Assembly (NCBI RefSeq): GCF_004362895.1
Contig: NZ_SNXI01000011.1
Span: forward strand, 1 to 64,000
Length of the DNA stretch: 64,000 bases
Direction: 5' to 3'
Source of the DNA: Idiomarina aquatica
GTDB lineage: Bacteria; Pseudomonadota; Gammaproteobacteria; Enterobacterales; Alteromonadaceae
Shown: positions 1-64,000 of the stretch, one piece after another
Position numbering within the stretch: the first letter of the stretch is position 1
Layout: each line of letters starts with the position of its first letter
Translations under genes and position numbers: made by a program
Notes under the pieces: generated by a model
Seen by the model: only the letters and a program-made list of their open reading frames with translations
Database searches by the model: none
What the model was told of the DNA's origin: nothing

Positions 1-57
1 GCGCCTTTATCTGAGTCAAGGTCGCAGACTGACTATAAAACCTACGCCTTATATCCC

Positions 58-72
58 CGCCCTCATCGGGCG
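58..72. repeat. GC-rich hairpin at the break of the SLC13 stub
   Basis: CGCCC and GGGCG form a 5-bp perfect inverted repeat around a 5-nt loop, just downstream of the stub's stop codon. An alternative pairing CCCTC/GAGGG overlaps it and is followed by TTT. It may be a weak terminator or the edge of the sequence that replaced the rest of the transporter gene. Confidence 0.35.
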
Positions 73-77
73 AGGGT

Positions 78-371
78 TTACGGCGAAACTGCTAACTGCA
101 GTAAGGGGTTATCGCCGATGTTTTTCATCCACCCCGCCAGCGCGTCTACAACACCAGAACGCCAAAGCGCCTGGCTGATAACCAACACTGCCGCAACGGT
201 TATAACTGCCGCATTACCAAAGCCTGAAAAAACCTCCGTAGTGGGCACTAGTCCAAGCACGGCGGCCGTCAGCAGCGCCATCATTGCGACTAAGTCGTAG
301 CGCCACTTGTCTATGACCAGTAGCACCAACATCGCCAGTAGGATAATACCAATTAACCATTGATCCAGCAT
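78..371 (-). pseudogene. Truncated SLC13-family permease (N-terminal fragment)
   Basis: This 97-codon reading frame matches the start of SLC13/DASS-type inner-membrane transporters, which are normally about 400-600 residues. It has a hydrophobic helix at residues 5-22, a second around 28-45 and a third around 52-70, followed by the family-typical stretch SGVVDALAGW. The start is an ATG with GAGG eight bases upstream. The similarity runs to about LLQLAV and then meets a stop (TAA, 80-78). None of the three reverse frames to the window edge resumes a transporter-like sequence, so the fragment looks like the stub of a broken gene and not one cut by the window. It could still make a short membrane peptide. 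Family call is from memory of the motif pattern. Confidence 0.65.
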
Positions 372-478
372 ATCGCGTGCCTCGTTATAATTTTAGATAC
401 CTTACACGCAAGCGACGAGTTGTACTAGCGGCTGAACTTAACTATACCTAGTGTATTAGTTACCAAGGAGTTAATACG

Positions 479-1483
479 ATGAGACTGCCTTATACGATGA
501 TAGCAGCGACGCTCTCTGCGTTATTTTTTATCGGCGATGCAAGTGCTGATCACCACAAGTCTGCCAGCGGTTTGGCAACAGCACAAGTTCAGGAGTGGGA
601 TGTGCCATGGGAAGATACGCGGCCCCGAGACCCCTGGGTGCATAACGGTACGGTTTGGTTTGTGGGACAGTCTGGTAACTATGTGGCAACACTTAACCCG
701 GACAGTGGCGATTTTAAACGCTATGAAATCCCCGAGGGTGCACACCCGCATACGGTGATTGTTGATGACCGAGGTGCATGGTACGCCGGTAATCTGGATG
801 AGCATATTGGTCTGGTTAACCCGAATGACGGCAGCGTTAAGCAATTTCCGTTGCCGGGCGGGGGCACCAAAGATAGTCACACCATGGATTTTACCAGTAA
901 CGGTGATATTTACTTTACCGTACAAAATGGCAATCAGTTGGGTTTTTTAGACACCGATAGCGAGCAAATCATGTTGTGGGATGTGCCGACTGATAGTGCT
1001 CGTCCTTATGGCTTAATCGTAGAAAATGACAAACCCTGGGCGACGCTGTTTGGCACCAACAAGTTGGCGACAATCGAAAAGGGTCAACTAAAGGAAATCG
1101 AGCTGAATCGTGACGATAACCGGCCGCGCCGCCTCGGCATGACCAGTGATGGCCATATTTGGTACGTCGACTATAACCAGGGGTATGTCGGTGTTTATGA
1201 TCCGGAGTCCGGCGAGAATAATGACTGGCGTGCTCCCGGTGAAATAAACTCACGGCCCTATGGCATGGCTATCGATAAACGTGATGACGTGTGGTTTGTC
1301 GAAACCGGCATGCAGCCTAACCGCTTGGTGGGTTTTGATACCGAGTCAAAAACCTTTTCTGAACCGATGGAAATACCCAGTGGTGGCGGTACGATTCGCC
1401 ATATGTATTATGACGAATCGACCGATTCGATTTGGTTCGGTACCGATGTCGATACCGTGGGTGTTGTTCGCTTAACGCCTTAA
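479..1483 (+). CDS. Secreted Vgb-like (streptogramin-lyase fold) beta-propeller protein
   Basis: A 334-residue protein with a signal peptide of about 23 residues (cleavage likely after GDASA) and then repeated propeller blades. Each blade carries a W-F/Y-x-x-x-x-G/N pattern such as VWFVGQ, AWYAGN, IYFTVQ and IWYVDY, as in the virginiamycin B lyase/Vgb family. Most members of this family outside antibiotic producers have no proven lyase activity, so the substrate is unknown and a periplasmic role is inferred. AAGGAG at 463-468 is a good ribosome-binding site. The gene is convergent with the DUF4198 gene, with one base between their stops. Confidence 0.75.
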   Translation: MRLPYTMIAATLSALFFIGDASADHHKSASGLATAQVQEWDVPWEDTRPRDPWVHNGTVWFVGQSGNYVATLNPDSGDFKRYEIPEGAHPHTVIVDDRGAWYAGNLDEHIGLVNPNDGSVKQFPLPGGGTKDSHTMDFTSNGDIYFTVQNGNQLGFLDTDSEQIMLWDVPTDSARPYGLIVENDKPWATLFGTNKLATIEKGQLKEIELNRDDNRPRRLGMTSDGHIWYVDYNQGYVGVYDPESGENNDWRAPGEINSRPYGMAIDKRDDVWFVETGMQPNRLVGFDTESKTFSEPMEIPSGGGTIRHMYYDESTDSIWFGTDVDTVGVVRLTP

Positions 1484-1484
1484 G

Positions 1485-2315
1485 TTACAGCGATAAAACC
1501 TCTAAAACGGCCACATAGGAGCCCTGGCGTTGGGTCGCTGGGGCTTCTGCGTTATTGTCCTGGTATTCAGCTTCTAACCAGTACATGCCAGGCTCGTCCA
1601 CGCTAAAGCTGACTTCGCCTTTGTTATTCGTGGTTAGCGACACTTCGTCAGCTTGGTCACGATAGCGCTCTGCACCTTTGACTAACAAAATGTTAGTCCC
1701 CGCAGCAGGTTTTCCGTCCATCATAAAGGTAAAATTGATGGTTTCACCGGTGTACAGGTCGTTAGGATGTGTGCCGGGTTCCAACTCAAGGCCTCTGCCT
1801 GTCGCGCCCAGCGTGTCGTAGGTCGGCATACCCGCAGTCACAAACGTTTCTACTCGACGTGAACGCTCGCTAACCTCTAACTGCTTGGCGCTTTTTGGCA
1901 CTTCCTTATAAAAGTCCGCGTTACTTTTTTGACTGCCACGAGGCGGCCAGAATTGCCGCTGGCCATTGTCATCAACCCAGCGCGCCGTTAACCCTGAGCT
2001 GGCTGAATAAATGGTGTAAGTACCTTCTTGTTCAAGCTCGATATCAAACACCGAACGGTACTTACCCTTATGACCGTTCTCCAGGGTGATGGCGTTACCA
2101 TCAGGGCCCATGGCGTTAACGCGATCTAACGCCAGAGGGAAATGATCAGGATAAAACAGGCCATTGGCGATGGCCGCGTCAAAGGTTACCCATTCTGCTT
2201 CGCCGGAAACAACGGTATGGCTTGGTTTTATCCAGATTCGGTGGGCATTCGAGCTGGTGCTGGCAAATAACGTGAGTACTGCCAGGCTAGTGGTTAATAC
2301 AGAAGATAATTTCAT
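1485..2315 (-). CDS. DUF4198 periplasmic protein
   Basis: About 276 residues from the preferred ATG at 2315, which has GGAG about 9 nt upstream; a longer frame from 2339 adds eight residues ahead of the signal peptide. The N-terminus (MKLSSVLTTSLAVLTLF, then AHRIW) is an export signal with mature His near the N-terminus. The remainder is beta-rich, ending in an Ig-like segment (GEVSFSVDEPGMYWLEA). DUF4198 proteins often sit beside TonB-dependent metal or iron uptake genes. It lies 30 nt after the PepSY-DUF2271 gene and is probably co-transcribed with it. Molecular function is not known. Confidence 0.75.
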   Translation of the reverse strand: MKLSSVLTTSLAVLTLFASTSSNAHRIWIKPSHTVVSGEAEWVTFDAAIANGLFYPDHFPLALDRVNAMGPDGNAITLENGHKGKYRSVFDIELEQEGTYTIYSASSGLTARWVDDNGQRQFWPPRGSQKSNADFYKEVPKSAKQLEVSERSRRVETFVTAGMPTYDTLGATGRGLELEPGTHPNDLYTGETINFTFMMDGKPAAGTNILLVKGAERYRDQADEVSLTTNNKGEVSFSVDEPGMYWLEAEYQDNNAEAPATQRQGSYVAVLEVLSL

Positions 2316-2345
2316 AAATAATGCTCCAGGTATTGGCAATCAAGG

Positions 2346-3407
2346 TTAAGGAAGTAGGTGGAGTGTTACCGAGCCCAATTCGTGTTCACCTGACTCAGTT
2401 ACTGACAAGGCATTGGTTAACGGTAGTGTGAGAGGTAAACGCAGTAGCTCGCGGCCACCGACTTCCCGGGCGGCTTCGATATACAGGTAATAGTTGCCGG
2501 GTTGCAGTTGTGGCAGCTGTTTTAACAGCGGAGTTAGCTCTACAGTCTGTGTGCCCGGCCGACGAGTGGCACCTGATACACCATCGATAGGCATTTCTGC
2601 CATGCGACCGCTGCGGCGCCACCATTGACGCAGGTCTTTAAGCCACTTTTCACTCTCATTGTTGGCTAAGCGTAAGTCATACCATACGGCAATATCAGCG
2701 ACTCGCTGTTGACGCTCGTTAGCCAACCAGACGGCAACATAAGGTGGATGATATTCTGCGACATTAAGCCGTGGTATTTCGATACTGAGTGTCGCCGTTG
2801 GTAAGGGCTTATCGGCGGCATGGGCTGATCCGATAATGGCAAACAAGGGAATCATGAAACCGGCCAGAATCAGTGGCCAGGTGGATTTTCGTCCTTTACT
2901 GTATTTATTCAAAAGTAATAACCCCGTCATGGTAAAAATTATGCTGGCGATGGCAAAAACATCAATAAACAGACTCCAGATAAAGCCGGTATTGCGAGCT
3001 TTATGCAGATCATTTAAATAAGCAATCCAGCCACGATCGGTATTTTCGCCGTAAATCTCACCGCTGGTTAAATCGACACTAAACCAACGGTCGCCACCGG
3101 GTTGCGGCATGCCGACGTAAAGCTCGTAGTCACTCCATTCAATTTGCGCATTGTTGCTAAGTGCATAACCGGACTGTTCCGCATACCATTGTTCGAACGC
3201 TGCGGGGAGCGCGTCACTACCGGATGCACTCGATAACTGGTCCAGGGTGTTTTTAGGCAAGGACGTTTCGAACACCTCCACATCCGGGCTTGATTCAATC
3301 CAGCCGGCGTGGTTTAACGTAATACCGGTAACCGAAAACAGTAGCATGCCGATTAGGCAAATTGCCGAGCTGATCCAGTGCCAGTCTTTAATGGTTTTAG
3401 CGCGCAT
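2346..3407 (-). CDS. PepSY-associated membrane protein fused to a DUF2271 domain
   Basis: 353 residues from ATG 3407; a TTG at 3437 would extend it by ten residues but lies about 10 nt from the inferred transcription start. Order of parts: a TM helix (about 10-32), a periplasmic PepSY-like region, a second TM helix preceded by the PepSY-TM signature LHKARNTGFIWSLFID, then a short cytoplasmic link, a third hydrophobic segment ending GSAHAADK that looks like a signal peptide, and a C-terminal DUF2271 domain (about 205-350). Such proteins are commonly iron-repressed and located near siderophore or haem uptake genes. The neighbours are a DUF4198 gene downstream and a divergent fpr. The exact role is unknown. 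Confidence 0.7.
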   Translation of the reverse strand: MRAKTIKDWHWISSAICLIGMLLFSVTGITLNHAGWIESSPDVEVFETSLPKNTLDQLSSASGSDALPAAFEQWYAEQSGYALSNNAQIEWSDYELYVGMPQPGGDRWFSVDLTSGEIYGENTDRGWIAYLNDLHKARNTGFIWSLFIDVFAIASIIFTMTGLLLLNKYSKGRKSTWPLILAGFMIPLFAIIGSAHAADKPLPTATLSIEIPRLNVAEYHPPYVAVWLANERQQRVADIAVWYDLRLANNESEKWLKDLRQWWRRSGRMAEMPIDGVSGATRRPGTQTVELTPLLKQLPQLQPGNYYLYIEAAREVGGRELLRLPLTLPLTNALSVTESGEHELGSVTLHLLP

Positions 3408-3453
3408 AACGATGTAACAACAACTATTTGGTGACAACAGAACTTGGTGTTAC

Positions 3454-3481
3454 TCTATATGCAAACAATTCGCATTTACAA
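3454..3481 (-). promoter_or_regulatory. Promoter with a Fur-box-like palindrome in the spacer
   Basis: Read on the minus strand, a -35 TTGTAA (3481-3476) and a -10 TATAGA (3459-3454) are separated by 16 bp. The spacer holds ATGCGAATTGTTTGCAT, an imperfect palindrome (ATGCnAAnnnTTnGCAT) resembling gammaproteobacterial Fur boxes. A bound Fur dimer would block the promoter of the PepSY-DUF2271/DUF4198 pair and might also affect the divergent fpr. Assignment to Fur is inference from the palindrome and the families controlled. Confidence 0.5.
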
Positions 3482-3529
3482 TATAGTAATCGTGGATGCA
3501 TTCTTTAGTAAAAGTTAAGAGCAGGTGTT

Positions 3530-4312
3530 ATGAGAAGTATTATTTCGGAAACGGTCACAGCTGTACGTCATTGGAACGATACCCTGTTTAGCTTTAAAAC
3601 CACGCGCAAGCCGACGTTTACCTTCGAAAATGGTCAATTTGTGATGATGGGTTTGCAGCTGGAAGATAAGCCGTTGTTGCGTGCCTACAGCATTGCCAGC
3701 GCTAATTACGAAGACGAGCTGGAGTTTTTTAGTATCAAAGTGCCGGACGGCGCACTCACGTCGCGCTTACAACATATTCAGGTGGGAGATGAAGTAGTGT
3801 TATCGACCCGCCCTACCGGAACACTGGTGCCGGGCCATCTGCTACCCGGCAAGAATTTATACTTGCTCGCGACCGGCACTGGACTGGCGCCGTTTATGAG
3901 TGTGATAAAAGATCCTGATATGTACGAGCGCTTCGATAAAATCGTGCTAGTACACGGAGTACGTTATGTATCGGAACTAGCGTATCAGGAAGAGATTCAG
4001 CAGCAATTGCCAAACAATGAGTTCTTTGGCGACTGGGTACGTGAAAAGCTAATTTATTACCCGACAGTAACTCGTGAGGCGTTTATGGACGAGGCGCACC
4101 AACAACGCATTACCACGCTTCTGGAAACAGACACGTTAACGCAGCAACTTGGCTTGCCGGCGATCGACCCGGCCAGCGACCGCTTTATGCTGTGCGGAAA
4201 CAACGCTATGCTGGATGATATTATGGCGATACTAAATGGCCGCGGATTTACCAAAGCCACCTCACGCAAACAAGGTGACTATGTGATTGAACAGGCCTTT
4301 TTGGAAAAATAA
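3530..4312 (+). CDS. fpr: Ferredoxin/flavodoxin-NADP(+) reductase
   Basis: 260 residues, typical for bacterial Fpr. It transfers electrons between NADPH and ferredoxin or flavodoxin through FAD, in the cytoplasm. The FAD-binding motif RAYSIAS sits near residue 50, the NADP-binding motif LATGTGLAPFMS near 114, and the C-terminal region keeps CGNNAMLDD followed by a C-terminal aromatic segment. It is divergent from the putative Fur-controlled pair. The next gene, a glycosylase, is read from only about 20 nt downstream in the same direction, so this is probably the first gene of a longer transcript. Confidence 0.93.
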   Translation: MRSIISETVTAVRHWNDTLFSFKTTRKPTFTFENGQFVMMGLQLEDKPLLRAYSIASANYEDELEFFSIKVPDGALTSRLQHIQVGDEVVLSTRPTGTLVPGHLLPGKNLYLLATGTGLAPFMSVIKDPDMYERFDKIVLVHGVRYVSELAYQEEIQQQLPNNEFFGDWVREKLIYYPTVTREAFMDEAHQQRITTLLETDTLTQQLGLPAIDPASDRFMLCGNNAMLDDIMAILNGRGFTKATSRKQGDYVIEQAFLEK

Positions 4313-4332
4313 CAGACGCTCGGGGATGCGCT

Positions 4333-4911
4333 ATCAGCTGGCACCAATTACTGACCGACATTCGAGCTTGTCAGCTCTGTGATAAACACCTGCCGTTGGG
4401 TGCCCGGCCGGTGGTTCAATTTCATCCTAATGCGCGCATTCTGATTGCCGGACAGGCACCAGGCCGCCGGGTACATGAGTCAGGTAAGCCATTTGATGAT
4501 CCGAGCGGCGACCGATTGCGCGACTGGATGGGTGTAGATAAAGCCGACTTTTACGATCCTCAGCAGTTGGCTATTGTGCCAATGGGTTTTTGCTATCCTG
4601 GTACCGGCAAATCCGGCGACTTGCCGCCGCGTAAGGAGTGTGCGGATACCTGGCGTGCGTCCATACTCGCTGAGCTGCCAAATCTTGAGCTTATTTTAGC
4701 TATAGGCCAATACGCCCAGCAATGGCACGTAAAGAAAACGACCAGGCAAACATTAACCCAGCGCGTAAAAGATTGGCAAATGCACCTGGAACAGGGAGTT
4801 TTGCCATTGCCACACCCCAGCCCGCGTAATAATCTATGGTTACGTAAAAACCCCTGGTTTGAAGTCGAGGTTTTGCCCGAACTTAAGCAGCGCATTGCGC
4901 AATTGAGGTGA
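4333..4911 (+). CDS. Uracil-DNA glycosylase family protein; start codon unclear
   Basis: A uracil-DNA glycosylase superfamily (PF03167) protein of about 190 residues. Motif A is GQAPGRRVHESG with DDPSGDRLRDW after it, and the C-terminal HPSPRN motif is present. The conserved N-terminal segment with CQLC lies upstream of the first canonical in-frame start (TTG 4396), and the frame between the stop at 4288 and 4396 has no ATG, GTG or TTG. The coordinates begin at an ATC codon, chosen only to include the conserved region. An ATG at 4326 would be in frame if one base (C4329) were absent. Either a rare start or a one-base insertion is likely. It removes uracil or damaged bases by family inference. 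Confidence 0.75.
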   Translation: MSWHQLLTDIRACQLCDKHLPLGARPVVQFHPNARILIAGQAPGRRVHESGKPFDDPSGDRLRDWMGVDKADFYDPQQLAIVPMGFCYPGTGKSGDLPPRKECADTWRASILAELPNLELILAIGQYAQQWHVKKTTRQTLTQRVKDWQMHLEQGVLPLPHPSPRNNLWLRKNPWFEVEVLPELKQRIAQLR

Positions 4912-4915
4912 CACT

Positions 4916-5434
4916 ATGCGGGTGTTCTATTCTTATCTGCGCCTGATTACTTTTATTTTTGGCGTGCTTATTGGTGTGCAGGTTCCACACTTTGTCGACC
5001 AATATGGTAAAGCACTTCAGTCGCATGCAATCGAGTCACAGCAAGCACTTGATGAATTTCAGCAAGAAGCAGACCGTTATTTTAATGGCGATATCGAACA
5101 GCTAATAGCCTATTACCGAGAATCAGGTGATCAGGTGTTTAGCGAGGGTGGTGATAGCATCGATGCTATTTACCAACGTAATCAGCAGTTACAACAGGCG
5201 TTATCTAATTACCAACAGAGTCTGCGGTCCGCCTACTGGCAAACCTTCGTTGGTCCGCAAACGGATATTCGAAGCGAAGTGGTGACAAGTTACACTTATG
5301 CCATTCAGCTGACACCGCATGCGATGGCCATTGGTTTGATTTTAGGGCTTCTCGTGGCTGTGATAATGGAGTCTTTGCTGCGTTTACTGTTATTACCTCT
5401 GCGAAAGAAGCAAACGGGAGAACAACATGGATAA
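4916..5434 (+). CDS. DUF2937 family inner-membrane protein
   Basis: 172 residues with one TM helix at about 8-25 and a second at about 137-160. Between them is a 110-residue, glutamine-rich, probably coiled-coil periplasmic region (for example QQALDEFQQEADRYF). This is the DUF2937 layout; no function is known for the family. The ATG is 4 nt after the glycosylase stop and the 3' end overlaps the deaminase gene by 8 nt, so translation of the three genes is probably coupled. Confidence 0.7.
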   Translation: MRVFYSYLRLITFIFGVLIGVQVPHFVDQYGKALQSHAIESQQALDEFQQEADRYFNGDIEQLIAYYRESGDQVFSEGGDSIDAIYQRNQQLQQALSNYQQSLRSAYWQTFVGPQTDIRSEVVTSYTYAIQLTPHAMAIGLILGLLVAVIMESLLRLLLLPLRKKQTGEQHG

Positions 5435-5867
5435 ATTTATGGAAGCCGCGTTGGCTGAGGCAAAAAAGGGTATGGAAACGGGTGGTATTCCGATTGGCTC
5501 AGTGATTGTTCACAACGGTGAAATTATCGGCCGCGGACATAATCAACGCGTACAACAAGGTAGTGCAACTCTGCATGGCGAAATGGATGCACTGGAAAAT
5601 GCCGGACGTCAGCCGGCATCGGTTTATAAAAATAGCGTTCTCTATACGACGTTGTCGCCCTGCCCGATGTGTACAGGGGCTATTTTGCTGTACGGCATAC
5701 CAAAAGTGGTGATTGGCGAGAACAAGACCTTTATGGGCGAGGAAGAGCTGTTAAGATCACGAGGCGTAGAAGTCGAAGTGGTGCAGGCAGAGCCCTGTAT
5801 TGCATTGATGCAGACGTTTATTCAGCAGTCACCGCAATTGTGGAACGAAGATATTGGCTGTGAGTAG
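5427..5867 (+). CDS. Cytosine deaminase-like nucleoside/base deaminase (FCY1-type)
   Basis: 146 residues, a single CDA-fold domain. Zinc ligands and catalytic acid are visible: H50-G-E52 (ATLHGEMDALENAGR) and the PCPMC motif with C79 and C82. The context TLSPCPMCTGAILLYGIPK and the ending LWNEDIG resemble the fungal cytosine deaminase FCY1, more than guanine deaminases or the tRNA deaminase TadA. Predicted reaction: cytosine + water to uracil + ammonia. Guanine or another base cannot be excluded. It overlaps the DUF2937 gene by 8 nt and is followed 27 nt later by yjjG. Confidence 0.8.
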   Translation: MDKFMEAALAEAKKGMETGGIPIGSVIVHNGEIIGRGHNQRVQQGSATLHGEMDALENAGRQPASVYKNSVLYTTLSPCPMCTGAILLYGIPKVVIGENKTFMGEEELLRSRGVEVEVVQAEPCIALMQTFIQQSPQLWNEDIGCE

Positions 5868-5894
5868 TGAATAATAGCTTCGGGAGTAGTAGTT

Positions 5895-6578
5895 ATGCCA
5901 TACGATTGGGTTGTCTTTGACGCCGACGAAACCTTGTTTAGTTTTGATGCCCGAAAGGGTCTGGAAACCCTGTTTTGGCGTTATGAATTAGACTTTAATG
6001 AGGCTGTTTTTAGCCAATTTAAAACCGTCAACGCGCCGCTGTGGCAAGGCTTTCAGCAAGGTAAGCTACAAGCTAAAGACATCAAGCAACGACGTTTTGT
6101 GCCCTGGGAACCATACTTTGGTAAGCCCTCAGAAGCAATCAATTTGGAATTTATGCAGTGCATGGCCGACGTTAGCGAAACCATTGAAGGCACACGCAGG
6201 TTGTTGGATACCCTGCACGGCAATACTCGCATGGGTATTATCACCAATGGCTTCACCGAGCTGCAACAAGAACGCCTGCAAAAAACACAAACCGATAAGT
6301 ACTTTGAGTTTTTGGTGGTTTCAGAAGAAGTGGGAATGGCTAAACCCGATCCGGAAATCTTCCACCATACCCACAGAAACCACATTAACGAGTCAGTCCC
6401 AGCCGAGCGAATTCTGATGGTCGGTGACAATCCGCACTCCGATATTCTCGGCGGTATCAACGCCGGCTGGCATACGTGCTGGTTTAAACGCGGCGATGAT
6501 GCTGATAACAGCAATATCGAAGCTAATCACACGATAACTCACTTAGATGAGCTAACCGCGCTACTGGCAAATAGTTGA
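5895..6578 (+). CDS. yjjG: Pyrimidine 5'-nucleotidase (HAD family)
   Basis: 227 residues, the usual YjjG length. HAD motif I FDADETL is at residues 8-14, motif II TNG around 117-119, and motifs III/IV are AKPDPEIF and MVGDNPHSDI. E. coli YjjG dephosphorylates pyrimidine nucleoside monophosphates, including non-canonical ones, and limits their incorporation into DNA. It is the last gene of the fpr/glycosylase/DUF2937/deaminase run and is convergent with the methyltransferase gene. Confidence 0.9.
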   Translation: MPYDWVVFDADETLFSFDARKGLETLFWRYELDFNEAVFSQFKTVNAPLWQGFQQGKLQAKDIKQRRFVPWEPYFGKPSEAINLEFMQCMADVSETIEGTRRLLDTLHGNTRMGIITNGFTELQQERLQKTQTDKYFEFLVVSEEVGMAKPDPEIFHHTHRNHINESVPAERILMVGDNPHSDILGGINAGWHTCWFKRGDDADNSNIEANHTITHLDELTALLANS

Positions 6579-6590
6579 GTCCGTCCACGA

Positions 6591-7052
6591 CTAAAGCCAT
6601 CGGTTCGCTTTGCTGCGGTAGTCTTGGTAGGCTTGGCCGAATTTCTCGGTTAAAATGCGCTCTTCGGGTTTTATCTGAAACGCATTCATATAGAACATGT
6701 AAGCCGGTAAGCCAAACAAGGCCACCATGTTACCGAGGTATAATCCCCAGCCCAGTAGTATAAATGCAAAACCCAGGTACATCGGGTTGCGGGTGACACG
6801 GTAGATGCCGGTAGTTACGATGGTAGAGGTTTTTTCGGGGTTAGATGGATGTACCGTTGTTTGGGCCCGCCGAAAACTAATCGCCGCTACCAGTGGCAGA
6901 ATGACACCCAGTATCGCTACAGCAAGCGAGATCCAATTGGGTAGAGGCCCAAACTGCACTTGCGGGAACAATGACGCGACTAATAACATCAAGCCGGCGA
7001 CTAGCACGACGATAATCACCGGTGGTATTTTGAGCTCGAGCGCTTTCATCAT
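6591..7052 (-). CDS. ICMT-like membrane methyltransferase
   Basis: 153 residues, four or so hydrophobic helices, and the isoprenylcysteine carboxyl methyltransferase/phospholipid methyltransferase signature GIYRVTRNPMYLGF followed by a conserved E near the C-terminus (KPEERIL). It probably uses S-adenosylmethionine at the inner membrane; the acceptor is not known. Its 5' end is only 13 nt from the divergent DUF1415 gene, so the two promoters must lie inside the opposing coding regions or be very compact. Confidence 0.8.
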   Translation of the reverse strand: MMKALELKIPPVIIVVLVAGLMLLVASLFPQVQFGPLPNWISLAVAILGVILPLVAAISFRRAQTTVHPSNPEKTSTIVTTGIYRVTRNPMYLGFAFILLGWGLYLGNMVALFGLPAYMFYMNAFQIKPEERILTEKFGQAYQDYRSKANRWL

Positions 7053-7065
7053 TTAGGAGTCTTTT

Positions 7066-7605
7066 GTGTTGAGCGATGTTGTGATTATTAGCCAAACCGA
7101 GGCTTGGGTGCAACGGCTGATTGTTAAATACAATATCTGTCCGTTTGCACGCAAGGAATTAGAGCAGCAAACCGTCCGTTATGTTGTTTTTAACGATACG
7201 CAGTTCGAAGCGACACTGGATAAATTGATTAACGAATGCCGTTACCTGGATGAGAACCCGGGCACAGAAACCACCTTGCTAATACTGCCAACGTTTAAAA
7301 ATTTCGACGATTTTCTTGATTTAATTGCGGTAGCGGAGCGGCTATTAGCCATGAGCAGCTATGAAGGCGTTTACCAGCTGGCGCACTTCCACCCTGACTA
7401 CTGTTTTGAAGGTGAAGCGGTTGACGACCCAGCCAATTACACTAACCGCTCACCGCATCCAACCTTGCACATTCTGCGAGAAGAATCGATGGCACAGGCG
7501 CTTGCGCAAACCGATAGCCCTGAGGCAATCCCCGAGCGTAATATTGAGTTCGCACGTCGTAAAGGCGCACAATTCTTTGAGGCTATTTTAAAGGATATTG
7601 TTTAG
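7066..7605 (+). CDS. DUF1415 family protein
   Basis: 179 residues from a GTG start with AGGAG at 7055-7059. The conserved N-terminus of DUF1415 is clear (TEAWVQRLIVKYNICPFA), as is the central HFHPDYCFEG and later NRSPHPTLHILRE. The family is soluble and cytoplasmic, of unknown function. Conserved Cys and His residues (NICPFA, FHPDYCFEG) would suit a metal or redox site, which is speculation. The last 18 nt overlap the convergent pldA gene. Confidence 0.85.
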   Translation: MLSDVVIISQTEAWVQRLIVKYNICPFARKELEQQTVRYVVFNDTQFEATLDKLINECRYLDENPGTETTLLILPTFKNFDDFLDLIAVAERLLAMSSYEGVYQLAHFHPDYCFEGEAVDDPANYTNRSPHPTLHILREESMAQALAQTDSPEAIPERNIEFARRKGAQFFEAILKDIV

Positions 7606-8634
7606 CGCAATGCCTACACCAAAGCGAGTTTGCTTGTGGTTGTAGTCAATCAGGCTCTCGCCGTATCCGGTGAATAAGCTGGTGTAGCCGGTAAATTTAC
7701 CCCACAGCGGGAAGGTCCAGTTAATTTCTGCCGACCCGCGGCCCGTGTCTATGGCATGCCGGATGCGGAAAATATATTCAAAGTCACCGTCATTATATGC
7801 GGTCGAGAATTCGTAATTGCCGACGTAATCCTCAATATTTGGGTTGTCGTCACCACTAGACTGCAAGGGGTCTTCTTTAGCGTCCTCTTGTAATCTGATC
7901 CAGGGCTTAAAGGAAAACACCCAATCACCGTCTTCGACCACAAATTGTGCATAAAACCGGTTCCAGCTGCGCGATAAAGGCTGGCTGCGTCCGTTAGAGA
8001 GATGTTCCGCACCAAATGCTATTGCTGTATTGGTGCCAAAAGGATGCCACCCGGTCGGTGTTGCGTACACAAACTCGGGCATATAATTGGTTTCCCGGAA
8101 AGGCTTAGAAATTTCATCAGAGTATACCTGCCACCAGGATTGTACTGTGAAGCCAAAAAAGAGGCGGTCATTTTCAAATAACAAACTGTCTTTAATTAGC
8201 GGCACTTTAAAGCTTAACTGAACTTTAGCTTCGAGATCTTCAAGATTTTGTTCGTAACCTTCAACGTCTGCGTATTGCAGACGGTTAATGTTGTTGCTTG
8301 TTAGCACTGGCAGTATGTAATTACGTCGATGAGGCGTTAGTACATAGGGATCGAATTCAGTCAGTTGCTCACTGCGCATTCGCTCGGTTAGTGCCCCCGG
8401 CTTATCTTCCACCGCATCGACCTGAACTACCTCTTCGCTGTCTGTAGAGTTCTCGACTCGAGCGAGCGATTTTTCGCACCAGGCTTTAATCTCCGCTACG
8501 GTAACATCCTCATCGGCACTTTGGAGCCGTTCAAGCAAACACTGCTGTTGTTCGTTTTGTTGGGCGCCTGCCTGTAGTGAAAATAATGCAAGTGCTCCTG
8601 CAGTAACTGAGAGGTAAAGACGGGTTAGGCTCAT
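7588..8634 (-). CDS. pldA: Outer membrane phospholipase A1 (OMPLA)
   Basis: 348 residues. A signal peptide ends near LQAGA. An extra 100-residue acidic region precedes the 12-stranded barrel, which begins around FDPYVLTPHRRNYILP. Catalytic residues are in EHLSNGRSQPLSRSWNR (the His-x-Ser pair and the downstream Asn). The protein ends with the alternating pattern and a hydrophobic terminus typical of barrels. OMPLA hydrolyses phospholipids that reach the outer leaflet when the outer membrane is disturbed. Start ATG has AAGGGA upstream. Confidence 0.9.
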   Translation of the reverse strand: MSLTRLYLSVTAGALALFSLQAGAQQNEQQQCLLERLQSADEDVTVAEIKAWCEKSLARVENSTDSEEVVQVDAVEDKPGALTERMRSEQLTEFDPYVLTPHRRNYILPVLTSNNINRLQYADVEGYEQNLEDLEAKVQLSFKVPLIKDSLLFENDRLFFGFTVQSWWQVYSDEISKPFRETNYMPEFVYATPTGWHPFGTNTAIAFGAEHLSNGRSQPLSRSWNRFYAQFVVEDGDWVFSFKPWIRLQEDAKEDPLQSSGDDNPNIEDYVGNYEFSTAYNDGDFEYIFRIRHAIDTGRGSAEINWTFPLWGKFTGYTSLFTGYGESLIDYNHKQTRFGVGIALNNIL

Positions 8635-8678
8635 TAAGTCATCCCTTTAGCAAATCGGTGCAGTTAAGTAATAAGTTT

Positions 8679-8696
8679 ACCAAGCCTAAGCTTGGT
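8679..8696. repeat. Short perfect hairpin upstream of pldA
   Basis: ACCAAGC and GCTTGGT pair perfectly over 7 bp with loop CTAA. It lies 45 nt upstream of the pldA start, between pldA and the divergent signalling gene. There is no T-run on either side, so it is not a terminator. It could be part of the pldA leader RNA or a regulator site. Confidence 0.4.
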
Positions 8697-8815
8697 GTCT
8701 ATCGACTAATACGTTGCGGTAAACGCATTGTGATCATTTTACGTAAGTTTTACCTTAACGTTATGCTATGCTTCGCGATTAATTGAACGGTATAAAAGAG
8801 AAGGTAGGTAACGCG

Positions 8816-11539
8816 TTGCTGAACATTTGGCAAATCAAAACTACGATGATTCGTTTATTTGACCAGTTACCGCTTTACGTGCGCTTTGGGCTGGCTTTTC
8901 TACTGCCCGTGTTGGTCATTGCCTGGGTTACTGCCAGTAACATTCTCCAATTAGGCACGTCGGTGAGTCAAATCGATCGCTTGAAAAGCAACCTCGCGTT
9001 GACTGTTGATGCCGGGCAGTTAGTTGGTAACTTGCAGGATGAACGAGACTATAGTGTTCTGCGGCTAAAAACGGGTGCTGCTGCCTTCGGGCAGCGTTTA
9101 CAAGAGAGCCAACAGCGAACGGACACTGTCTTAGCCGATTTAGAACAACGTCTCGACAGTACCACCCCGGCGCATCGACAAAGCGCCACCTACAAAAACT
9201 TATCTGAAATTCTGCGCGACCTGTCACAACTAAAAGAAATACGTAGTCAGATCACTACAGCGACGATAAACAGCAACGAAGTCATCGCGTTTTACAGCAA
9301 GCCGATAGCCGCTTTTAATGACCAAATTAGTCGATTATCACGGGATGTTTCAGCCCCCCGGTTTGCGCGGCAATTGAATGCGTATTTTATCCTCAACCGG
9401 TTACGCGAGTTACTTGGTCAGGAGCGCGCTTTGCTTGGTGTCGCTATCGCTGAGCAGCAATTAAACTCGATTGATTTGCGCGATCTTGTTTATTTGGCAG
9501 GTCGACAAAAGAGTTTATTGGTAGGGCTACAAAATCAGACACAGCTGGCAGACGTGATCAATTTACAGTCAGTGGCAACAAACTTGCGAGAGCAGATACT
9601 GGAGTCGGAAAATCCGCAAGCATTATTAAGCCAGACCAACTTAGAGAACTGGTATCAACGCCAATCGCGACTGATCGCGCAAGTGAAGCAAGTAGAACAG
9701 CAGATTATCGCTAACTTAGAGCAACAATCAGCGGCACAGTATACTGCAGCAAAAGGCGAGTTGTGGCGTTATGCTGTTATTTCGCCACTTGCATTAGTTG
9801 TCAGTCTGTTCCTCGCTTTACTTATTTTGCGCTTTGTAAAACGTCGTCTAGTGCTGTCAGACAAGGTGTTTAACCACAGCCATGACCGTATAACTGTCAG
9901 CGATGCAAACGGACGTATCGTTGACGTCAACCCTGCTTTTTCGCGAATGACCGGTTACAGCAAGCAAGAAGTGTTGGGGAAAAATCCGCGATTTTTACAA
10001 TCCGGACGCCAGGACAAGGCGTTCTACAAAGCTATGTGGGATCGTATCCTGCGTGAGGGCTATTGGCAGGGAGAGCTGTGGAATCGTCGCAAGGACGGCG
10101 AACTATACGCGGAACAATCGTCAATTAGCGCCATTCGTAATGAGCATGGCACGATACAGAACTTCATTTCGGTTTCTTCAGATGTTACCGAGCGCGCTGA
10201 AGCTCATCAGCGAGAACTAGAACATCAGGCCTATCACGATGCTTTGACCGGACTACCGAATCTCATGCTGGTACGGGATCGCCTGGAACATGCAATTAAC
10301 TTAGCCAACCGAGATACCAAATCAGTGGTTGTGGCGTCGCTTGATATTGATAACTTTAAAGCGATTAATGCACGTTTCGGTCATGTCATCGGCGATAAAA
10401 CAATCGAGTGCATGGCTAGTCGGCTTAATCATTTGCTACGCAGCGGGGACACCCTGGGGCGAGTCACCGGCGATGAATTTATCTTCATTCTGGAGGGCCA
10501 CTGCGATACTTCAGTAATCAATAATTTGCTTGAGCGTATCCGTGAGGAAACTTCAGCGCCAATGTCTATTGATGGTCGAACTTTGCAAATTACCGCGAGT
10601 ATCGGCGCGACCGCTTATCCTAATGATAAACACGATGCGGACACTTTGATTCGCCATGCGACTCAGGCCCTGCATATGGCTAAGCGTAAAGGTCGTGACC
10701 AGGTTAATTGGTTTGATGCGGAGCGCGAGCGTGAACAAACTCAGTTAACTCAACTGATCAAAAAGCTCCGTCGTGCAATGGAACACAAAGAACTGATTTT
10801 GTATTACCAACCCAAGGTTGATATGAAACGGTGTCAAGTTGTTGGCGTTGAAGCCCTGCTGCGTTGGCAGAAAGCGGATGGCACACTGGTACCGCCGGGC
10901 GACTTTTTACCTCACATAGAGCAGCATCCTTTTTCGATAGAGGTTGGTGACTTCGTGATTGAACAAGCATTAACGCAAATGGAAGCATGGCGTAAGGCCG
11001 GCTTGAAGCTGCCGGTAAGCGTTAATGTCAGTGCGTTGCAGTTACTAGACCAGCGGTTTGTTGAAGCGTTAGTGACACATTTACGCAATCATCCCAAGGT
11101 CGAGCCCGCTGACTTTGAAATAGAAATTCTTGAAAGTGCGGCTATTGGCAAGATCAACGAAGCTGCAAAAGTAATTGAACGCTGTAAAGCGCTTGGCGTG
11201 AGTGTTTCATTAGACGATTTTGGTACCGGATATGCCGCTCTGGACTACCTAAAAAGATTACCTGCGCAAACATTAAAAATTGATCAAAGCTTTGTGCGCG
11301 ATATGCAGGGCGACGATACCGACATGACTATTGTAAAAGGTATCATGGGTTTAGCGGATGCTTTTGGCTTTAACGTGATTGCAGAGGGTGTGGAAACCCC
11401 CGAGCAGGGTCGTCTTCTGGTCGCTTTGGGCTGCGATATAGGCCAGGGCTACGGCATTGCCAGGCCTATGCCGGCAACGGATGTACACGACTGGGTAAGT
11501 AACTGGAATTGCCCATCTGACTGGCAGTTTCACGGATGA
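8816..11539 (+). CDS. Membrane c-di-GMP signalling protein: NIT-PAS-GGDEF-EAL
   Basis: About 907 residues from TTG 8816, preferred because AAGG/AGG lies 8-15 nt upstream; TTG 8783 is a longer alternative without a ribosome-binding site. Parts: TM helix (about 25-45), periplasmic helical region resembling the nitrate/nitrite-sensing NIT domain (LQDERDYSVLRL, GQERALLGVAI), TM helix (about 315-335), PAS (about 350-460), GGDEF and EAL. The GGDEF motif reads TGDEF and is preceded by an inhibitory-site RSGD. The EAL domain keeps EALLRW, the asparagine of VNVSA and DDFGTG, so phosphodiesterase activity is likely; cyclase activity is uncertain. Ligand sensing by the NIT region is inference. Confidence 0.85.
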   Translation: MLNIWQIKTTMIRLFDQLPLYVRFGLAFLLPVLVIAWVTASNILQLGTSVSQIDRLKSNLALTVDAGQLVGNLQDERDYSVLRLKTGAAAFGQRLQESQQRTDTVLADLEQRLDSTTPAHRQSATYKNLSEILRDLSQLKEIRSQITTATINSNEVIAFYSKPIAAFNDQISRLSRDVSAPRFARQLNAYFILNRLRELLGQERALLGVAIAEQQLNSIDLRDLVYLAGRQKSLLVGLQNQTQLADVINLQSVATNLREQILESENPQALLSQTNLENWYQRQSRLIAQVKQVEQQIIANLEQQSAAQYTAAKGELWRYAVISPLALVVSLFLALLILRFVKRRLVLSDKVFNHSHDRITVSDANGRIVDVNPAFSRMTGYSKQEVLGKNPRFLQSGRQDKAFYKAMWDRILREGYWQGELWNRRKDGELYAEQSSISAIRNEHGTIQNFISVSSDVTERAEAHQRELEHQAYHDALTGLPNLMLVRDRLEHAINLANRDTKSVVVASLDIDNFKAINARFGHVIGDKTIECMASRLNHLLRSGDTLGRVTGDEFIFILEGHCDTSVINNLLERIREETSAPMSIDGRTLQITASIGATAYPNDKHDADTLIRHATQALHMAKRKGRDQVNWFDAEREREQTQLTQLIKKLRRAMEHKELILYYQPKVDMKRCQVVGVEALLRWQKADGTLVPPGDFLPHIEQHPFSIEVGDFVIEQALTQMEAWRKAGLKLPVSVNVSALQLLDQRFVEALVTHLRNHPKVEPADFEIEILESAAIGKINEAAKVIERCKALGVSVSLDDFGTGYAALDYLKRLPAQTLKIDQSFVRDMQGDDTDMTIVKGIMGLADAFGFNVIAEGVETPEQGRLLVALGCDIGQGYGIARPMPATDVHDWVSNWNCPSDWQFHG

Positions 11540-11637
11540 TTAACACGGCGTGATGTGGTAAAACAAATTTCGTTACAAATTATGCCTGAGGATAAACTTA
11601 TTTTTGGTTAACCTTGAGGTTTTAGGCGGAACATACA

Positions 11638-12819
11638 ATGAGTTCGAAGTCGATTAATGTTGTAGAGTCGGTCATTTCGCCCATTTCTTACGATCAGTTT
11701 TTCGATGAATTTTTTGGTCAAAAGCCGCTGGTGCTGACGGAAGAAAACGCAGCACGTTTAAAGCTAGCCGGCGAAAACCCACGTCAACAATTGCTTAGTG
11801 ACTTTAAGCGCTATGCGCCAACTCTGACTAGTCATTCCCGCTCACCCAAAGGCCCCGCGCCTACTCCACGGGCTGTTGATGATGCTGATGCCTTCTATGC
11901 CCTGATAAATGAATACTTTAGTGGGGGGTATACTATTCGTATCCCTGAGGTTACCGAGTTGTCGGATGCCTTAACGCGTTTTACACGCTCACTGGAAGTG
12001 CAAACTCAATCTGAAGTTGGTGTGGTTGTATTCTGGAGTGAGGCGGGAGCCGCGGCTCCCATACATTATGATGATGTTGACGTTATTGTGGTGCAGCTGG
12101 AAGGAACTAAAAGGTGGTTTATCTCTAAAGACCGCCCTGTATACCCAAACAAGTGGAAATTTGCTGGTGAAACACCGCCGCAAATGAAGGACTATCACAC
12201 TGTAGATGTAAAACCCGGTGATCTGATCTATATACCGAGAGGGACTGCGCATACGGTGCAGTCGACATCGGAGTCAATTCACATTGCGATTGGTTTTGTT
12301 CCTGTAACTATCAGAGACGCTATCAATGCCGCGCTGGATCATTATTCTGATTTAAACAAGCCAGTACGCATGGGGTTAGGATCGCGTGCAGATTGCCTGA
12401 CGGCCAACACAGACCAGCGGAGAGTTATGGAGCAGATCCGGGAACACCTGAGTGGGTTGAGCGATGCCTGCAAAGCAGACGATTTTATCAAGGCTGCATT
12501 AAGCCGCCGCAAAACTAGAATGATTCGCGACCTGCCAAAATTACCAAGTGGTAAGGCGATAAATTCATTAGACTTAAATACCCGGGTTAGACACCACCCG
12601 CTTGCCATCTGTGAGATAACCGTAACGGAACAAATCGTAGATTTCTGCCAGCCTGGTGAGCAGATTCTAATTCATTTAGGTGCCAGAGAGAGTGTTGAGT
12701 TTATTGCCAATACAGATGAGTTTCGGGTAAAAGATATTCCCGGCGGGCTGGAAGATGCGGTTAAACTCGCGCTGGCACAACGCTTCTTACAAAGTGGTTT
12801 TCTGGTGCTTGCTGACTAA
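11638..12819 (+). CDS. JmjC/cupin-4 type Fe(II)/2-oxoglutarate oxygenase
   Basis: 393 residues. The double-stranded beta-helix core spans about residues 100-235. Metal ligands are visible as H143-Y-D145 and the distal H205 in RGTAHTV; a lysine in GTKRWFISK may bind 2-oxoglutarate. The C-terminal 150 residues look like a separate winged-helix-like region as in the ribosomal oxygenases, but the N-terminus does not match E. coli RoxA (YcfD) as I remember it. The substrate (protein or small molecule) is not known. It follows the NIT-PAS-GGDEF-EAL gene by 98 nt and overlaps no neighbour; the convergent yhiN-like gene ends 1 nt away. Confidence 0.75.
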   Translation: MSSKSINVVESVISPISYDQFFDEFFGQKPLVLTEENAARLKLAGENPRQQLLSDFKRYAPTLTSHSRSPKGPAPTPRAVDDADAFYALINEYFSGGYTIRIPEVTELSDALTRFTRSLEVQTQSEVGVVVFWSEAGAAAPIHYDDVDVIVVQLEGTKRWFISKDRPVYPNKWKFAGETPPQMKDYHTVDVKPGDLIYIPRGTAHTVQSTSESIHIAIGFVPVTIRDAINAALDHYSDLNKPVRMGLGSRADCLTANTDQRRVMEQIREHLSGLSDACKADDFIKAALSRRKTRMIRDLPKLPSGKAINSLDLNTRVRHHPLAICEITVTEQIVDFCQPGEQILIHLGARESVEFIANTDEFRVKDIPGGLEDAVKLALAQRFLQSGFLVLAD

Positions 12820-12820
12820 A

Positions 12821-14002
12821 TTACAGTGCCTCTGCTGCGGCATAGGCACTGGCCCAGGCCCATTGAAAGTTATAACCACCGAGCCAGCCGGTAACGTCTA
12901 CTACTTCGCCAATAAAGTAAAGCCCGGGCTGCAACTTGCTCTCCATCGTTTTAGAACTTACTTCGTCAACATTGACACCGCCCAGAGTGACCTCTGCAGT
13001 GCGGTAGCCCTCGGTGCCATTGGGTTTTAACTGCCAATTGTTCAGCTGGCTCGCAATTGCGTTGAACGTTGCTTTGTTGATATCTGCCAGACGTTTGTCG
13101 CCCGGCCAGTTAAACTCATCAATGAGAGCGATCGCTAATCGTTTAGGAAATGCATTTTGCAATAACGTTGATAATTGCATTTTGGGGTTATTGTGTTGAC
13201 TCGACTGCAGCCAGTCCAGCGCATCAGTGTCGGGCATTAAATTAATACTGACCGGCTCGCCCGGTTGCCAGTAAGAGGAAATTTGTAGCACCGCAGGGCC
13301 ACTTACGCCACGATGCGTAAACAACATAGCCTCTCGGAAGTAGCCATCACCACTGGCCGCAGTAACAGGTACGGAGATACCAGAAACTTCACCGAACCGT
13401 TGTTTTTGTTCTTCATGGAGGGTGAACGGAACCAGCCCTGCGCGCACAGGAATAATCGAGTGGCCGAACTGTTCGGCAATCTGATAACCAAATGGCGTTG
13501 CGCCAAGTTTCGGCATGGATAGACCACCGCAAGCTACCACTAATTGTTTGGCATTATAATCGCCGGCGCTGGTTGTTAATTTATAGCACTGATCGTATTC
13601 AACAGCTGTTATGTCGGTTCGTAACTGTACTTTGGCACCGTGCTCCGCGCATTCATCCAACAGCATCCTGACGATGTCTTTGGCGGAGTTATCACAGAAT
13701 AACTGGCCTAAGGTTTTTTCGTGATACGGAATTTTGTAGCGATCGACCAGTGCGATAAAGTCCCACTGGGTGTAACGACTCAGGGCTGATTTACAAAAAT
13801 GCGGATTGCTGGATAGATAATTTTCGGGGCTTGCGTATAAATTCGTGAAGTTGCAGCGTCCGCCTCCGGAAATAAGTATTTTTTTTCCCGCTTGTTTAGC
13901 GTGATCAAGCAGCAGTACGTTTTTGCCACGGCGGGCCGCGTTTGCTGCGCAATGCAGGCCGGCGGCACCTGCGCCAATAATAATCGTGTCGTACTGCTGC
14001 AT
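12821..14002 (-). CDS. YhiN/HI0933-family flavoprotein
   Basis: 393 residues, the usual length for this NAD(P)/FAD-dependent oxidoreductase family (E. coli YhiN, also named BaiN/RdsA-like). The FAD motif GAGAAGLHCA is at the N-terminus, ISGGGRCNFTN follows at about residue 45, and the C-terminus has TLGGVNVDEVSS and GEVVDVTGWLGGYN, both characteristic. The reaction is not established for most members. It is the last gene of a tight minus-strand series dam-GNAT-rsmJ-peroxiredoxin. Confidence 0.88.
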   Translation of the reverse strand: MQQYDTIIIGAGAAGLHCAANAARRGKNVLLLDHAKQAGKKILISGGGRCNFTNLYASPENYLSSNPHFCKSALSRYTQWDFIALVDRYKIPYHEKTLGQLFCDNSAKDIVRMLLDECAEHGAKVQLRTDITAVEYDQCYKLTTSAGDYNAKQLVVACGGLSMPKLGATPFGYQIAEQFGHSIIPVRAGLVPFTLHEEQKQRFGEVSGISVPVTAASGDGYFREAMLFTHRGVSGPAVLQISSYWQPGEPVSINLMPDTDALDWLQSSQHNNPKMQLSTLLQNAFPKRLAIALIDEFNWPGDKRLADINKATFNAIASQLNNWQLKPNGTEGYRTAEVTLGGVNVDEVSSKTMESKLQPGLYFIGEVVDVTGWLGGYNFQWAWASAYAAAEAL

Positions 14003-14007
14003 CGGGT

Positions 14008-14487
14008 TTATTTCAGTTTTTCTAATACGTATTCAGCTTTGCTGACTTCGAATTGCTTGTCATCTTCTACAAACAAGTGCTCAACGACGCCATCCTCAAT
14101 AACCATGGCATATCGTTTAGAGCGGATACCGCCAAACGCGCCTGTGTCTGTGGCTAAACCTAAGGCTTCGCTAAAAGCACCGTTACCATCAGATAATAAC
14201 CGAACCTGATCTCCGATCCCCAAGGAATCACCCCAGGCTTTCATTACAAAAGCATCGTTCACAGCCAGGCAGTTAATGCTCTGAACCCCAGCTTTTTTAA
14301 GGGCTTCGGCATTTTCGACATAGCCTGGCAGATGCTTCTCCGAACAGGTCGGAGTAAATGCGCCGGGTACGGCGAACAGTACGTGACGTCCTTTGGCAAA
14401 AATCTCGCGCGGGTCATAATGCTGAATACCTAAGTCACCTTTACTGGTAAGCGCGCCGTTCGGAATTTGGTCATTTTCTTTAATCAT
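14008..14487 (-). CDS. Peroxiredoxin 5 family (AhpC/TSA-type) peroxidase
   Basis: 159 residues. The peroxidatic cysteine is in PGAFTPTCSEKHLPGY, the Prx5 signature, and the SKRYAMVIEDG segment follows. A second conserved cysteine (SINCLAVND) is in the position of the family's structural Cys. No glutaredoxin domain is fused. It reduces hydrogen peroxide or alkyl hydroperoxides using glutathione/glutaredoxin or thioredoxin. The start overlaps the rsmJ stop by 4 nt, so translation is probably coupled. Confidence 0.9.
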   Translation of the reverse strand: MIKENDQIPNGALTSKGDLGIQHYDPREIFAKGRHVLFAVPGAFTPTCSEKHLPGYVENAEALKKAGVQSINCLAVNDAFVMKAWGDSLGIGDQVRLLSDGNGAFSEALGLATDTGAFGGIRSKRYAMVIEDGVVEHLFVEDDKQFEVSKAEYVLEKLK

Positions 14488-15155
14488 TTGTCGAATCCTT
14501 GATTGATATAAATATCGAAACGATGCTTTTTACTGGTTAACTGCTGGTTTGGTTCATTACCATTCAAAAACGGTGCTGAATTAGGGCGTTTTACGACTAC
14601 ACGGTAACGCGCAACGCTTAAAGCCGGCTGCAACAGGTCATCGGCATCCAGGTCACTGCCAACCAGTTGCTGAAACATCTGCATATCTTTTTTAACCTGC
14701 GCCTTGCGTTTACCGGTTTTTGGATACATCGGATCCAGATAAACCACATCCGCCGCATTGTGCTCAACTTCGTTAATACTCGATACGTCCAGAAGGTTTA
14801 GCCGCTTTGCTGCTTCGCCAATAGCGTCAGACTTTGCTTGTGCGCGGGCCAGCGCGTCATTAAGCAAAGCCCGCACGTATGGCTGGCGCTCAATCAGCAA
14901 TACCTGACAGCCAAAACCAGCCATCACCATAGCATCTCGTGCCAAGCCGGCGGTAGCATCGATAACAGACGGTTGACGCTTACCGGTGATTCCTACAGCG
15001 CGGGCAATGGCCTCTGATTTTAACGCACTATGCTGCGCGCGATAGGCACTTTTACCCTTATGAAAATCAATAATTAATGGCTGAAACCTGGGCTCATCTA
15101 ACCAAACAAGGGCAAGACCATTATCGGTTTGTTGTAGCTCAAAGCCAACGCTCAT
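14484..15155 (-). CDS. rsmJ: 16S rRNA (guanine-1516-N2)-methyltransferase
   Basis: 223 residues. The SAM-binding motif I is DATAGLARDAMVMAGFG and the catalytic-type motif is VVYLDPMYP. Both match RsmJ (YhiQ), which methylates G1516 of 16S rRNA. It overlaps the upstream GNAT gene by one base and the downstream peroxiredoxin gene by four, forming a compact operon. Confidence 0.93.
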   Translation of the reverse strand: MSVGFELQQTDNGLALVWLDEPRFQPLIIDFHKGKSAYRAQHSALKSEAIARAVGITGKRQPSVIDATAGLARDAMVMAGFGCQVLLIERQPYVRALLNDALARAQAKSDAIGEAAKRLNLLDVSSINEVEHNAADVVYLDPMYPKTGKRKAQVKKDMQMFQQLVGSDLDADDLLQPALSVARYRVVVKRPNSAPFLNGNEPNQQLTSKKHRFDIYINQGFDK

Positions 15156-15595
15156 TAACGCTCCATATCAATATGAGGAATACCGTCTTCAAGATATTCG
15201 TCGCCGATGGGCTTAAACCCGAAGTCTTTATAAAATTGCAGTAAATAGACTTGCGCGCCAACCCGTATTGGCGCATTGCTACAGCGCTGCTCAAGATAAT
15301 CAATGGCGCGTTGCATGAGTTCGCGGCCGAGCCCTGTGCGGCGCACAGACTGTGCGGTCAACACCCGTCCGATGCGGGAGTAGCTCTGGCTATCGTTAGC
15401 TTGGTATAACCTCGCATAGGCTATCATCTGGGCATCATCAGAGCGTGCAAATAAGTGCTCGGCTTGCTCGTCTTCACCGTCTGCATCTAAATACGGACAG
15501 TTTTGTTCAACAACAAAGACGTCCTGGCGTAACTTCAGCAATTGGTATAGCTGCCGCAAAGATAGTTCGTCAAAGGTACGTAAAAACCAATTCAT
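15155..15595 (-). CDS. ElaA-like GNAT acetyltransferase
   Basis: 146 residues. N-terminal LRQLYQLLKLRQDVFVVEQNCPY is the ElaA hallmark, and the acetyl-CoA loop appears as RRTGLGRELM at about 95-104. Substrate is unknown. It overlaps dam by 4 nt on one side and rsmJ by 1 nt on the other. Confidence 0.85.
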   Translation of the reverse strand: MNWFLRTFDELSLRQLYQLLKLRQDVFVVEQNCPYLDADGEDEQAEHLFARSDDAQMIAYARLYQANDSQSYSRIGRVLTAQSVRRTGLGRELMQRAIDYLEQRCSNAPIRVGAQVYLLQFYKDFGFKPIGDEYLEDGIPHIDMER

Positions 15596-16473
15596 GTGCC
15601 CACTTTCTTAATCTGTTTAGAAATTGGAATAACCTTTCCTGCTGTGGAGGCTGTTAGGGTGCCTGAATACAATGCTAACAACTCTTTTACCGGCTTCCTG
15701 CCATCAGCCTTCTGGCTAATACTCCGGGCAACGGATAATTGGCTTATCGTTGCCGGCTCATACAGCGCTCGCGTCAACGGCGTGTCGTGATTACTTATTA
15801 GTACAGGTATTTGTCTTTTACAAGCCGCTCGCAGTGCATGCCGAGCTAACTCGCTTTGGTCACCCAGTCCAAAACCACCGGTTGCATAACTGGTAAAGTT
15901 TGATGCCTGAACCAGCGGTGCATAGGGCGGATCGCAATAAATCACATCACCTTTGCGGGCGCGGCGAAAAACATGCTCAAATGAGTGACAAATAAATTTG
16001 GCTCGCTTTGCTTTTTCAGCAAAAAACTCTAATTCGGCTTCGGGAAAATAGGGCTTACGGTAATCGCCAAATGGCACATTAAATATACCTTTGCTGTTAT
16101 AGCGGCAAAGTCCGTTATAACCATGGCGATTCATATATAAGAACAACAGCGAACGGTAATAAGGATCGGCACTGGCATTAAACTCTGCGCGCAGTGCGTA
16201 ATAAACATCGGCTTGGTTGTTACGCGCAGTAAACAGCTTTTTGGCGTCCTGAATAAAGGTTTTGGGACGGCGTTTTACAAACTGGTACAGGGTGATGAGA
16301 TCGGCATTTATGTCGTTCAGCAGATAACTTTCGTAGTCCGTATTCAAAAATACAGATCCTGCACCGACAAAGGGTTCGATGAGCTTTTTACCGTGCGGCA
16401 ACTGATTTTTTATGGGATTGATAAGAGAGTACTTACCGCCCGCCCATTTTAAAAAAGCCCTGTTCTTTTTCAT
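15592..16473 (-). CDS. dam: DNA adenine methyltransferase (GATC)
   Basis: 293 residues, slightly longer than E. coli Dam. Motif I is FLKWAGGKYSLI at the N-terminus, motif IV is DPPYAP with D181-P-P-Y184, and the target-recognition region includes NRHGYNGLCRYNSKG. It methylates adenine in GATC, controlling mismatch repair strand choice and replication timing. The location after aroK-aroB-damX is the conserved one. The Shine-Dalgarno AAAGG, 7 nt before the ATG, lies inside the 3' arm of a perfect hairpin (see that feature), which suggests low or damX-coupled translation. Confidence 0.95.
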   Translation of the reverse strand: MKKNRAFLKWAGGKYSLINPIKNQLPHGKKLIEPFVGAGSVFLNTDYESYLLNDINADLITLYQFVKRRPKTFIQDAKKLFTARNNQADVYYALRAEFNASADPYYRSLLFLYMNRHGYNGLCRYNSKGIFNVPFGDYRKPYFPEAELEFFAEKAKRAKFICHSFEHVFRRARKGDVIYCDPPYAPLVQASNFTSYATGGFGLGDQSELARHALRAACKRQIPVLISNHDTPLTRALYEPATISQLSVARSISQKADGRKPVKELLALYSGTLTASTAGKVIPISKQIKKVGT

Positions 16474-16476
16474 TTG

Positions 16477-16520
16477 CCGGCCTTTGGTGAATCTTAACGC
16501 TAGTGTACCCCAAAGGCCGG
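16477..16520 (-). promoter_or_regulatory. Inverted repeat hiding the dam ribosome-binding site
   Basis: On the minus strand CCGGCCTTTGG (16520-16510) and CCAAAGGCCGG (16487-16477) pair perfectly over 11 bp around a 22-nt loop. The 3' arm contains the dam AAAGG and ends three bases before the dam ATG. The 5' arm starts about 10 nt after the damX stop. No T-run follows, so it is not an intrinsic terminator. A ribosome finishing damX would be expected to disturb the 5' arm; this coupling is inference. Confidence 0.75.
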
Positions 16521-16530
16521 GTGATGAAAA

Positions 16531-18000
16531 TTACTGTTGCACTGGTGCTGCAATTTCCGTTTGCATAGCGGCAAAGGATTTGGCCCAGGGCTCCATCTGT
16601 TGAACGGCTTGTGGCAGCTCAGAGGTGGCATCGCGTGCTTGTTGCAGCGATGCATAATTTCCGTAAATAATGACGTAACGACCATCTTCGCGTTGATACA
16701 CCGAGGTACTCTCGGTCAGGTCGTAGTCATTGCGGAACTCTGTTAATAACCGCTCCGTTGTGATGATGGCAATTTGCAATGCAAAATGTTGCGGGTCGGC
16801 TGCCATAACTTGATCTGTTTGTAGTGCTCGCTGAGGGGGAGCGGCAGCCGGTTCAACTGTTTCGGCTTCGGCTAGCTTGGGCTCTTTGATCAGCCCAAGC
16901 TCAAGTTCACGCGGGTCATTTTCAGCAGCAGCAACCCGGTTAAGATCATCAAGTGCTTCCCGGTAAGAGATAGCAAGATCTTCGGGCATTAGCGCTAATG
17001 ACTGCTCAGCCAACGGCTCGAAACTAGGGAGCTCAACTGGTGCTTGCGGAGCCTCGGCTTTAACTGGCTCGGGAGCTGATTCAGGCGATTCCGCTGTTGC
17101 AGGGACTGACTGCGTCTGGCTAAACCAGTCAGTCAATTGTTCTTTATTAATGAACCCGACAACGGCCAGACTGATTAACATGGCTACGGCAATTATGTAG
17201 CCAAGTTTTATTCCGCTGCCTTTATTTTGCTCATGCGTTTGGCTTAACTTGACGTGGTCATCGTCTGGTTCGTCAATAGCAGAGTCTGCCGGTGCAGTAT
17301 CTTCTTTGTAGCGTTGGGCTTGGGTTGCCAGCGCCAGTTGCAATCGTTGCTGGATTTCACCCGGATAACCGTTAATGGTGCTCAGGAACTGATGAATACG
17401 ATCAAAATTCCATAGCCGCTGAAGTCTTTCTGGCAGCAAGGCCTGGACAAACTGCACCTGCTCATCTTTATTCAGCGGTTGTACCTCAACCATAACCGGG
17501 CCTTGTAAACGCAGGTGAGGTGCAGGCTTTTGTTGATACGCCCAACGGCTGTCGGCAGCGATAATAATACTGACTTTTTGACCGACTGCGGACAGTTGGT
17601 TAATGGCAGCAACGCATTCGGCTAAAAAGCTCTCGCTGAGTTGTTCGCCGTTATCGATCACAATGACGGCGTGTTTTAACGGTGTTTGGCGTTGGATTTG
17701 TCGACTCAGCGTTTCGTCACTTAAGCTGATAGTGCCAAATAATTGGTTTAATATTTGCGCGCGGAGACGGTCGGGTGTAGAGCGTTCGTTGACAGTAATA
17801 AACGCGCACTCAGCATAGTTAGATGCTTGTTCCAGGAACAGTTCCGCTATGGTTGTCTTACCCGAACCATCACTGCCATGCAGCATAATCACCGTGTCAG
17901 TTTGCTGACAGTGATGATGTATCTGGTCAATAATCTGCTGTTGAGATGTTTTAACTTTTACCGGAGCGGCAACAATCTGTTGTTGAGCCAAAGCTTGCAT
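16531..18000 (-). CDS. damX: DamX: AAA-ATPase plus SPOR-domain division protein
   Basis: 489 residues. Order: N-terminal ATPase with Walker A GSDGSGKT around residue 46 and Walker B-like AVIVIDNGE, a TM helix at about 262-282 (IIAVAMLISLAVVGFI), a Pro/Ala/Glu-rich linker, and a C-terminal SPOR domain from about residue 400 (FALQIAIITTE to the end). SPOR domains bind denuded glycan strands at the division septum. The start has CAGGAAAA upstream. It lies between aroB and dam as in enterobacteria and vibrios. Confidence 0.9.
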   Translation of the reverse strand: MQALAQQQIVAAPVKVKTSQQQIIDQIHHHCQQTDTVIMLHGSDGSGKTTIAELFLEQASNYAECAFITVNERSTPDRLRAQILNQLFGTISLSDETLSRQIQRQTPLKHAVIVIDNGEQLSESFLAECVAAINQLSAVGQKVSIIIAADSRWAYQQKPAPHLRLQGPVMVEVQPLNKDEQVQFVQALLPERLQRLWNFDRIHQFLSTINGYPGEIQQRLQLALATQAQRYKEDTAPADSAIDEPDDDHVKLSQTHEQNKGSGIKLGYIIAVAMLISLAVVGFINKEQLTDWFSQTQSVPATAESPESAPEPVKAEAPQAPVELPSFEPLAEQSLALMPEDLAISYREALDDLNRVAAAENDPRELELGLIKEPKLAEAETVEPAAAPPQRALQTDQVMAADPQHFALQIAIITTERLLTEFRNDYDLTESTSVYQREDGRYVIIYGNYASLQQARDATSELPQAVQQMEPWAKSFAAMQTEIAAPVQQ

Positions 18001-18022
18001 AACTGTTTTCCTGTCTGATGCG

Positions 18023-19093
18023 TTAGCAACATTCAGTGATCACAGCAGCTATCGTTTCGTGTTCGATGTTACTGACTACCTCAGCGGAACCAATCGCTGT
18101 TGGCAGGACAAAGTGCAGTCTTCCGTCTTTAACTTTTTTGTCACGCTGCATATAGCTTAACCAGTCTTGCCAGGGCATCTGTGGCGCTTTTATTGGCAAG
18201 CCCAGCTGGTTGAGCAGGTCGGCTACGCGACGGAAATCTGACGACGATAGCTTTTGTGTCACTTCCGACAGTTTAGATGCAATAACAGTGCCAGCTGCAA
18301 CAGCTTCGCCATGAGTCCATTCGCCATAGTGAGTTGCCGCCTCTATTGCGTGACCAAAGGTATGACCCAGGTTCAGCAGCGCTCTTATGCCAGATTCGCG
18401 TTCATCGGCAGCCACAACTTCCGCTTTTATGGCGCAGGAACGCTCGATTGCGTAGGTTAATGCAGCGGTGTCCCGGTTGCGCAACTCAGCTACATGGTCT
18501 TCCAGCCAATGAAAGAACTCCGCGTCGTAGATGACGCCGTACTTGACCACCTCGGCCAAGCCGCTGCGATAATTTCGTGCGCTGAGGGTTTGTAAGCAGT
18601 CAGTGTCAATGAGCACTGCCAGCGGTTGGTAAAAGGCGCCAATAAGATTTTTACCCAGCGGATGATTGATGGCCGTTTTACCGCCAACGGAAGAGTCGAC
18701 CTGTGCTAACAGGGTGGTTGGTATTTGATAAAAATCCACCCCGCGCTGATAGGTTGATGCAACAAAGCCAGCTAAGTCACCGACAACCCCTCCCCCAAGG
18801 GCAATGATCGCACAATCGCGATTAAAGCCTGCACTGATTAACTGTTGCATGATGTCGGCGTAGGTTGTGAGGCTTTTGTACTCTTCCCCATCCTGCATGT
18901 TAAACACTTCGACATGATGCGAATGCAACACGCTCAAAAGAGGCTGCAAATAGTGTTCTGCGACCGTGGGGTTGGTGACGATAAGTATTTGGCGCGGGCT
19001 GCCGGGAAAAAGGTTTGCTGCTGATCTCAGCGCCTTCGGGCTAATATCAATTGGGTAGCTGCGCTCTGCGAGCTTGACGGTTACTTTTGCCAT
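18023..19093 (-). CDS. aroB: 3-dehydroquinate synthase
   Basis: 356 residues. It converts DAHP to 3-dehydroquinate, the second step of the shikimate pathway, using NAD and a divalent metal. Visible: ALGGGVVGDLAGF, QIPTTLLAQVDSSVGGKTAINH, and the metal ligands in NLGHTFGHAIE. The start is an ATG with GGAG upstream. It is 21 nt after aroK and 22 nt before damX, so one transcript is likely. Confidence 0.96.
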   Translation of the reverse strand: MAKVTVKLAERSYPIDISPKALRSAANLFPGSPRQILIVTNPTVAEHYLQPLLSVLHSHHVEVFNMQDGEEYKSLTTYADIMQQLISAGFNRDCAIIALGGGVVGDLAGFVASTYQRGVDFYQIPTTLLAQVDSSVGGKTAINHPLGKNLIGAFYQPLAVLIDTDCLQTLSARNYRSGLAEVVKYGVIYDAEFFHWLEDHVAELRNRDTAALTYAIERSCAIKAEVVAADERESGIRALLNLGHTFGHAIEAATHYGEWTHGEAVAAGTVIASKLSEVTQKLSSSDFRRVADLLNQLGLPIKAPQMPWQDWLSYMQRDKKVKDGRLHFVLPTAIGSAEVVSNIEHETIAAVITECC

Positions 19094-19114
19094 GCGCAGC
19101 TCCGTTTGATGGTT

Positions 19115-19645
19115 TTAACCTAAGCCGTTAACACCAAGTTTTTCGACAATCTCGTTGACGACGACTTTCGCGCTTTGCTCATCAGTTCGAACGGTGATGT
19201 CAGCGATTTCTTCGTAAAGAGGATTGCGAACTTCGGCCAGCTCTTCCAATACCTTGCGCGGATCATCCGCCTCGGCGATAAGTGGGCGTCGTTTATCACG
19301 CTGCGTACGGGCCAGTTGCTTTTCTATTGTCGTTTCAAGATAAACCACCACGCCGCGAGCCGATAATCGATTACGACTCTCTTTGCTCATGATGGAGCCA
19401 CCACCTGTTGCCAGGACAATGCCCATGTGCTCAGTTAGGTCCTCGATGACTTTCTCTTCTCTTACACGAAAGCCTTCTTCCCCCTCCAGCTCAAATACCC
19501 AGCTGATGTCTGCACCGGTTCGGCGTTCAATTTCTGTGTCAGAATCATAGAAATCTAGATGGAGTTGTCTGGCAATTTGACGACCAATAGTACTTTTGCC
19601 GGCGCCCATAGGGCCGACAAGAAAAATATTACGTTTCTCAGCCAT
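19115..19645 (-). CDS. aroK: Shikimate kinase I
   Basis: 176 residues. Walker A is [11 protein letters not shown]; the shikimate-binding DSDTEIERR and ATGGGSIM motifs, and the lid RDKRRPLI, are all present. It phosphorylates shikimate at the 3-hydroxyl. It heads the aroK-aroB-damX-dam segment, 120 nt after the pil/hof operon, in which no clear terminator is visible. Confidence 0.96.
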
Positions 19646-19765
19646 ATTCCTGCTTACATCACTGTTTAAATTAGCTGTAACTCACGAATCCGGAGTGTCT
19701 AGAGACGTCCCCCAACCCAACGAAAAGAAGCGCGATTATCGCAATTCACCAGCGTTTTAGCAACT

Positions 19766-21049
19766 CTATTCGGAGCCCTCTAAAATTGTGGGTGTTACGA
19801 AGATAACAAGCTCACGCTTCTGCTGTTGTTGACGCTGGTGTTTGAACAAGCTGCCGACTAGCGGCAACGAGGATAAAATTGGGACGCCGGAGTCGTCCTT
19901 CAACTCCAGTGTTTGAAAAATCCCACCGAGTACGATGGTTTCGCCGTTTTTTACCAACACTTGTGTCCCCATCTCCTGGGTATCAATGGCTACAGCGGGT
20001 CCGGTCGGCGTGCTAACAGTATCGCCGCGGGTGTTTTGGGTAATAGTTAAGTCGAGTAGAACGTGGTTATTGGGTGTGATTTTAGGAGTAACCCGTAAGC
20101 CCATTACCGCTTTTTTAAATTGTACTGCGGTTGCCCCTGATGCAGCGCTCTCAACATAAGGAATTTCGGTCCCTTGTTCTATAAAGGCAGGTTGCTGATT
20201 AGCCGTGAAAATCTTCGGGCTCGCTATGATCTCACCTTTATTCTCGTGCTCTAGTGCGGTGAGCTCTAAATCCAGAAGCAGATCGTCACTCAGGCGCGCA
20301 ACGTTAAGACCAACTGTTGCGTGAGGTTGAACAACCGGTGCACTAATTTGCATGCCATGAATAAAATTCGTGTCATCAACTGTTGTGGCTTCTAGCCCCG
20401 AGGATGAAGCGCCCCAGCGAACGCCGAACTCTTTTGCCAGGTTAGTTTTTAAGCTTACCATTCTGGCTTCGATCATGACTTGCCTTACTGGCCGGTCGAG
20501 CTCAGCAACCAACTGTTTTATTGCCTGCCGGTGTTTCTCAGTATCGTTAATAATTAGGGTATTAGTTCGTTCATCAACGGTAATAGAGCCCTGATGAGAA
20601 CTTAGATTTTGTCCATTTTGAGTTATTAGCTCAGCTAGCTCATTAGCCGCAGCAAAGTTAACGCTAACCAGTTCCAGCTTTCGTTCTTCCGGTTCCGAAG
20701 GGTTGTCATCGCTTTTAGAAACCCACAGTACATTGTTTTGCAGGTGGATGAAGATTCCGTGGGTTTTCGACAAGCTAGTCATAGCGTCCAGCCAGCTGAC
20801 GTCCTTCAGTTTTAAGTTGGTTGAACCTGTTATATCGTCTGCGACAATAAGGTTTAACTGAAGCTGATCGGCAAGAATCTGTAGCGCCTCGCTTAAACCA
20901 ACACGAGTAAGATTAAGGTTCACTTTTTGTTGGCGTTGTTGTTCGCTGAGCAAGGAGTACCAAGCATTATCCTTAGCAATACTTACTGTTGTTGCAAAAA
21001 TACCGCCCAGTAACAAGGTGATAGGAGCTACCGTCCTCAGTATTGCCAT
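19766..21049 (-). CDS. Short secretin, PilQ/HofQ type
   Basis: 427 residues, the size of E. coli HofQ and much shorter than a full PilQ (about 700). A signal peptide (to about residue 25) is followed by a short secretin/TonB N-terminal domain (VGLSEALQILADQL), one N1-type domain (VNFAAANELAELI), and the complete secretin core ending LPLVGSLFKHQ and ELVIFVTPTIL. The AMIN domains of full PilQ are absent. It would form the outer-membrane channel of a type IV pilus or DNA-uptake machine. It is the last gene of the pilM-N-OP-Q operon. Confidence 0.88.
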   Translation of the reverse strand: MAILRTVAPITLLLGGIFATTVSIAKDNAWYSLLSEQQRQQKVNLNLTRVGLSEALQILADQLQLNLIVADDITGSTNLKLKDVSWLDAMTSLSKTHGIFIHLQNNVLWVSKSDDNPSEPEERKLELVSVNFAAANELAELITQNGQNLSSHQGSITVDERTNTLIINDTEKHRQAIKQLVAELDRPVRQVMIEARMVSLKTNLAKEFGVRWGASSSGLEATTVDDTNFIHGMQISAPVVQPHATVGLNVARLSDDLLLDLELTALEHENKGEIIASPKIFTANQQPAFIEQGTEIPYVESAASGATAVQFKKAVMGLRVTPKITPNNHVLLDLTITQNTRGDTVSTPTGPAVAIDTQEMGTQVLVKNGETIVLGGIFQTLELKDDSGVPILSSLPLVGSLFKHQRQQQQKRELVIFVTPTILEGSE

Positions 21050-21057
21050 AATATCCT

Positions 21058-21840
21058 CTATAGTTGAATGATTTTTTTTGTGGTGACATTGCAGTCTTCT
21101 GTCGGCAACAGCTGGTCAAGCTCGACGTGTTCGTCAGCAATAGAAGTGATAACCGAGGTCGGGTTATAGAACCGTTGGCCGACTGTTGTTTTGATGTACA
21201 CGCCAGTGTCGGATTGCCAGTATGCGAATGATGCAGCGTGCTTAGAGGTAACGGTTGCTGCTAGCCTTAAGTCAGCCAGGTTCAGCTCGGCTTGCTGCTG
21301 TGTTACCGGTGCTTCAGGGCAGCTCACTTCCGTAATCGAAAGGTTTGCCATGATGGGCTCTAACGCTTGCTCCTGATTAGTTCTTGTAAGCTGCCAATTA
21401 AGTCGGCCATCCTGTCCTGGCGTTTTAGAAAAGCTGATAAACTGAGAGTGAAGCGCTCGCTTCCAGACACCTTTTAGCGACTGCCCTGATGTAAGCAACA
21501 ACAGCTGTCGTAATTTAGCGGCTGCACCGGTAACAACTACCGAATAAGTAAACTTAGTATTATTAAGCGGCTGTAAAGTAAGCGTGAGGCCAAGCTCATC
21601 AACCCATTGACTTAGCTGCCAGATAAACTCCGTTTGGGGGCCGTCAGGGGGCGTATGAGATCTTATCATGCGCAAATGTTGGTGATGCTGCGTGAGTTGC
21701 TGGCGCCGGCTTTTAAGCTCGCTTAAAAGGCTTTTTTCAGCGGCATGAGTCATCATGTAAGCAGCAGCTACAGCAATAATGACAATAGTACAGAACATGC
21801 CATAAACAATGTGTGATGTTCGCAGCCAGGGTGTGGTCAT
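21058..21840 (-). CDS. PilO-PilP fusion protein (HofO-HofP-like)
   Basis: 260 residues in one frame. Residues about 10-32 are a TM helix, then a coiled-coil/ferredoxin-fold region resembling PilO (KSLLSELKSRRQQLTQHH). From about residue 170 the sequence changes to a PilP-like module (LNLADLRLAATV, then VYIKTTVGQRFYNPTSVI). Normal operons carry pilO and pilP separately. A PilP usually has its own lipoprotein signal; here it is tethered by the PilO helix. It overlaps pilN by 4 nt and pilQ follows after 8 nt. Confidence 0.65.
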   Translation of the reverse strand: MTTPWLRTSHIVYGMFCTIVIIAVAAAYMMTHAAEKSLLSELKSRRQQLTQHHQHLRMIRSHTPPDGPQTEFIWQLSQWVDELGLTLTLQPLNNTKFTYSVVVTGAAAKLRQLLLLTSGQSLKGVWKRALHSQFISFSKTPGQDGRLNWQLTRTNQEQALEPIMANLSITEVSCPEAPVTQQQAELNLADLRLAATVTSKHAASFAYWQSDTGVYIKTTVGQRFYNPTSVITSIADEHVELDQLLPTEDCNVTTKKIIQL

Positions 21841-22346
21841 GACGCGCGCTCGATTATCGCCCGAATAACAAACTGCCTTGGCGCCGAAAACTGAACGGAA
21901 ATAGATGAGTTATTGAGAAGATTTGTTAGTTGGTTTTCGAGTAACTTGACACTTTCTGTTCGTAAAAAACTGCCGCTTATTTTTACTTCACGTTTTAATC
22001 GGTGAATTGAAGAAATCTGAATTCCCTGTTGTGTCAAGTCGAGTAACTTAATGAACTCAGCTATTACCTGCGCATGAGTTTGTTGCGCAGAGCGCTGTTT
22101 TGTGGCTGCGGTGGTGTCTTGTTGAAGTTCACTCGCTTGTTTTGCGACTAGCTCAAAGTCGTTTAATTCAACGTTTAGCGTTGCCAGCTGTTGTTCTAGT
22201 TTTATCAGGCGCGAATTAAATGTTAGGTAATAGGCCGCCACTAAAAGTGCAAAGACAGTAGCTACTGTCAGCACACGGCGATACTGCCTGCGCAACACAA
22301 GCTGAATGCCGGGGCGGCGCCAATCGGCTAAATTTAATGATGCCAA
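21837..22346 (-). CDS. PilN/HofN-like pilus assembly protein
   Basis: 169 residues. It starts ASLNLADWRR, a degenerate form of the PilN cytoplasmic motif INLLPWR that binds PilM. Then comes a TM helix (about 28-46), a coiled coil (KLEQQLATLNVELNDFEL) and a small periplasmic domain. It is close to E. coli HofN in length. It overlaps pilM by 13 nt and the pilOP fusion by 4 nt. Confidence 0.7.
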   Translation of the reverse strand: MASLNLADWRRPGIQLVLRRQYRRVLTVATVFALLVAAYYLTFNSRLIKLEQQLATLNVELNDFELVAKQASELQQDTTAATKQRSAQQTHAQVIAEFIKLLDLTQQGIQISSIHRLKREVKISGSFLRTESVKLLENQLTNLLNNSSISVQFSAPRQFVIRAIIERAS

Positions 22347-23113
22347 GAGCTGAAGCCCCTTAATGCGTTGCCAAATAAGCTGATGGCTGCGGTTGAGCCG
22401 ACTGCAGAACTAAAATCGCCCATCGACTTGGGTAGCTGCAACTCGATAGCAGTGTTCAAAAGATTTTGTGTTGTCTCGGAAAACTTTGTCTTGTCGCCAA
22501 AATAAAGGGTTAAGGGTGAGTTAGTTATAACCTCATGAAGTTCCGACTCTGCAACAAACTGCAACCTGTCTAAACAACCGTGATGACAAAACAAACAGGT
22601 GGATAAGGGATGGCTGAGTTCAACTATGAGCCACTGTTCGCAAGGGCGACTAGTAATTAATTCGCCTTGCCCTAATAAAAAATTGGTAGCTCTTAGGATG
22701 GCCTGAAAAGCGGGCTCGACAATGCTCAAGGGACCCGCGAGTTGAGCAAATAACTGTTGGCGCTTTTTGACCTGTGAGCTGTGAGCAGATATTACGTGTG
22801 CTGAAGTAGGGTCGTACTGATAATCGAGTACTATGTCTTGTGTATAGTCAGCAGTTCCACCGTAGGTTTCATGTACGAAACTAGTTACATTGTCCGTAGC
22901 ACTCGGTTGTGTAAGCCGCTGGTAGTGAGACGCTCGGTGCTCCATCACGGTCATAAGCTCGCGACAATCTAAGCCTTTATTCCAGGCGGTGTTAGCTTTC
23001 TGTTTGTGCCACTGATGGATAAAAACATTTCCTCGTTCGGTGCTTAACTGTAAATAAATTAGCTCGTTGTCAATTATGTCGACAGCGGCTAAAGCGGCTT
23101 TTGTTCGAGGCAT
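22334..23113 (-). CDS. PilM/HofM-like protein
   Basis: 259 residues, the size of E. coli HofM and about 95 shorter than canonical PilM (about 354). The position, first in the operon and divergent from mrcA, is diagnostic. The actin-like nucleotide-binding motifs are poorly preserved; AAVDIIDNELIYLQLS fits the first strand pair, and the adenosine motif is not recognisable to me. It is rich in cysteine and histidine near residues 185-200 (CLFCHHGC), unusual for PilM. Confidence 0.6.
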   Translation of the reverse strand: MPRTKAALAAVDIIDNELIYLQLSTERGNVFIHQWHKQKANTAWNKGLDCRELMTVMEHRASHYQRLTQPSATDNVTSFVHETYGGTADYTQDIVLDYQYDPTSAHVISAHSSQVKKRQQLFAQLAGPLSIVEPAFQAILRATNFLLGQGELITSRPCEQWLIVELSHPLSTCLFCHHGCLDRLQFVAESELHEVITNSPLTLYFGDKTKFSETTQNLLNTAIELQLPKSMGDFSSAVGSTAAISLFGNALRGFSSWHH

Positions 23114-23244
23114 GCGGTTCTCTTTGTAAAGGTTTTTAAAATAGCTTCAAAGGTTAGTTTTTCGGATAAAAATCAGCCATAATGCACAGTCGCGTAATAC
23201 TGTACGAAATACATGGAAACCGTTGTCCTAAATGGAGCTAACGA

Positions 23245-25716
23245 TTGAAGTTTTTTAAACGTTTTATACTTGCCTTGTTGGTACTTGCGGTGCTTGGAGT
23301 TGCCGCTGTTGGTGCGCTTTATTTATATGTTAAGCCAGAACTCCCGAGTGTTGCGACGTTGCGTGATGTGGAGTTGCAAACGCCAATGCAAGTGTTTACC
23401 CAAGACGGTGAGCTCATTTCTCAGTTTGGCGAAAAAAGGCGTATTCCCGTTGATTTAGAAGACGTGCCCCAGTCGATGGTAGATGCATTTCTGGCAACGG
23501 AAGACAGTCGGTTCTATCAACATATAGGGGTCGATCCGATTGGCGTTATGCGTGCTGTTTGGGTGCTGGTAACAACGGGGGAGATAAAAGAAGGCGCAAG
23601 TACTATCACCATGCAGTTAGCGCGAAACTTCTTTTTATCGTTTGACCGTGCGTGGATGCGTAAAATTAAAGAAACATTTATCGCGCTTCATATTGAACAG
23701 TTACTGGATAAAGACGAAATTTTAGAGTTGTATCTTAATAAGATAACCTTTGGCCACCGGGCTTTTGGGGTTGGCGCAGCAGCGCAGGTTTATTATGGTA
23801 AGTCATTGAATGAACTTACTCTGGCGCAAATAGCAACTATAGCGGGCCTTCCTAAAGCACCTTCTAATCTTAATCCTATTAGCAATCCTGATGCGTCCAA
23901 AGCTCGTCGACGAGTGGTCTTGTTGCGCATGCTGGATGAGAAAAAAATCACCCGAGAACAATTTGATCAGGCTGCTGATGCGCCGGTTACTGCCCGCCGC
24001 CATGGCGCCGAAGTTACAGTGAATGCGCCTTACCTTGCCGAAATGGTTCGGCAACAAATGATCGATCGTTACGGTGAGGAAGAGGCATATAATGGGGGTT
24101 ACAACGTCTATACGACCGTTAAGAGTGATGTGCAACTAGCCGCGCGTCAGGCTGTGTGGGATAACCTTCATGCCTATGATGAGCGTCATGGTTACCGTGG
24201 TCCCGTCAGTGTGTTGTGGTCTGAAGAAGACGGTAGAGCTGCATTATCGTCAAATGAAATTACTCGTTATCTTGAGAAGTTAAAATCGGTTGGTGCAGTA
24301 ATCCCCGCGGTTGTTGTTGAAGTGGAGGGACAAACCGCTACTGTTATGGCAAAAGATGTCGGTAGGGTTACCTTGCCATGGGAATCAATGCACTGGGCAC
24401 GCGAATACCTTAACGAGGAGCGCCAGGGACCTCCGCCGGAGTCGGCCGCCGACATTATGGCCGCGGGGCATGTTATTTGGTTGCGTCGCGTTGCAGCAAC
24501 AGATGAAAACAACGCTGTCTGGCGTTTAGCCCAACTACCTGAGCCCAGTTCAGCCATAGCGTCATTGCGACCATCAGATGGCGCAGTGGCGGCTGTTGTG
24601 GGTGGTTATAGTTTTGCATTAAGTCAGTATAATCGGGCGTTGCAAGCCGAGCGGCAGGTTGGTTCTAATATCAAACCGCTGATTTATTCGGCTGCTTTTG
24701 AGCAGGACTTAACGCTGGCAACGCTAGTGAATGACGCGCCGATAAATCAGTGGAACCCCGGCTCCGGCATCGCCTGGCGACCGAAAAACTCGCCTGATGT
24801 TTATGAAGGGCCGATTCGTTTACGTAAGGCACTGGCAAAATCTAAAAACGTGGTTTCGGTGCGTTTAATTCGCGAAGTGGGTGTAAAGCAAACCGCTGAT
24901 CATATTGCTAAGTTCGGACTTGATCGAAGTGAAGTTCCTGAAAATGAATCAATTTCGCTGGGTTCGCTTTCGATGACGCCGATGCAAGTTGCACGAGCTT
25001 ATGCGACATTTGCAAATGGCGGTTTCTTGGTTGACCCCTATGTTATCGAGCGAATAGAAGACCGCAATGGCGAAGTGATTTTTAATGCTGAGCCTAAGCT
25101 GGCTTGCGTGGATTGTGACAATCCTGCGCCACAAATTATTTCGGAGCAGAATGCGTTTCTGGTCGCTCAGGCTATGAACTCGGCGGTTTGGGGCGGTGGC
25201 AGTTGGGCCCACAATACCGGCTGGAATGGAACGTCCTGGCGCATACAGCGCTCAAAGCCGATTGTTAATGAAGTCGGTCGCTCTATCGCTGGTAAGACAG
25301 GTACCACCAATGATGTTCGCGATACTTGGTTCTCAGGCTTTACTACCGGCCTGGTGACAACAACCTGGGTCGGCTTTGATGATGTATCCCGGCAGCTTGG
25401 CAGAACCACCATGAATCCATTGCTTGATAGCAAACAACAAGCTATTTCGGGCGGTGAAGCCGGCGCTAAAACCGCGTTGCCGGGGTGGATTTTGTTTATG
25501 GAGAAAGCATTGCCCCGGTATGAGTCAGGCAACATGATGATACCGCCGGGTGTGGTCAACGTGCGAATCGACCTGGCAACCGGCAAGTTGTCACATTTAA
25601 CTGACCACACGACTCGGTTTGAATACTTTATAGATGGTACCGAACCTACCGAGTATGCCGATACACAAAAAGACAACGGCGACATTTTTAAGGAAGACGA
25701 TCGCGAGCTCTTTTAA
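23245..25716 (+). CDS. mrcA: Penicillin-binding protein 1A
   Basis: 823 residues from TTG 23245 with GGAG 7 nt upstream; the next residues KFFKRFILALL begin the cytoplasmic tail and TM helix. The glycosyltransferase domain has EDSRFYQHIGVDP and EGASTITMQLARN. The transpeptidase domain has S474-N-I-K, SKN around 535 and K684-TGTTN. It polymerises and cross-links peptidoglycan. It is divergent from pilM as in most gammaproteobacteria. A 7-bp hairpin GCGAGCT/AGCTCGC spans the stop codon without a strong T-run. Confidence 0.95.
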   Translation: MKFFKRFILALLVLAVLGVAAVGALYLYVKPELPSVATLRDVELQTPMQVFTQDGELISQFGEKRRIPVDLEDVPQSMVDAFLATEDSRFYQHIGVDPIGVMRAVWVLVTTGEIKEGASTITMQLARNFFLSFDRAWMRKIKETFIALHIEQLLDKDEILELYLNKITFGHRAFGVGAAAQVYYGKSLNELTLAQIATIAGLPKAPSNLNPISNPDASKARRRVVLLRMLDEKKITREQFDQAADAPVTARRHGAEVTVNAPYLAEMVRQQMIDRYGEEEAYNGGYNVYTTVKSDVQLAARQAVWDNLHAYDERHGYRGPVSVLWSEEDGRAALSSNEITRYLEKLKSVGAVIPAVVVEVEGQTATVMAKDVGRVTLPWESMHWAREYLNEERQGPPPESAADIMAAGHVIWLRRVAATDENNAVWRLAQLPEPSSAIASLRPSDGAVAAVVGGYSFALSQYNRALQAERQVGSNIKPLIYSAAFEQDLTLATLVNDAPINQWNPGSGIAWRPKNSPDVYEGPIRLRKALAKSKNVVSVRLIREVGVKQTADHIAKFGLDRSEVPENESISLGSLSMTPMQVARAYATFANGGFLVDPYVIERIEDRNGEVIFNAEPKLACVDCDNPAPQIISEQNAFLVAQAMNSAVWGGGSWAHNTGWNGTSWRIQRSKPIVNEVGRSIAGKTGTTNDVRDTWFSGFTTGLVTTTWVGFDDVSRQLGRTTMNPLLDSKQQAISGGEAGAKTALPGWILFMEKALPRYESGNMMIPPGVVNVRIDLATGKLSHLTDHTTRFEYFIDGTEPTEYADTQKDNGDIFKEDDRELF

Positions 25717-25743
25717 GCTCGCTGTCGTTTACTGCGCAGGTGA

Positions 25744-28188
25744 TCAGCTGATGGCGCTAAGACGCCCCAGTAATTGGTTGAGGTCGGATTGCACTCCGCC
25801 TGCAGTCACTTGCTTGCCGGCCCCCGGGCCACTTATTACCAGTGGCATTTCTGAGTACCAATCTGTATAGATCACAAAAATGTTTTCACCCGGGATCAGG
25901 TTCGCTAACATGTCTCCCGCGGGTATATATTCGATACCGACTTTTGCTTTAACCCGTCGTTCTTCCGATACTGAAAAGCTGGCGAGCAAGCGCGGGACTT
26001 TGCCATCTTTAGCAGCTGATTCAAGCATTTCATTCATTGGCTCGTCGAGCTCGCTACGCCGTTGCATAAACTCAGCAACTGAAATATCACGCAGATGTTC
26101 AGGAACCAGACTATTAACCTCGATATCCTGCCAGTCAAGTTTCAGCCCAATCTCGCGAGCCAGGATTAGAAGTTTACGAACCAAATCCTGACACGACAGG
26201 TCTTCACGGGGATCGGGCTCGGTGTAGCCGCGTTCTTTTGCCTCGGCAACTAAATCGCTAAATGCTGTGTCGGCACTGAAGTTTTCGAACAGCCATGACA
26301 TGGTGCCCGAAAAAATTCCTGAAATACTTCGAATTTCATCGCCTTGAGCGCGCAAATCGTTAATGGCGTAATTAAGTGGTAAGCCAGCCCCAACCGTAGT
26401 GTTGTATAACCATTCACGTTTGTACTCATGCTGGATTGTGCGTATCTCATGGTACAGAGATTCATGGGCAGAGCCCGCGCGTTTGTTAGCACTGATGATA
26501 TGCAGTCCGTTAGCAAACAAGCTGGGATACAATTGTGCTATCGGTTTGGCATCGGTTAAATCAAGTATCACCAGTTCATCGTATGGCGCATTAGGTAATT
26601 CACGTAATAATTCGGTCAGTACGTAGGGTCGTGCCAGCCGGTCAAAATCAGCAGACCAAGCATTTAACTCAACACCTCCGTAGTCTAGCCACAGGCGCTT
26701 AGAGTTAGCTATGCCTATGATCCGCACGTCCATCACCTGGTTGATTCGATCGCGTTGCTGTTTAAACAGTTCTAACCAGGCACTACCAATATTTCCGCGC
26801 CCCAACACCAGCACACCCAGACTACGGCGATAATTGAATAACTGGCTGTGTAAACGGTTTAAAAAACGACTATCGAGCTGCTGTTCAAGAATAGCGATAG
26901 CCGAATTGCCATGTTCTCCCAGCCCAAACCGACGGACTTTTTGCTCGCTTAGCTGGAGCTTGAATGTGGTATACTGATCGGTCTCCTGTATGCGGTCACC
27001 GACCAGAGCGACCATTGAGTAGCCACGTATTTGGGTCACGGCATTGTCATTATCAATCTGCTCTAACCAACGACTTATATAGTCAAGGTGGTTTTGATGA
27101 AAGACTAAGTACTGATGATGCTTTTCCGGCTCGGTCCAACTAAATATTGGCTCAAGGTCGAGCTCATCCAATTGATCCACCAGACGTTTATCGTTTAACT
27201 CAATTTTAAAAAGCACCACCTCGGATAACGAGGTAAATACCTTGCCGCGGGGCTCAGCATGCTCAAACTGACCAATTCGGGTTTGCTGGTTCTCGACTTT
27301 AAGGCTTGAACGAACGGAAATAACCATGCGCTCGCGGTTAACCGGCTGAAAAGTTCGCGGATGCAGTACCGGACTGCCCAGGCGAGCTAACTCTTCAGCT
27401 TCAGACCAGTCTAACGCTGGCAAACTGACGACCCGCTCAATTTTGCGGGGATCCGCGGAGTAAACCCCGGCTACATCCTTCCAGATGGTTACTTGTTTTG
27501 CATCGAGCAGGCTACCAACCAGAGTCGCTGAGTAATCACTGCCATTTCGACCCAGGGTCAGGCTTTCACTATTTAACCCACGGGCTATAAAACCAGTGAC
27601 GATAAACCGAGTGCCTGGGTAGGGAGCAACCCGTTGCAGCAGCGCTTCACGCGACACTTGCTCCTGGATTAATGGCTCAGGTGCGTCTTCGGCACAGAGA
27701 AAATCCCGGGCATCGATGTGTTCAGCGCGAGTGCCTTGCTTTCTGAGGAGTGCAGCGAGTAAGCGAGCTGACCATAACTCGCCGTACGCTAATAATTCTG
27801 CGTCACGGCTAATGCTTTCTTCGCCGCGAATAAAGCGTCGAAAACGTTCAAAGTCTGCATTAGATAGTTGGCACAGGGATTGTGCTAAATCGCTACCAAG
27901 CAGTTCATTGATAAGCCCTAACTGAAATTTTTCCAGTTGTTCGAGCAGGATTGCCGCAGTATCGCCGGGCTTTTTAGCCGCTGCAATAATAGCTAAAATG
28001 CGGTTGGTAGTGTCGCCGGCAGCAGAAACGACAACAACGTCGCTGGCACCAGCGTATTCGGTCACAATTCGAGCGACGCGGCGGTAACAGAAGGCATCGG
28101 CAAGACTACTGCCGCCAAATTTATGAACTTGTACGGTATCAGCAGCAGCCTGCACTTGCTCTTGAGTTAGCCCTTCTATTGCCATCAA
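25744..28188 (-). CDS. metL: Bifunctional aspartokinase/homoserine dehydrogenase
   Basis: 814 residues. The aspartokinase half starts VHKFGGSSLAD; the ACT-like linker lies around 320-450; the homoserine dehydrogenase half has the NAD(P) motif VLVLGRGNIGSAW around 470 and later SGTMSWLFENF. It catalyses the first and third steps from aspartate to homoserine. I call it metL, not thrA, because it is divergent from metJ with met-box-like sites between; threonine-operon genes are absent here. Confidence 0.9.
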   Translation of the reverse strand: MMAIEGLTQEQVQAAADTVQVHKFGGSSLADAFCYRRVARIVTEYAGASDVVVVSAAGDTTNRILAIIAAAKKPGDTAAILLEQLEKFQLGLINELLGSDLAQSLCQLSNADFERFRRFIRGEESISRDAELLAYGELWSARLLAALLRKQGTRAEHIDARDFLCAEDAPEPLIQEQVSREALLQRVAPYPGTRFIVTGFIARGLNSESLTLGRNGSDYSATLVGSLLDAKQVTIWKDVAGVYSADPRKIERVVSLPALDWSEAEELARLGSPVLHPRTFQPVNRERMVISVRSSLKVENQQTRIGQFEHAEPRGKVFTSLSEVVLFKIELNDKRLVDQLDELDLEPIFSWTEPEKHHQYLVFHQNHLDYISRWLEQIDNDNAVTQIRGYSMVALVGDRIQETDQYTTFKLQLSEQKVRRFGLGEHGNSAIAILEQQLDSRFLNRLHSQLFNYRRSLGVLVLGRGNIGSAWLELFKQQRDRINQVMDVRIIGIANSKRLWLDYGGVELNAWSADFDRLARPYVLTELLRELPNAPYDELVILDLTDAKPIAQLYPSLFANGLHIISANKRAGSAHESLYHEIRTIQHEYKREWLYNTTVGAGLPLNYAINDLRAQGDEIRSISGIFSGTMSWLFENFSADTAFSDLVAEAKERGYTEPDPREDLSCQDLVRKLLILAREIGLKLDWQDIEVNSLVPEHLRDISVAEFMQRRSELDEPMNEMLESAAKDGKVPRLLASFSVSEERRVKAKVGIEYIPAGDMLANLIPGENIFVIYTDWYSEMPLVISGPGAGKQVTAGGVQSDLNQLLGRLSAIS

Positions 28189-28266
28189 CTACGTCCTCTA
28201 AACTACAAATAATTGGTCGTTATGCTGTAAGGCTAAAATATTGTGGCGCAAATGTCAGCAACTTTT

Positions 28267-28282
28267 AGCCATCTAGACGGAT
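28267..28282. promoter_or_regulatory. Two tandem met boxes (MetJ operator)
   Basis: AGCCATCT and AGACGGAT are adjacent 8-mers, each matching the MetJ consensus AGACGTCT at 6 of 8 positions. Tandem imperfect boxes are how MetJ with S-adenosylmethionine normally binds. They lie between metL and metJ and directly upstream of the metJ -35. Confidence 0.55.
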
Positions 28283-28287
28283 AAAAT

Positions 28288-28315
28288 TTGACGTAGCTAA
28301 TCCTGTGAGTACAAT
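28288..28315 (+). promoter_or_regulatory. metJ promoter
   Basis: TTGACG (28288-28293) and TACAAT (28310-28315) with a 16-bp spacer form a good sigma-70 promoter about 44 nt before the metJ ATG. The two met boxes lie 5 bp upstream of the -35, suggesting autoregulation. Confidence 0.55.
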
Positions 28316-28358
28316 TCATTATATCTTATAAGGGTTTTTCATACAGCGAGAGAATGCG

Positions 28359-28685
28359 ATGAAGTGGAACGGTGAGTATATTTACCCGTACGCAGAACAT
28401 GGGCGTAAAAGTCAACAAGTCAAAAAGGTTACGGTATCGATACCAACCCGTGTACTGAAAGTACTGACTGATGAACGAACTCGCCGCCAAGTAAAGAATT
28501 TACGCCATGCTACGAACAGTGAACTCCTGTGTGAAGCGTTTTTACATGCGTTTACAGGGCAACCACTACCAACGGATGAAGACCTGGAAAAGTCTAACCC
28601 GCACAAAATTCCAAGCGCTGTGCGTGAGGAACTCGAAGCACGCGGGTTACCTATTCCAACGGACGACGAGCTGGATCAGTCCTGA
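28359..28685 (+). CDS. metJ: Methionine repressor MetJ
   Basis: 108 residues. The ribbon-helix-helix core is [21 protein letters not shown], followed by [23 protein letters not shown]; both are close to E. coli MetJ (105 residues). With S-adenosylmethionine as corepressor it represses methionine biosynthesis genes. It is divergent from metL; its 3' end overlaps the convergent malic enzyme gene by 10 nt. Confidence 0.96.
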
Positions 28686-29926
28686 TCCAGCATATAGTTT
28701 TTGGGCATGTCGATTTTTGCCGCCCCTGATTTGACGGCGGCTTCTGCTACAGCGCGGGCTACGCGGTGACACAGCCGCGGGTCCATGGGCTTAGGAATGA
28801 TGTAATCAGAGCCAAAGGTAAGGCTGGATTCGCCTGAAGCCTCGAGTACCGAATCGGGAACTTCCTCTTTAGCTAACTGGCGAATCGCTTCGACAGCTGC
28901 AACTTTCATTTCATCGGTAATAGCGGTTGCCCGAACATCAAGTGCGCCCCGGAACATGAACGGGAAGCAGAGCACATTGTTGACCTGATTGGGATAGTCA
29001 GAACGGCCGGTACCAATAATGACATCGTTACGCGCCTGTTTTGCGAGTTCTGGTTTAATTTCCGGATCGGGGTTGGAGCAAGCAAATACGACGGGCTTTT
29101 CAGCCATCAGCTTAAGTGTTTCTGGTGATAGCAAGTCAGGACCCGAAACCCCAAGGAATAAATCAGCTCCCTCAATTACTTCCTCTAACGAGCGTTTATC
29201 GGTGTTATTCGCAAACAGCATTTTATACTCGTTTAGATCGTCGCGGCGGGTATGAATGACACCTTTTGAGTCCAGCATATAAATGTGTTCGCGCTGAGCG
29301 CCGCACTTGATCAACAGTTCCATGCACGCAATAGCCGCTGCGCCTGCTCCCATGCATACGATACGTGCGCTGCGCAATTTTTTACCCTGAATCTCCAGTG
29401 CATTTAGCATGCCTGCAGCGGTAACTATTGCCGTGCCATGCTGATCATCATGAAAGATGGGCACGCTGCACTTTTCGATTAACGCTTGCTCGATCTCAAA
29501 GCACTCTGGCGCCTTTATGTCTTCAAGGTTAATGCCGCCAAAAGAGTCCGCGATATTGGCAACCGTGTTGATAAAGTCCTGCGTCGTTCTGTGCGTAACT
29601 TCAATGTCGATCGCGTCGAGTCCGGCAAAGCGCTTAAACAATAATGCTTTGCCTTCCATTACCGGTTTTGAAGCCAACGGCCCCAAATTACCTAACCCCA
29701 GAATCGCAGTGCCATTACTGATAACGGCCACAAGGTTTCCTTTGGCAGTATATTTATAGGCGTTATCTGGATCGTCGGCAATTTCCCGAACAGGTTCGGC
29801 AACGCCGGGGCTGTAGGCCAGTGCTAAGTCTTTACTGGAATTTGCAGGTTTGGTTAACTCGACTGAGATTTTTCCCGGAGTGGGATACTGATGATAATCT
29901 AACGCTTGTTGGCGAAAGTCAGACAT
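28676..29926 (-). CDS. Malic enzyme, short form without phosphotransacetylase domain
   Basis: 416 residues. It decarboxylates malate to pyruvate with NAD(P) reduction. Visible: [12 protein letters not shown], the catalytic region [11 protein letters not shown] and [11 protein letters not shown], and the nucleotide-binding [13 protein letters not shown]. It matches the N-terminal half of MaeB; the C-terminal phosphotransacetylase-like half is absent, as in many marine gammaproteobacteria. NAD versus NADP use cannot be read reliably. Confidence 0.93.
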
Positions 29927-30102
29927 AAAAGCCGGCCTTTTATCTGTGATAATATCGAGCTCTTAGTTTAACGGCTTTTCGTGTAGGAACAAATCTTACC
30001 TGCTATACAGAGACTTGTTAGAGCAAGATAACTTTTATCGTGTCTAAAAATGCACCGGTTAACTTTTCTTTAACAAAAGGGGCTGCGCAGAAGGCGGGCA
30101 AC

Positions 30103-30130
30103 AAAAAAGGCGCTTAATAGCGCCTTCTTT
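30103..30130 (-). terminator. Intrinsic terminator after rpmE
   Basis: AAGGCGC and GCGCCTT (30107-30126) form a 7-bp stem with a 6-nt loop, followed on the minus strand by TTTTTTG. It is 50 nt after the rpmE stop. The 252-nt gap between the malic enzyme and rpmE holds this and no other gene I can see. Confidence 0.8.
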
Positions 30131-30178
30131 AAAAAACTGATAACAAAGCGTTGTTTTCAGCGGTTTTAATCGTCCGGC

Positions 30179-30391
30179 TTATTTTTTGCCCAACGTACCA
30201 AAACGCTTCTTAAATTTGTCAACGCGACCACCAGTGTCCATTACACGCTGTTTACCAGTGTAGAACGGGTGGCACTCTGAACATACGTCAACCAGCAGAT
30301 CTTCAGTGCGGGTAGAGCGTGTTTCAAATTTATTACCGCACGAGCAGGTGACGGTAATTGCTTCATACTTAGGATGAATACCTTTTTTCAT
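30179..30391 (-). CDS. rpmE: 50S ribosomal protein L31, zinc-binding type
   Basis: 70 residues. Cysteines CSCG and [11 protein letters not shown] form the zinc site of the C+ form, as opposed to the zinc-free YkgM form. It is divergent from priA as in E. coli. Confidence 0.96.
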
Positions 30392-30561
30392 GGGATAACC
30401 TCAATAATGGGCCGCATCGCTATCCGGTCATCGTTATGCCGGACACCATGCGCAAAAAAACATCAATCGTTTGGAGCGCGGCATTCTATGTGATAACAGC
30501 TTACTGATCAAGTAAAATATCAGCGCTTGTATTATCTTGAGTAGCGCCACAAAATAGCAAA

Positions 30562-32766
30562 ATGCCGATTGAAAAGCCCCATACACAACGTCAGGTAGAA
30601 GTCGCACTGCCGGTGCCACTGCGTAAATCCTTCACTTACCAAATGACCGAGCCTCTCCCTGCTGTAGGCTCGCGGGTTAAAGTGCCGTTTGGGCGCCGAA
30701 CGTTGATAGGTTTTTATTTAGCACCGCTAGCACACACGGTGACTAATGACTACGCCCTGAAAGATGTCGACGAGGTGCTCGATCAGCAACCGTTGTGGGC
30801 TGATGATATTTGGCAGTTAATTTGCTGGGCAGCTGACTACTATCACCACAGCCTTGGTGAAGTTGCCGCTAATGCGTTGCCGACATTGCTGCGCAAAGGC
30901 GCGGCTGCCAGCTATCCGCCGGTTGAATATATTGCCTTGACGAAGGTGGGTGCCGAGCTCGACAGCGAGCAAATGAAGCGTGCACAAAAGCAACAAGCGT
31001 TAATTCACTTGTTACAGCGGGGTCCGCAGCCGCGAACTGTTGTAAAGGCAGCAGACATTAGTGCCACCGTGATAAAGGCTGCAGAAGAAAAAGGTTGGGT
31101 AGAGCGGCAACAGCGCGTTCCCGCAGCAGAAGAGACCCCCTGGCAGCTGGACTCAGATAACCAGCCACTGACGTTGAACCAACAGCAAGCCATTGCGGTG
31201 ACAACGATCAACCAGCAACAGAAACATGCCGCAATGTTACTGCAGGGCATTACCGGTAGCGGTAAAACAGAAGTTTATTTGCAGGCAATGACACCTGTGC
31301 TTAAACGCGGCCAGCAAGTGTTGGTTTTGGTTCCAGAGATTGGTTTAACGCCACAAACGCTGCATCGTTTTCAGCAGCGCTTTGACGTACCCATTGTTAT
31401 GCTGCATTCAGCATTGAATGATAGTGAGCGCTTACAAGCATGGTTAGACAGCCAAACTGGTAAGGCCGCTATCATAATCGGCACCCGTTCTGCGGTATTC
31501 ACCCCATGTAAAGAGCTTGGCTTGATTATTATCGATGAGGAACATGACTTGTCCTTTAAACAGCAGGACGGTTTTCGTTACCATGCCAGAGATATTGCAA
31601 TTAAACGGGCTCAATTGTTGGATATCCCGATTGTTATGGGTACTGCAACGCCCTCTTTGGAAACGCTGAACAACGCGGTAAGTCAGCGCTTTCATTGGTT
31701 AAAGCTTGATCAACGAGCTGGTGGCGCAGAGCAGGTAAAACACCAGCTGCTGGATATCAAAGGGCAGAAAGTTGTAGCCGGTATTTCTGAGCCGCTAGAG
31801 CAGCAGATTGCCGACGAGCTGAGCAGGGGAAACCAAGTTCTTTTGTTTTTAAACCGGCGTGGCTTTGCACCCGCGCTTATGTGTCACGAGTGTGGCTGGA
31901 TAGCGCAATGCCAGCGTTGTGATGCCTACTATACGGTACACAAAAGCCTCTACCAGCTACATTGTCATCATTGTGGCTCACAAAGGCCAATTGCAAAACA
32001 ATGTAATGACTGTGGCTCTTCTCATTTGATGACTCATGGTGTTGGCACGGAACAATTAGAAAATGCATTGCAGCAACGTTTTCCCGATTATGGCGTGTTA
32101 CGTATCGATCGTGATTCTACCCGTCGTAAGGGTGAACTAGGTAAGCAGTTACAGGCAGCCGCTGATAGTCGTTATCAGATTTTGGTCGGTACCCAAATGC
32201 TGGCGAAAGGCCATCACTTTCCCAATGTTACGCTGGTCGCCTTATTAGACGTTGATGGTGCGCTCTATAGTGCTGATTTTCGCGCTGCCGAGCGTTTGGC
32301 ACAACTATTCACTCAAGTTGCCGGGCGTGCCGGACGGGCGAAAAAAGCAGGCAAAGTGGTCTTGCAAACTCACCACCCTGAACATGACTTGATCCAGGAT
32401 CTGTTAAATAATGGCTATCAGGATTTTGCCTTAACGGCGCTTGCAGAGCGCCAGGCTGCTCAACTTCCACCTTATGGGCACATGGGGCTATTTCGGGTAG
32501 AGAGTACCGACCGTCTTGCTATCACGACAGCACTTGATCAGCTGGTGCAGCAATTACCCGTTGTTCAGGGAGCGCAAATACTGGGTCCAATGCCGGCATT
32601 AATGGAGCGCAAAGCGGGGCGTTATCGTTATCAGCTGTTGGTACACTGCCAAACACGTAAATTACGTTATCAGCTACTCGAACACATGCTGCCGCTAATA
32701 GACAAACTGCCGAGTTGGCGCAAAGTGCGCTGGTCGTTAGATGTTGACCCACAGGACTTCACATAA
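30562..32766 (+). CDS. priA: Primosomal protein N', helicase PriA
   Basis: 734 residues. The N-terminal DNA-binding domain is followed by the helicase core with Walker A GITGSGKT near residue 229 and Walker B IIDEEHD, then the zinc-binding cysteines CHECGWIAQCQRC and CHHCG/CNDCG, and the C-terminal TQVAGRAGR motif. It restarts collapsed replication forks. It is divergent from rpmE. After the stop, ATAAGGG and CCCTTAT could pair across 22 nt before a T-rich stretch; this is a weak terminator candidate. Confidence 0.96.
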   Translation: MPIEKPHTQRQVEVALPVPLRKSFTYQMTEPLPAVGSRVKVPFGRRTLIGFYLAPLAHTVTNDYALKDVDEVLDQQPLWADDIWQLICWAADYYHHSLGEVAANALPTLLRKGAAASYPPVEYIALTKVGAELDSEQMKRAQKQQALIHLLQRGPQPRTVVKAADISATVIKAAEEKGWVERQQRVPAAEETPWQLDSDNQPLTLNQQQAIAVTTINQQQKHAAMLLQGITGSGKTEVYLQAMTPVLKRGQQVLVLVPEIGLTPQTLHRFQQRFDVPIVMLHSALNDSERLQAWLDSQTGKAAIIIGTRSAVFTPCKELGLIIIDEEHDLSFKQQDGFRYHARDIAIKRAQLLDIPIVMGTATPSLETLNNAVSQRFHWLKLDQRAGGAEQVKHQLLDIKGQKVVAGISEPLEQQIADELSRGNQVLLFLNRRGFAPALMCHECGWIAQCQRCDAYYTVHKSLYQLHCHHCGSQRPIAKQCNDCGSSHLMTHGVGTEQLENALQQRFPDYGVLRIDRDSTRRKGELGKQLQAAADSRYQILVGTQMLAKGHHFPNVTLVALLDVDGALYSADFRAAERLAQLFTQVAGRAGRAKKAGKVVLQTHHPEHDLIQDLLNNGYQDFALTALAERQAAQLPPYGHMGLFRVESTDRLAITTALDQLVQQLPVVQGAQILGPMPALMERKAGRYRYQLLVHCQTRKLRYQLLEHMLPLIDKLPSWRKVRWSLDVDPQDFT

Positions 32767-32838
32767 GGGCTATAAAGCGAGTAAACTAATACCCTTATCA
32801 TTCCTTCTTTTTTAATCTATGCACAGGTAGTCGAGTCG

Positions 32839-34581
32839 ATGAAAGAACAACTGGAACAGTTACTTGCTGATGCTATTGGCCAAATAAAAGCCGATGGCGT
32901 TTTACCCGCAGATCAAACGGTAAATATTCAGCTCGACCGACCACGAGATAAATCACACGGCGACTTTGCAACTAATTTGGCCTTGATGCTGGCAAAGCCG
33001 GCAAAAACAAACCCTCGTCAGCTAGCCGAAACGATCGTTGCAGCGATTCCGCAAAATACGCTGTTAGCGAAAACTGATATCGCCGGACCGGGTTTCATAA
33101 ACTTTACTATCGCCCAGGATCAGCTCAAGCAACAACTTGAAGCGATGATGACCAGTGATCGTCTGGGGGTTGAGCCCGCACAGGATAAGCGCACAATTGT
33201 TATTGACTACTCGTCGCCGAACTTAGCCAAGGAAATGCACGTCGGACATTTACGTTCTGCCATTATCGGTGATGCAGTGTCCCGCGTTAGTGAGTTCCTG
33301 GGTCACACGGTCATTCGTCAGAATCACGTGGGTGACTGGGGTACTCAGTTCGGCATGTTGTTGGCTTACATGGAAGCGCTTGATAACCAGGAAGCGGAAT
33401 ACGAGCTGAGTAATTTGGAAACTTTTTATAAAGCGGCGAAACAGCGTTTTGACGAAAGTCCTGAGTTTGCTGAGCGAGCGCGCGAGCTGGTCGTTAAATT
33501 ACAGTCTGGAGATGAGTACTGCTTAAAACTCTGGAACCAGTTTATTGATGTGTCGTTAAGCCACTGTCAGGAGGTCTACGACCGCTTGGGTGTTAAATTA
33601 ACGCGCGCTGACGTGATGGCGGAAAGTGCATACAACGACCGCTTACCGGGAGTTATCGAGCATTTAAAAGAAAAGAACCTGTTGGTTGAAGATCAGGGGG
33701 CTCAGTGTGTCTTTTTGGATGAGTTTAAAGGTAAGGAAGGCGATCCGTTACCCATTATCGTGCAAAAGAAAGGCGGCGGCTATCTGTATGCCACGACTGA
33801 TTTAGCGGCTATTCAATATCGGCAACAAGAACTTGGCGGCGATTATCTGATGTATTTTGTCGATGCACGTCAAGCACTGCATTTTGAGCAAATTTTTACG
33901 TTGGCGCGTAAAGCAGGATTTATTGAGGGCGATATTCGCACCCAGCACTACGGGTTCGGGACCGTAATGGGTAAAGATGGTAAGCCCTATAAGAGTCGTG
34001 ATGGCGGTGTGACGAAGTTAGCTGACTTGTTAGATGAAGCAGAGCGCCGTGCGCTTTCGTTGCTACAACAAAAGTCGTCTGATTTGACGGAATCACAGCA
34101 GCAGGAAATTGCAAAGGTCGTGGGCATTAGCTCAGTTAAATATTCCGATTTATCGAAGAACCGGACCAGTGATTACATTTTTGACTGGGACTTGATGCTC
34201 ACCTTTGAGGGCAACACTGCGCCTTATCTGCTCTACGCCTTCACACGAGTCAACAGTATTTTCTCTCGCTTGGGGGAAACCGGTTTTGATCAAACAGCCG
34301 ACTTTATTTTAGATGACCCGCGCGAAGTTGCGTTGGCTAACCAGTTGGTCAGGTTTAATGAGGTAGTGCATCAGGTTTACGATAAAGCCATGCCGCATTT
34401 TCTGTGTGGCTATTTATTTGAACTTGCGGGTCGATTCTCAAGCTTTTATGAAGCCTGCCCTATCTTGAATCAAGATAATGAAGCGTTGCGCAATAGCCGT
34501 CTGAAACTGGCTCGCCTTACAGCCAATACACTCAGTGAAGGACTGGATCTGCTGGGTATTCCGACACTGGAGAAAATGTAA
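32839..34581 (+). CDS. argS: Arginyl-tRNA synthetase
   Basis: 580 residues, class I. The HIGH signature is [15 protein letters not shown], an additional N-terminal domain (about 1-110) recognises tRNA, and there is a DALR anticodon domain at the C-terminus (ending [12 protein letters not shown]). It charges tRNA-Arg. It is followed after 2 nt by ftsN. Confidence 0.97.
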
Positions 34582-34583
34582 GT

Positions 34584-35156
34584 TTGGATTACGCCAATCG
34601 CAAGCCTAATAAGCAGCCTAAACGAGGCGGTAAAAAGAAGTCTGCTGCGCGCAAGTCGGCCAGTGGCGCGACCCGAAGAAAATCGGAGACGCGCAATGTG
34701 CCCTGGCTGATTGTTATCATAGCAATCGTGTTGATCGTTGCATTTGCTTATGGCTTGGTCAAGATCAACGGTAGCTCAGAAAGCTCCGCACAACAGCCCG
34801 TAATTCAGCCTCCTCCGGAAAATTTGTTGCCTGAAAAGCCGGAAGAACGCTGGCAGTATATTGAGGAGCTGGAAAGCAAAGAAGTCGAAGTCGACGTGCC
34901 GGAACGTGAAGTCGGCCCGCCTAAATTGATGCAGTGCGGCTCGTTCAGGCAAGAAGCTGATGCGCAGCGGCTTCGTGCGCAAATTGCTATGGCTGGTTTA
35001 GAAAGCCAGATACGCGGTACTACCGGTAAAAACGGTCTATGGTATCGGGTTATTCTGGGTCCATACGAAACCAAACGAGATGCTGAGCGAGACCGGCATA
35101 AACTGCAGCGCGCACAAATCTACGGCTGTGCCATCTGGAACTGGAATATCGATTAG
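34584..35156 (+). CDS. ftsN: Cell division protein FtsN (SPOR domain)
   Basis: 190 residues from TTG 34584, with GGAG inside the argS 3' end. Basic cytoplasmic tail (KQPKRGGKKKSAARKS), TM helix at about 42-62, a Pro/Glu-rich periplasmic linker, and a C-terminal SPOR domain beginning LMQCGSFRQEADAQRL with a paired Cys (YGCAIWNWN). The place between argS and hslV matches ftsN loci. It is short for FtsN (E. coli 319), chiefly in the linker. It triggers septal synthesis. Confidence 0.85.
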   Translation: MDYANRKPNKQPKRGGKKKSAARKSASGATRRKSETRNVPWLIVIIAIVLIVAFAYGLVKINGSSESSAQQPVIQPPPENLLPEKPEERWQYIEELESKEVEVDVPEREVGPPKLMQCGSFRQEADAQRLRAQIAMAGLESQIRGTTGKNGLWYRVILGPYETKRDAERDRHKLQRAQIYGCAIWNWNID

Positions 35157-35167
35157 CCCCTTGCTGA

Positions 35168-35197
35168 CCTTGAAATTTAAACGGCATACCCTCAGAT
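35168..35197 (+). promoter_or_regulatory. Heat-shock (sigma-32) promoter candidate for hslVU
   Basis: CCTTGAAA (35168-35175) and CCTCAGAT (35190-35197) are separated by 14 nt, close to the sigma-32 consensus CTTGAAA-N(11-16)-CCCCATnT. It ends about 57 nt upstream of hslV, a classic heat-shock operon. Confidence 0.6.
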
Positions 35198-35253
35198 AGT
35201 TGTCATCGCTGTCGCTAATGCGACATCACCAAACTACGAGAGAGGATGAGGTT

Positions 35254-35799
35254 TTGACCACGATAGTATCAGTTCGACGGGGCGACAAAGTCGTCATTGG
35301 CGGTGATGGCCAGGTATCACTGGGCAATACGGTAATGAAATCTAATGCGCGCAAAGTGCGTCGCCTATATCACGAGCAAGTGCTGGCCGGCTTTGCCGGA
35401 GGTACTGCTGACGCATTCACATTATTTGAGCGATTCGAATCAAAACTAGAGCAGCACCAGGGTAATCTAATGCGTGCTGCGGTAGAGCTCGCCAAAGACT
35501 GGCGCACAGATCGTGCACTGCGCAGGCTGGAAGCCTTACTCGCTGTTGCTGATAAAGAAACCTCCCTAATTATTACTGGTAACGGCGACGTTGTTCAGCC
35601 AGAAAATGATCTTATTGCTATTGGCTCAGGTGGGCCTTATGCGCAGTCAGCTGCGCGCGCACTGCTGGAAAATACTGAGCTTGATGCCCGCATGATTGTC
35701 GAAAAGTCACTGACAATTGCCGGCGACATTTGTGTTTACACCAATGGCAATCAAACCATCGAAGAGCAGGAGTCTATCGCTGCTGCTAAGAACCAATAA
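35254..35799 (+). CDS. hslV: ATP-dependent protease subunit HslV
   Basis: 181 residues from TTG 35254. This start is set by biology: removal of Met exposes the catalytic Thr1 ([13 protein letters not shown]). A longer in-frame start at 35200 would hide the catalytic residue. AGAGG lies about 8 nt upstream. [13 protein letters not shown] and later [14 protein letters not shown] match the family. It is the peptidase ring of HslUV. Confidence 0.95.
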
Positions 35800-35818
35800 C
35801 TTAAGGGGACACAACCTG

Positions 35819-37168
35819 ATGTCTGATATGACCCCCAGAGAGATCGTTGACGAACTAAACCGCCACATCATAGGGCAAGACAAAGCAAAGCGAGCCGTCG
35901 CGGTAGCATTACGAAACCGTTGGCGCCGCATGCAACTGGATGACGAGTTGCGGCCCGAAGTAACACCTAAAAATATTTTGATGATTGGTCCAACGGGTGT
36001 TGGTAAAACAGAAATTGCTCGCCGTCTGGCGAAGTTAGCCAATGCGCCGTTTATTAAGGTCGAAGCAACGAAGTTTACGGAAGTAGGCTACGTCGGCAAA
36101 GAGATCGAGTCGATTATTAAAGATTTGACCGATGCAGCGGTTAAGCAGAAGCGTGAAGAGATGATGCAAAAAGTCCGTTATCGCGCCGAAGAAGCCGCTG
36201 AAGATCGTATCCTTGATGTGTTGTTACCACCGGCCCGTTCAGCAGGCTCCGGCTGGGGAGCCCAGCAAGAAGAAGCGCCAACTGAGGAAGAACGTAAATC
36301 GCGCCAGGTATTTCGTAAAAAGCTACGGGAAGGCCAGCTCGATGATAAGGAAATAGAAATTGACCTGGCGACGCCGCAAATGGGTGTAGAGATCATGGCG
36401 CCACCGGGTATGGAAGAAATGACTTCACAGCTACAGAACATGTTCCAGAACATGGGTAGCGATAAGACCAAGAAACGCAAGATGAAGATTAAAGATGCGT
36501 TTAAACAGCTGGTCGACGAAGAAGCGGCTAAAATGCTCAATCCGGATGACGTAAAAGAGGCGGCCATTCATTCTGTTGAGCAAAACGGTATCGTCTTTCT
36601 GGATGAAGTCGACAAGATTTGTAAACGCGGAGATAGCTCGGGTCCGGATGTGTCACGAGAAGGTGTGCAACGCGACCTGTTGCCATTAGTCGAAGGTACT
36701 ACGGTTAATACTAAGCATGGCATGATCCGCACCGACCATATTCTATTTATTGCGTCCGGTGCGTTTCAGATGAGCAAGCCATCTGACCTGATTCCTGAAT
36801 TGCAGGGTAGATTGCCGATTCGGGTAGAGCTTGATGCGCTGACAAGCCATGACTTTGTGCGCATTTTGACTGAACCTAATGCGTCATTAACAACACAGTA
36901 TCGTGCCTTGTTAAATACTGAAGGGGTAACCGTTGAGTTCACGGATGACGGTATCCAGCGAATCGCTGAAATTGCCTTTCATGTAAACGAAACGACCGAA
37001 AATATCGGCGCGCGCCGTTTACATACCGTACTTGAACGGTTAATGGAGGAAGTCTCCTTCAATGCCACCGATCATAGTGGAGATACGATTTCTGTTGACG
37101 CGGCCTATGTTGATAAACATATCGGTGAGCTGTCAAAAGATGAAGATCTCAGCCGTTTTATTCTGTAA
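35819..37168 (+). CDS. hslU: ATP-dependent protease ATPase subunit HslU
   Basis: 449 residues from ATG 35819 (AAGGGG upstream); an in-frame start at 35717 is inside hslV and not needed. Walker A is GPTGVGKTE, Walker B VFLDEVDK, pore motif GYVG, and the C-terminus DLSRFIL inserts into HslV. An AAA+ unfoldase. It follows hslV by 19 nt in one operon. Confidence 0.97.
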
Positions 37169-37176
37169 CGGGTGAC

Positions 37177-39246
37177 TTAAATAGCCGCTGCTGCAAAAGG
37201 CGCAGGCAGCGGCTCTCTTCCTTCTTTGAGTTCTCGTTCAATCAACTGTTCGGCGAATTCCAGCCGCATTGGCGGTGAGTAGTAATAACCCTGCATCATG
37301 TCACAACCGAGCTGTTGTAAAATCATTTGTTGATCTTCGGTTTCTATGCCCTCGGCAATAACTCGCTTACCCAGGCCGTGAGCCAAGCGTATCATTGCTT
37401 TTAATATAGTTGCGTCGGTACGATTAACTTGTAGCTCACTGACAAAACTCCGATCGATTTTTATTTTACTTATGGGTAAAGAACGCAGGTATGCCAGAGA
37501 AGAGTGACCCGTGCCAAAATCATCAATGGCCACGTTAAAGCCCATTGCTCTTAATTTATTAATCACACTCATGCCATTGTGCAGGTCAGACATGGCAACG
37601 GTTTCGGTAATCTCCAACTCAAGTGCCGCAGGTGCAATCTGATATTTATCGACAACCGCTTGTAACTGATCGATGAGTTGAAAATGTTGAAATTGCTGGG
37701 CTGATAAATTAACGGCAATCGGCCAACAGTGATCGAACTTTTGATGCCAACGCTTGAGGGTAGCCGCTGCTTTTTCAAGTACCCAACTGTCTAATGTATC
37801 GGTCATCCCCAATTGCTCGATGTAAGGTAAAAACTCTGCCGGGGATAACAGTCCTCGCTCGGGATGCTGCCAGCGTATTAACGCTTCGAAACCACAAAGT
37901 TGTTGATGATCAAAATCAAACTGGGGCTGTAAATACAGCAAAAATTCGTTGTTTTTAAATGCCCGTTTAAGAACAGGCTCCATATCCAGCAATTGGCTGA
38001 ACATGTCATCCATACCCCGTTCAAAAAACACCACACCGGGTTGATGGTGGCGTTTGGACTCGGTTAGCGCGATAGTGGCTTTATTTAACAAAATCTCCGC
38101 ATTGGTTCCGTGTTGCGGATACCGGGAAATACCAACTCCGACACTGATGGCGACTGATTTTTCGCCAACAGTTATGGGTATACTCAAGCTTTGCTGTAGC
38201 TCATTGCCAAGATCTTTAAGCAAATGTCGGCTTTTTAAATGGTCAAAAACAATCGCAAAAACGTCTCCGCTAATGCGGGCGACCGCCAATGGTGTTTTGT
38301 GGAAGTGTCGCAAGCGACTGGCCACTTCTTTTAAAACTTTATCACCACCTTTAATACCCAAGCTTTCGTTAATTGACTTAAAACGGGAAATTCCGATGAG
38401 GCAAACGGTTAGCTGGCGGTTATTGGAACGGCAAAAGTCAATAAGATAAGGAATTTTTAATACCAGCTGCGCACGATTAGACACGCCGGTGAGCGCGTCA
38501 TGTGTATGCAGATATTCGGCACGTTGTATGGCTCGTACTGATGTGTTGCGCTCTGATTCGAGTAACCAGATAATGATACCGACCATGACTATGGCCAGAA
38601 AAATCACCGTAAACACACCTTGTACCGCGATTACCCAGTCAAGCGGACGGTCGCTAAGTGTCTGAATAGCGGCTACCACGACAAGATTTTTAAATGCCAC
38701 AAACAGAAAGCCGCATGCGACTAGACGTGGACCAATACCCGCCTTAATTTTGCTCCACATGGGTATACCAATGGCGAAAAACAGCAATGCCGGAACCAGA
38801 AATTGTAAAAAGCTTTGATTGGGGTTACTTATGGCGACCGACAAACTGTTAGAAGACAGCCAGGCAATAACACCCCCAAGACCTGCTGAAGCGTATCCTA
38901 AGTAACGGATAAGACGTGAGGGTTGTCGTTTGTCAATTGCATCGAGCGTCCCCAGCGCAATGTATACGATAGCCAAATATTGCAGAGCCAGTGCAACAGC
39001 TTGCGCAAGCTGGACGCTGGTTGCGCTGATTTGAATTTCACCCATGCCCAGTGCGCCTAGCGTGACGCGAATCAGTTCGCTGAAGCCGTACGAGAAACAA
39101 GCGAATGACCAATAGCGCAAGTAGGCATAGTCGTATGATGCAAAATAAAAGCGCAGTAGTCCCGTAAACCCTAGTAACAGGAGTGTTTGAACTGAATGGG
39201 TTATCGTTTCGATCGCCAATCCGGTGATCAAATCAAGCGTAGGCAT
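37177..39246 (-). CDS. Multi-pass membrane protein with degenerate GGDEF and intact EAL
   Basis: About 689 residues from ATG 39246 (a GTG at 39276 adds MKIIIIKKCG; neither has a clear ribosome-binding site). The first ~230 residues form seven or eight TM helices, an MHYT/7TM-like sensor of unknown ligand. The GGDEF motif is SGDVF with no RxxD inhibitory site, so cyclase activity is unlikely. The EAL domain has FEALIRWQHPERG, VNLSAQQF and DDFGTGHSSL, so it probably hydrolyses c-di-GMP. It is convergent with hslU. Confidence 0.85.
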   Translation of the reverse strand: MPTLDLITGLAIETITHSVQTLLLLGFTGLLRFYFASYDYAYLRYWSFACFSYGFSELIRVTLGALGMGEIQISATSVQLAQAVALALQYLAIVYIALGTLDAIDKRQPSRLIRYLGYASAGLGGVIAWLSSNSLSVAISNPNQSFLQFLVPALLFFAIGIPMWSKIKAGIGPRLVACGFLFVAFKNLVVVAAIQTLSDRPLDWVIAVQGVFTVIFLAIVMVGIIIWLLESERNTSVRAIQRAEYLHTHDALTGVSNRAQLVLKIPYLIDFCRSNNRQLTVCLIGISRFKSINESLGIKGGDKVLKEVASRLRHFHKTPLAVARISGDVFAIVFDHLKSRHLLKDLGNELQQSLSIPITVGEKSVAISVGVGISRYPQHGTNAEILLNKATIALTESKRHHQPGVVFFERGMDDMFSQLLDMEPVLKRAFKNNEFLLYLQPQFDFDHQQLCGFEALIRWQHPERGLLSPAEFLPYIEQLGMTDTLDSWVLEKAAATLKRWHQKFDHCWPIAVNLSAQQFQHFQLIDQLQAVVDKYQIAPAALELEITETVAMSDLHNGMSVINKLRAMGFNVAIDDFGTGHSSLAYLRSLPISKIKIDRSFVSELQVNRTDATILKAMIRLAHGLGKRVIAEGIETEDQQMILQQLGCDMMQGYYYSPPMRLEFAEQLIERELKEGREPLPAPFAAAAI

Positions 39247-39420
39247 GCCACATTTCTTTATTATTATTATTTTCACCTAAATTAATGCACTTTAATGGGT
39301 AAGTTCAAGTGCTAGTTAACGTCAAAGTAGGTAATTTGACGCCAATCTTTGATTTGGGTTTTTGAATTAGGCAATACCCGTTATACTCAGAGAGTTAACC
39401 CTAACTACGCGGACAAAGAC

Positions 39421-39906
39421 ATGGAATATAATACCTCAGAGCTATGCGATCTCTACCCGGATATGGTGGATGTGGTTGAACCCATGTTCGAGAGTTACGG
39501 TGGCCGTTCGTCGTTCGGCGGTCAGTTGGTGATTATTAAAAGCTATGAAGATAAGGGCTTGATCGAAGAAACCCTGAATCAGGATGGCGGCGGTAAAGTA
39601 CTACTTATCGATGGTGGTGGCTCAGTACGCCGGGCGTTAATTGACTTAGCTATTGCTGAACAAGCCATGGATAATGACTGGGAAGGCATTATTTGCTATG
39701 GCTCTGTCAGGGATGTCGACGCATTAGAAGAGTTAGATATTGGCATCCTCGGCGTTGCCTCTATTCCGGTCGCGGCACCTAGCGAAGGTACCGGCGAAAT
39801 GGAAATTCCGGTTAACTTCGGTGGCGTCACGTTTCTACCGGAGGATCATATCTATGTGGATAGTACCGGGGTTATCTTGTCACCCGAGCCGCTTGATATT
39901 GAGTAA
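39421..39906 (+). CDS. rraA: Ribonuclease E activity regulator RraA
   Basis: 161 residues from ATG 39421; an upstream in-frame extension to 39349 is not conserved. Family blocks [34 protein letters not shown] and the ending [12 protein letters not shown] are all present. RraA binds RNase E and slows RNA decay. Its TAA overlaps the hutG ATG by one base (TAATG), so translation of a histidine catabolic gene is coupled to it. Confidence 0.95.
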
Positions 39907-40952
39907 TGTCTGATCTGTCGTTTTTAAAGTTAGTTGAGCCCAGCCATTGGGTTCGAGTTCGAGAGCACGAAACCAAGATTGGCCAGGCAATTCATTCTCT
40001 GGCGCTGGAGGGAAGCTTTGAACAAAGCTTAGCCAGCGCCTGGGAGGGCGGCCAACGTGTCGCGATTGTTGGTATTCCGGAAAGCATCGGGATTAAAGCG
40101 AACCTGGGCCGTCCGGGGGCAGAAGGTGGCTGGCAGGCATTTCTGCAAAACTTTTTAAACCTACAAAAAACCGGCTTGGTTTCAACGCACGAATTATTAC
40201 TCGTTGGCTCGATTGAATGTAGCGACTTGATGCAACAAGCTGAGTCACTGAGTATCGAAGACGAGCAAGAACTTGCCGAGTTGCGGCGTCTGACTGCGAT
40301 GATCGATGCGCGAGTCAGTCGCGTGTTAGCTCCTATTTTTGCGCAAGATTTTGACGTTGTTGTCATTGGTGGCGGTCACAATAACGCCTATCCGCTGCTG
40401 AAATCACTGCATCAAGTGACAGACCAGACCGTGGGCGCCGTTAATTTGGATCCGCACGCAGACTTCCGTGCGACTGAGGGGCGGCATAGCGGTAACGGGT
40501 TTAGTTATGCGTATGTCGAGGGCATCCTCGAGTGCTATCACGTTGTGGGTTTGCATCCGGGTAAAAATTCAGCGAGTAGTCTACGCAACCTCAGCGATGC
40601 GGGTATGCGCTATCACTCTATCCATCGCTTATTCGAGCGGTCTTTTAACGAAGTGATGGATGAAGTTGTCGCTAAAGCTGACTCATGGCAACGCCCGCTG
40701 GGTATTGAGCTAGACGTGGATGCGCTAACAGGTGTTCCGGCTAGCGCGATAAATTACAGTGGCTTGTCACTGGCGCAGGGCTTCCAGTTTGTAAAACGCC
40801 TGGCTGAGCTTCCCGATGCCAGGTATGTGCACTTGGCTGAGGCAGCTCCAAGTCTTTGTAGCGCCGGTCCTGAAGAGGGTTTAAAGGTGACAGGACAAGT
40901 GCTTTGTGAGCTAACTACAGCGTATCTTCACGGTCGTGAGCGACGCCGTTAA
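39906..40952 (+). CDS. hutG: Formimidoylglutamase
   Basis: 348 residues, arginase/agmatinase fold. Manganese ligands lie in [15 protein letters not shown] and ELDVDAL. In this place it should convert N-formimidoyl-glutamate to glutamate and formamide, the last hut step. It is downstream of rraA and ends overlapping the convergent hutI by 38 nt. Confidence 0.88.
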
Positions 40953-42135
40953 GCCATAACGTTTTTAGCGGGTTAACGCCGAATTGATAGGTCAATTCGG
41001 CGGGGTTTTGTATATCCCACAATGCCAGATGTGCTTTCATTCCAGCCTTTATTTGACCGTATTCTTTTTCAATGCCAAGCGCTTTTGCAGCATTTACGGT
41101 AACACCGCGCAAACACTCCTCCGGCGTTAACCGAAATAACGTTGCACCCATTTGCAACATCAGGGGTAAGTTGTGAATAGGCGAAGATCCCGGATTGGCA
41201 TCGGTAGCCAGCGCAATCGGCACTCCGTATTGCCGCAGTAGCTTGATAGGCGGCACAGTGTCATCACGCAGAAAGTAAAATGCACCAGGCAGAAGTACCG
41301 CAACTGTGCCGTTTTCAGCCATCGCTTTTACGCCGTTCTCGTCCAGTTGCTCCAGGTGATCAGCGGATAATGCGTGGTAACGAGCTGCTAAGGCAGCACC
41401 GTTTTGATTGGTGATCTGCTCGGCATGAAGTTTGATGGGTAATTCATGGGCTTTTGCTGCTTTAAAGACACGTTCAGTCTGCTCAAGACTAAAACCGATA
41501 CGTTCGCAGAAAGCATCAACCGCATCGATTAATCCCTCAGCAGCAAGTGTCGGTAAAATCTCATTAATTATTAATTCGATATAGCCATCGGCATTGTTTT
41601 TATATTCCGGAGGCAGGGCATGCGCCGCAAGCAGCGTAGTTTTGATGTTAATGGGTAATTGCTCGCCCAAAGCGCGTGCTACTTGTAATTGTTTGCGTTC
41701 GTTTTGCAGATCCAAACCGTAGCCGGACTTAACTTCAATGGTGCCGACGCCTTGTTGCATTAATGCAGATGCACGTTTGCTGGCCAAACGCAGTAACTCA
41801 TCAAAATCGGCAGCACGAGTAGCCTGGACCGTACTGGCTATCCCCCCGCCCTGTTCAGCGATTTCAGCGTAGCTTTTACCATGTAATCTTTGTGCGAATT
41901 CGTCAGCGCGAGAACCAGCCCAAACTAAGTGGGTATGGCAGTCAATTAGTGCCGGCGTCAGGCACATGCCCTGGCCGTCGATAACTGTTGCCGCTGGCGT
42001 GGCTGGTGCTTCGACAGCAGGCCCCGACCAATAAATTGATTCACCGTCAATAATCACGACCCCGTCTTCGATAATACCGTAATCGTCAGAGTTGTCGGAT
42101 AGCGTTGCTAAAACGATGTTTTGTATACGTTGCAT
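40915..42135 (-). CDS. hutI: Imidazolonepropionase
   Basis: 406 residues, amidohydrolase family. Metal ligands are in [10 protein letters not shown], then KLHAEQITN and [10 protein letters not shown]. It opens the ring of imidazolone propionate to N-formimidoyl-glutamate. It is divergent from hutC with the HutC-type operator between them. Confidence 0.94.
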
Positions 42136-42193
42136 AGCTATTATTTAACTTCGTTTTGTGGCTTTGTTATAAGAATAGCAACCTGCTTAGGTC

Positions 42194-42222
42194 TTGTATA
42201 GACAATTCAATTGAACTAAACT
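42194..42222 (+). promoter_or_regulatory. hut promoter overlapping a HutC-type operator
   Basis: TTGTAT (42194-42199), a 17-bp spacer and TAAACT (42217-42222) form a promoter toward hutC. The -35 is inside CTTGTATAGACAAT (42193-42206), an imperfect palindrome resembling HutC sites of the TTGTATATACAA kind. HutC bound here could repress both hutC-hutU-hutH and the divergent hutI. The core site is visible; the assignment follows from neighbouring hutC. Confidence 0.6.
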
Positions 42223-42269
42223 TTGTTGCATGGGCTTTCACCAACACTGGTCACATGCAAGGGTGCCTC

Positions 42270-42974
42270 ATGGCAAAATTTTCGACAATAAAGCAGCACA
42301 TCTACCAAAAAATCGAATCCGGTGAATGGCCGGAAAATCACCCCGTCAGCTCAGAAAATGCGCTTGCCGAGGAGTTTTCAGTAAGTCGTATGACAGCACG
42401 CCGAGCACTGCAGGAGCTTGCTGATGAGGGACTAGTTATCCGAACTCAGGGTGCCGGAACGTTCGTCGCCCCAATTAAGTCACAAACGTCTTTCATGGCT
42501 ATCCGAAATATCGCCGATGAGGTGCGCAGCAGAGGCCACGATTATCGCGCCAAGGTGCATCATATGCGCGTGCAACAAGCCTCAAGTCAGGTTGCGGAAG
42601 CGTTAGCACTTGAACCCGGCGTAGACGTGCTGCATTCAACTATTGTGCATTACGAAAACGACAAACCGGTTCAGCTCGAGGAAAGGTATGTTAATCCCAA
42701 CTTGGTGCCCGACTATTTAAAGCAAGATTTTAGCAAAGTGACCCCACATGAGTATTTGTGTGTTGTGACACCACTAACGGAAGCGAGCCACCAAATAGAA
42801 GCTATTCTGCCTATCTCTGCAGTATGCCAATACCTAAGTATTGATCGGCACGAGCCCTGCTTGCGCATCATTCGCCGCACCTGGAGCTCGGGCGGTGTAG
42901 TGAGCTACGCCATTCTGACCCACCCAGGCTCCCGCTTTAAGTTGGGTGGGCATTTGAATTTTTCGAATTCTTAG
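42270..42974 (+). CDS. hutC: Histidine utilisation repressor (GntR/HutC family)
   Basis: 234 residues from ATG 42270; an upstream extension to 42156 is unlikely. N-terminal winged HTH (ALAEEFSVSRMTARRALQEL) then a UTRA effector domain from about residue 85 (ERYVNPNLVPDYL). HutC releases DNA when bound to urocanate. It precedes hutU by 9 nt. Confidence 0.93.
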   Translation: MAKFSTIKQHIYQKIESGEWPENHPVSSENALAEEFSVSRMTARRALQELADEGLVIRTQGAGTFVAPIKSQTSFMAIRNIADEVRSRGHDYRAKVHHMRVQQASSQVAEALALEPGVDVLHSTIVHYENDKPVQLEERYVNPNLVPDYLKQDFSKVTPHEYLCVVTPLTEASHQIEAILPISAVCQYLSIDRHEPCLRIIRRTWSSGGVVSYAILTHPGSRFKLGGHLNFSNS

Positions 42975-42983
42975 GAGTACGTC

Positions 42984-44666
42984 ATGAGTCAACCACGACT
43001 TGATACATCAAGAACAATTAAAGCCGATACCGGTACTGAAATATCCTGCGCTAATTGGCAGATCGAAGCGGCGAAACGCATGTTGATGAACAATCTCGAT
43101 GACGAGGTGGCGGAGCATCCTCAGGCGCTAGTCGTATATGGTGGCATAGGTCGAGCTGCCCGTAACTGGCCTTGTTATGACAAAATTATAGAAACCCTGG
43201 AGCGGCTTAAACCAGATGAATCATTACTGATTCAGTCAGGCAAACCGGTGGGTGTATTTCCAACACATGAGGATGCGCCGCGCGTGCTCATCGCAAATTC
43301 AAACTTAGTGCCTGAGTGGGCTAATTGGGAGCATTTTAACGAGCTCGATAAAAAGGGCTTGATGATGTACGGCCAAATGACCGCAGGTTCCTGGATTTAC
43401 ATTGGCTCACAAGGCATTGTGCAAGGTACCTACGAAACCTTCGGTGCGGTAGCTCGACAACACTTTAATGGCGATGCTAAAGGTAAGTGGATACTGACTG
43501 GCGGGCTCGGTGGCATGGGTGGCGCGCAGCCACTGGCGGCGACCATGGCTGGTTTTTGTATGCTGGCGGTAGAATGTGACGAGAGCCGTATCGATTTTAG
43601 ATTGCGTACAGGCTACGTTGACCATAAAGCAACCTCTCTGGATGAGGCAATGACGCTAATAAAAAGCGCGTTAAACAAGGGCGATGCTATCTCGGTTGGG
43701 TTACTGGGTAATGCCGCCGACGTTTATAGCGAGATGCAGGAGCAAGGTGTGTTACCTGACGTGGTTACCGACCAAACGTCGGCTCACGACCCGCTGCATG
43801 GCTACTTACCGCAAGGATGGACGCTGCAACAGTATCATCAGCAGCAACAGCAAGACCCACAGGGCACGGTGAGCGCTGCTAAGCAATCGATGGCAGTGCA
43901 GGTCAAGGCCATGCTGCATTTTCAGCAACAGGGTGCTGCTGTGCTGGATTACGGTAATAATATTCGGCAAATGGCAAAAGATGTCGGTGTTGAGCATGCA
44001 TTTGACTTCCCGGGCTTTGTACCAGCCTACATTAGGCCGTTGTTCTGTGAGGGTATAGGGCCTTTCCGGTGGGTCGCGCTATCGGGAGATCCTGAGGATA
44101 TTTATAAAACCGACGAAAAGGTTAAAGAGCTAATCCCGGACAACCCGCATCTGCACAACTGGCTGGATATGGCTAAAGAGCGCATTTCGTTTCAGGGGTT
44201 GCCGGCAAGGATTTGTTGGATTGGTTTAAAAGACCGCGCGCGTATTGCTAAGGCGTTCAACCAGATGGTCAAAAATGGTGAGTTAAAAGCGCCGATTGTA
44301 ATAGGGCGTGATCATCTGGATTCAGGCTCTGTGGCTAGCCCCAATCGTGAAACCGAAAGCATGAAAGATGGCTCAGATGCAGTGTCTGACTGGCCGTTGC
44401 TCAATGCGTTATTAAATACCGCTGGCGGCGCAACCTGGGTAAGTTTACACCATGGTGGTGGCGTTGGTATGGGTTATTCGCAGCATGCCGGGGTTGTAAT
44501 TGTTGCCGACGGCACGGATGCAGCAGAAAAACGCCTGGGTCGTGTGTTATGGAATGACCCCGGAACTGGTGTTATGCGTCATGCCGATGCGGGATATGAT
44601 ATCGCCAAAGATTGTGCCAGGGAGCAGGGCTTAGATTTGCCAATGCTCGAGAATCAAACATCGTAG
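42984..44666 (+). CDS. hutU: Urocanate hydratase
   Basis: 560 residues. NAD-binding [13 protein letters not shown] and the C-terminal [20 protein letters not shown] are diagnostic. It converts urocanate to imidazolone propionate with NAD as prosthetic group. Positioned between hutC and hutH; 9 nt and 28 nt gaps. Confidence 0.97.
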
Positions 44667-44694
44667 CGTTTAGCATTACGAAAAAGGAATTGTT

Positions 44695-46218
44695 ATGAGT
44701 AGTTTTCCGTTAAATCCGGGCCAGCTAACACTGGCAGATCTGCGCCAGTGGTACTTTGCTTCGCATACGCTGAAGCTCAGTGAAGCAGCTGTTACTGACA
44801 TTAATCAATCAGCAGAGACCGTAGCTAACGTACTGGAGCGCGGGCAAACAGTTTATGGTATCAACACCGGGTTTGGTTTGTTGGCCAACACCCGGATACC
44901 GCCAGAACGCTTGACTGACTTACAACGCAGGATCGTATTATCGCACTCCGTGGGAACGGGCGAATTGCTGGCTGACGATGTGGTGCGGCTGATGCTATTG
45001 CTTAAGGTTAATTCCTTGTCACGGGGGTTTTCCGGCATTCGTTTAAGGGTCATTGATGCCTTAATTGCACTGCTGAATCACCAAGTATATCCATGTATTC
45101 CCAGCAAGGGTTCGGTGGGAGCGTCAGGCGATCTGGCACCGCTTGCTCACATGGTATTGCCGCTATTAGGCGAGGGCGAAGTGCGATTCCAGGGCAAGAT
45201 ATTGCCAGCTACTGAAGGGCTTAAAAAAGCCGGGCTGGAGCCGCTTGAGTTGGCTCCGAAAGAAGGTTTAGCTTTGTTGAATGGTACTCAGGCTTCAACA
45301 GCTCTGGCATTGGCAGGACTGTTTAAAATCGAGCGGGTTTTTCATAGCGCTATTACCATTGGAGCCATGTCGGTGGAAGCGGCGATGGGCTCTCGGTCGC
45401 CTTTTGATGCGCGTATTCACCAGGTTCGTGGACAGCATGGACAACAACAGGTTGCAGCTGCCTTCAGGGATATTCTTACCGATAGCTCTGCTATCGCTAA
45501 AGATCATGAGAACTGCGAGAAAGTACAGGACCCCTATTCACTGCGTTGCCAGCCGCAAGTGATGGGAGCCGCCTATGACAACCTCAAACATGCGGCGACC
45601 ATTCTGGAGCGCGAGGCTAACGGGGTAACTGATAATCCGCTGGTATTTAGCGAACAACAGGATATTTTATCCGGCGGCAACTTCCATGCAGAGCCGGTTG
45701 CGATGGCAGCGGATATCATTGCTATTGCTGCAAGTGAGGTCGGTTCTATTTCTGAACGTCGGGGCGCTTTGTTGATCGATAAACACCTGAGCAACTTGCC
45801 GCCGTTTTTGGTTAATGACGGTGGCGTTAATTCCGGGTTTATGATGGCGCAAGTGACCGCAGCAGCGCTGGCATCCGAAAACAAGAGTCTGGCGCATCCT
45901 GCTTCGGTCGACAGTATTCCGACATCGGCTAACCAGGAGGATCACGTATCGATGGCTACCTATGCGGCCCGTCGCCTCGGCGATATCGCCGATAATATTG
46001 CTGATATTGTTGCCATCGAATGGCTCGAAGCGGCACAAGGACTGGACTTTAGACGGCCGTTAAAAGCGTCTGACAAAATTGAAGTGGCTTACAGCTGTTT
46101 ACGTGACCAGGTACCTTTTTATGATCAGGACCGCTACTTCGCGCCGGATATTAAAGCCGCCAGTGACTTAATCAAAGCGGGTGCTTTAGGCATGACATTG
46201 GCAGACTTTACCGTTTAG
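44695..46218 (+). CDS. hutH: Histidine ammonia-lyase
   Basis: 507 residues. The MIO prosthetic group forms from A143-S144-G145 in [25 protein letters not shown] and later [10 protein letters not shown] are typical. It deaminates histidine to urocanate. AAAAAGGAA precedes the start. Its 3' end overlaps the convergent yiiD by 11 nt. Confidence 0.97.
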
Positions 46219-47107
46219 CTAAAACCACGAAGCGGCCGGTGAATTCTGCCACCGGCCGATCGTCATCTAAAATTTGAGACTTCATCGTCAGGCGGGCATT
46301 TTTGCCCTCTTTAAGAGCCGAAAAATCTCCGGTTACGTCACTTAAGCGTGCAACTGAACGTGGTTCTTGTGTGACCGGTTTGTGATAATGGATATTTCCG
46401 TCTCCCAGTACTACTGAGCCCTCTAACCCCCGTTCCAACAGTTGTAAGTGCAATAAGCCCCAGCAGGTGAGCGTGCCCAGCGAATAAATACTACCGGCAA
46501 ACATAGTGCCGTGGACGTTAATGTTGCGCGATAATACCGCCCGGGTTTCAAATAGGCGGCCAGTGTACTGGTGTATCTTAATACCCATTGCATCAGATAT
46601 GGGGATATCGTTTTGCCAGGTCTGTTGCAGCTCGGCACACCACTCAGGCCGGTAGATGATGCGGTTTTGCTCGCTAAACGATTTACGTAACTGGTGTTCA
46701 GCCATGGGGTTATTTACGGTATTGCCTTCTTCAGCAATGTAGTAACCGCATTTTTTATAAAAACCAATGGTATTGTCGCGTGAGTTAATCACGACGTGTT
46801 GTGCGCCTTCATTTCTGGCCGCCAATTCGAGTGCGTAAATAATAGCTACGCCGTGGCCTTCGCCCCGATATTCGGGCGCTACAGCCATAAAACGAATCTG
46901 AGCTTCCTCAGGACTGTTAAAGTGCACACGGCCCACCGCCACAGCTTCACCGGCTGCATTGACGACCATGCGGTGTTGGCCAACCTGATCATACTCGTCT
47001 TGCTCCGAGCCTCGTGGTCGTTGAAAGGGTTCGCGCAGCACCCGCCAGCGTAAGTCATAGTAACGCTCGAGTTGTTGCTGTGTTTCCGGGGTAATAACTT
47101 TGTACAT
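46208..47107 (-). CDS. yiiD: YiiD: GNAT domain plus hotdog thioesterase-like domain
   Basis: 299 residues. The N-terminal half is a GNAT domain (acetyl-CoA loop [14 protein letters not shown] around residue 80-93); the C-terminal half (from about 160, [18 protein letters not shown]) is a hotdog domain of the YiiD C-terminal family. I recall that E. coli YiiD was reported as a malonyl-ACP decarboxylase (MadA) feeding fatty-acid initiation; confirm before relying on it. The yihY-dtd-yiiD order is conserved with E. coli. Confidence 0.85.
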
Positions 47108-47547
47108 TAATCGACCCTTAACTCAAACGTGACTGGTCCATCGTTAACCAAAGACACTTGCATGTCGGCGGCGAACTGACCGGTTTCTACAGCAATACCT
47201 TGTTGCTTTAGTGCGTCGCAAAATACTTCGTAGAGCTGTTTGGCTTGCTCCGGGGTTGCAGCTGACGAAAACGAGGGCCGGCGACCTTTGCGGGTATCGG
47301 CGGCAAGTGTAAACTGAGAAACAACCAGTGCTGATAGTTTCTGGTCTAGCAGGCTTTCGTTCATTTTGCCGTCGGCGTCACTAAATATACGGTAACCGGC
47401 AATGCGTGCGGCTAATTTTTTGGCTTTATCTTCGTTATCTGCATGCTCTACACCCAGCAGTATCAGTAAACCCGGACCAATCTCGCCAATGGTCTGTTGT
47501 TCAACCTCTACTTTTGCTTGTGAGACACGTTGCAGTAGTCCAATCAT
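47107..47547 (-). CDS. dtd: D-aminoacyl-tRNA deacylase
   Basis: 146 residues. [17 protein letters not shown] and NDGPVTF, the Gly-cisPro-type family blocks, are intact. It hydrolyses D-amino acids from mischarged tRNA. It overlaps yihY by 4 nt and yiiD by one base. Confidence 0.96.
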
Positions 47548-48407
47548 TCGTCCTTGTCCTTCGATCTACGGTTCAGGTATTGATATTCTTCCAGGCTGAC
47601 AGTCAGCTCTGCACCAACTAACACTATGTTCCAGGATAAATAAATCCAGATAAGCAAAATGGGAACCGTCGCTAACGCACCATAAATGGCCTGATAAGTG
47701 GGAAAGTGCGTGATATATAACGAGAAGATTTGTTTACTAAGTTCAAACAAAATAGCGGCAATGACGGCACCAAAAGCGGCATAACGGAACTTAACGGTAC
47801 GATTAGGTACCAGCTGATAAAGCAGAACAAATGCCACAAAGCTGGTTACAACGGGAACAAACCACAGCATAAAACTGCGCACACCGGATACATATTCTTC
47901 CGCAAACTGCGTCAGAGAAATGAGATAAGAGGTTGCAGCTAACCCTGAACCAATAAGCACGGGCCCGAGCGTGAGTATCATCCAGTAAATGGCCAACGAC
48001 ACAATAAAGCGCCTTTTACTGGTGTCTCGCCAGATAGTATTTAGCGTGGAGTCGATGGCTGAAATCAGCATCACCGCGACCACAAATAAAAAGCCAATGC
48101 CTACAGCTGTCATTCGTGAGGCGTTAGCGACAAACTCGTCGATATACTGTTTGAGTTGCTCGCCTGATGTCGGCAGTAAATTAGCGATCAAAGCGTCTTC
48201 AATATTGCGCTGTAACTGTTCGAATACCGGAAACGCCGAAAAAATAGTAAACATAACAACAATCAGCGGCACCAACGACAGCAGACTGACGTAGGTAAGA
48301 TGACCTGCCGTGACGTTGATTTTATCAGCAGAGCAGCGTTGTCCGAAATACTTAAAGAACTGCGCACCCTGTTGTAGCTTTTGCTGCCAATCCATCGTTG
48401 TTTTCAC
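47544..48407 (-). CDS. yihY: YihY/BrkB family inner-membrane protein
   Basis: 287 residues from GTG 48407, favoured by AGGA about 7 nt upstream; TTG 48425 or ATG 48395 are alternatives. Six TM helices; conserved [16 protein letters not shown] and [18 protein letters not shown]. Once called RNase BN in E. coli, this was later corrected; function is unknown. Confidence 0.85.
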
Positions 48408-48480
48408 GCGTGAGTCCTGAGCCAATTTGTGATTAAGATACGTATCAGTACGTACTATATCATGTGGGAGTTTATCACTT

Positions 48481-49197
48481 ATGGCAATGGTGGTGTTCGG
48501 AGCAGCAGGCGGACTAGGCTGTGCGATAACGGAGCGTTTGGTTCATGAGTTCCCGGAGCAACAGGTAATTGCTATTTCTCGTCAGCCAACTAAGCGTCGT
48601 ATCGCCGGCGTTCAATATATTGCGCTGGGTGAGTACAGTGAACAAAGTTTGAGTCAATGGGTGTCCAATTTTAAGCAAACCGGAGCGCAACTTGATGGCG
48701 TGGTCTCCACCATCGGTATGTTGCACGATGAAGAAGCATTTCCGGAGAAGCAACTAGCAGATATCACAGCGGATAATCTGGAAAAGTTGTTTGCCGTTAA
48801 CGCGGCTGCTCCGATGCTGATCCTCAAGCATTGCCAGTCGTTATTCGATAAGAAACACAAGGCATTTTTTGTTCAGTTATCGGCTAAAGTGGGTAGTATA
48901 GAGGACAATTACCTGGGTGGCTGGTACGCGTATCGGGCGTCAAAAGCCGCGCTCAACATGCTGTTAAAAACAGCCTCGATAGAGTTAAAACGCAGTCATA
49001 AGAAGCTGGTTGTTGCGGCGATTCATCCCGGAACAACGGATACCCGGTTATCGAAGCCTTTTCAAAAGCGCGTACCTGAAGGCAAGCTCTATTCTGCTTC
49101 CTTGTCCGCTAAGCGTATTGTGCACGTGATAAAAGGATTAACCCCTGATAAGTCAGGAGGACTGTTTCACTGGGATGGAGTAAAATTACCTTATTAG
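48481..49197 (+). CDS. Short-chain dehydrogenase/reductase (CsgA-like)
   Basis: 238 residues, classical SDR. Cofactor motif GAAGGLG at the N-terminus, active-site Ser in QLSAKVGS and YxxxK as YRASK. Substrate unknown. It is divergent from yihY and followed by the small Pmp3-like gene. Confidence 0.88.
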   Translation: MAMVVFGAAGGLGCAITERLVHEFPEQQVIAISRQPTKRRIAGVQYIALGEYSEQSLSQWVSNFKQTGAQLDGVVSTIGMLHDEEAFPEKQLADITADNLEKLFAVNAAAPMLILKHCQSLFDKKHKAFFVQLSAKVGSIEDNYLGGWYAYRASKAALNMLLKTASIELKRSHKKLVVAAIHPGTTDTRLSKPFQKRVPEGKLYSASLSAKRIVHVIKGLTPDKSGGLFHWDGVKLPY

Positions 49198-49259
49198 ATG
49201 TCATTATTGCATTTAGTCTGCAAATGGTTCTAAATTGGTAAAAAACCAAGGAGCATCAC

Positions 49260-49502
49260 ATGTTATACATCCTCGCGATCTTATTGCCGCCGTTGGCGGT
49301 GTTATTCACCGGTAAAATATTTCAGTTTATTTTTAATCTTATTTTGGCGGCTGTCGGTGTGATTTTAGCCGTGGTCACGCTGGGCGCGTTCGGTTTAATC
49401 TATATTCTCGCTATCATTCACGCGATCATCATTGTGCATGGACACCGCCAGGAAAAACGTGACGAACGGTTAGTGCGTGCAGTGCGGGGGGATAAAAAAT
49501 GA
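49260..49502 (+). CDS. Small YqaE/Pmp3-like membrane protein
   Basis: 80 residues. Two or three TM segments with the Pmp3-like start LYILAILLPPLAVLFTGK, then a charged tail. The family is linked to membrane potential and salt stress in yeast and plants. It is longer than a typical 52-residue YqaE. AAGGAG lies upstream. It overlaps the DUF2959 gene by 4 nt. Confidence 0.65.
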   Translation: MLYILAILLPPLAVLFTGKIFQFIFNLILAAVGVILAVVTLGAFGLIYILAIIHAIIIVHGHRQEKRDERLVRAVRGDKK

Positions 49503-50131
49503 GGCTATTAGCCGCAGTTACGGCAGTTTTATTGTTAACGGGGTGCCAGACGGCTTATTACTCGACAATGGAAAAACTGGGTATCGAAAAACGCGATATA
49601 TTGGTTGACCGTGTTGACGAGGCCAAAGATTCTCAAGGTGAGGCACAGGAAGAGTTTCGTTCAGCTTTAGAGCGTCTGGATACCATGCTTAACATTGATG
49701 GTGGCGAGCTGGAAGAGCAGTACAATGCCCTGAATGACGATTACGAAGCCAGCAAATCCGCAGCTGAGCGCGTACGTGAACGTATTGATGCCGTCGACAA
49801 TGTCGCTCAGGACTTATTTGATGAGTGGAGTGAGGAGTTAGAACAATATTCTAATGATTCGATGCGCCGCCAAAGTGAACGCCAACTGCGCGAAACAGAG
49901 CGCCGTTACGCCGACCTGATTCGTACCATGGAACGAGCTGCGAGCAAGATGGATCCGGTGTTGGCGAAGTTACAGGATAACGTTCTGTATCTTAAACATA
50001 ACCTTAATGCACAGGCAATTAGTGCCATTCGAGGCGAGTTTGATAATTTACAGGTGGATATCCGCGATTTAATCAAAGAAATGGAAGCGGCGATTGCTGA
50101 ATCGGATAAGTTTATTGCGTCGATGAACTAA
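49499..50131 (+). CDS. DUF2959 lipoprotein
   Basis: 210 residues. Lipobox LLTGC (Cys16), then a highly charged helical protein with coiled-coil character throughout (for example SERQLRETERRYADLIRT). DUF2959 members are of unknown function. Being coupled to the Pmp3-like gene suggests a shared envelope role. Confidence 0.8.
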   Translation: MRLLAAVTAVLLLTGCQTAYYSTMEKLGIEKRDILVDRVDEAKDSQGEAQEEFRSALERLDTMLNIDGGELEEQYNALNDDYEASKSAAERVRERIDAVDNVAQDLFDEWSEELEQYSNDSMRRQSERQLRETERRYADLIRTMERAASKMDPVLAKLQDNVLYLKHNLNAQAISAIRGEFDNLQVDIRDLIKEMEAAIAESDKFIASMN

Positions 50132-50188
50132 GCGGCTCGCTCGTTACGTATGCAATACCTAGTCACAGCAAATAAAGGATAGCTTTGA

Positions 50189-50701
50189 ATGTCAATTTTA
50201 TTAATTGGCGGTAGTCGCCGAAAAGACTCACTTAATACAAAAGTTAAACATCGTATTGCAGAGGTCGCTGATAAATACGGTATTCACTACAAGTTACTTG
50301 ATGCCGATGCACTTGATGCACCGATTTATCACGGTGATTATGAAGCAGCTGAAGGCGTGCCGGAGTCGATGCAAACGTTGGCGCGGGAAATAAAAGCTGC
50401 GTCTAAGGTTGTGTTAATCAGCCCGGAATATAATTCATCTGTGTCGCCATTAATTAAAAACGCTATCGACTGGGTTTCTCGAGTTGAGAGCCAGGCATGG
50501 CAAAACAAAAAGGTGCTCTTAGGCGCGGCGTCACCGGGTGGTTTAGGCGGAATTCGTGGTTTGATGCACTTGCGCGACATTTTGGGCAATGTGCAGGCCT
50601 GGACTGCGCCTAATTTCGCTATCTGCCCAAACGCCAATGACGAAACCATTGCAAATATGGACGAGTCATTTCTGAAAAGCTTTCTGGAGCAGGGTGATTA
50701 G
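50189..50701 (+). CDS. NADPH-dependent FMN reductase family protein
   Basis: 170 residues, flavodoxin-like fold. GGSRRKDSLNTKV binds the FMN phosphate, and SPEYNSSVSPLIKNAIDWVSR is diagnostic. Could be a quinone, azo or chromate reductase. Convergent with the TetR gene, overlap 4 nt. Confidence 0.88.
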   Translation: MSILLIGGSRRKDSLNTKVKHRIAEVADKYGIHYKLLDADALDAPIYHGDYEAAEGVPESMQTLAREIKAASKVVLISPEYNSSVSPLIKNAIDWVSRVESQAWQNKKVLLGAASPGGLGGIRGLMHLRDILGNVQAWTAPNFAICPNANDETIANMDESFLKSFLEQGD

Positions 50702-51318
50702 TCTCTCTGGCTAAGGCCGTCGAGATAAGTTTCGATGGCCTTACTGCCATACTCACTTAAATCAAAATAGTTGCTGTCGAGTAACCAGTTGTAAATTAAT
50801 CCATCAACCATACCGAAAAGGCCAATCACCGCCATTCTGGGGTCAGTCTCGGGTTTTAATTGCTGATCCTGCAATGCTTTCTCGAACAACGTTTCGAAGT
50901 CTTCTATGCATTCATTCCGACCACTGACATGACGCAATTTTATGGGGTTGACTTCATCAACGTATTCACACTTGTGCAGTAAAATACTGGCTAGCGCCTG
51001 TACCCGCTCATTACTTTGAATTCGGGTAAGAAACTCAATGGTGCGTTTACGGATTTCCTTTAAGGCGTCGTAGTCTTTGAGTTCAGCGATGTGCTCGCGC
51101 ATCTCGTCTATGGGTAACCGAACTCGATCCATCAGTGACTCGATCAAATCCTGTTTATGACGAAAGTGGTGGTAGATGGCGCCGCGAGTTACTCCTGCTT
51201 GCTCTGCAACCTGGGCCATAGACGTGTGGGCGACACCATTTTTACCGAACAGAAGTTCGGCTGCATCGAGCAATTTAGCCCGCGTTTCCATGGCATCTTC
51301 TTTAGTCCGTCTTACCAA
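50698..51318 (-). CDS. AcrR-like TetR-family repressor
   Basis: 206 residues. The HTH is VAEQAGVTRGAIYHHFRHK, the AcrR/TtgR subfamily pattern, with a helical ligand-binding domain. Efflux genes that such regulators normally control are not adjacent here. Target may be distant. Confidence 0.85.
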   Translation of the reverse strand: MVRRTKEDAMETRAKLLDAAELLFGKNGVAHTSMAQVAEQAGVTRGAIYHHFRHKQDLIESLMDRVRLPIDEMREHIAELKDYDALKEIRKRTIEFLTRIQSNERVQALASILLHKCEYVDEVNPIKLRHVSGRNECIEDFETLFEKALQDQQLKPETDPRMAVIGLFGMVDGLIYNWLLDSNYFDLSEYGSKAIETYLDGLSQRD

Positions 51319-51384
51319 AATATCACCTTCCAGTCAGTTACCTGCGAACTTAAGCACAATTAATTATATCGCACATTGTTTAAT

Positions 51385-51400
51385 CATGCACCTACGCATG
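51385..51400. promoter_or_regulatory. Palindrome upstream of the TetR gene
   Basis: CATGC-6nt-GCATG, 67 nt upstream of the repressor start. It resembles the TACATGC half-sites used by AcrR-type regulators, so it could be the autoregulatory operator. Confidence 0.4.
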
Positions 51401-51431
51401 TATAAGTACCAAGTTCGGAATTGAAAAGTCC

Positions 51432-51461
51432 TTGTGATAGCGGTCTAGCTGTGCAGATAAT
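51432..51461 (+). promoter_or_regulatory. Promoter candidate for DUF3081-trhA
   Basis: TTGTGA (51432-51437) and GATAAT (51456-51461) with an 18-bp spacer, 52 nt upstream of the DUF3081 ATG. Confidence 0.4.
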
Positions 51462-51512
51462 ACGTAAGACATAGTACTGATTATACAAGTAGTCGGAAAC
51501 CGTGGAGGTTTT

Positions 51513-51794
51513 ATGAAAAACGAAATTGATTTTCGCCTGATTCTTGATGCGTACGAAAAAATTCATGAGCATGGTGAGGCAAAGCAGGGCCAGCACGTGT
51601 TAGACGGCATCACTGCATTTACTGACCATGATGGCTACACGGTGTTTCTGGAAGGGCATGGTGTTAAGTTTCGGCTGGAATTTCATAACAAATATCATCT
51701 GGATTATGATAACGGCACGCAATTAGATAACTTTATTCGAGCCCTTAAAAACATTTCTGAAGGTTATGAAACGCCCGGCAGAGAGCGTGGATGA
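51513..51794 (+). CDS. DUF3081 family small protein
   Basis: 93 residues, soluble. Opening MKNEIDFRLILDAYEKI and middle GITAFTDHDGYTVFLEG match DUF3081, confined mainly to marine gammaproteobacteria. Function unknown. TGGAGG upstream. Overlaps trhA by 4 nt, so the two are coupled. Confidence 0.75.
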   Translation: MKNEIDFRLILDAYEKIHEHGEAKQGQHVLDGITAFTDHDGYTVFLEGHGVKFRLEFHNKYHLDYDNGTQLDNFIRALKNISEGYETPGRERG

Positions 51795-52453
51795 GTAAAA
51801 AAGCCTATACCTTCCGGGAAGAAGTTGCGCATGCCCTTACGCATGGTATTGGGGCTGCGCTGAGTATTGCAGCACTATCGGTGATGGTTTGGTGGGCTTT
51901 AGCCTACGGCGATGTTTGGCACGTCGTGTCCGCGAGCATTTATGGTGCCAGCCTTATCATTCTTTATACTGCTTCAACTCTTTACCATGCATTCCCGTGG
52001 CCGAGGCTAAAAGGATATTTTCAGCAGCTCGATCATGCTGCAATCTTTTTATTGATAGCAGGCACTTATACGCCCTTTGCGCTGATTAATTTGCGCGGTC
52101 CCTGGGGCTGGAGCCTGCTCGGCGTGGTGTGGGGTATCGCACTCATTGGCGTGGTAATTGAGCTGTTTGTAAAAGACGCGCCCAAATGGCTATCGTTGAC
52201 CTTGTATCTGGGTATGGGATGGATGGCGTTGGTTGCCATTAAGCCAATGCTGGATAATGTCCAACTCGAAGGTTTGATGTTACTTCTGGCTGGCGGCCTG
52301 GCCTATACGCTGGGCGTGGTATTTTATGTTTGGAAGTCATTACCCTACCATCATGCTATCTGGCATTTGTTTGTCTTGGCCGGTAGCGTTTTTCACTTCT
52401 TTTCTATTTTTTATTACGTACTGCCGCAGCCTGAAATATTGGCGCTTGGATAA
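51791..52453 (+). CDS. trhA: TrhA/hemolysin III (PAQR) family membrane protein
   Basis: 220 residues, seven TM helices. The PAQR signature EEVAHALTHGIGA, DHAAIFLLIAGTYTPF, and HAIWHLFVLAGSVFHFFSIF with the three-His metal site are all present. E. coli TrhA (YqfA) is tied to membrane fluidity. A bidirectional terminator follows. Confidence 0.92.
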   Translation: MSKKAYTFREEVAHALTHGIGAALSIAALSVMVWWALAYGDVWHVVSASIYGASLIILYTASTLYHAFPWPRLKGYFQQLDHAAIFLLIAGTYTPFALINLRGPWGWSLLGVVWGIALIGVVIELFVKDAPKWLSLTLYLGMGWMALVAIKPMLDNVQLEGLMLLLAGGLAYTLGVVFYVWKSLPYHHAIWHLFVLAGSVFHFFSIFYYVLPQPEILALG

Positions 52454-52456
52454 AAA

Positions 52457-52484
52457 AATACCCGCTCAATGGCGGGTATTTTTA
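52457..52484. terminator. Bidirectional intrinsic terminator (trhA/typA)
   Basis: AATACCCGC and GCGGGTATT (52457-52480) make a 9-bp stem with a 6-nt loop, with T-runs on both sides, between convergent trhA and typA. Confidence 0.85.
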
Positions 52485-52501
52485 GCTAAGCAGCGTGGCT
52501 G

Positions 52502-54340
52502 TTAAGCTTTAGGCTCACGGCCCGCGCGCTTACGTTCGTTTTCGGTTAACAAACGCTTACGAATGCGGATAGATTCAGGCGTAACCTCAACCAATTCGTC
52601 ATCGTTAATAAACTCTAACGCTTGCTCAAGTGTGTATTTAATTGGCGGGCTCAATGTTTGAGCGTCGTCAGTACCTGAAGCACGAACGTTGGTTAGCTGC
52701 TTACCTTTTAGACAGTTAACGGTTAAGTCGTTAGAGCGGTTATGAATACCAATAACCTGGCCTTCATAAACTTCGTCACCGTGCGCTGCGAATAATTTAC
52801 CGCGTTCTTGCAGGTTAAACAGTGCATAGGTCAGTGCTTTACCCTGTGCGTTAGAAATCAATACGCCGTTTACACGCTGGCCGATGGTACCGCCTTTATG
52901 CGGGCCGTAATGGTCAAACGTGTGGTACATCAAACCAGTACCTGAGGTCAATGTCATGAACTCAGTCTGGAAACCAATCAAGCCACGGCTTGGTACTTCG
53001 AAATCGACGCGCACGCGGCCTTTGCCATCCGGAGTCATGTTGGTCATTTCGGCTTTACGCAAACCAAGCTTTTCCATAACCGCACCCTGGTGCTGTTCTT
53101 CGATGTCTACCGTCAATGACTCATACGGTTCCATTTTCTGGCCGTCTTCGTACTTGATGATAACTTCCGGGCGCGATACGGCTAATTCGAAGCCTTCACG
53201 ACGCATGTTTTCGATTAATACGCCTAAGTGCAGCTCACCACGACCAGAGACACGGAATTTATCCGGGTTATCAGTTTCTTCAACACGCAATGCGACGTTA
53301 TGGACTAGCTCTTGTTGCAAACGCTCAAGAATTTGACGAGAAGTAACGAATTTACCTTCTTTACCGGCAAATGGTGAGGTGTTGACCTGGAACGTCATGG
53401 TAACAGTCGGTTCGTCAACGCTTAGCGGCTTCATCGCTTCAGCAGCACCTACCGCACAAACGGTGTCTGAAATTTTAAGTTCACCCAAACCGGTTATGGC
53501 ACAAATGTCGCCTGCATGAGCTGATTCTGCGTCAATGCGGTCAAGACCCAGGTAATTAAATACTTTACCGATTTTACCGCTACGCTCTTTGCCGTCAGCA
53601 CCAACGATAGTAACCGGTTGGTTTACTTTAACGCTACCACGAGTTACACGACCAATACCGATAACGCCAAGGTAACTTGAATAATCAAGTTGAGAAATCT
53701 GCATCTGTAAGTCAGCGTCAGGATCTGCGTCCGGGTGGCTGACTTCGTTAACGATAGTTTCGAACAACGGCGTCATGTTTTCGCCAACCGTTTCTTCTTC
53801 ACGAGTAGCCCAGCCATTCAGTGCCGAAGCGTAAACAACAGGAAAGTCTAACTGTTTGTCGGTTGCGCCTAAGTTATCAAACAAATCAAACACCTGATCC
53901 ATCACCCAGTCAGGGCGAGCGCCGGGACGGTCGATTTTGTTGATGACAAGAATCGGGTTCAAACCGTGCTCAAACGCTTTCTGTGTAACGAAACGCGTTT
54001 GCGGCATAGGGCCGTCAACAGCGTCGACCACCAGCAATACGGAGTCAGCCATTGATAATACACGTTCTACTTCACCACCAAAGTCGGCGTGTCCCGGAGT
54101 ATCCAGAATGTTGATGCGGTAGTCCTGCCAGTTAACGGCTGTATTTTTTGCCAAAATGGTGATGCCGCGTTCTTTTTCCAGATCGTTAGAGTCCATGATG
54201 CGCTCTTCGAGCTCACCACGACTTTCTAAGGTGCCAGATTGTTGAAGTAGTTTGTCGACCAGTGTGGTTTTGCCATGGTCTACGTGCGCAATAATCGCAA
54301 TGTTGCGAAGTTTATTAATATCAAATGCCTGAGTTGTCAT
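52502..54340 (-). CDS. typA: Ribosome-associated GTPase TypA/BipA
   Basis: 612 residues. G1 [11 protein letters not shown]3 [12 protein letters not shown]4 [10 protein letters not shown]. Elongation-factor-like architecture with the BipA C-terminal domain. Involved in 50S assembly and stress/low temperature growth. Divergent from glnA across a 373-nt regulatory region, as in E. coli. Confidence 0.97.
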
Positions 54341-54480
54341 TAAGAAAGCCTGTGTTTGTCGGAGTAAACCCTGCCGACAGAGGGTTGATAAAAAAGAGCG
54401 GCGTATTCTACCTGTTTAGTGACTAATTAAAAAGCCTTTGTTCGTTTTTTACTCAAAAGATTCATAAAGCAACATCAAGA

Positions 54481-54517
54481 TGCACCATTATGGTGTACAA
54501 TGCACTAATATGGTGCG
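54481..54517. promoter_or_regulatory. Two tandem NtrC enhancer sites upstream of glnA
   Basis: TGCACCATTATGGTGTA (54481-54497) and TGCACTAATATGGTGCG (54501-54517) are near matches to TGCACCA-N3-TGGTGCA, spaced 20 bp centre to centre, two helical turns. The sites centre at about -118 and -98 from the expected sigma-54 start. Confidence 0.85.
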
Positions 54518-54579
54518 AAAGGTGTTGCTAGGCTTCCCTTCTAAAATCGTAACCTATTGAAATAAGTGAAATATTTATA

Positions 54580-54596
54580 TTGGCACGGCTGTTGCT
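54580..54596 (+). promoter_or_regulatory. Sigma-54 promoter of glnA
   Basis: TTGGCACGGCTGTTGCT matches TGGCAC-N5-TTGC exactly. Transcription would start near 54607, leaving a leader of about 107 nt. The 373-nt gap 54341-54713 contains this promoter and the NtrC sites; I see no gene in it. Confidence 0.9.
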
Positions 54597-54713
54597 TAGT
54601 AAAACGTGTCGAGTCATTACAACAAAATTAATTGTGATCGAAACCGCTATTAACAGAGTTATCGATTACACTAGTTAAAAATAACTAATTTATTCATTCC
54701 GCTGGAGGAAAAC

Positions 54714-56123
54714 ATGTCAGCAAGCAAGATTTTCGATGCCATTAAAGAACACGACGTAAAATTCGTTGATTTGCGCTTTACCGATACCAAAGGTAAAGAG
54801 CAGCACGTCACTATTCCGGTGTCGCAAATCGATGATGACTTCTTTGAAGAAGGTAAAATGTTTGACGGCTCATCGATTTCGGGTTGGAAAGGGATCAATG
54901 AGTCAGACATGGTATTGATGCCTGATTCAGATTCACTGGTACTGGACCCGTTTACTGACGAAATGACCCTGAACGTGCGTTGCGATATTCTGGAACCGGA
55001 TACAATGCAAGGCTACAGCCGCGATCCACGTTCTATTGCTAAACGAGCAGAAGAATTTTTACAGTCATCAGGTATTGCTGACAACGCCTTTTTTGGTCCC
55101 GAACCGGAATTTTTCTTATTTAATGATGTGCGATTCCACACCGACATGAGCGGCTCGTTTTATAAAATAGATGCCGAAGAAGCCAAGTGGAATTCAGGTC
55201 GTGAATACTCTGAAGGTAACCTGGCACACCGCCCAGGTGTTAAAGGAGGCTATTTTCCGGTTCCTCCGGTAGATTCAGCACACGATATTCGCGGCACCAT
55301 GTGTCTGGTTATGGAAGACATGGGATTGGTGGTTGAAGCACACCACCATGAGGTTGCAACCGCAGGACAAAACGAAGTTGCTACTCAGTTTAACTCGTTG
55401 ACTAAGAAAGCCGACGAAATTCAGGTTTACAAGTATGTTGTGCACAATGTAGCCCATAGCTATGGCATGACAGCGACCTTTATGCCGAAGCCATTGGTGG
55501 GTGATAATGGGTCCGGTATGCATGTGCACATGTCATTGCAAAAAGGTGGCGAAAACCTGTTTGCAGGTGACCAGTATGGTGGGTTAAGCGAAACTGCATT
55601 GTATTATATTGGTGGTATTATCAAACACGCACGTGCCATTAATGCGTTTACCAACCCATCGACCAACTCATACAAACGCTTAGTACCTGGTTTTGAAGCG
55701 CCGGTAATGTTGGCTTACTCTGCACGTAACCGTTCGGCTTCTATTCGTATACCGCTGGTTTCGAGTGCAAAAGCACGCCGCATTGAAGTACGCTTCCCTG
55801 ATCCAAGCGCAAACCCATACTTATGCTTTACTGCGCTACTGATGGCAGGTCTTGATGGCATCCGCAATAAGATACACCCTGGCGATGCTATGGATAAAGA
55901 TCTGTATAACCTGCCGGCCGAGGAAGCGCGCGATATTCCTACCGTGTGTCACTCTCTGGAGATGGCATTAGAAGCGCTGGACAAAGATCGTGACTTCTTA
56001 AAACAAGGCGGAGTAATGGATGACGATATGATCGACGCATACATTGATCTGAAATATAACGAAGTCGAGACACTGAAGAAAACAACGCACCCCGTTGAGT
56101 TTGATATGTACTACAGCTGCTAA
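54714..56123 (+). CDS. glnA: Glutamine synthetase type I
   Basis: 469 residues, GSI-beta. [13 protein letters not shown], active-site and metal motifs GPEPEFFLF and the adenylylation site Tyr398 in DLYNLP are clear. It makes glutamine from glutamate, ammonia and ATP. Controlled by NtrC at a sigma-54 promoter and by adenylylation. Confidence 0.98.
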
Positions 56124-56152
56124 TTTCTATTGCTAAGACTTTAGCAATTACT

Positions 56153-56176
56153 AAAAGGGAGCAAGGCTCCCTTTTT
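56153..56176 (+). terminator. Intrinsic terminator after glnA
   Basis: GGGAGC and GCTCCC pair with loop AAG, preceded by AAAA and followed by TTTTTT. It lies 30 nt after glnA and before glnL, so glnLG would be made from read-through or their own promoter. Confidence 0.85.
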
Positions 56177-56189
56177 TAAGCAGAATACA

Positions 56190-56206
56190 TGCACTATATT
56201 GGTGCA
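56190..56206. promoter_or_regulatory. NtrC site in front of glnL
   Basis: TGCACTATATTGGTGCA is a near-perfect NtrC palindrome 18 nt ahead of the glnL ATG. As in E. coli glnLp it likely represses glnL by steric block. Confidence 0.8.
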
Positions 56207-56224
56207 TCCAACGTGAGTTAATTT

Positions 56225-57313
56225 ATGGCGGCGCTAAAAACACAACAGGCAACTATACTGGATGCTTTGCTGACAGCGGTCGTGGTGCTGGATGAACAAC
56301 TGGTTATTCGACAGGTCAATGCGGCAGCTGAATCGTTACTCGACCATAGTGCCCGTAGACTGTTAAACGAGCCCTTTGCCAGTAGTTATGTGTCTACCAC
56401 ATTAAGTTCGGATTTACTAAAGAGTTGTTTACTCGACCAACAAACACTGGTTAATTCCGAAGCTGAATTGGTGTTGCATTCTGGGCATAAGATCACGGTT
56501 GAAGTGAGTATCCAGTTTTGGCACGACGGCGCTGCCGATATGCCCCGTTTGTTGCTGGAATTGAGACAAGTTGATTTACAGCGTCAAATTTTGCGGGAAA
56601 ACTCGCAACGGCAACAATTATTCGCAACACAAAGTTTGTTACGCGGCATGGCTCATGAAATTAAAAATCCTCTTGGCGGGCTGCGAGGGGCTGCACAATT
56701 GCTAGCGAGGCAATTACATGATGACGAGCTGTTGGAATATACCGACCTTATTATTGCTCAATCTGACCGACTACGTAATTTGATTGACCGGCTGTTGGGA
56801 CCATCACGGATTGACCAGCCAAAAACAGTTAACTTACACCAGGTAATCGAGCGTGTACTTCAGACGGTTAGCTACGAGTATGAGAAAACCTTGGTGTTAA
56901 AGCGTGACTATGATCCTTCGTTGCCGCATTTGAGTGGCATAGAGGATGCGCTCGAGCAAGTGTTCTTAAATATCGTACAAAATGCAGCACAAGCCCTGGA
57001 TGGCGACGGTGTTATTACCGTTAGAACCCGGGTCGAGCACCAATTAACGCTGTTTGGGCAACGCTACCGTCAGTGTGCGGTTATCAGTATTCACGACAAT
57101 GGTCCGGGAATACCGGCCTCACTTCAGGGGCAAATATTCTATCCGATGGTGAGTGGACGACCCGCAGGTACCGGCCTTGGGTTGTCATTAGTGCATAGCC
57201 TAGTCCATCAGCACGGCGGCAAAATTGAGTTTAGCTCAGAGCCAGGCCATACCTGTTTCAACCTTTTCCTTCCTTACCGGCAGCCGGAGGCGTTTGCGCA
57301 TGACGACCGCTAA
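56225..57313 (+). CDS. glnL: Nitrogen regulation histidine kinase NtrB
   Basis: 362 residues. PAS domain (about 10-110), DHp with H144 in HEIKNPLGGLRGAAQ, and HATPase with FLNIVQNAAQALDG and GTGLGLSL. It phosphorylates and dephosphorylates NtrC under PII control. 3' end overlaps glnG by 14 nt. Confidence 0.95.
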   Translation: MAALKTQQATILDALLTAVVVLDEQLVIRQVNAAAESLLDHSARRLLNEPFASSYVSTTLSSDLLKSCLLDQQTLVNSEAELVLHSGHKITVEVSIQFWHDGAADMPRLLLELRQVDLQRQILRENSQRQQLFATQSLLRGMAHEIKNPLGGLRGAAQLLARQLHDDELLEYTDLIIAQSDRLRNLIDRLLGPSRIDQPKTVNLHQVIERVLQTVSYEYEKTLVLKRDYDPSLPHLSGIEDALEQVFLNIVQNAAQALDGDGVITVRTRVEHQLTLFGQRYRQCAVISIHDNGPGIPASLQGQIFYPMVSGRPAGTGLGLSLVHSLVHQHGGKIEFSSEPGHTCFNLFLPYRQPEAFAHDDR

Positions 57314-58697
57314 ACTATGGGTAATTGATGATGATCCTTCTATTCGCTGGGTGTTAGAGAAAACCTTTAACGATACCGAATTTCAGGTACGTTGCTTTAA
57401 TGAGACTGAACAGGTTTACAAAGCATTTGCAGAAGACGCGCCGGACGTATTGTTAAGTGATATTCGCATGCCGGGTGACGATGGACTGACGTTATTAAAA
57501 AAGATGACCAGGGAACGTCCTGACCTGCCGGTAGTTATCATGACAGCACACTCTGATCTTGATACCGCAGTAAATGTTTTTAAAGGCGGGGCGTTTGAAT
57601 ATCTGGCAAAGCCTTTTGACCTGGATGATGCCGTAGCAACCGTCAGGAAAGCATACCAGCAACGGCAAAGCCAACCTCAACTTACCGAAGTTCGACGCAC
57701 GCCACCCACGCTGATTGGTGACTCGGCTTCGATGCAAGATGTTTTCCGCGTTATCGGTCGACTATCAAAGTCCAGTGTCAGCGTTTTGATTACCGGCGAG
57801 ACCGGAACCGGTAAAGAGCTAATCGCAAACGCACTACATCAACACAGCCCAAGAGCGGAACATGCGTTTGTGGCGTTGAATATGGCAGCGATTCCGGCTG
57901 AACTTATCGAGTCCGAGTTATTTGGTCATGAAAAAGGCGCATTTACCGGCGCCGATAAACGTCGTGTCGGACGTTTTGAACAAGCTAACCACGGTACTCT
58001 TTTTTTAGATGAAATTGGCGACATGCCGTTACCTGTACAAACCCGCTTGTTGCGAGTTTTAGCCGAAGGGCAATTTTATCCAGTAGGTGCTCATCAGCCA
58101 TTGAATGTCGATGTAAGGGTCATAGCAGCAACGCACAAAAACTTAGAGCAGGCCGTCACTCGTGGCGAATTTCGAGAAGACTTATTTCATCGGCTAAATG
58201 TTATTCAGTTGAAACTGCCCGCATTACGAGAGCGCACCGAAGATATACCACAACTTGCAGATTACTTTTTACAACGCTCAGCGCAAGAGCTAGCGGTAAA
58301 CACCAAACAACTGAGTGACGATGCGGTAGCTGCGCTGTGCAGGTACAACTGGCCTGGTAACGTCAGGCAGTTAGAGAATGTCTGCCGTTGGCTAACTGTA
58401 ATGGCGCCAGGACAGGCTGTTCAGACACATGAATTACCGGATGAACTACAACAGAAAAATGAACCTGACGTTAGTTTAGAGGTCAATGAAGCAGCTAGCT
58501 GGGGCGACACCATTGACGCAGAACTGCGTCGACGTGTTCATCAACACGACGTGTTAACCGCGTTAAATGAAGAACTAGAGCGCCGCGCACTCCGATTTGC
58601 TCTTGAGCGTTTCGGCGGCCATAAACAAAAAGCAGCGCGCTGGTTAGGTTGGGGACGCAATACCTTAACCCGTAAAACCAAGCTATTATTAAAGTAA
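57300..58697 (+). CDS. glnG: Nitrogen regulator NtrC
   Basis: 465 residues from ATG 57300. Receiver with phosphoacceptor D54 (SDIRMPGDDG), AAA+ with Walker A GETGTGKEL and the sigma-54 contact loop GAFTGA, and a Fis-type HTH (GGHKQKAARWLGWGRNTL). It activates sigma-54 promoters such as glnA. Confidence 0.97.
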   Translation: MTTAKLWVIDDDPSIRWVLEKTFNDTEFQVRCFNETEQVYKAFAEDAPDVLLSDIRMPGDDGLTLLKKMTRERPDLPVVIMTAHSDLDTAVNVFKGGAFEYLAKPFDLDDAVATVRKAYQQRQSQPQLTEVRRTPPTLIGDSASMQDVFRVIGRLSKSSVSVLITGETGTGKELIANALHQHSPRAEHAFVALNMAAIPAELIESELFGHEKGAFTGADKRRVGRFEQANHGTLFLDEIGDMPLPVQTRLLRVLAEGQFYPVGAHQPLNVDVRVIAATHKNLEQAVTRGEFREDLFHRLNVIQLKLPALRERTEDIPQLADYFLQRSAQELAVNTKQLSDDAVAALCRYNWPGNVRQLENVCRWLTVMAPGQAVQTHELPDELQQKNEPDVSLEVNEAASWGDTIDAELRRRVHQHDVLTALNEELERRALRFALERFGGHKQKAARWLGWGRNTLTRKTKLLLK

Positions 58698-58709
58698 ATC
58701 TTTTGTAAA
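58694..58709 (+). promoter_or_regulatory. CpxR-box-like repeat ahead of cpxR
   Basis: GTAAA-TCTTTT-GTAAA is a direct repeat of the CpxR half-site GTAAA with 6-nt spacing (consensus 5). It spans the glnG stop codon and lies 68 nt upstream of cpxR, suggesting autoregulation. Confidence 0.5.
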
Positions 58710-58776
58710 AGGCATCGCCCTGTGCCGCTGGTTTATAGAAGATAGGGTAGATGTCATGCAACTGAGAAGGCAAACA

Positions 58777-59454
58777 ATGCATTCTGTATTACTGATTGAC
58801 GATGATCATGAAATGTCGGCGATGCTGACGGAGTTATTCAAGCGAGAGTCTGTTGAGCTTACTGTCGTTGATGACGGTGTAAAAGGTCTGGACGCTGCCT
58901 TAAATGGCGATTTCGAGTTGATCCTGCTCGACGTCATGTTGCCCGGCATAGATGGTATGCAGCTACTACAGCGATTGCGGCAGCAGCATCGAGATACTGC
59001 AGTATTGATGTTAACGGCGCGTGGCGATGACGATGACCGGGTAATGGGGCTTGAGCTAGGTGCTGATGACTATTTACCCAAGCCATTTAATCCGCGTGAA
59101 CTTATTGCACGGGTTCGCGCGTTGTTGCGCAGAACACCTAACACCACCATGCAATCGGAGAAGCTAGTCGCTAGCGGCTTTGAACTTGATCCGGCCAAAG
59201 CTGAAGTGAGCTGTGACGGCCAGGCGCTGGTCATTACACCAACCGAATTTGATATTTTGCGCTGTTTGATGCAGCAAGCGGGACAAATGGTGAGTAAAGA
59301 TCAACTATCGGTAGCTGCGCTGGGGCGCAAAATGGGCCCGTTTGACCGCAGCCTGGATGTACATATCAGTAATATTCGCAAGAAACTTCCCAGCCGGCCT
59401 GAGCGCATACAGACCGTGCGCGGCCGAGGTTACCGTCTGACCGCGCAGGCATGA
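58777..59454 (+). CDS. cpxR: CpxR response regulator
   Basis: 225 residues from ATG 58777 (GAGAAGG 7 nt upstream); ATG 58756 would add seven residues. D52 in LLDVMLPG is the phosphoacceptor; OmpR-type winged helix at the C-terminus (RSLDVHISNIRKKL, VRGRGYRL). It responds to envelope stress. Overlaps cpxA by 4 nt. Confidence 0.9.
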   Translation: MHSVLLIDDDHEMSAMLTELFKRESVELTVVDDGVKGLDAALNGDFELILLDVMLPGIDGMQLLQRLRQQHRDTAVLMLTARGDDDDRVMGLELGADDYLPKPFNPRELIARVRALLRRTPNTTMQSEKLVASGFELDPAKAEVSCDGQALVITPTEFDILRCLMQQAGQMVSKDQLSVAALGRKMGPFDRSLDVHISNIRKKLPSRPERIQTVRGRGYRLTAQA

Positions 59455-60806
59455 TCTCCAACAGTAGTCGCCGCAAAAGTCGTTGGTACCAGTCGCTGAC
59501 ATTGCGACTGCTGTTATTGTTTTGGGCATTATTATTTGTTACCGCAAGCAGTGGCTACTTTCTCGCTGTGTGGAATCGAGCAACGCCCGAACCACAGCCT
59601 GTGGCCGAGCCGATAAAACGAACGATTGCTCCGCTTTTACAAGACCCTGTTACCTTTCTGAGTTTAGAACCTGGCCGGTTAATTGCCGGTAATTATCGTG
59701 TTGCTGCACGCGTATCGGCCGCCGGGCAGCAGAAATTAATGCTGGATGAATACCTTGGTGAGCAACATCGGCGTACGCTGTTGCGATTTCTGAATTATGA
59801 GCAAACGATGCAGATGCCGTTAGCTGACCGGTTGTTGATTGGCCCATTCGAGTTAAATGGTAATAAAGTACTGGTAACGCGGCCACTGCAGGCTGCTGAA
59901 TGGCAAGATCAGGCTCAAGCCGAACGAGAGCTGACACAAGCCCGAACATGGGCCATCGTGTCCGGTAGTTTTGTTATCGCTATTCTGTTGGGGGTATGGC
60001 TGATACGCCCAATTCGCCGGCTAAGTTCTGCAACCCGCGAAATAGCAGCAGGTAGCGCTGAACCTAACCTTGCTAAGTTGCCAAATCGGCGCGACGAAAT
60101 TGGTGACTTAGCAAGGTCTCTTGCACAAACCGCGCGTGATCTAGCGGTCTCACGTGACGCACAACGACGGTTGCTCAGCGATGTTTCGCATGAGTTACGT
60201 TCGCCAATGGCACGTATGCAAGTAGCACTGGATCTAACCGATGCCAGCGAAGATGATGCGCATATTCAGCAGTTACGCAGAGATACCGAGCGACTTAATC
60301 TAATTATTGAACGAATTCTGTCACTTTCTAAATTAGAAAACGGATTGGTGAACCTGAATAAAGAAGCAGTTGATACGGGTCAACTTGTTGCGCGTTTGAT
60401 TGATGATATTCAATATGCTGACGCGGCTTTAGGACAACGCTTAGAGCAACAGCATGCGCAGTGGCCGGAGCTCCAATCTGACGAAGAGCTGTTACGCATG
60501 ATAATCGAAAATATCGTTCGCAACGCGCTTCATTATACCGATGGTACTGTCGAACTCGGCTATAGCCTGAGTGATAATCAACACCGAATTAGCATTCGTG
60601 ACCACGGGCCTGGTGTCGACGACGACTTATTAGCGAAATTGTTTGAGCCGTTTTATCGTGGTGACCCTTCACGAAAACATAAAGCAGGGGTGGGCTTGGG
60701 ATTGGCGCTGAGTCAGCGCGCTGCCGTGGTGTTGGGCGGCACCTTATCAGCTTCTAATCACCCTGATGGGGGGCTGGAAGTTGTGTTAACATTGCCTCAA
60801 GATTAA
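59451..60806 (+). CDS. cpxA: CpxA sensor histidine kinase
   Basis: 451 residues. TM1 (about 15-36), periplasmic sensor about 37-165, TM2 (about 170-187), HAMP, H247 in SDVSHELRSPMARMQ, and HATPase with IENIVRNALHYT and GVGLGLAL. Senses misfolded envelope proteins; phosphatase when CpxP is bound. No cpxP gene is divergent here. Confidence 0.9.
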   Translation: MISNSSRRKSRWYQSLTLRLLLLFWALLFVTASSGYFLAVWNRATPEPQPVAEPIKRTIAPLLQDPVTFLSLEPGRLIAGNYRVAARVSAAGQQKLMLDEYLGEQHRRTLLRFLNYEQTMQMPLADRLLIGPFELNGNKVLVTRPLQAAEWQDQAQAERELTQARTWAIVSGSFVIAILLGVWLIRPIRRLSSATREIAAGSAEPNLAKLPNRRDEIGDLARSLAQTARDLAVSRDAQRRLLSDVSHELRSPMARMQVALDLTDASEDDAHIQQLRRDTERLNLIIERILSLSKLENGLVNLNKEAVDTGQLVARLIDDIQYADAALGQRLEQQHAQWPELQSDEELLRMIIENIVRNALHYTDGTVELGYSLSDNQHRISIRDHGPGVDDDLLAKLFEPFYRGDPSRKHKAGVGLGLALSQRAAVVLGGTLSASNHPDGGLEVVLTLPQD

Positions 60807-60822
60807 CGACACCAAGCAGCAC

Positions 60823-61806
60823 GTGACCCGAACCACTGACACAACCCGCCCCGGCGACGATAGCCCAGCCTGGTTGACGCATTATTACGACCAAGTAATG
60901 CCGTTCTGGCAGCAGGTTAACAATCGTTGGCTAAAAAGCTTCGATGGCATTAATTTGCACTGGTGCTTTTATAAAGTCAGCGAGCGTGCCCCGCTGGTTG
61001 TTATCAGCCCCGGACGTATTGAGGCGGCGCTTAAATATCAGGAAGTTGTCTGGGAATTAGCGCAGGCGGGCATTTCGTGTGCCGTGTTAGATCACCGTGG
61101 GCAAGGCGAATCAGAGCGCATGACGACTAACCCTCACCAAGGACACGTGGAAAAATTTAGTGACTTTATTGGTGACTTCGAGGTTTTCAATGAAGCAGTG
61201 AGTGACGTTTTTCCGCTTGCCAGTAGGCGGTGGCTATTAGGTCATTCGATGGGTGGAACTATTGCCGCATTATATATGCATAACCGCGACGGTGGTTATG
61301 AGGAAATGCTACTTTCTTCTCCCATGTTCTCTATTAACACAGCCGGTATTCCGGTTAGTGTTGCTAAGTCTATAACCGCGGCTGGCGCTTGGCTTAATAA
61401 GCATTTGATGCCAAACCGACCCTGGTATTTTTTGGGTATGAAGGGCTACCAACCGGTAGAGTTTAATAAAAACGAACTGACTCATAGTAAAAACCGGTAT
61501 CGGGTGTTTAGAGAGCTTTATCAGCAGCAACCCGAGGTACAATTGGGTGGGCCTACCTTTAACTGGCTACACGAAGCGTTAATTGCCTGTGATAAAGCAA
61601 GCTCGGGGAGCCTCTCAATAGCGTGTCCAGTGACCTTATTTCAGGCCGGCAGTGACAGTGTGGTGACGGCTGAAGGGCAAGATCGTTTTGTTATGTACAA
61701 TGAGGCAACTAAGGTGGTCATTGAGGGAGCACGGCACGAGCTATTAATGGAAAGTGATCGTTATAGACAAGCACTGATGAGCAAACTGCTATCCATTAAT
61801 GAGTGA
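60823..61806 (+). CDS. pldB: Lysophospholipase L2-like alpha/beta hydrolase
   Basis: 327 residues from a GTG. Nucleophile elbow GHSMGGT, acid and histidine near the C-terminus (FQAGSDSVVTA, GARHELLME). Matches PldB/monoglyceride lipase-type hydrolases. Ends 11 nt inside convergent fieF. Confidence 0.88.
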   Translation: MTRTTDTTRPGDDSPAWLTHYYDQVMPFWQQVNNRWLKSFDGINLHWCFYKVSERAPLVVISPGRIEAALKYQEVVWELAQAGISCAVLDHRGQGESERMTTNPHQGHVEKFSDFIGDFEVFNEAVSDVFPLASRRWLLGHSMGGTIAALYMHNRDGGYEEMLLSSPMFSINTAGIPVSVAKSITAAGAWLNKHLMPNRPWYFLGMKGYQPVEFNKNELTHSKNRYRVFRELYQQQPEVQLGGPTFNWLHEALIACDKASSGSLSIACPVTLFQAGSDSVVTAEGQDRFVMYNEATKVVIEGARHELLMESDRYRQALMSKLLSINE

Positions 61807-62725
61807 TTGAACCTTCTACCTTAGCTACGATCTCAGGATCCATGTGTACAATGATATCTGCTGCCGGGAAGTGCTTCATCAATTCAGCCTCTACACAGTC
61901 AGAAATGGCATGTGCTTTTAGCAACGACAAGCGATCATCAAGTTCGATATGGAGTTGAATAAAACGTGTTGGCCCGGCTTCCCGGGTGCGCAGTCCATGT
62001 AAGCCCCGCACACCATCAACTGACTTGGCAATCGTGATAATTTGTTGTTGTGTCTGTTCGGGCAACTCGCGATCCATCAACGAATTGAAGGCTTGAGAGC
62101 CTATTTTGATAGCGCCAATGATGAGGTATGCAGCGATACCAATGGCAAATACGCTATCAGCCCAGAGTAACCCCCAGCCGCTCAACAGCAACGCGATAAT
62201 AACGGCAATATTCAATAAAATATCGGATTGGTAATGTAGGTGGTCGGCTTTAACTGCTTGCGAGTCGGTGTGTTTAATTGCGATACGCTGAATAGTGATA
62301 AGCACAAGTGTTAGCGCAATAGCAGCTCCTGACACCCATATACCGGTATTAACCGAAGGCAGTCTGGGCCCTTGGATTAATTGCTCAATACTATGAAACA
62401 CCAACAGCATGCTGGAACCGGCAATAAATGCACTTTGCGCAAGTGCGGCTAAAGACTCAGCCTTACCGTGACCAAAGCGGTGTTCTTCGTCTGCAGGCTG
62501 AAGAGCATAACGAATGGCGAAAAAACTAAATACCGAGGCGCCGCTATCGAGAATTGAATCGGTCATCGATGCCAGCATGCTCGCCGATTCGGTTTGCAAC
62601 CAGGCAAACAGCTTCATGGCAATAAGAGAAAATGCGACGATAACAGAAGCTGTGCTGGCAAGCTTAACCCAGAATGAATAGGTTTTACGAAAGTTAGCTG
62701 CTGAGTTTTCGTTAGTTGGTTTCAC
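61796..62725 (-). CDS. fieF: Cation-efflux pump FieF (CDF family)
   Basis: 309 residues, six TM helices. Transport-site motifs TDSILDSGAS and KADHLHYQSDIL, and the C-terminal cytoplasmic domain with HIELDDRLSL and VHMDPE. Exports Fe(II) or Zn(II) in exchange for protons. Confidence 0.93.
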   Translation of the reverse strand: MKPTNENSAANFRKTYSFWVKLASTASVIVAFSLIAMKLFAWLQTESASMLASMTDSILDSGASVFSFFAIRYALQPADEEHRFGHGKAESLAALAQSAFIAGSSMLLVFHSIEQLIQGPRLPSVNTGIWVSGAAIALTLVLITIQRIAIKHTDSQAVKADHLHYQSDILLNIAVIIALLLSGWGLLWADSVFAIGIAAYLIIGAIKIGSQAFNSLMDRELPEQTQQQIITIAKSVDGVRGLHGLRTREAGPTRFIQLHIELDDRLSLLKAHAISDCVEAELMKHFPAADIIVHMDPEIVAKVEGSITH

Positions 62726-62751
62726 AATAGGACCGAAATTTGATGCGCCGT

Positions 62752-62783
62752 GTTAGCGATAGTTTGCTATTCTAACGCTTTTT
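62752..62783 (+). repeat. Hairpin followed by T-run ahead of trmL
   Basis: GTTAG-C-GATAG pairs with CTATT-CTAAC around TTTG, with a bulge and a G-U pair, followed by GCTTTTT. It lies between divergent fieF and trmL and may be an attenuator-like structure in the trmL leader. Confidence 0.35.
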
Positions 62784-62802
62784 AGCTGTCGTTAAAATTA
62801 TC

Positions 62803-63266
62803 ATGCTGCATTTAGTCTTATTTGAACCAGAAATACCCCCTAAAGCAAAAACGCCATTCGGTTGGCGGCTAATACTGGTATGCAACTGCACTTGATCGAG
62901 CCACTGGGTTTCGAACTTGAGGAAAAAAAGGTACGCCGTGCCGGTCTTGACTACCGGGATCTCGCTAATGTTCGTATTCACGGTTCGTGGCAACATTTTT
63001 TGGACACGGTTGAGCATAACCGTATTTTTGCCTGCACGACACGAGGTACAACCCGCTATACAGACGTAGAATTCGAGCCGGGTGACGTGTTGTTATTTGG
63101 GCCAGAAACACGGGGGTTGCCGCTGGAAGTATTAGAGACATTCCCCGCGAAGAACTGGTTGCGTCTGCCTATGGCAAGTAATAGCCGAAGTCTGAATTTA
63201 TCGAATTGTGTTGCTATTTTCGCTTATGAAGCGTGGCGACAGCTTGGCTTCGAGGGCGCGATCTAA
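62803..63266 (+). pseudogene. trmL: tRNA (cytidine/uridine-34-2'-O)-methyltransferase, frameshifted
   Basis: The ATG at 62803 reads MLHLVLFEPEIPP, the exact TrmL start, then K-A-K-T and a stop at 62893. From 62850 the -1 frame continues with [20 protein letters not shown] and runs to 63266 with GPETRGLP and [15 protein letters not shown] intact. Combined length is about 154, the normal size. The break falls in the conserved PPNTGN loop, where KAK replaces NTG. It is either a real mutation, a sequencing slip in the A-run, or, less likely, ribosomal frameshifting. TrmL is a SPOUT enzyme modifying the wobble base of leucine tRNAs. Confidence 0.75.
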
Positions 63267-64000
63267 GTGCGCCTTTAACTGAGCACCTAACTCGTTATTT
63301 TTAAATGCGACATATAATGGTAATGGCTCACGCAAGCGACTTCGGTGATAAGGCGTAGTGACCCAGTCAGGCAGATTGTATTTGTAATCGATGACGCCTT
63401 CAATTCGGTTTAAATCCAATAATGCAAAACAGTCTAATGACGTGTTAGCTCGATAAAACGAAAGCGAGTCTGGTAGTAGTTTGTGTAATTCTTCATTGCC
63501 TGAATAGCATACGGTGTGGCTCTCTTGGCCAGCCAGAATAGCCTGTTTTTTTGTCCTGTCACTGGCAAAAAGGTAAAGGGCATCATCCATCGCAATGGGT
63601 TTTTTGGAGTACAGCAGCTCATTATCAAACTGATTTTTATAAACCCCTACCACCATGTGGGCTTTGTCTTCGAGCAAAGCGTTTAAGGCTCGGGGCCAAT
63701 TACTTGCCAGGGTTTTAACTCCAGCTACGGTGTCGCCGTAGACTGTGTTGATAAGTTGCCACAACCGACCGTTACCGTTAGCCCCGGTTAAACCAGGCCT
63801 AGCCGCTGCAGCTGCGGTCAACTCCGTTGGCATAGGCATGGGTTTTAATTGCTCGGGCGCTTGTAATTTAAATTGCTGGCGTAACTGCGATAGTCTGCCC
63901 GAGGCCTGCATCAAGGAAAGGCGTTGATAGAGGGGCTCAATCAGGTGTTTATATTTTTGATGTAGATAATGAAAACCAACCTCTGACTTAACGTGGTACA
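63198..64000 (-). CDS. Tandem solute-binding-protein-like protein, 5' part outside the window
   Basis: The reading frame is open from the right edge to the stop at 63198. The edge part ([16 protein letters not shown], then [12 protein letters not shown]) resembles the end of one family-3 substrate-binding lobe, and a second binding-protein-like domain follows ([42 protein letters not shown]). Two such domains in one chain would be unusual. The last 69 nt overlap the convergent trmL. The ATG-like TTG at 63914 is internal, not the start. Confidence 0.6.

Follow-up and report, generated by a model that had tools for sequence, protein, structure and literature searches.

A promoter-like site within a hairpin predicted to hide the dam ribosome-binding site in Idiomarina, and its possible role in insulating dam from read-through transcription

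Mismatch repair and replication timing are both sensitive to the level of Dam. In IS10 and IS50, the transposase leaders fold in transcripts that enter from outside the element, which shields a dosage-critical gene from external transcription; the dam gene considered here would be protected in a like manner, although IS10 and IS50 are mobile elements and carry other sequences. A closer parallel is found in phage T4, in gene e (lysozyme) and I-TevI: according to excerpts of two papers, RNA initiated upstream hides the ribosome-binding site in a hairpin, and gene-adjacent late promoters start inside that hairpin and omit its 5' arm (PMC3014915, PMC2988022). The T4 genes use two promoters active at different times and phage sigma factors, and there the effect was measured. 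Concerning dam itself, the E. coli operon (aroK-aroB-damX-dam) has the same gene order as the locus described below and several dam promoters, one of which is reported within damX in an excerpt of PMC4981707; the damX-dam gap of E. coli K-12 is 106 nt long, contains other repeats and has no TACA[ACT]T that could be seen by eye. A ribosome-binding-site hairpin for dam appears in none of the literature matches listed, including PMC4921776, PMC5585154 and PMC4981707, as far as their excerpts go, and the excerpt of PMC8450116 has no bearing on read-through.

We analyzed a 64,000-nt stretch of Idiomarina DNA (hereafter the window, meaning this stretch at its full length) and compared it with 18 further Idiomarina genomes. 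On paper, the gap between damX and dam in this window would work like the T4 gene e leader, with predicted pairing of the Shine-Dalgarno sequence (SD) and start codon in a long dam RNA and a putative short RNA without the 5' arm; unlike the T4 genes, dam is a chromosomal housekeeping gene with a vegetative-type promoter-like site, and its arrangement is a prediction from sequence. The features are collected in Table 1. Using profile searches, the dam product matched TIGR00571 with 301 bits (cut-off 115), and the closest Dam in a named record, from Idiomarina aquatica, is 90% identical to it. The product of the upstream gene, with its AAA_22 and SPOR domains, matched the DamX model weakly (28 bits, below the cut-off of 256). 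On the other side, dam shares its last 4 nt (15592-15595) with the start of a GNAT acetyltransferase gene, the two likely forming a translationally coupled pair, and an RsmJ-like gene follows. In four Pseudidiomarina/Aliidiomarina loci (L032, L033, L039 and L041), the ORF immediately 5' of dam is aroB (PF01761, PF24621) and not damX; dam overlaps or almost abuts it in L032 and L033.

Table 1. Coordinates in the window of the genes and of the hairpin and promoter-like features between them
Feature	Position	Strand	Remarks
dam, DNA adenine methyltransferase	15592..16473	-	TIGR00571, PF02086
damX-like gene (AAA_22 + SPOR)	16531..18000	-	stop codon TAA 16531-16533; PRK10905 E 1e-6
aroB	18023-19093		damX/dam neighbourhood
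Hairpin 5' arm, CCGGCCTTTGG	16510..16520	-	within the 17-nt promoter spacer (16508-16524)
Hairpin loop, 22 nt	16488..16509	-	sequence and fold
Hairpin 3' arm, CCAAAGGCCGG, holding SD-like AAAGG (16481-16485)	16477..16487	-	sequence and fold
Outer helix 3' side, AUGAAAA, including the dam start codon	16467..16473	-	101-nt fold
-35-like TTTTCA	16525..16530	-	4/6 to TTGACA; present in 17/17 core Idiomarina
-10-like TACACT, inside the hairpin loop	16502..16507	-	4/6 to consensus; TACAAT in 10/17 core species
Putative transcription start, ~16495, leader ~22 nt	16493..16497	-	inferred from -10 spacing

A sequence-only reading of the window had described a perfect 11-bp hairpin 3' of the damX stop; the sequence confirms it, and the distances given were right. 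On the minus strand, the damX TAA (16533-16531) is followed by 10 nt, CCGGCCTTTGG, 22 nt, CCAAAGGCCGG, CAA and the dam ATG (16473-16471), the whole gap being 57 nt with 11 perfect base pairs between the arms. Folding 60 nt yielded -20.9 kcal/mol (z -3.5, with 0/200 shuffles as good) and folding 101 nt yielded -28.2 kcal/mol (z -2.4, 2/200 shuffles as good). The 101-nt fold contains an outer 7-bp helix, UUUUCAU/AUGAAAA, which adds the dam start codon to the pairing and whose 5' side (TTTTCAT, 16524-16530) overlaps the -35-like TTTTCA. In RNA reading through from damX, the hairpin would thus bury both the dam SD and the start codon. That the hairpin is not a terminator, as had been argued, also holds: a T-run is absent after it on either strand, and the site is unlisted in the terminator scan. 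Nor is it a mobile or dispersed repeat, since the next match of the 86-nt element in its own genome has an E-value of 0.22 (0.005 for its own reverse strand), and an Rfam search of positions 16000-17000 returned two sub-threshold matches and none above the gathering score.

We assessed how often such a repeat would arise by chance. Searching for arms of at least 11 nt and loops of at most 30 nt, the window contains four perfect inverted repeats, the dam one included, against a mean of 0.35 in 20 Markov sequences of 64 kb, so that some such repeats are expected by chance over 2.9 Mb. The other three, with arms of 11-12 nt, lie at 40977-41002, 52454-52483 and 60067-60117. A chance repeat of this size is not expected at one given 57-nt place: a perfect 11-bp repeat appeared in 1/3000 mononucleotide shuffles of the gap, the observed occlusion cost of the ribosome-binding site was matched in 1/1000 sequences in which just the upstream portion of the gap had been shuffled, and in its own genome the 11+11 repeat, allowing 15-30 nt between the arms, is unique.

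To open positions -14 to +3 around the dam start in read-through RNA, a predicted 17.0 kcal/mol is needed, the highest value among 54 mechanically picked window ORFs of at least 120 aa (next 11.1, median 5.3 kcal/mol), whereas RNA begun at the promoter-like site in the gap needs 5.4 kcal/mol. When the modelled RNA extends 24, 60 or 120 nt into dam, the cost is 17.0, 15.0 and 16.7 kcal/mol for a 5' end at 16560 and 5.4, 7.7 and 9.2 kcal/mol for a 5' end at 16496, the contrast thus persisting with more dam sequence, albeit smaller. At 37 C the SD is modelled as unpaired in 0.1% of long RNA vs 9% of short RNA, which makes the short leader freer, not open. The predicted folds and opening costs thereby bear out the earlier claim that the dam ribosome-binding site is sequestered, for damX read-through RNA, and among the functions proposed for the hairpin, computation favours a brake on dam where such RNA is concerned. 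An RNA thermometer, also proposed, is rejected, the SD of the long RNA staying below 1% unpaired in the model (0.01% to 0.6% from 10 to 60 C).

The same 60 nt hold a promoter-like site, which the sequence-only reading missed. Across the 19 Idiomarina gaps, sequence is most constant not in the hairpin but in two promoter-like hexamers, TTTTCA followed by TACAMT, with a spacer of 17 nt in all 17 core species (16 in G008); in the two deeper species, G016 and G017, the -35 is weak or missing. The pattern TACA[ACT]T, which was picked after the sequences had been viewed and is counted over related, non-independent species, occurs at most 75 nt 5' of dam in 19/19 Idiomarina (shuffle expectation 1.0; 0.5 in coding windows of the same loci), 39/39 Vibrionaceae loci (1.5 and 1.4), 18/19 Colwellia-like loci (1.3 and 1.2) and 7/14 other Idiomarinaceae-like loci (0.9 and 0.8), the groups being our own assignment from record names and match rank. 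These counts omit L021, a second weak match that is not dam, and L022-L029, eight records matching eight of the compared genomes. The seven other Idiomarinaceae-like loci without the pattern have a gap of at most 9 nt or overlapping genes. A consensus promoter scan, which found 3 sites vs 3.2 expected, did not list the gap site (8/12 matches, threshold 9/12). Given the post hoc pattern, the kinship of the species, the weak -35 and the miss in the scan, promoter activity is something we infer from these counts; in our judgement the gap very probably contains a promoter for dam. From a by-eye reading of the aligned rows, the loop carries a GATC near the putative dam transcription start in 7/17 core Idiomarina (G001, G003, G007, G008, G009, G014 and G018), so that the dam promoter region could be a target of Dam methylation there; the window loop has none.

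We propose that in the gap a dam promoter is embedded in a hairpin over the ribosome-binding site. Polymerase at the gap promoter would start near 16495 and, because the -10 and the likely start lie in the loop, the resulting RNA would lack the 5' arm; with such a leader, dam would start at ordinary cost. Any damX read-through RNA that reaches dam would carry both arms, fold, hide AAAGG and the start codon and be poorly translated. Messages from the gap promoter should then largely escape the hairpin and damX read-through messages should be nearly silent, with the Dam level following its own promoter and insulated from transcription of the upstream genes. That the arrangement insulates dam from read-through and is selected for doing so is the interpretation we tentatively prefer, at slightly less than an even chance.

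Occlusion was then compared among relatives. Opening the dam start is predicted to cost 9.9-27.8 kcal/mol in long RNA vs 3.5-7.4 in short RNA in 13/17 core Idiomarina. The other four (G004, G005, G012 and G013), a single clade in the Dam tree, have lost most of the 5' arm and need 4.8-8.7 kcal/mol in long RNA; the deeper G016 and G017, without the hairpin, need 8.8 and 11.8 kcal/mol. In G002 (L017), the stem runs almost continuously from TTTTCAT through the start codon and is the strongest of the genus, with an MFE of -39.0 and an opening cost of 27.3-27.8 kcal/mol. Outside the genus, 37/39 Vibrionaceae loci lie at 5.7 kcal/mol or below (the other two at 9.9 and 13.2), while 5/19 Colwellia-like loci and 1/14 other Idiomarinaceae-like loci (11.2) reach at least 9.9. 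Nine loci outside the core reach this value, G017 included, and 8/9 have lower short-RNA values of 2.7-6.0 kcal/mol, L047 showing no such contrast (short value 9.5). Six loci outside Idiomarinaceae (L044, L045, L046, L079, L084 and L099) have 9.9-13.2 kcal/mol for read-through vs 2.7-4.9 for gap-promoter RNA.

We counted changes per site on a 17-species Dam tree, leaving out G016 and G017. The -35 has 0.0 (0 changes over 7 columns) and the -10 0.17, the 5' arm 0.73 and the 3' arm 0.55, against 1.94 in the rest of the loop, 3.0 in the three positions preceding the 5' arm and 2.0 in the three preceding the ATG; dam itself has 0.45 at codon positions 1 and 2 and 4.35 at fourfold sites (0/68 unchanged). 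The arms change far more slowly than synonymous sites and are therefore constrained. Between the window and G018, the arms are identical at 11/11 (5') and 10/11 positions, the rest of the loop at 7/16 and fourfold sites at 32%. Conservation of the arms does not show pairing itself to be the reason for the constraint. Compensatory changes, which the sequence-only reading had proposed as a check, were looked for in the aligned Idiomarina gaps, and no pair had both sides changed; pairing does not exceed that of dealt-letter shuffles (84.9% observed vs 85.2%, with 390/500 reaching the observed value). Sliding the partner by 1-3 columns reduced pairing to 36-57%, a drop expected because the structure was read from one of the aligned rows. 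Using all 19 rows, RNAalifold did not return the hairpin and gave a different consensus fold, and in 10/17 core species the place of AAAGG holds AACGG, a poor SD, again by eye.

The absence of compensatory change speaks for a plain dam promoter with a conserved spacer and leader, the hairpin being an unselected by-product of complementarity between the two, which may still make read-through RNA less well translated. The distribution of the -10-like site reaches well past that of the hairpin, the four species without pairing retain AATTTTCAT and CTTT..GG 5' of the -10, and G016, which has no hairpin, carries CTTTGGGTTACAAT; moreover, template switching can perfect imperfect palindromes without selection. 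Against it, promoter spacers seldom show conservation of each base, yet the 5' arm is fully conserved in the G018 comparison where fourfold sites are not; the G002 changes lengthen the stem; and dam occlusion exceeds that of every other ORF in the set of 54. We consider this explanation possible but less probable than insulation. Conservation of the arms as sequence and not as covarying pairs would also suit a DNA operator, as would their placement as an inverted repeat on either side of the -10 and start; a protein repressing the dam promoter would then bind CCGGCCTTTGG in the spacer and its inverted copy past the start. The half-site occurs at three exact places in its own genome, two of which are the hairpin arms and the third of which is within a 400-aa ORF, and at 47 places with at most one mismatch vs 67 for a reversed control, and is therefore no recurring motif; we consider an operator unlikely.

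The extent of the stem bears on whether a double-strand RNase cuts it, separating the damX and dam messages and freeing the dam start. The stem is long in some species, near-continuous in G002 and followed by no T-run, whereas in the window it comprises 11 bp and 7 bp with an internal loop, usual RNase III substrates being longer, and nothing examined points to a cut; we regard processing as improbable, a step below the operator. Lower still is the probability of the coupling put forward by the sequence-only reading, in which a ribosome that has finished damX would melt the hairpin, dam being translated only together with damX. The 5' arm in the window does start 10 nt past the stop, and covering 15 nt would lower the modelled cost to 6.1 kcal/mol, the hairpin opening only from at least 15 nt. 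A stopped ribosome covers about 9-10 nt past the stop codon, and covering 0, 6, 9 or 12 nt leaves 19.1, 16.8, 18.0 and 14.5 kcal/mol. The relatives disagree as well: the distance from the stop to dam is 57 nt in three genomes with the hairpin (that of the window, G003 and G011) and in the four core species without it, and 68-81 nt in the other 10/13 hairpin species, where the stop is 11-24 nt farther upstream. Stop position and hairpin thus do not go together, and we judge the coupling very unlikely.

Returning to insulation by the hairpin-embedded promoter, the wider claim that core Idiomarina insulate Dam dosage from the aroB-damX operon by a promoter in the loop of a read-through-silencing hairpin, a phage-type switch (long transcript off, short transcript on) put to use for a housekeeping methyltransferase of the chromosome, is one we hold as a possibility only, with less confidence than insulation in itself. 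Recruitment may have happened more than once, as a like contrast, with different sequences, is seen at scattered Colwellia-like and Vibrionaceae loci. Should the promoter alone prove real, several families would still have a dam promoter located in the gap, in contrast to E. coli K-12. If the mechanism is right, for which we have so far drawn on phage papers only, it would explain how a dosage-sensitive gene can answer to its own promoter alone although it sits among the other genes of an operon.
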